From: Candidatus Poribacteria bacterium
Lineage (GTDB): Bacteria > Abyssobacteria > SURF-5
Length of the DNA stretch: 13,656 nucleotides
Reading direction: 5' to 3'
Assembly: GCA_016215705.1 (NCBI GenBank)
Contig: JACRIR010000022.1
Span: forward strand, 1 to 13,656
Shown: one piece after another, positions 1 through 13,656 of the stretch
Layout of the letters: each line of letters begins with the position of its first letter
Numbering within the stretch: the first letter of the stretch is position 1
Translations under genes and position numbers: made by a program
The notes under the pieces: generated by a model
Database searches by the model: none
What the model was told of the DNA's origin: nothing
What the model saw: the letters and a program-made list of their open reading frames with translations, nothing else

Positions 1-33
1 AAGAGATCAGAATATCTAAGAAAATCGCTCAAT

Positions 34-59
34 AAACCGTGGCGCTTTCGCAGCGGTTT
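34..59 (-). terminator. Hairpin downstream of the tRNA pair, possible terminator
   Basis: A six-base outer stem (AAACCG with CGGTTT) encloses a GCG/CGC inner stem and a four-base loop. Read on minus it lies 28 bases past the end of tRNA-Leu. The descending arm ends in UUU followed by AUU, so the U-tract is weak. A smaller GGTAG/CTACC stem at 65-82 lies between it and the tRNA. The terminator role is inferred from position and fold only. Confidence 0.35.
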
Positions 60-86
60 TCAATGGTAGCCAAAAGACTACCTTAG

Positions 87-172
87 TGCCGAGGGCCGGA
101 ATCGAACCGGCACGGGGGTTACCCCCCGAGGGATTTTAAGTCCCTTGCGTCTACCAATTCCGCCACCCCGGC
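87..172 (-). tRNA. tRNA-Leu (anticodon UAA)
   Basis: The reverse complement folds as a class II tRNA of 86 nt. The acceptor arms are GCCGGGG and CCTCGGC with one G-U pair, and the discriminator is A. The anticodon stem AGGGA/TCCCT carries the loop CTTAAAA, giving UAA, which reads UUA and UUG. A long variable arm (CGGGGGGTAACCCCCG) marks it as leucine-type. The T arm contains GGTTCGATTCC. CCA is not encoded; the bases after the discriminator are CTA. It lies downstream of tRNA-Cys on the same strand. The Cys then Leu(UAA) order also occurs in the E. coli glyW-cysT-leuZ operon. Confidence 0.97.
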
Positions 173-180
173 GAAGAATA

Positions 181-208
181 GGAAAAAGGGGAAAGGGCAA
201 AGGCGAAA
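181..208 (+). repeat. Heptamer array, GGNGAAA family
   Basis: Four exact 7-base units: GGAAAAA, GGGGAAA, GGGCAAA and GGCGAAA. The same unit and period recur at 306-333, 4301-4328, 5037-5057, 6348-6368 and 11003-11030. It lies in the spacer between the two tRNAs. Confidence 0.6.
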
Positions 209-305
209 GGGTCTAACAGATGTGAAGTTCCTTTGGCGCCTTTCATCCCGGATTTCGCCAATTCCAGCGGCAATGAGCGCCGCAAAGAATCAGGATTTGG
301 TCCCC

Positions 306-333
306 TTGCGCCCTGTTCCTTTCGTCTTGCTCC
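306..333 (-). repeat. Heptamer array, GGNGAAA family, inverted copy
   Basis: On minus the units read GGAGCAA, GACGAAA, GGAACAG and GGCGCAA, with a strict 7-base period. It is a degenerate member of the same family as 181-208 but in the opposite orientation, so the tRNA spacer carries two such arrays. Confidence 0.5.
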
Positions 334-388
334 TGTTACATTTAAGGAAATGGCGACCCTTCCGGGCCGCCACACCTGAATGCGCTTT

Positions 389-463
<75 letters not shown>

Positions 464-473
464 ATTCAAAGTA

Positions 474-502
474 ATTCTAGTCTCGAAACGCCGATTTGTC
501 AA
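474..502 (-). promoter_or_regulatory. Sigma70-type promoter of the tRNA unit
   Basis: On minus there is a perfect -35 TTGACA (497-502), a 17-base spacer and the -10 TAGAAT (474-479, 5 of 6). The predicted start near 467 leaves only about 4 bases before the mature tRNA-Cys 5' end. This is the best promoter in the window by consensus. Confidence 0.85.
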
Positions 503-531
503 GCGCCGTTAAAGCAGTCAAAAGGGCGACA

Positions 532-576
532 GAGAAAATAGGGGACACGATGCCGCATCGTGTCCCCTATTTTCTC
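532..576. repeat. Perfect 22-bp palindrome, GGGGACAC element copy 1
   Basis: Two 22-base arms pair without mismatch around the single base at 554. The core is GGGGACACGATGC with its complement, and the outer arms are GAGAAAATA and TATTTTCTC. A diverged second copy lies at 11570-11612. It sits between the tRNA promoter and the dmsB-like stop, so on minus its hairpin could also end dmsB transcription. The shape resembles REP-type hairpins mobilised by Y1 transposases; no such transposase is visible here. Confidence 0.85.
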
Positions 577-595
577 ACAACACAACTATGTCGCT

Positions 596-627
596 CTTTG
601 CGCCTCGGGCCTGCGGCCCTTTGCGGT
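596..627 (-). repeat. CGCAAAGG repeat with an internal palindrome
   Basis: On minus, two CGCAAAG units are separated by about 15 bases containing the palindrome GGGCC-GCA-GGCCC (607-619). A homologous copy with an altered centre lies at 6457-6488. At 3738-3753 the same octamers are directly adjacent, without the palindrome. Confidence 0.6.
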
Positions 628-677
628 TCAAAACGTCTTGAGAGTCGCCGAACACCCGCCGCAATGCGCCAAATGGT

Positions 678-1217
678 CTACTTCGACTTTACCACTAGCG
701 ACGCCGTTGTTTGCAGGCCGTCGGGAAGATGCGGGGCATTCAGGGTTGCGCCGGGTCTCAACGACAACTCCTTAAAAGCTCCGTAGTCGAGCGCGCGCAT
801 TGGGCAGGCGGCCACGCAGACCGGAGCTTCTTTGTTCGCGAGTCGGTCCGAACAGAAATTGCATTTCTCGGCCTTCGAGCCGTTGTCGCCCCGGAATTGA
901 ATCGCGCCGTACTGACAGGCGTCCTCGCAAGCGCGGCAGCCGCTGCATTTCTCCGGATCGATCAATACAATACCGTCGGATGGGCGTTTTGAGATAGCAT
1001 CCTCCGGGCACGCCTCGGCGCATGCTGGATTTGCGCAATGACAGCATGAAACCGACAAGTGACTCACTCTGACGTGGGGGAATTTGCCTTCTTCGTATGT
1101 GGACACCCGCCGCCAGTTCACAGTCTCGGCAGGCAGGTCGTGCCAGTCTTTGCAGGCGACAACGCATGTGTGACAGCCAGTGCATCGAGTCTGATCGAAA
1201 AAGAATGCGAGCTGCAT
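678..1217 (-). CDS. DmsB-like four-[4Fe-4S] ferredoxin subunit
   Basis: This 179-residue protein is the expected electron-transfer subunit of a DMSO-reductase-family molybdoenzyme. Sixteen cysteines form four clusters: C12/C15/C18/C22, C58/C61/C66/C70, C91/C94/C97/C101 and C119/C122/C134/C138. The third group, CSGCRACEDACQYGAI, is a classic ferredoxin motif. No signal peptide or membrane segment is seen, so it should be cytoplasmic unless carried by a partner. An AGGAGG lies three bases before the ATG, a short but workable spacing. It follows the dmsA-like gene on the same strand after 354 bases of repeats, an unusually large gap for tightly coupled subunits. The family (DmsB, PhsB, NrfC and relatives) is clear; the substrate is not. 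Confidence 0.93.
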   Translation of the reverse strand: MQLAFFFDQTRCTGCHTCVVACKDWHDLPAETVNWRRVSTYEEGKFPHVRVSHLSVSCCHCANPACAEACPEDAISKRPSDGIVLIDPEKCSGCRACEDACQYGAIQFRGDNGSKAEKCNFCSDRLANKEAPVCVAACPMRALDYGAFKELSLRPGATLNAPHLPDGLQTTASLVVKSK

Positions 1218-1235
1218 AATCCTCCTGAGAACGTC

Positions 1236-1270
1236 GGTTCACAGTTCAAGTTTTATGGTTCATGGTTGTA
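1236..1270 (+). repeat. RGTTYAY heptamer array, five units
   Basis: Five consecutive 7-base units start with GGTTCAC and AGTTCAA and end with GGTTCAT and GGTTGTA. The array is followed by a purine-rich tract. It lies about 20 bases upstream of the dmsB-like start codon, on the opposite strand orientation. Confidence 0.65.
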
Positions 1271-1310
1271 GGAAGAAAAGGGTTTCGGGTTCCTGACTAA
1301 ATCCCCCCTG

Positions 1311-1329
1311 CCCCCTTTGCGAAAGGGGG
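1311..1329. repeat. Palindrome CCCCCTTT-GCG-AAAGGGGG
   Basis: Eight perfect pairs close a three-base loop, preceded by AAATCCCCCCTG. From memory this form is widespread in intergenic DNA of unrelated bacteria; I could not check this. In a dmsA-dmsB transcript it would be the strongest hairpin between the genes, but no U-tract follows it on minus. Confidence 0.65.
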
Positions 1330-1356
1330 AGAACTCAAAGGCCTCCTTGAAATCCA

Positions 1357-1384
1357 GTAGGGGTGCATGACCGCACGTCCCTAC
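1357..1384. repeat. Hairpin GTAGGG...CCCTAC
   Basis: The outer stem GTAGGG/CCCTAC and the inner stem GTGC/GCAC are separated by a two-base bulge, with a six-base loop. It runs directly into the 29-base repeat at 1385. Confidence 0.55.
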
Positions 1385-1413
1385 GGAGATTCTTCGCTTC
1401 GCTCAGAATGACA
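1385..1413 (+). repeat. 29-base dispersed repeat, copy 1
   Basis: This stretch is identical over 29 bases to 13541-13569, at the other end of the window. The core is TTCGCTTCGCTCAGAATGAC. A diverged relative, including the GTCCCTAC that precedes this copy and the AATGACAAA that follows, lies at 9568-9600. Confidence 0.8.
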
Positions 1414-1515
1414 AACGGCTATTACCATTTGGGCAACACGCCGTGTAGGGTTGGCCACTCAGAATGACGTTGCGAATGATTCTTTTTCTCACTTCTTCCC
1501 TTTCCCTTTGTATCC

Positions 1516-1549
1516 TGAGGCTTCGGAAGTCCCGCGCTTCGCGGGATTT
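1516..1549 (-). repeat. 34-base repeat containing the CCGCG palindrome
   Basis: The reverse complement matches 4517-4550 at 32 of 34 positions. It contains TCCCGCG-CTT-CGCGGGA (1530-1546) beside CTTCGGAAG. It lies 23 bases past the dmsA-like stop codon. Confidence 0.75.
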
Positions 1550-1571
1550 CGCCTTTCGCCTCTTTTGCTGT

Positions 1572-3701
1572 CTAGGCCCTCGCAACCTGAACACGAGTTG
1601 AGTTATAGGGCGTTATGTCAATCGATGTATGAACGTCCGGGCAGACGGCGTTGGCGCAGCCCTTTGTTTCCACGCCGGTGGAATCGAACTCGAACTGCAT
1701 CCCTTGATCGATGTTGACTGTTCCCGGAACAATGCGTTCGGTCACGCGAGCGGGCAAGACGGTCGCGCCGATGCCGTTTGTGACTTTTACCATATCTCCA
1801 TTCTTTATGCCGCGCGGCCCGGCATCGGCCGAGTTGATCCAGATTTCCTGCGCCTCGGCTTCGCGGACCCACGGCAGATTGTAGAACATCGAGTTGCAGC
1901 TTTTCTTGCTGTGTGCGGTAATAAGCCGAAGCGGGAATCCGCCGTCGTCAGCTTCCTGGTTGGACGGAGGAACATACTTCGGAATCGGCGGGACATCGGG
2001 CTTTCCCATGTCGGCGATGGACTGCGAATAGATTTCCATTTTCCCGCTCGGCGTTCCAAACGGGTTGTTTTCGAAATCTTCGACCTGCTCTCTGAAAGCA
2101 ACGTGAGACCGCTCCAGTTTGTATTTGAGGAAACCACGCCGCTGGAATTCGTCCCAATCCGAAATATCGGCGCTGCCGGTCAGATATTTCAGCCATTCAT
2201 CCTCCGGAGTGTCATTATAGCTCTGGATGCCGAGGCGCTTCGCAATGTCGGCGCAGATGTCGATATCGTTTCTGCATTCGCCGTAGGGCTCGATCGCTTT
2301 TTCCGACCAGATTATGTAATGCCCGAAACACCACGGAGACATGACGTCGCTTCTCTCGAAGTGGGTGGTGGCGGGAAGAACAATGTCGGCATAGCGCGCG
2401 GTGGCGGTGAGAAAGTGGTCGTGCGCCACCATGAAATCGAGCATCTTAAGGGCGCGGTCCGCCTTGCGAACGTTGCCGAGTTGGTTCACGGTATTGCCCG
2501 CGACCGAATATACCATCTTGATATCTGAGGGGTATCCGCCCGTGCGTCCTTCGATTATCGCATCGGCCCACTTGTTGAAGTGGACGGATACGTTTTCCGG
2601 TGAGCCGCCGGCCGGAAAACTCATTACTTTGGTCTGGATCGGATAGCCGAAGATCGAGACGCCGGTGTCGCCGCCGGAAACGCCTACGTTACCGGTCATT
2701 GCGCACAGAGTCGCGGCGGCCCGATGGAACTGTTCGCCGTGATTCGTGCGACCCGGGCCGTGACCGACGGTTAGGGCAGCGGGTTTAGTCTTCGAATAGG
2801 CGTGAGCCAACTCCACTATGGTTTGGGCCGGCACTCCTGTTATCTGCTCAGCCCACTGCGGCGTTTTGGGCACGTCGTCTTCGCGGCCTGTCACGTATTC
2901 CTTAAACTTGTCGAATCCGAGGGTGTATTTATCAAGGAAATTCTTGTCGTAGAGCCCTTCTTCGATCATTACATATGCCATTGCGACGAGCATAGCGGTA
3001 TCGGTTCCGGGCCGAATGGGAATCCATTGGTCGGCAAACGTTGCGCCCGTGTCGGTATAGCGCGGGTCGACCGCCACAATGCGGGCGCCCTTCTCGCGGG
3101 CGAGAGCGAGATAGTAGCTCGAGTTCGTGCCCCACACCGAATCGGTCGGGTTCCATCCCCATATGATAATCATCTTTGAGTTGAGCAGGTCCTCGCGCTC
3201 GCTCGTGGTAAAGACAGTGCCGTATGTGTGCAATGCTGCAAACACACCGCCTTCATTCGAGACGATTGAATGGAGCATCGTCTGACCGCCGAACATATTG
3301 AGCAAGCGGTAGATGCAGCCTTTCCCGTGATAGGAACAAAGCATCGAGCCCGAATGCGAGATGTTCATGATTGCGGTCGGGCCATGCTTGTCGCGAATTT
3401 TCAGCATGTTTTCGGCGACCGCGTCAAGCGCCTCGTCCCAGCTTATCTGTTCGAATTTTCCCGAGCCCCTCTCCCCCACTCTCTTGAGCGGATGCTTCAA
3501 CCGGTCAGGATGATACAGCCGCTGACGATATGCGCGCCCTTTCAGGCATGCGCGTAGTTGGGCGACTCCGGGGTTGTCGGGCAGCGATTCATCGGTTGTT
3601 ATCCGCTTGACGACGCCGTCCTCGACATGTGCGATCAACAGACAACTGCCGCCGCAGTCATGCGGGCAGCCAACTGGAACTTTTTTCAAATTATCGGTCA
3701 C
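1572..3701 (-). CDS. DMSO-reductase-family molybdopterin oxidoreductase, DmsA-like
   Basis: This 709-residue protein is the catalytic subunit of a molybdopterin enzyme of the DMSO reductase superfamily. C12, C16, C20 and C52 form the N-terminal [4Fe-4S] site, followed by KGRAYRQRLYHPDRLKHPLKR. The DPRYTDTGATFADQWIPIRP stretch (212-231) is typical of DmsA and relatives. A C-terminal beta-domain (about 590-705) carries the dinucleotide-binding segment around LITAHSKKSCNSMFYN. By my remembered alignment to Rhodobacter DMSO reductase, Ser148 would be the molybdenum ligand. The start is GTG (3699-3701), with AAGGAG nine bases upstream. An in-frame TGA two codons before it rules out a longer N-terminus, so there is no Tat signal, unlike E. 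coli DmsA. The dmsB-like gene follows; no dmsC or chaperone gene is present. The substrate cannot be assigned. Confidence 0.93.
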   Translation of the reverse strand: MTDNLKKVPVGCPHDCGGSCLLIAHVEDGVVKRITTDESLPDNPGVAQLRACLKGRAYRQRLYHPDRLKHPLKRVGERGSGKFEQISWDEALDAVAENMLKIRDKHGPTAIMNISHSGSMLCSYHGKGCIYRLLNMFGGQTMLHSIVSNEGGVFAALHTYGTVFTTSEREDLLNSKMIIIWGWNPTDSVWGTNSSYYLALAREKGARIVAVDPRYTDTGATFADQWIPIRPGTDTAMLVAMAYVMIEEGLYDKNFLDKYTLGFDKFKEYVTGREDDVPKTPQWAEQITGVPAQTIVELAHAYSKTKPAALTVGHGPGRTNHGEQFHRAAATLCAMTGNVGVSGGDTGVSIFGYPIQTKVMSFPAGGSPENVSVHFNKWADAIIEGRTGGYPSDIKMVYSVAGNTVNQLGNVRKADRALKMLDFMVAHDHFLTATARYADIVLPATTHFERSDVMSPWCFGHYIIWSEKAIEPYGECRNDIDICADIAKRLGIQSYNDTPEDEWLKYLTGSADISDWDEFQRRGFLKYKLERSHVAFREQVEDFENNPFGTPSGKMEIYSQSIADMGKPDVPPIPKYVPPSNQEADDGGFPLRLITAHSKKSCNSMFYNLPWVREAEAQEIWINSADAGPRGIKNGDMVKVTNGIGATVLPARVTERIVPGTVNIDQGMQFEFDSTGVETKGCANAVCPDVHTSIDITPYNSTRVQVARA

Positions 3702-3737
3702 GCTTCATTTCTCCTTCACTAAGACGTCTTTTCTCAC

Positions 3738-3753
3738 CGCAAAGGCGCAAAGG
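3738..3753 (+). repeat. CGCAAAGG octamer pair, without the palindrome
   Basis: Two identical octamers CGCAAAGG are directly adjacent, preceded by TTCTCAC. This matches the flanks of 596-627 and 6457-6488 but lacks the 15-base centre, so it looks like the form without the inserted palindrome. Confidence 0.6.
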
Positions 3754-3786
3754 ACAAACTCACAACCCCAAAAAGAAAATTCGGAT

Positions 3787-3832
3787 CACGAATGTCACGA
3801 ATCGCGCAAGGCGCGAGACAAATTACACGAAT
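3787..3832 (+). repeat. CACGAATGT nonamer repeat with internal GC palindrome
   Basis: Two CACGAAT units 9 bases apart are followed by the palindrome CGCGC-AAG-GCGCG (3803-3815) and then further ACAAATTAC/ACGAAT units. Its layout resembles the region near 9441-9501, where a different GC palindrome lies between similar units. Confidence 0.6.
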
Positions 3833-3904
3833 AAAAATCCTCTTCCTTATTTGTCATTCCCGCGAAGCCTGTCCTCGACTCCGATCGGGGAGCGGGAATC
3901 CATG

Positions 3905-3940
3905 CCCAGTAGAGCCTTCTCTTTCCACCATTCTACTGGG
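3905..3940. repeat. Hairpin CCCAGTAGA/TCTACTGGG
   Basis: Nine perfect pairs enclose an 18-base loop and are followed on plus by TGGTTTTTGT. The shape would allow a terminator on plus, but no plus-strand gene ends just before it. A diverged ATTCCCGC...GCGGGAAT inverted repeat lies immediately upstream (about 3856-3900). Confidence 0.5.
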
Positions 3941-3974
3941 TGGTTTTTGTGGTGTCAACCGCGCCTAGGAAAAC

Positions 3975-4009
3975 GGTTCACGGTTTACGGTCTACAGTTC
4001 ACGGTTGAT
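3975..4009 (+). repeat. RGTTYAY heptamer array, five units
   Basis: Five 7-base units from GGTTCAC to GGTTGAT, keeping exact period. Units differ from each other mostly by transitions. A purine-rich tract follows. Confidence 0.7.
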
Positions 4010-4043
4010 AAGGATAAGAAAGTCAGGCGCTCCTAAGAAAGTC

Positions 4044-4078
4044 GGTTCGCAGTACATAGTTTATGGTTCATGGTTGAA
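4044..4078 (+). repeat. RGTTYAY heptamer array, five units
   Basis: Five 7-base units start with GGTTCGC and end GGTTCAT, GGTTGAA. It begins only 34 bases after the previous array and is followed by an A/G-rich tract. Confidence 0.7.
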
Positions 4079-4095
4079 AGAAACAAAAGAAGCGA

Positions 4096-4123
4096 GGTTG
4101 AAGGTCGAGAGTCCAAGGTCCGG
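4096..4123 (+). repeat. Heptamer array GGTYNAN, four units
   Basis: Units GGTTGAA, GGTCGAG, AGTCCAA and GGTCCGG keep a 7-base period. The related GGTCAAA, AGTCGAA, GGTCATA series at 11068-11088 looks like the same variant. It may be a subfamily of RGTTYAY. Confidence 0.5.
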
Positions 4124-4135
4124 GAAAAGAGGCAA

Positions 4136-4152
4136 TCCCGCGAAACGCGGGA
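4136..4152. repeat. Palindrome TCCCGCG-AAA-CGCGGGA
   Basis: Seven perfect GC-rich pairs close a three-base loop. Identical palindrome at 9454-9470; loop variants at 1530-1546 (CTT) and 4520-4536 (AGG). Confidence 0.75.
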
Positions 4153-4249
4153 CGAATTGTACGGATGCATCCATCCAGAATTGGGAAAGGAGAGGCGAAT
4201 CGCCTCGCATTTTTCGGTTTTCCTTTGTAACTCCTTGCCCGACAAGAAT

Positions 4250-4278
4250 ATGACACAAATGACGCAAGTATGACGCAA
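4250..4278 (+). repeat. ATGACRCAA nonamer units
   Basis: Three ATGACRCAA units; the first two are contiguous and the third follows after two bases. The same unit gives a clean triplet at 4406-4432. Confidence 0.55.
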
Positions 4279-4300
4279 AGCCCGGATGAAGCCGGGGCAG

Positions 4301-4328
4301 GCGAAAGGAGCAAGGAGCAAGGCGAAGA
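4301..4328 (+). repeat. Heptamer array, GGNGAAA family
   Basis: Four 7-base units: GCGAAAG, GAGCAAG, GAGCAAG, GCGAAGA. Same family as 181-208 in a shifted register. Confidence 0.6.
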
Positions 4329-4405
4329 GGCATTTGGAAGCTAAATATTGATAATGATTTCTGAAGACAAAATACGCATGGTTTGGAGCGGTTCCTGGAA
4401 GAAAT

Positions 4406-4432
4406 ATGACGCAAATGACACAAATGACACAA
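4406..4432 (+). repeat. ATGACRCAA nonamer array, three units
   Basis: Three contiguous 9-base units, ATGACGCAA once and ATGACACAA twice. Because 9 is a multiple of 3, its minus strand reads as repeated CVI residues, which explains the spurious open frames there. Confidence 0.7.
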
Positions 4433-4481
4433 GAAAACGTGTTTCGTTTCATAAATTATTGGACTGTGATGGTCCAGTATC

Positions 4482-4502
4482 GGATTGCGGATTGCGGATT
4501 GA
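4482..4502 (+). repeat. GGATTGC heptamer array, three units
   Basis: GGATTGC twice and GGATTGA once, followed by an A/G-rich tract. Relatives at 6515-6535 (inverted) and 13634-13647. Confidence 0.7.
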
Positions 4503-4516
4503 AAGAAAAAACAAGG

Positions 4517-4550
4517 GAATCCCGCGAGGCGCGGGACTTCGGAAGCCTCA
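4517..4550 (+). repeat. 34-base repeat containing the CCGCG palindrome
   Basis: This is the inverted partner of 1516-1549, identical at 32 of 34 positions. It contains TCCCGCG-AGG-CGCGGGA (4520-4536) and CTTCGGAAG. Two decamer units, CGCCGATAAA and CGCGAATGAA, follow at 4555-4574. Confidence 0.75.
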
Positions 4551-4792
4551 GCCACGCCGATAAACGCGAATGAAGAAACTGGAACATGAACAGAGCGGGT
4601 CATGACGGGTGATGCGAATTTAATCTTTTCCATTTGGCTCCTCTTGGTTGACGGAAGACTCGAAACTCGGGCTCTGAAACCCTGCGTAGCACGCGCGGCA
4701 TCCCGGGATCCATAATCTACAATATAGTTTACGGTTAGCTGGAAGGGCGGTCAAGGGCTTTTTTGTTAACGAATAGGGCGAAAGGCGGAAGA

Positions 4793-4827
4793 AGTTCACG
4801 GTTCACGGTTTATGGTTCGCAGTCAGC
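4793..4827 (+). repeat. RGTTYAY heptamer array, five units
   Basis: AGTTCAC, GGTTCAC, GGTTTAT and GGTTCGC are well formed; the fifth unit, AGTCAGC, is degenerate. Two further units resembling GGTTTAG follow at about 4834-4847. Confidence 0.65.
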
Positions 4828-4893
4828 AGCGACCGGTTTAGGGTTTATGACTGAGAATCACAGGTCCAGCACGGACATGGGAGGCTTACACCG

Positions 4894-4925
4894 GGTGAAA
4901 AGGGGAAACGGTTAAACGGGAGAAT
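4894..4925 (+). repeat. Octamer array, four units
   Basis: GGTGAAAA, GGGGAAAC, GGTTAAAC and GGGAGAAT keep an 8-base period. Composition resembles the GGNGAAA heptamers with one added base per unit. Confidence 0.45.
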
Positions 4926-5036
4926 AAAAGAAACAGCTATTAAGACGGAGGGCACGATTTCTGTTGTGAGTGCCGAAACGAGAATCAGATGTAGTATAGC
5001 ATATGCCTACATTTAGCCCGCGTTCATCGCTCACGT

Positions 5037-5057
5037 GGCGAAAGGCGCAACCAGCAA
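5037..5057 (+). repeat. Short GGNGAAA-type heptamer array
   Basis: GGCGAAA, GGCGCAA, CCAGCAA: three units, the last degenerate. Confidence 0.4.
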
Positions 5058-5160
5058 AAACGGAATGAAGGGACAGGACTCAGATGTTAACATGATTGGG
5101 AAAAACGATTCTGTAAATCTTATCCAAAAAGGGAAACGAAGGGAGAAGGCAGAAGCGGAG

Positions 5161-5205
5161 ATGGACAGAATGGACGGTATGGACGGCATGGACAAGATGG
5201 AACAG
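5161..5205 (+). repeat. ATGGACRRN nonamer array, five units
   Basis: Five contiguous 9-base units each begin ATGGA, for example ATGGACGGT and ATGGACGGC. A 64-residue open frame across it reads MDRMDGMDGMDKME, which is a translation of the repeat rather than a recognisable protein. Confidence 0.75.
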
Positions 5206-5454
5206 AAGAATCTTGTGAATGTTGTCTGAGATGAAAGACTCATCTATGAACAAGATTTCCTCGCAATTCCGATTCCTCGAGCCGGAGATCATCCGCCTCG
5301 AGTTTGCGGCCGCAGCAAGAGCACGCCATCAGGGGAGTTGTGGACTGTCGCTCTTTCGATGATTCCATTATGTTATTATGGACAAGAGGGAAGTCCCATA
5401 ATGCAACCCAAACAACAGGCGTCAATCAGAGAATCGGAAAGGAGCGCAAAGCCA

Positions 5455-6288
5455 ATGGAATTTGAAAAACTGATCTACAAAGAAACGGAGAAGACAGCTT
5501 GGATTACGCTGAATCGGCCGAAAGCTTTCAACGCGCTCAGCATGCAGTTGTCCGACGAGTTCCTGGCGGCCATCGAGTGTGTGCGGCAATCAATGAAGCT
5601 CAAGTTTCTCGTGATAAGCGGGGCCGGAGGCAACTTCAGCGTCGGTGACGATATTACGGAGATGCAGTCATGGGGAAACGCCAACGGCGTGATGCGCCGA
5701 GTGCGGTATTACCAAAACATGGCCAATCAGCTTGAGGAGTTGGACAAGATAACCATTGCGGCAGTTGACGGATACGCCGTCGGTGGTGGTCTGGAGATAA
5801 CGATGGCGTGCGATTTTGTCGTCGCCACGGAGCGCTCGAAATGGGGCATGCCGGAGGTCGACGTCGGAATTACGCCGGGTTGGGGTGGCACTACTCGCAT
5901 GGCTCGCCTGATAGGGAGGCGCCGCACAAAAGAGATCAATCTGTTGGGCGCGATCCATTCCGCCCGTCGCGCCGTGGAGTGGAATCTTTGGAATCGAGTG
6001 GCGCCGGACGACCAACTCCAAATGGAAGTGGATATGCTCCTCGCTGTGCTCGAGTCCAAGAACCAGCAGGGTCTGCGACAACTGAAATACATAATCAACC
6101 GAGGTGTCGAGTGTGACCTCTATACGGCCCAAGGCTTCGAGGCTTTGTCCGGGGCGCTCACTGCCGCCGTGAACGGCGCGTGGGAGGTCCCGGACGCGGA
6201 CAAGGGACAAGGTGTGAGAGCTTTCGTCGAGAAGAACGACCTCTGGCATAAGCGCCGAGGCTTGGCAACGAACTTCTGGACGGATTAG
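5455..6288 (+). CDS. Enoyl-CoA hydratase/isomerase (crotonase) family protein
   Basis: This 277-residue protein is a crotonase-fold enzyme, expected to hydrate an enoyl-CoA in fatty-acid or aromatic-acid degradation in the cytoplasm. NRPKAFNALS (20-29) is the family N-terminal motif. The oxyanion-hole segments are near GAGGNFSVGDD (56-66) and VDGYAVGGGLE (104-114). Both glutamates of true hydratases are present, E114 in GGGLE and E134 in WGMPE. PGWGGTTRMARLIG (141-154) matches the family PGxGGTQRL region. I chose the ATG at 5455 because AAGGAG lies ten bases upstream and family homology starts there. The frame is open to 5338, but that extra stretch looks unlike protein and lacks a ribosome site. 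A bulged hairpin (5376-5401) lies in the leader. The gene stands alone, so the substrate is unknown. Confidence 0.93.
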   Translation: MEFEKLIYKETEKTAWITLNRPKAFNALSMQLSDEFLAAIECVRQSMKLKFLVISGAGGNFSVGDDITEMQSWGNANGVMRRVRYYQNMANQLEELDKITIAAVDGYAVGGGLEITMACDFVVATERSKWGMPEVDVGITPGWGGTTRMARLIGRRRTKEINLLGAIHSARRAVEWNLWNRVAPDDQLQMEVDMLLAVLESKNQQGLRQLKYIINRGVECDLYTAQGFEALSGALTAAVNGAWEVPDADKGQGVRAFVEKNDLWHKRRGLATNFWTD

Positions 6289-6347
6289 TCAATAATCCGG
6301 AGTCGCGTGTCGCTTTTCCTCCAGTGTTGCGTCTGCGGACACGCGAG

Positions 6348-6368
6348 GCGAAAGGAGCAAGGCGAAAG
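6348..6368 (+). repeat. GGNGAAA-family heptamer array
   Basis: GCGAAAG, GAGCAAG, GCGAAAG: three exact 7-base units, the same words as in 4301-4328. Confidence 0.6.
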
Positions 6369-6456
6369 GGAAAATCTCACCACCAAGGAAGAGCACGGGG
6401 AAGAGCCATTCCTGCCAAGCAAATCCCCTGTTCGCCGTCGATTCTCTCTTTGCCGC

Positions 6457-6488
6457 CTTTGCGCCTCGGGTTTGCGACGCTTTGCGGT
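6457..6488 (-). repeat. CGCAAAGG repeat with altered centre
   Basis: This is homologous to 596-627: both carry CTTTGCGCCTCGGG then CTTTGCGGT. The central palindrome is decayed here (GGGTTTGCGACGC instead of GGGCCTGCGGCCC). Confidence 0.6.
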
Positions 6489-6514
6489 GAGAAAAGCCGT
6501 TTTGGACAGCAGTG

Positions 6515-6535
6515 ATCCAAAATCCGCAATCCAAA
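6515..6535 (-). repeat. Heptamer array, GGATTNN family, inverted
   Basis: On plus the units read ATCCAAA, ATCCGCA, ATCCAAA with period 7; on minus TTTGGAT and TGCGGAT. It lies seven bases upstream of the methyltransferase -35 box. Confidence 0.6.
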
Positions 6536-6541
6536 ATCGGA

Positions 6542-6570
6542 TTGTTCCCCATATGCCGGTGTGCTATAAT
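6542..6570 (+). promoter_or_regulatory. Extended -10 promoter of the methyltransferase gene
   Basis: A perfect -10 TATAAT (6565-6570) is preceded by TGC, giving an extended -10 element. The -35 TTGTTC (6542-6547) is partial and lies at 17 bases. The predicted start near 6577 gives a leader of about 20 bases with GAGGAA before the ATG. Confidence 0.75.
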
Positions 6571-6595
6571 TGGAGGAAATCAGTCCGAGGAACGA

Positions 6596-7366
6596 ATGCG
6601 CATGTCGAAGCTTAGAAGGACAACCTTAATCTTATTTGTTTTGGGGATGCCGGCCTTTTCAATCCGACTATTGCCGGGACAGGAGAGCGTATCTAGTGTC
6701 GTTCAGGCAGCGGAAGAAAAGATAAGGGGCGAATCTTCTGCCGTTCTTCGCGGCCGTCTCGTGGACCTGCTTGCCTCGGAAGGGATTACCGACAAGAAAG
6801 TGCTGGCGGCCATGAGGAAGACGCTCCGGCACGAGTTCGTGCCGGAACGCTATCGGAGCCAGGCCTACGATGATCACCCTCTCCCCATCGGAATGGATCA
6901 GACTATATCCCAACCGTACGTGGTCGCCTACATGACGCAGATGCTAAAACTGAAAGGCGGCGAGAAGGTTCTTGAAATCGGCACCGGTTCGGGTTATCAA
7001 GCGGCGGTGCTTGCGGAAATCGCGGGAAAAGTCTACACGATAGAAATACTTGAGCCGCTGGCGCGGAACGCCGATGAAACGTTGAAGCGACTCGGCTACA
7101 AGAACGTTTTCGTCAAGACAGGCGACGGTTACAAGGGCTGGCCGGAATTCGCTCCCTTCGATGCCATTATCGTGACTGCCGCTCCCGATCATGTTCCGCA
7201 GCCTCTTGTGGAACAACTCAAGGTGGGTGGCCGAATGATTGTTCCGGTCGGCGAGTGGTTCCAGAGATTGATTCTTCTAACAAAAGATGAAAAAGGCGTT
7301 ACGCAGCAAGAGGACTTGCCGGTGTCTTTTGTGCCCATGACCGGAGAAGCGCAACAGAAAAAGTAA
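6596..7366 (+). CDS. pcm: Protein-L-isoaspartate O-methyltransferase with signal-like N-terminus
   Basis: This 256-residue protein transfers a methyl group from S-adenosylmethionine to L-isoaspartyl residues, starting repair of aged proteins. HEFVP (79-83) and PLPIG..QTISQPYVVA (95-111) are Pcm signature segments. VLEIGTGSGYQAAVLA (125-140) is SAM motif I. PQPLVEQLKVGGRMIVPVG (201-219) is the conserved C-terminal motif. Pcm is usually about 210-220 residues; here about 45 extra precede the core. These include a basic stretch (RMSKLRR) and a hydrophobic run (TTLILFVLGMPAFSI), resembling a signal peptide or anchor. ATG at 6596 follows GAGG by five bases; ATG at 6602 is an alternative. A periplasmic site would be odd because SAM is cytoplasmic. 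Family certain, location uncertain. Confidence 0.94.
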   Translation: MRMSKLRRTTLILFVLGMPAFSIRLLPGQESVSSVVQAAEEKIRGESSAVLRGRLVDLLASEGITDKKVLAAMRKTLRHEFVPERYRSQAYDDHPLPIGMDQTISQPYVVAYMTQMLKLKGGEKVLEIGTGSGYQAAVLAEIAGKVYTIEILEPLARNADETLKRLGYKNVFVKTGDGYKGWPEFAPFDAIIVTAAPDHVPQPLVEQLKVGGRMIVPVGEWFQRLILLTKDEKGVTQQEDLPVSFVPMTGEAQQKK

Positions 7367-7390
7367 GACAATAAGAAGAAGAAGCGGATC

Positions 7391-7417
7391 ACGAATGAGA
7401 CGAATGACACGGATAAA
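7391..7417 (+). repeat. ACGAATGAC nonamer array, three units
   Basis: ACGAATGAG, ACGAATGAC, ACGGATAAA at period 9, following a purine-rich linker that starts at the pcm stop codon. Confidence 0.6.
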
Positions 7418-7427
7418 CGAACTGACT

Positions 7428-7469
7428 TTCGACCGTAAACCATGAACTATAGACCACGAACCATGAACT
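7428..7469 (-). repeat. RGTTYAY heptamer array, six units, inverted
   Basis: On minus the six units begin AGTTCAT, GGTTCGT and end GGTTTAC, GGTCGAA, followed by AG. The end resembles the GGTTGAA-AG end of the plus-strand copy at 4044-4078. It ends 12 bases before the start codon of the J-like gene, so it replaces any strong ribosome site there. Confidence 0.7.
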
Positions 7470-7481
7470 GGATGTACGGAA

Positions 7482-8102
7482 ATGCCGAACGATTGGGAAC
7501 AATTTGACTTCTACAGAGTCCTCGATGTGCCATCCAACGCCGGGGATGAAGAGATCAAGAACGCGCATGCGAATCTGACGTCCACGTTGAATCCCGACGC
7601 CAAGCCGGACGAACAGAAGAGAGCAGCCGCTGTTGCTTTTGTAATTGCGGATGCAGCGTTTGCCGCGTTATCCGATAAGAGCATTCGCGGCGTGTTCGAC
7701 GCAAAGGTCTCCGAGATTCAGAAGGCGGAATCGGAGAGAGACAAAATCGAGACCCAGCGCAAAGGCAAACTGCAAGAGCAGCAATCCGTTGAGGAAGACG
7801 AGAAACTCAAGCGAGCCATGCTCAGATATGACTCTGCAAAAAAGGACCTTGCCGACTTTTATTATGAGCACGTCTTCAAGGCCGCGCGCAACAGTCATTT
7901 TGAGACTACCTCCGCCGATAAACTTCTGGAATGGTTAAGCTCGGAGCGGGCGGAATCGTTGAGGAAGGCTGAGCAGAAGGGACGAAAGATATCGTTCCGT
8001 ATCGAATGGGAAGGTTTCGGCGCGGTTCAAAGCATGAGAAAGAAGCGGTCGGAGGAGATTGTAAAGATAGTGGACGTACTGGCTGAAAGGCTTCAGCTAT
8101 AA
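7482..8102 (+). CDS. J-domain-like protein with NPD in place of HPD
   Basis: This 206-residue protein starts with a region resembling a DnaJ J-domain. FDFYRVLDVPSNAGDEEIKNAH (8-29) matches helix I and II, and AFAALSDKSIRGVFD (59-73) matches the LSD..R..YD helix III/IV end. The invariant HPD tripeptide that activates Hsp70 ATPase is NPD (37-39), so normal DnaK stimulation is doubtful. Residues 76-125 are rich in E, K and Q and probably coiled coil. The C-terminal 80 residues (DFYYEHVFKAARNSHFETT onward) are not recognised. There is no signal peptide or membrane segment. The ribosome site is weak. It follows pcm by 115 bases on the same strand and may be co-transcribed. J-like homology is fairly clear; function is not. 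Confidence 0.8.
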   Translation: MPNDWEQFDFYRVLDVPSNAGDEEIKNAHANLTSTLNPDAKPDEQKRAAAVAFVIADAAFAALSDKSIRGVFDAKVSEIQKAESERDKIETQRKGKLQEQQSVEEDEKLKRAMLRYDSAKKDLADFYYEHVFKAARNSHFETTSADKLLEWLSSERAESLRKAEQKGRKISFRIEWEGFGAVQSMRKKRSEEIVKIVDVLAERLQL

Positions 8103-8151
8103 TATATACACAACGTCATAACCGCAACCAACAAAACGAAAAGCATTCACC

Positions 8152-8175
8152 ACCAAGGCACCAAGTCACCAAGGA
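8152..8175 (+). repeat. ACCAAGGC octamer array, three units
   Basis: ACCAAGGC, ACCAAGTC, ACCAAGGA, contiguous at period 8, followed by an A/G-rich linker. Confidence 0.7.
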
Positions 8176-8193
8176 AAAGAAGAAACAGGAACC

Positions 8194-8220
8194 ACGGATT
8201 TCACTGATTACACGGATTTT
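8194..8220 (+). repeat. ACGGATTTC nonamer array, three units
   Basis: ACGGATTTC, ACTGATTAC, ACGGATTTT, contiguous at period 9, followed by about 35 bases of A/G-rich linker. Confidence 0.7.
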
Positions 8221-8267
8221 TGGGAAAGAAGAAAACAAAAAAAGAAACAACAAAAGGCATTCTTAAC

Positions 8268-8297
8268 CGCAGATGCACGCCGATGAACGCGGATTCA
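8268..8297 (+). repeat. CGCNGATGAA decamer array, three units
   Basis: CGCAGATGCA, CGCCGATGAA, CGCGGATTCA, contiguous at period 10, followed by another A/G-rich linker. A two-unit relative is at 4555-4574. It is the third array in a 286-base gap whose arrays step from 8 to 9 to 10 bases per unit. Confidence 0.7.
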
Positions 8298-8388
8298 GGA
8301 AAAGAAAAAGAAGAAGAAAAGGAAATCACGACAAGAACTCACGATTTCGTTGCGTGCTCCCGCAAGAACTTAAGTCTACATACATGAT

Positions 8389-9363
8389 ATGAAAAAGAAT
8401 ATCTCATCTCAGGTTTCTGAAGTGAAAGGCATGGTGGAGTTGAAGAAACTTGTAATCGCAAACGCAATTGCGACGGGCAACACGTACGCTTTTCATGACT
8501 TGTTCTCGTGCCTCAAGGAGTCATCGGGCGCGAGCGAGAATGAAACCTTGCGCCTGCTTACCGAGAAGCTGGCCTATATGGCGCCGGATGAAACGACCCT
8601 GGAATCCCCAAAGTTCAAGGCAGCGCTCGAGCTCACAGAAAAGCATGGCACGAAAGACAACTCGCTGCCGGCGCTCCTTCTTGAAGAAACGGCAAAAGAA
8701 GCCGTCGCGAGAGGCAAATTCGCTTATGCTGAAGACGCATATAAGCTGCTCGGCATAAAGAACGAAATGGTCGCTCTTTATGCGCAGGCGGGCGAACAAT
8801 TTCTGCGCGAGGACAAGCCAAAGCAAGCTGCAACGGCATTCTTTGTCGCGGCGAGTATCGACCAATCCGTCGGGCCACACTATCAATATCTTGGCCCTGA
8901 GCTTCATTCACGATGCGCGATTGAGCCGAAGAAATGCGTGACAGAGATGCCCATTGAAGCGATCACGGAACAAGGCATCCGTTTTCTTCTTGCCCATGAT
9001 ACACTTGCCCAGCAACTTATGATGCGTGCGGCGCCCGGGCAAAGGCCCCGGATACTCGCCACGCTTGCCGCATGCAGGGATATCGACATTTCCGAGACTA
9101 TTAAGAATCTTCATGAATCCGTTTCGGCCCTCCTGAAGATCGAGAATGGAAAGCCCGACGATTATTCGGCCATCGGGCCGATATTGCTCGGCAGACCGAC
9201 AAGTTCGGGACAAAGCTGGCAGTACCTGAAAGAATTGTGTTTTGAGCACCCGATCGCGAGCCTGTGTGTTTGTATGAGACCTGTTCGGAACACGTTTGTC
9301 CTCGTTCCAGCCATCCGAGAGGGCAAATCGTTGATCGATCTACTACTGCCTCCTGAGTGCTAG
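8389..9363 (+). CDS. Helical protein with TPR-like repeats, function unknown
   Basis: I do not recognise this 324-residue protein. It appears almost wholly alpha-helical. Residues 102-158 read as paired helices of the tetratricopeptide kind: EAVARGKFAYAEDAYKLLG then ALYAQAGEQFLREDK and PKQAATAFFVAASID. Residues 45-90 and 185-260 also look helical. The C-terminus (282-324) contains several cysteines (C288, C297, C299, C324) and a hydrophobic stretch but no clear motif. There is no signal peptide. ATG at 8389 starts the frame without a good ribosome site; ATG at 8431 is possible but its purine run is too close. It lies 286 bases after the J-like gene on the same strand. A scaffold or adaptor role is only a guess from the fold type. 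Confidence 0.8.
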   Translation: MKKNISSQVSEVKGMVELKKLVIANAIATGNTYAFHDLFSCLKESSGASENETLRLLTEKLAYMAPDETTLESPKFKAALELTEKHGTKDNSLPALLLEETAKEAVARGKFAYAEDAYKLLGIKNEMVALYAQAGEQFLREDKPKQAATAFFVAASIDQSVGPHYQYLGPELHSRCAIEPKKCVTEMPIEAITEQGIRFLLAHDTLAQQLMMRAAPGQRPRILATLAACRDIDISETIKNLHESVSALLKIENGKPDDYSAIGPILLGRPTSSGQSWQYLKELCFEHPIASLCVCMRPVRNTFVLVPAIREGKSLIDLLLPPEC

Positions 9364-9369
9364 GAAGCC

Positions 9370-9404
9370 AGTTCGTGGTTCCCAGTTCCTGGTTCCTGGT
9401 TTAA
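9370..9404 (+). repeat. RGTTYNY heptamer array, five units
   Basis: AGTTCGT, GGTTCCC, AGTTCCT, GGTTCCT, GGTTTAA at exact period 7, starting six bases after the stop codon of the helical protein. Confidence 0.65.
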
Positions 9405-9453
9405 CTCCAAAACCAAGCAAAAAGGAGAAGAAACTCTGGGAACACGAATGTCA

Positions 9454-9470
9454 TCCCGCGAAACGCGGGA
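9454..9470. repeat. Palindrome TCCCGCG-AAA-CGCGGGA, copy in nonamer repeat
   Basis: Identical to 4136-4152. It is flanked by ACACGAATG on the left and, after a short CAAGGCGCAG stretch, by ACGAATTAC/ACGAATGAA on the right, so it appears inserted in a nonamer array. Confidence 0.75.
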
Positions 9471-9483
9471 CGCAAGGCGCAGG

Positions 9484-9547
9484 ACGAATTACACGAATGA
9501 AGAAGAAAAATTTCTGGATCACGAATCGCACAAATTGTACGAAGACA
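9484..9547 (+). repeat. ACGAATNNN nonamer arrays, two blocks
   Basis: ACGAATTAC and ACGAATGAA at 9484-9501, then an A/G-rich linker, then ACGAATCGC, ACAAATTGT, ACGAAGACA at 9521-9547. Both blocks keep a 9-base period. Confidence 0.6.
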
Positions 9548-9567
9548 GGCTCCTGAGTGTCATTCCC

Positions 9568-9600
9568 GTCCCTACAGCATCGGATGCTCGCAATGACAAA
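9568..9600 (+). repeat. Diverged copy of the 29-base repeat family
   Basis: It shares GTCCCTAC at its start and AATGACAAA at its end with 1377-1415, but the middle differs (CATCGGATGCTCGC). Confidence 0.5.
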
Positions 9601-9632
9601 TGAATCGCGAAAACCAATAAAGAAAATTTCTA

Positions 9633-9661
9633 TTGCAAACTAGGGGCTCTTATTGTATCTT
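9633..9661 (+). promoter_or_regulatory. Weak promoter candidate for the MFS gene
   Basis: -35 TTGCAA (9633-9638), a 17-base spacer and -10 TATCTT (9656-9661). Both boxes match consensus at 4 of 6 positions. It lies about 50 bases upstream of the start codon. Confidence 0.35.
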
Positions 9662-9708
9662 GTCAGCAATGCTACAACTCTGGCCGGTTGGTGTAATAAA
9701 GGGGGGGG

Positions 9709-10998
9709 ATGATGAGCGACAAAGAAGCACAGCGATTTTTCTATGGATGGTGGGTTGTGGTCGCCAGCTTCTTCATAGTTTTCTTTGGCGCAGGGATAGG
9801 ATTTTATTCTTTCAGTGTGTTCATCAAGCCGCTGCAAGCCGAGTTCGGCTGGAGCCGGGCGCAGATTTCCGGCTCGGTTGCCGTGTGGGCGGTTGTCTAC
9901 GGGTTCTCGACGCCAGTAATCGGAATTCTGCTTCACAAATACGGCGCCAGGGTCGTAATCTCCGGCTCTGCGCTCATCGCCGGCATATGCTATCTTTTCT
10001 TCGGCTGGCTCGACCGTCTTCCTGAACTTTTCGCAATCATGTTCTTCACGGGAATAGGAATGGCCGGCATTACCCTTTTGCCGAACCAAGCTGTCATCTC
10101 GAATTGGTTTCAGAAATATCGCGGACGGGCAATGGGAATCATGATGATGGGCGTGGGATTCGGAGGGTTGATCATGCCGCCTATCGCCAACGCAATTATC
10201 GTTTCCCTTGGCTGGCGGACCTCGTTTCGCGTGCTCGGCTTTCTGCTCATCTTTGTCATAATACCGGTGGCGATTCTTATTCTCCGCACCAAACCGTCCG
10301 AGATGGGCTTGCGGCCCGATGGCGACAGCTCAAGCCAAGGCGCGGAGTCGAGTACGTCGGGCGGCTCTGCATGGGGCGAGACAGGACTTTCCGTGAAGCG
10401 CGCGGTCCACACATCGTCGTTCCGTCTGTTGTTCGCCGGGTTCATGCTCTTGATATTTGGCGAATCGGGGCTGGCAGTCCATTTTGTCGCCTCAGTAGAC
10501 GACGCGGGAATGACTTCGCAAGCCGCCGCAAACTACTGGGGTTTACTCGTGGGGGTAAGCGCTATCGGACGCCTCGGGGCCGGCCTCCTCGCCGACCGCT
10601 GGAACCAAAGGGTACTCCTTGCGTTCACCCACGGGCTCCACGCGGTCGCCCTTGCTATCCTTCTGATTTTCTTCATGTATCTCGGAATTCATTCATGGAT
10701 CGCAGTCGTTCCCTTCTGCGTGCTTTATGGTTTATCTCTCGGAGGAGCAGCAGTCGTTCTGCCGGTGTTCGTGGCGCGCTGCTTCGGGCTCCTCAATTTC
10801 AGTAAGCTGCTCGGGCTTCTCATGAGTGGATTTGCGTTGGGCGTCGTGGGCGGTCCGGTCGTTGCCGGCAACATTGTCGACGCCACCGGAAGCTATCGTC
10901 TCGCGTTTGCCATCTTTACGGTCGCATTTGCGTTGTCAGCGTTTCTCGTGAGTCTCGTGCAGCCTGACAAATACAAAGGCGAGTTCGGCAATCCATAG
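9709..10998 (+). CDS. MFS transporter, monocarboxylate/oxalate-formate-like
   Basis: This 429-residue inner-membrane protein is a major facilitator superfamily carrier. The N-terminal FYGWWVVVASFFIVFFGAG then FYSFSVFIKPL..EFGWSR is typical of the oxalate/formate antiporter and monocarboxylate transporter-like branch. About six hydrophobic segments precede and six follow a polar loop at 198-235. Motif-A-like loops are GILLHKYGARVV (72-83) and GAGLLADRWNQR (290-301). ATG codons at 9709 and 9712 follow a run of eight G, giving a strong but unusual G-only ribosome site; the second ATG may be used. The gene is convergent with the membrane-protein gene at 11112. A small organic anion is the likely substrate class, by family only. 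Confidence 0.9.
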   Translation: MMSDKEAQRFFYGWWVVVASFFIVFFGAGIGFYSFSVFIKPLQAEFGWSRAQISGSVAVWAVVYGFSTPVIGILLHKYGARVVISGSALIAGICYLFFGWLDRLPELFAIMFFTGIGMAGITLLPNQAVISNWFQKYRGRAMGIMMMGVGFGGLIMPPIANAIIVSLGWRTSFRVLGFLLIFVIIPVAILILRTKPSEMGLRPDGDSSSQGAESSTSGGSAWGETGLSVKRAVHTSSFRLLFAGFMLLIFGESGLAVHFVASVDDAGMTSQAAANYWGLLVGVSAIGRLGAGLLADRWNQRVLLAFTHGLHAVALAILLIFFMYLGIHSWIAVVPFCVLYGLSLGGAAVVLPVFVARCFGLLNFSKLLGLLMSGFALGVVGGPVVAGNIVDATGSYRLAFAIFTVAFALSAFLVSLVQPDKYKGEFGNP

Positions 10999-11002
10999 AA
11001 GA

Positions 11003-11030
11003 GGGGAAAGACGAAAGGAGCAAGGGGAAA
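11003..11030 (+). repeat. GGNGAAA-family heptamer array, four units
   Basis: GGGGAAA, GACGAAA, GGAGCAA, GGGGAAA at exact period 7, starting five bases after the MFS stop codon. Confidence 0.6.
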
Positions 11031-11035
11031 GGGGG

Positions 11036-11050
11036 CCGCGCAAGGCGCGG
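11036..11050. repeat. Palindrome CCGCGC-AAG-GCGCGG
   Basis: Six GC pairs close a three-base loop, the same loop and core as 3803-3815. It directly follows the heptamer array. No U-tract follows, so a terminator role is weak. Confidence 0.65.
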
Positions 11051-11111
11051 GGGCACTGTTACTGCACGGTCAAAAGTCGAAGGTCATAAACTGAAAAAAT
11101 GTCACGAATCG

Positions 11112-11537
11112 TCACAGGAGGTATTCTCGATTGCGCCAGAGGTAGATGATCGTCACCGGTCCAAGTATCAAACAGAGGGAACAAAGAAAGAGAGTTTCCA
11201 TCGAGGAGAAGGAGAAATCGTGAATGAGGTTTTGCTGCAAGGCGTAGAGCGTGTCCATTAGACCCAGAAAGATGGTTGCGCTGCCTGCCAGAAGCCCATA
11301 GAGTAGTCCGGACGGACGCCGCCGGATGATTCCTGCCGCTCCAAGGAACGCGCATACAACGATGTATGCATCAGCGAGAGGAAATGATCTCTCGTGCTCC
11401 AAGTAGGCCGGCCTGTCTGAGGCCGAAACCAGCCCGGCCGTATAAAACGTGGCCCAAAACGCGATTGTTCCAATTGCAAAAACAATCAACACGATCGCGA
11501 GAATGAGAAACCCTTTGGGGCGCTCACTTCTGTTCAT
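11112..11537 (-). CDS. Small four-helix membrane protein, function unknown
   Basis: This 141-residue protein has four hydrophobic segments, about 9-32, 54-71, 77-99 and 113-134, and short basic loops (IIRRRPSG at 70-77). I recognise no family. I chose the ATG at 11535-11537 because GGAGGT (11547-11552) lies nine bases upstream. The in-frame ATG at 11544 touches that ribosome site, and the frame's first ATG at 11586 lies inside the palindrome. It follows the cyclodeaminase-family gene on the same strand with 75 bases between, occupied mostly by palindrome copy 2. Co-transcription with it is plausible, and the two could be functionally linked, but nothing in the protein shows how. Confidence 0.75.
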   Translation of the reverse strand: MNRSERPKGFLILAIVLIVFAIGTIAFWATFYTAGLVSASDRPAYLEHERSFPLADAYIVVCAFLGAAGIIRRRPSGLLYGLLAGSATIFLGLMDTLYALQQNLIHDFSFSSMETLFLCSLCLILGPVTIIYLWRNREYLL

Positions 11538-11569
11538 TGTGGACATACCTCCATCTCTAGAGAACTGGC

Positions 11570-11612
11570 GTTTATTCGGGGGCGCCATGCGGGATGGTGT
11601 CCCCGAATAAAC
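11570..11612. repeat. GGGGACAC palindrome element copy 2
   Basis: Arms of 21 bases pair around base 11591 with one mismatch and two G-T pairs. It aligns without gaps to copy 1 (35-base core 11574-11608 with 537-571). It abuts the stop codon of the cyclodeaminase-family gene and lies ahead of the ribosome site of the next minus-strand gene. It could act as a transcript hairpin between them. Confidence 0.8.
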
Positions 11613-12590
11613 TCATCGTTCCAGCCACTGCCCGATACTCGATTTGACGGCCCTCTCGTACAATCTCCGCGCGACAGGCGCATCCTCTATGGCGAGTCCC
11701 AGATTCATCGACATGATACGCTCCCGGGGCGACGTTCGTCCACGGCGCGCAGAACATACGATATCCGAGAGGTCGCCGTAGAGTTCAGGGAAATCGCTGA
11801 AATATCCCTGCTGCTTGTAATACTCAAACTGCGCCACGTCGTCCGTAAGGATTTTGTCAAACTCTCGCAGGGCATCTCGATGCCAGTATGTGTCGAAATC
11901 CACCGGGCTCGCGAACACGCCGGCTTTGACCCATCCGGCCTCGATGCCCGGTTCCGGCGTCTTCTTAATCGGCCCGGCGGTTACGACTATGTCGGCATCC
12001 GTCACTGTCTCGCGAGGCGAACCACATTTCTCGAAACGTACTGCAGGGGATTGCGCGGACATCTCGCTTATGAATCCAGCAAGGTTTCCCTGCGAGATGT
12101 CGTAAGCCTTCACCTGCTCGATTGAAGGGAACGTCGCGGTCATAGCGGCGACGTGAGAACGCCCTTGCACGCCGCAGCCGATGACGGCGAGCGTCTTGGC
12201 GCCGGTGGGAGCGAGATGTTTGGCGGCCACGGCCGAAGCGGCGGCCGTCCGCATTGCGGTAATCCATGCGGCATCCATCACGGCGAGCGGCAGGCCGGTC
12301 TGTGGCTCGTTCAAGATAAGCAGGCCGGTTATGTAGGGAAGGTCACGCGAAGGGTTCTGCGGATAGCCGCTGACCCACTTTATCGCGGCGGCATTGAACG
12401 CAGGAACGTAGGCGGGCATGGCGTGGATGAACGAATCCGGCATAGGATGAATGCCCGGCTTGGGGGGCATTTCCACGTTTCCTCTCGCCTTCTCGCAAAA
12501 TACCTGTTCGACGATATCGATTATTTCGTTCATTCCGAGCCCGATATGTACGAGATCGGCCTGTGAAAGATACAAAAGGCGATTGCCCAT
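11613..12590 (-). CDS. Ornithine cyclodeaminase/mu-crystallin family protein
   Basis: This 325-residue protein belongs to the NAD(P)-dependent ornithine cyclodeaminase/mu-crystallin family, which includes ornithine and lysine cyclodeaminases, alanine dehydrogenase and ketimine reductases. AVIGCGVQGRSHVAAM (135-150) is the Rossmann nucleotide-binding loop. K71 in AAAIKWVSGYPQNP and R114 in ITAMRTAAASAVAAKHLA are at the usual substrate-binding positions. GRTSPRERIMSMNLGLAIED (284-303) is the conserved C-terminal segment. Length is normal for the family. ATG follows GGGAG by eight bases. A strong promoter lies just upstream (12642-12671), divergent from tlyA. The exact substrate cannot be told from these residues; proline synthesis from ornithine is only one option. 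Confidence 0.92.
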   Translation of the reverse strand: MGNRLLYLSQADLVHIGLGMNEIIDIVEQVFCEKARGNVEMPPKPGIHPMPDSFIHAMPAYVPAFNAAAIKWVSGYPQNPSRDLPYITGLLILNEPQTGLPLAVMDAAWITAMRTAAASAVAAKHLAPTGAKTLAVIGCGVQGRSHVAAMTATFPSIEQVKAYDISQGNLAGFISEMSAQSPAVRFEKCGSPRETVTDADIVVTAGPIKKTPEPGIEAGWVKAGVFASPVDFDTYWHRDALREFDKILTDDVAQFEYYKQQGYFSDFPELYGDLSDIVCSARRGRTSPRERIMSMNLGLAIEDAPVARRLYERAVKSSIGQWLER

Positions 12591-12641
12591 GTGGGTGTCT
12601 CCCGAAATTCGTCAAATAAGTTCCATACGTCCGGTTCGTGA

Positions 12642-12671
12642 ATGATAGCAGCACGTCAATAAGAATGTCAA
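12642..12671 (-). promoter_or_regulatory. Promoter of the cyclodeaminase-family gene
   Basis: On minus: perfect -35 TTGACA (12666-12671), 18-base spacer, -10 TATCAT (12642-12647, 5 of 6). The predicted start near 12635 gives a 45-base leader. Its -35 box is three bases from that of the tlyA promoter. Confidence 0.75.
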
Positions 12672-12674
12672 TTC

Positions 12675-12703
12675 TTGAACACACCAACCTCTCATGATAT
12701 AAT
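12675..12703 (+). promoter_or_regulatory. Extended -10 promoter of tlyA
   Basis: -35 TTGAAC (12675-12680), 17-base spacer, -10 TATAAT (12698-12703) preceded by TGA, forming an extended -10. The predicted start near 12710 gives a leader of about 27 bases carrying AAGGAG. Confidence 0.8.
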
Positions 12704-12736
12704 TCGATACTTGGAAAGCTAAGGAGTTGAATTCCG

Positions 12737-13489
12737 ATGCAAGTACCCGCCGATAGAAAAGACAGGCTGGATAAACTTCTGGTTGACTTGCATCTTGCGC
12801 CGACACGCGCAAGAGCAAGGTCCTTGATACTGGCGGGCCGCGTCAAAGTCGACTCTCACATTGTCGATAAGGCAGGGGCCCCGGTCAGGCCGGGAAGCGC
12901 AATCGAAGTTGCAGACACAAGCGATTATGTGAGCAGGGGCGGTGAGAAGCTTGAATTTGCACTCCAACATTTCAAGCCCATCATCAAGGACAAAGTCGCA
13001 CTCGACGTGGGCGCCTCGACCGGCGGCTTTACCGAATGTCTCCTTCGGCACGGGGCGCGAAAAGTCTATGCCGTCGACGTAGGTTATGGCCAATTGGCCT
13101 GGCAACTGCGTAACGATCCCCGGGTAATAATCATGGAGCGGAAGAACGCTCGAAACCTGACGGCGGAAATGTTCGATGAGCGCCCCGAATTGGCGACCGT
13201 GGATGTTTCCTTTATCTCGCTCACCCTGGTGGTCCCCCCTATTGCGGGGGTTCTAAGCAGTCCTGCGGATATTATCGCGCTCATAAAGCCTCAATTCGAG
13301 GCAGGACGCGAACACGTGCGAAAGGGTGGGGTTGTTCGAGACGCCGCCATTCACGAGCAGGTGACCCAGAAGATTGTTGAATTCGGGCGTAGCATTGGTC
13401 TTGAGCCGCATGGAGTCGTGGAGTCGCCTCTGTTGGGGCCGGCAGGGAATAAGGAATTCTTCATCTATTTGATCAGGCCAGCACACTGA
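12737..13489 (+). CDS. tlyA: TlyA-family rRNA (cytidine-2'-O)-methyltransferase
   Basis: This 250-residue protein matches TlyA, which 2'-O-methylates rRNA cytidines with S-adenosylmethionine; older annotations call it hemolysin A. An S4 RNA-binding domain covers about 8-65 (RLDKLLVDLHLAPTRARARS and GRVKVDS). YVSRGGEKLEFAL (64-76) is the linker signature. LDVGASTGGFTECLL (89-103) is the SAM site of an FtsJ-type domain. The presumed K-D-K-E tetrad is K71, D156 in TVDVSF, K184 in ALIKPQFE and E240 in GNKEFF. Length is slightly below the usual 260-275. AAGGAG lies ten bases before the ATG. It stands alone on plus with its own promoter, divergent from the cyclodeaminase gene. Confidence 0.95.
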   Translation: MQVPADRKDRLDKLLVDLHLAPTRARARSLILAGRVKVDSHIVDKAGAPVRPGSAIEVADTSDYVSRGGEKLEFALQHFKPIIKDKVALDVGASTGGFTECLLRHGARKVYAVDVGYGQLAWQLRNDPRVIIMERKNARNLTAEMFDERPELATVDVSFISLTLVVPPIAGVLSSPADIIALIKPQFEAGREHVRKGGVVRDAAIHEQVTQKIVEFGRSIGLEPHGVVESPLLGPAGNKEFFIYLIRPAH

Positions 13490-13540
13490 AGAGGCGAAAG
13501 GGGAGAACCGAAGAAGAAAAAGAAAGAAGAAGAACAAAAA

Positions 13541-13569
13541 GGAGATTCTTCGCTTCGCTCAGAATGACA
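13541..13569 (+). repeat. 29-base dispersed repeat, copy 2
   Basis: Identical over 29 bases to 1385-1413. It follows an A/G-rich tract after the tlyA stop codon. No other gene or RNA is recognised from 13490 to the end. Confidence 0.8.
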
Positions 13570-13633
13570 GATTGTGGGTGGTATTCAGTCTTGCCGGAGT
13601 GGCCGCGGTGGAGCAACCGAAGGCAAACCTTGG

Positions 13634-13647
13634 GGATTGCGGATTGG
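13634..13647 (+). repeat. GGATTGC heptamer pair
   Basis: GGATTGC then GGATTGG, followed by an A/G-rich stretch to the window end; same family as 4482-4502. The array may continue beyond the window. Confidence 0.5.
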
Positions 13648-13656
13648 ACAAAGAAG

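Follow-up and report, generated by a model that had tools for sequence, protein, structure and literature searches.

Tandem repeats of a seven-base unit have been reported as over-represented in bacteria (PMC4692102). The described case nearest in placement to the arrays reported here is the TAACTGA repeat (MacGregor 2015), found in Beggiatoaceae, cyanobacteria and Bacteroidetes with a patchy distribution across phyla; in the Maribeggiatoa genome it occurs in 2-6 copies, mostly intergenic and mostly without a ribosome binding site (PMC4679880). The GGGAATC and GGGGAYT repeats of Xanthomonas and Nostoc are G-rich and quadruplex-forming (Rehm 2015, PMC4692102), and the same paper cites heptanucleotide repeats (STRRs) of Calothrix. 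Geobacter metallireducens carries dispersed sets of 4-5 tandem heptamers, with units GGGACCG and MTYCTGA, described as putative regulatory elements (PMC2700814). The broad kind, heptanucleotide tandem repeats such as TAACTGA, GGGAATC and the cyanobacterial STRRs, is already known. The pneumococcal BOX element offers a composite design, an intergenic repeat with end modules around a variable tandem core of structured units of ~45 bp. No account of RGTTYAY arrays or of a TTTCYYAGGAG junction was found in the open-licence literature searched. Nonetheless, the statement in a preliminary description of this DNA that no named element has such a design was too strong, given the heptanucleotide-repeat literature (PMC4679880, PMC4692102).

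The stretch analyzed (the window) is one whole contig of 13,656 bases from a 5.47-Mb genome in 270 contigs. All six RGTTYAY arrays that had been proposed are present with their 7-base period, and all lie outside predicted genes, as called with a home-made hexamer score. Five of the loci are as given, with the 4793 array running on to ~4848, but the inverted array spans 7421-7469 and has seven units rather than six. The preliminary description had missed the orientation of the arrays and their placement before Shine-Dalgarno sequences, which are visible on the complementary strand. There the unit reads RTRAACY, the reverse complement of RGTTYAY (consensus over 541 units), and we refer to this direction as sense. 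The features of the window are as follows.

678..1217, minus strand: gene for a 4Fe-4S ferredoxin-like subunit, with the 1236 array in its leader
1222..1232, minus strand: GTTCTCAGGAG, a tail motif that departs from TTTCYYAGGAG at one base and is probably the Shine-Dalgarno of gene 681-1217
1236..1270, minus strand (sense RTRAACY): heptamer array within the 5' leader of the 4Fe-4S gene 681-1217, tail at 3 nt, start codon 18 nt past the array
3975..4009, minus strand (sense): heptamer array with a degenerate tail TTTCCTAGGCG at 3962-3972, without an adjoining gene start
4030..4040, minus strand: perfect tail motif TTTCTTAGGAG, 3 nt off the 4044 array, also a gap-pattern match at 4030-4047
4044..4078, minus strand: heptamer array with a TTCAACC edge unit at 4072-4078 and a perfect tail that leads into the 3975-4009 array, without a gene start after it
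4793..~4848, minus strand: degenerate array of 8 units without a tail, containing GGTTTAG and GGTTTAT units
7421..7469, plus strand (sense RTRAACY): array of seven units without a tail, ending 12 nt ahead of the start codon of ORF 7482-8102
9370..9404, minus strand: degenerate array with a remnant tail only, 6 nt past the stop of ORF 8389-9363

The GGTTTAG units, earlier likened to a telomere repeat, are just one unit variant of many and are present in several arrays. A non-canonical run, AGCRACCGGTTTA (array strand), is common to the tail-less array at 4793-4848 and another elsewhere in the genome (L018:12134); this common run hints that copying may have taken in entire arrays together with their odd units.

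The family is not confined to the window, as a genome-wide count shows. Across the whole 5.47-Mb genome, the three-unit RGTTYAY pattern (RGTTYAYRGTTYAYRGTTYAY) has 62 + 116 = 178 matches and the pattern read backwards has 0, while a profile scan of sampled DNA from the same genome returned 63 arrays against 2 in reversed sequence. These numbers exclude chance; the heptamer arrays are real, intergenic and far more frequent than expected. The sampled DNA comprised ~0.87 Mb as contig stretches and ~50 kb of short pieces, part of it chosen for arrays. An unbiased sample of 535 kb consisted of contigs picked regardless of arrays, except for the window and one shifted stretch, and held 24 arrays, with 2 (one array), 3 (four), 4 (eight), 5 (eight), 6 (one), 7 (one) and 16 (one) units. 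Stretches selected for strict runs contain arrays of up to 22 units. Five units is therefore a mode and not a fixed size, and the proposed rule of five to six units fails, with 16 of the 24 unbiased arrays at 4-5 units and an overall range of 2-22. Since the window accounts for 7 of these 24 calls (the 4793 array contributing two), it is unusually array-dense; extrapolation puts the genome-wide total at roughly 240. Most arrays are intergenic, keep an exact 7-base tandem period and occupy many loci in one genome, as bacterial heptanucleotide STRR-type repeats do.

Read in the sense direction, many arrays end in a fixed junction. The motif TTTCYYAGGAG, with at most 3 mismatches, lies at the array end in 35 of 85 distinct arrays, at exactly 3 nt in 30 (16 of them with a perfect tail) and at 2 nt in 5; the other offsets from 0 to 8 nt each account for at most 2 of the 85. 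Genome-wide, the gapped pattern AACCN{0,10}TTTCYYAGGAG has 26 matches, which overlap in part and almost always have a spacing of 3, against 0 for the reversed control; two same-family genomes, G001 and G002, have 0 and 1, the latter without an array. Of the 35 tailed arrays, 19 open with TTCAACC or TTTAACC as first unit and 33 have 3-6 units (mean 4.8, variance 1.7); among tail-less arrays the number of units runs from 2 to 22 (variance 21.6). The tail is missing from more than half of the arrays sampled, and many arrays have no nearby gene start. A longer 5' block (...CGCGGGAATGACAT...GTGTTCAG...CTTTG...) precedes several tailed arrays, not all. With respect to a BOX-type design, the 3' tail and edge unit are present in ~40% of sampled arrays, and no constant 5' module was seen. 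Several perfect tails without a gene after them (e.g. 4030-4040) and copies of the same motif behind other repeat modules argue that the tail acts as a module and is not merely a native ribosome site. The spacer is variable, with 17 distinct triplets among the 30 arrays at the 3-nt offset; block copying alone would not predict such freedom. The earlier proposal that a whole element of about 35 bp had been copied was thus right only in part. The fixed tail junction, the TTYAACC edge unit and the narrow unit counts of tailed arrays speak for it, but the fixed length does not hold, and the structure is better described as a composite block with a variable heptamer core.

This arrangement differs from each of the systems described above. 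TAACTGA repeats resemble the arrays reported here in being direct repeats of a 7-base unit that lie mostly between genes and, for the most part, shortly ahead of start codons in one orientation. In the same register, however, their unit is AACTGAT as compared to AACYRTR, and no rotation of RTRAACY yields TAACTGA. The TAACTGA unit is also near-invariant whereas the present one is R/Y-variable, and most TAACTGA repeats lack the ribosome binding site to which our arrays are joined in the form of a Shine-Dalgarno-like tail. The Xanthomonas, Nostoc and Calothrix repeats are likewise intergenic heptanucleotide arrays of variable unit number, but the RGTTYAY consensus has at most 2 adjacent G, below the run of at least 3 G per unit that marks the Xanthomonas and Nostoc quadruplex heptamers. 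The Geobacter metallireducens elements share the dispersed copies of four or five tandem heptamers but have other units, and their GGGACCG family also occurs inside genes. A possible likeness to BOX lies in the composite design with a variable core; the structured BOX units of ~45 bp are different. REP and REPIN elements differ as well, in that our arrays lack a short hairpin with a GTRG/GGAG foot and their consensus contains no inverted repeat.

The tailed arrays are positioned ahead of genes. An ORF of at least 80 codons begins 14-32 nt past the array in the sense direction for 25 of 35 tailed arrays, as compared to 2 of 35 in the antisense direction and a baseline of 13.6% of random intergenic points (p about 1e-14). 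Antisense placement is at chance level, and 11 of 50 tail-less arrays have an ORF start at that sense distance. This enrichment is partly built in, because the tail includes AGGAG and would pick up native Shine-Dalgarno sites; neither the constant 3-nt spacing nor the conservation of TTTCYY is built in this way. The downstream genes, named by sequence, are ordinary and unrelated (ABC ATPase, APS kinase, carboxylases, nitroreductase, slipin and others). Folding of an 8-unit model gave -1.8 kcal/mol for the sense strand and -13.0 kcal/mol for the antisense strand, leaving the sense array almost unfolded.

Neither G001 nor G002 contains the three-unit pattern, though one or two weaker array-like matches turn up in small stretches of each. 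Orthologues from the same family (84-91% protein identity) lack arrays and come with ribosome sites of their own; for two genes compared at a single locus each, with proteins 84-88% identical, the relatives likewise carry their own Shine-Dalgarno and no array. Two gaps of a conserved carboxylase operon measure 52 and 50 bp in G001; in the present genome they measure 393 and 359 bp and are filled with arrays and other repeats. From these comparisons the arrays would have multiplied in this lineage or been lost from both relatives, gain being the simpler reading. The longer gaps at that operon (L255 vs L172; G001:C123, G000:C103) also suggest a general intergenic expansion by repeats.

The claim that units vary mainly by transitions was borne out. 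Relative to the consensus ATGAACC, interior units show 453 transitions and 109 transversions (~4:1), a bias above that of five other dispersed repeats of the same genome (ratios of 0.55-1.8). When applied to other genomes, the same profile found arrays with ratios of ~1:1 or below, so the profile does not by itself force the bias; by the same token, transition-limited variation was rejected as a general trait of such arrays. Sense positions 5 and 6 (A and C) are near-invariant (97-98%) and positions 1, 3, 4 and 7 vary, mainly by transitions, with transition to transversion counts of 170:10 at position 3 and 90:6 at position 7. Units of one array resemble each other at position 1 (z = 12), as expected with local duplication of units. 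Positions 3 and 7 (z of 0.2 and 0.0) show no such likeness, which counts against slippage alone and suggests that these positions are free as long as the purine/pyrimidine class stays. Such limited variation suggests a constraint beyond that on a neutral leader. We also considered RNA-templated synthesis with wobble, where U/G template positions would vary by transitions, and set it aside by reasoning: position 4 varies too, and 50% wobble copying is implausible.

Heptamers of this class extend well beyond the genome studied here. The three-unit pattern matches 22 of 290 genomes, mostly of different families: this genome and 21 of 287 outside its family, as compared to 5 of 287 for the reversed pattern. 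The matches listed include arrays of five units from Bacteroidota, Desulfobacterales, Acidobacteria, Chloroflexi, cyanobacteria and others, and eleven array-rich genomes chosen from these matches have 38 to 401 matches each. In many of these other genomes, mainly Bacteroidota (L027-L142), the array starts at or just past the stop codon of the upstream gene, in the RGTTYAY direction. Placement before a Shine-Dalgarno is therefore a trait of this genome and not of the heptamer. The Bacteroidota stop codon is often formed by a T and the AG of the first unit. At one Prevotella gap, two close species (L051, L124) have the array, and it is missing from all nine readable gaps of more distant relatives. 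Viral carriage was considered and set aside, with a five-unit array in only 8 viral contigs.

The sequence of the arrays, their junction and placement, their absence from the sites compared in relatives and the pattern of variation were observed directly. We favor the view that the arrays are a tolerated, partly domesticated 5'-leader repeat. More specifically, we give about an even chance to the proposal that a dispersed repeat of intergenic gaps, with the arrays as its variable core, multiplied in this lineage and was incorporated into gene leaders without a regulatory function of its own. Read along the gene-sense strand, the composite would consist of a TTYAACC edge unit, a few RTRAACY heptamers, 3 nt and TTTCYYAGGAG. 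Common junctions suggest that this block was copied as a unit into many gaps, and the variable counts and within-array likeness that it later gained and lost units by slippage or unequal recombination. The block would have been tolerated and, in many genes, taken in as a 5' untranslated leader directly ahead of the start codon, with its own AGGAG, as placed, probably serving as Shine-Dalgarno. The most likely effect would be a weakly structured A/C-rich leader that keeps the ribosome site open, presumably without regulation.

The main rival holds that the heptamers are regulatory sites, bound by an RNA- or DNA-binding protein or a pairing RNA, through which arrays link genes in one post-transcriptional regulon. 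We consider this possible but unlikely. The position and orientation of arrays ahead of starts agree with it, the invariant positions 5 and 6 with transition variation at 1, 3, 4 and 7 fit G-U-tolerant pairing or purine/pyrimidine recognition, and MacGregor's proposal for TAACTGA repeats (PMC4679880) is a precedent. The downstream genes, however, share no common theme, unit number varies widely, many arrays adjoin no gene, same-family orthologues manage without arrays, and no candidate binder was found. A bolder form, in which the R/Y-degenerate heptamer is the recognition array of one RNA-binding protein or RNA, governing a genome-wide translational regulon in multiples of seven bases with a code that arose or spread in many bacterial lineages, strikes us as quite improbable. 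The arrays could instead be independent simple sequence repeats, produced by in-place slippage at a favored 7-base period and purged from genes by selection. The general over-representation of heptamers in bacteria (PMC4692102), the homogeneous RGTTYAY arrays of other genomes (among the matches listed, with runs of up to 22 units in all) and the Prevotella array, seen in two close species and missing from the nine readable gaps of more distant ones, are all in line with this. Such an origin would nonetheless leave unexplained why TTTCYYAGGAG follows at a fixed 3 nt, why TTYAACC recurs as the edge unit and why tailed arrays vary so little in unit count, and we regard it with considerable doubt.

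Insertion of a mobile element into Shine-Dalgarno-like targets by a Y1-type transposase (IS200/IS605, RAYT) would account for the fixed AGGAG distance and variable triplet, and this genome has three Y1_Tnp matches. Yet the array-free relatives carry one and three such matches, the array lacks a REP-type hairpin, no target duplication was seen and TTTCYY is conserved beyond the needs of an AGGAG target, all of which make this very unlikely. The least probable reading by our estimate, one to which we give hardly any credence, is a stop-codon clamp, in which one TRA (TAA/TGA) per unit and the 7-base period place stops in three frames before the start codon. Stops do occur in all three frames in 58 of 85 arrays in sense as compared to 9 in antisense, and 73.6% of units contain one, where independent columns would give 70.3%. 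This excess is small, however, tailed (gene-adjoining) arrays show no clear excess, and the most conserved positions (5 and 6) fall outside the stop codon.

The fixed Shine-Dalgarno-like junction, the R/Y-limited variation and the array-free orthologous gaps of two family members make the questions of why the period is seven, and whether the arrays have a role in translation, testable on defined leaders. The occurrence of the RGTTYAY class in 21 of 287 genomes outside the family means that an answer would reach beyond one species.

The intergenic gaps here are mosaics of several short-period repeats. A second intergenic heptamer family, AGGCGAA / TTTCGCC, occurs in the window at 185-211, 1547-1561, 6346-6373 and 11002-11034, and elsewhere in the genome adjoins TTTCYYAGGAG-like sites before start codons (L010:3739, L167:19398, L175:3001). 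A palindrome, GGGGACACGATGCCGCATCGTGTCCCC, lies at 541-567 and in many other intergenic pieces of the genome, its arm giving the commonest intergenic 11-mer of the sampled DNA (27 of 385 pieces). Another repeat, GAGATTCTTCGCTTCGCTCAGAATGAC, is found at ~1386-1412 and 13542-13568, with parts in 19 of 385 intergenic pieces, and in reverse complement it is at times fused to the end of TTTCTTAGGAG. Tandem repeats of a 9-base unit (CACGAATGA, CACGGATTA, ATGACACAA and ATGGACAGA) stand beside the heptamers at 7390-7411, 8193-8218, 4406-4432 and 5161-5207 of the window.
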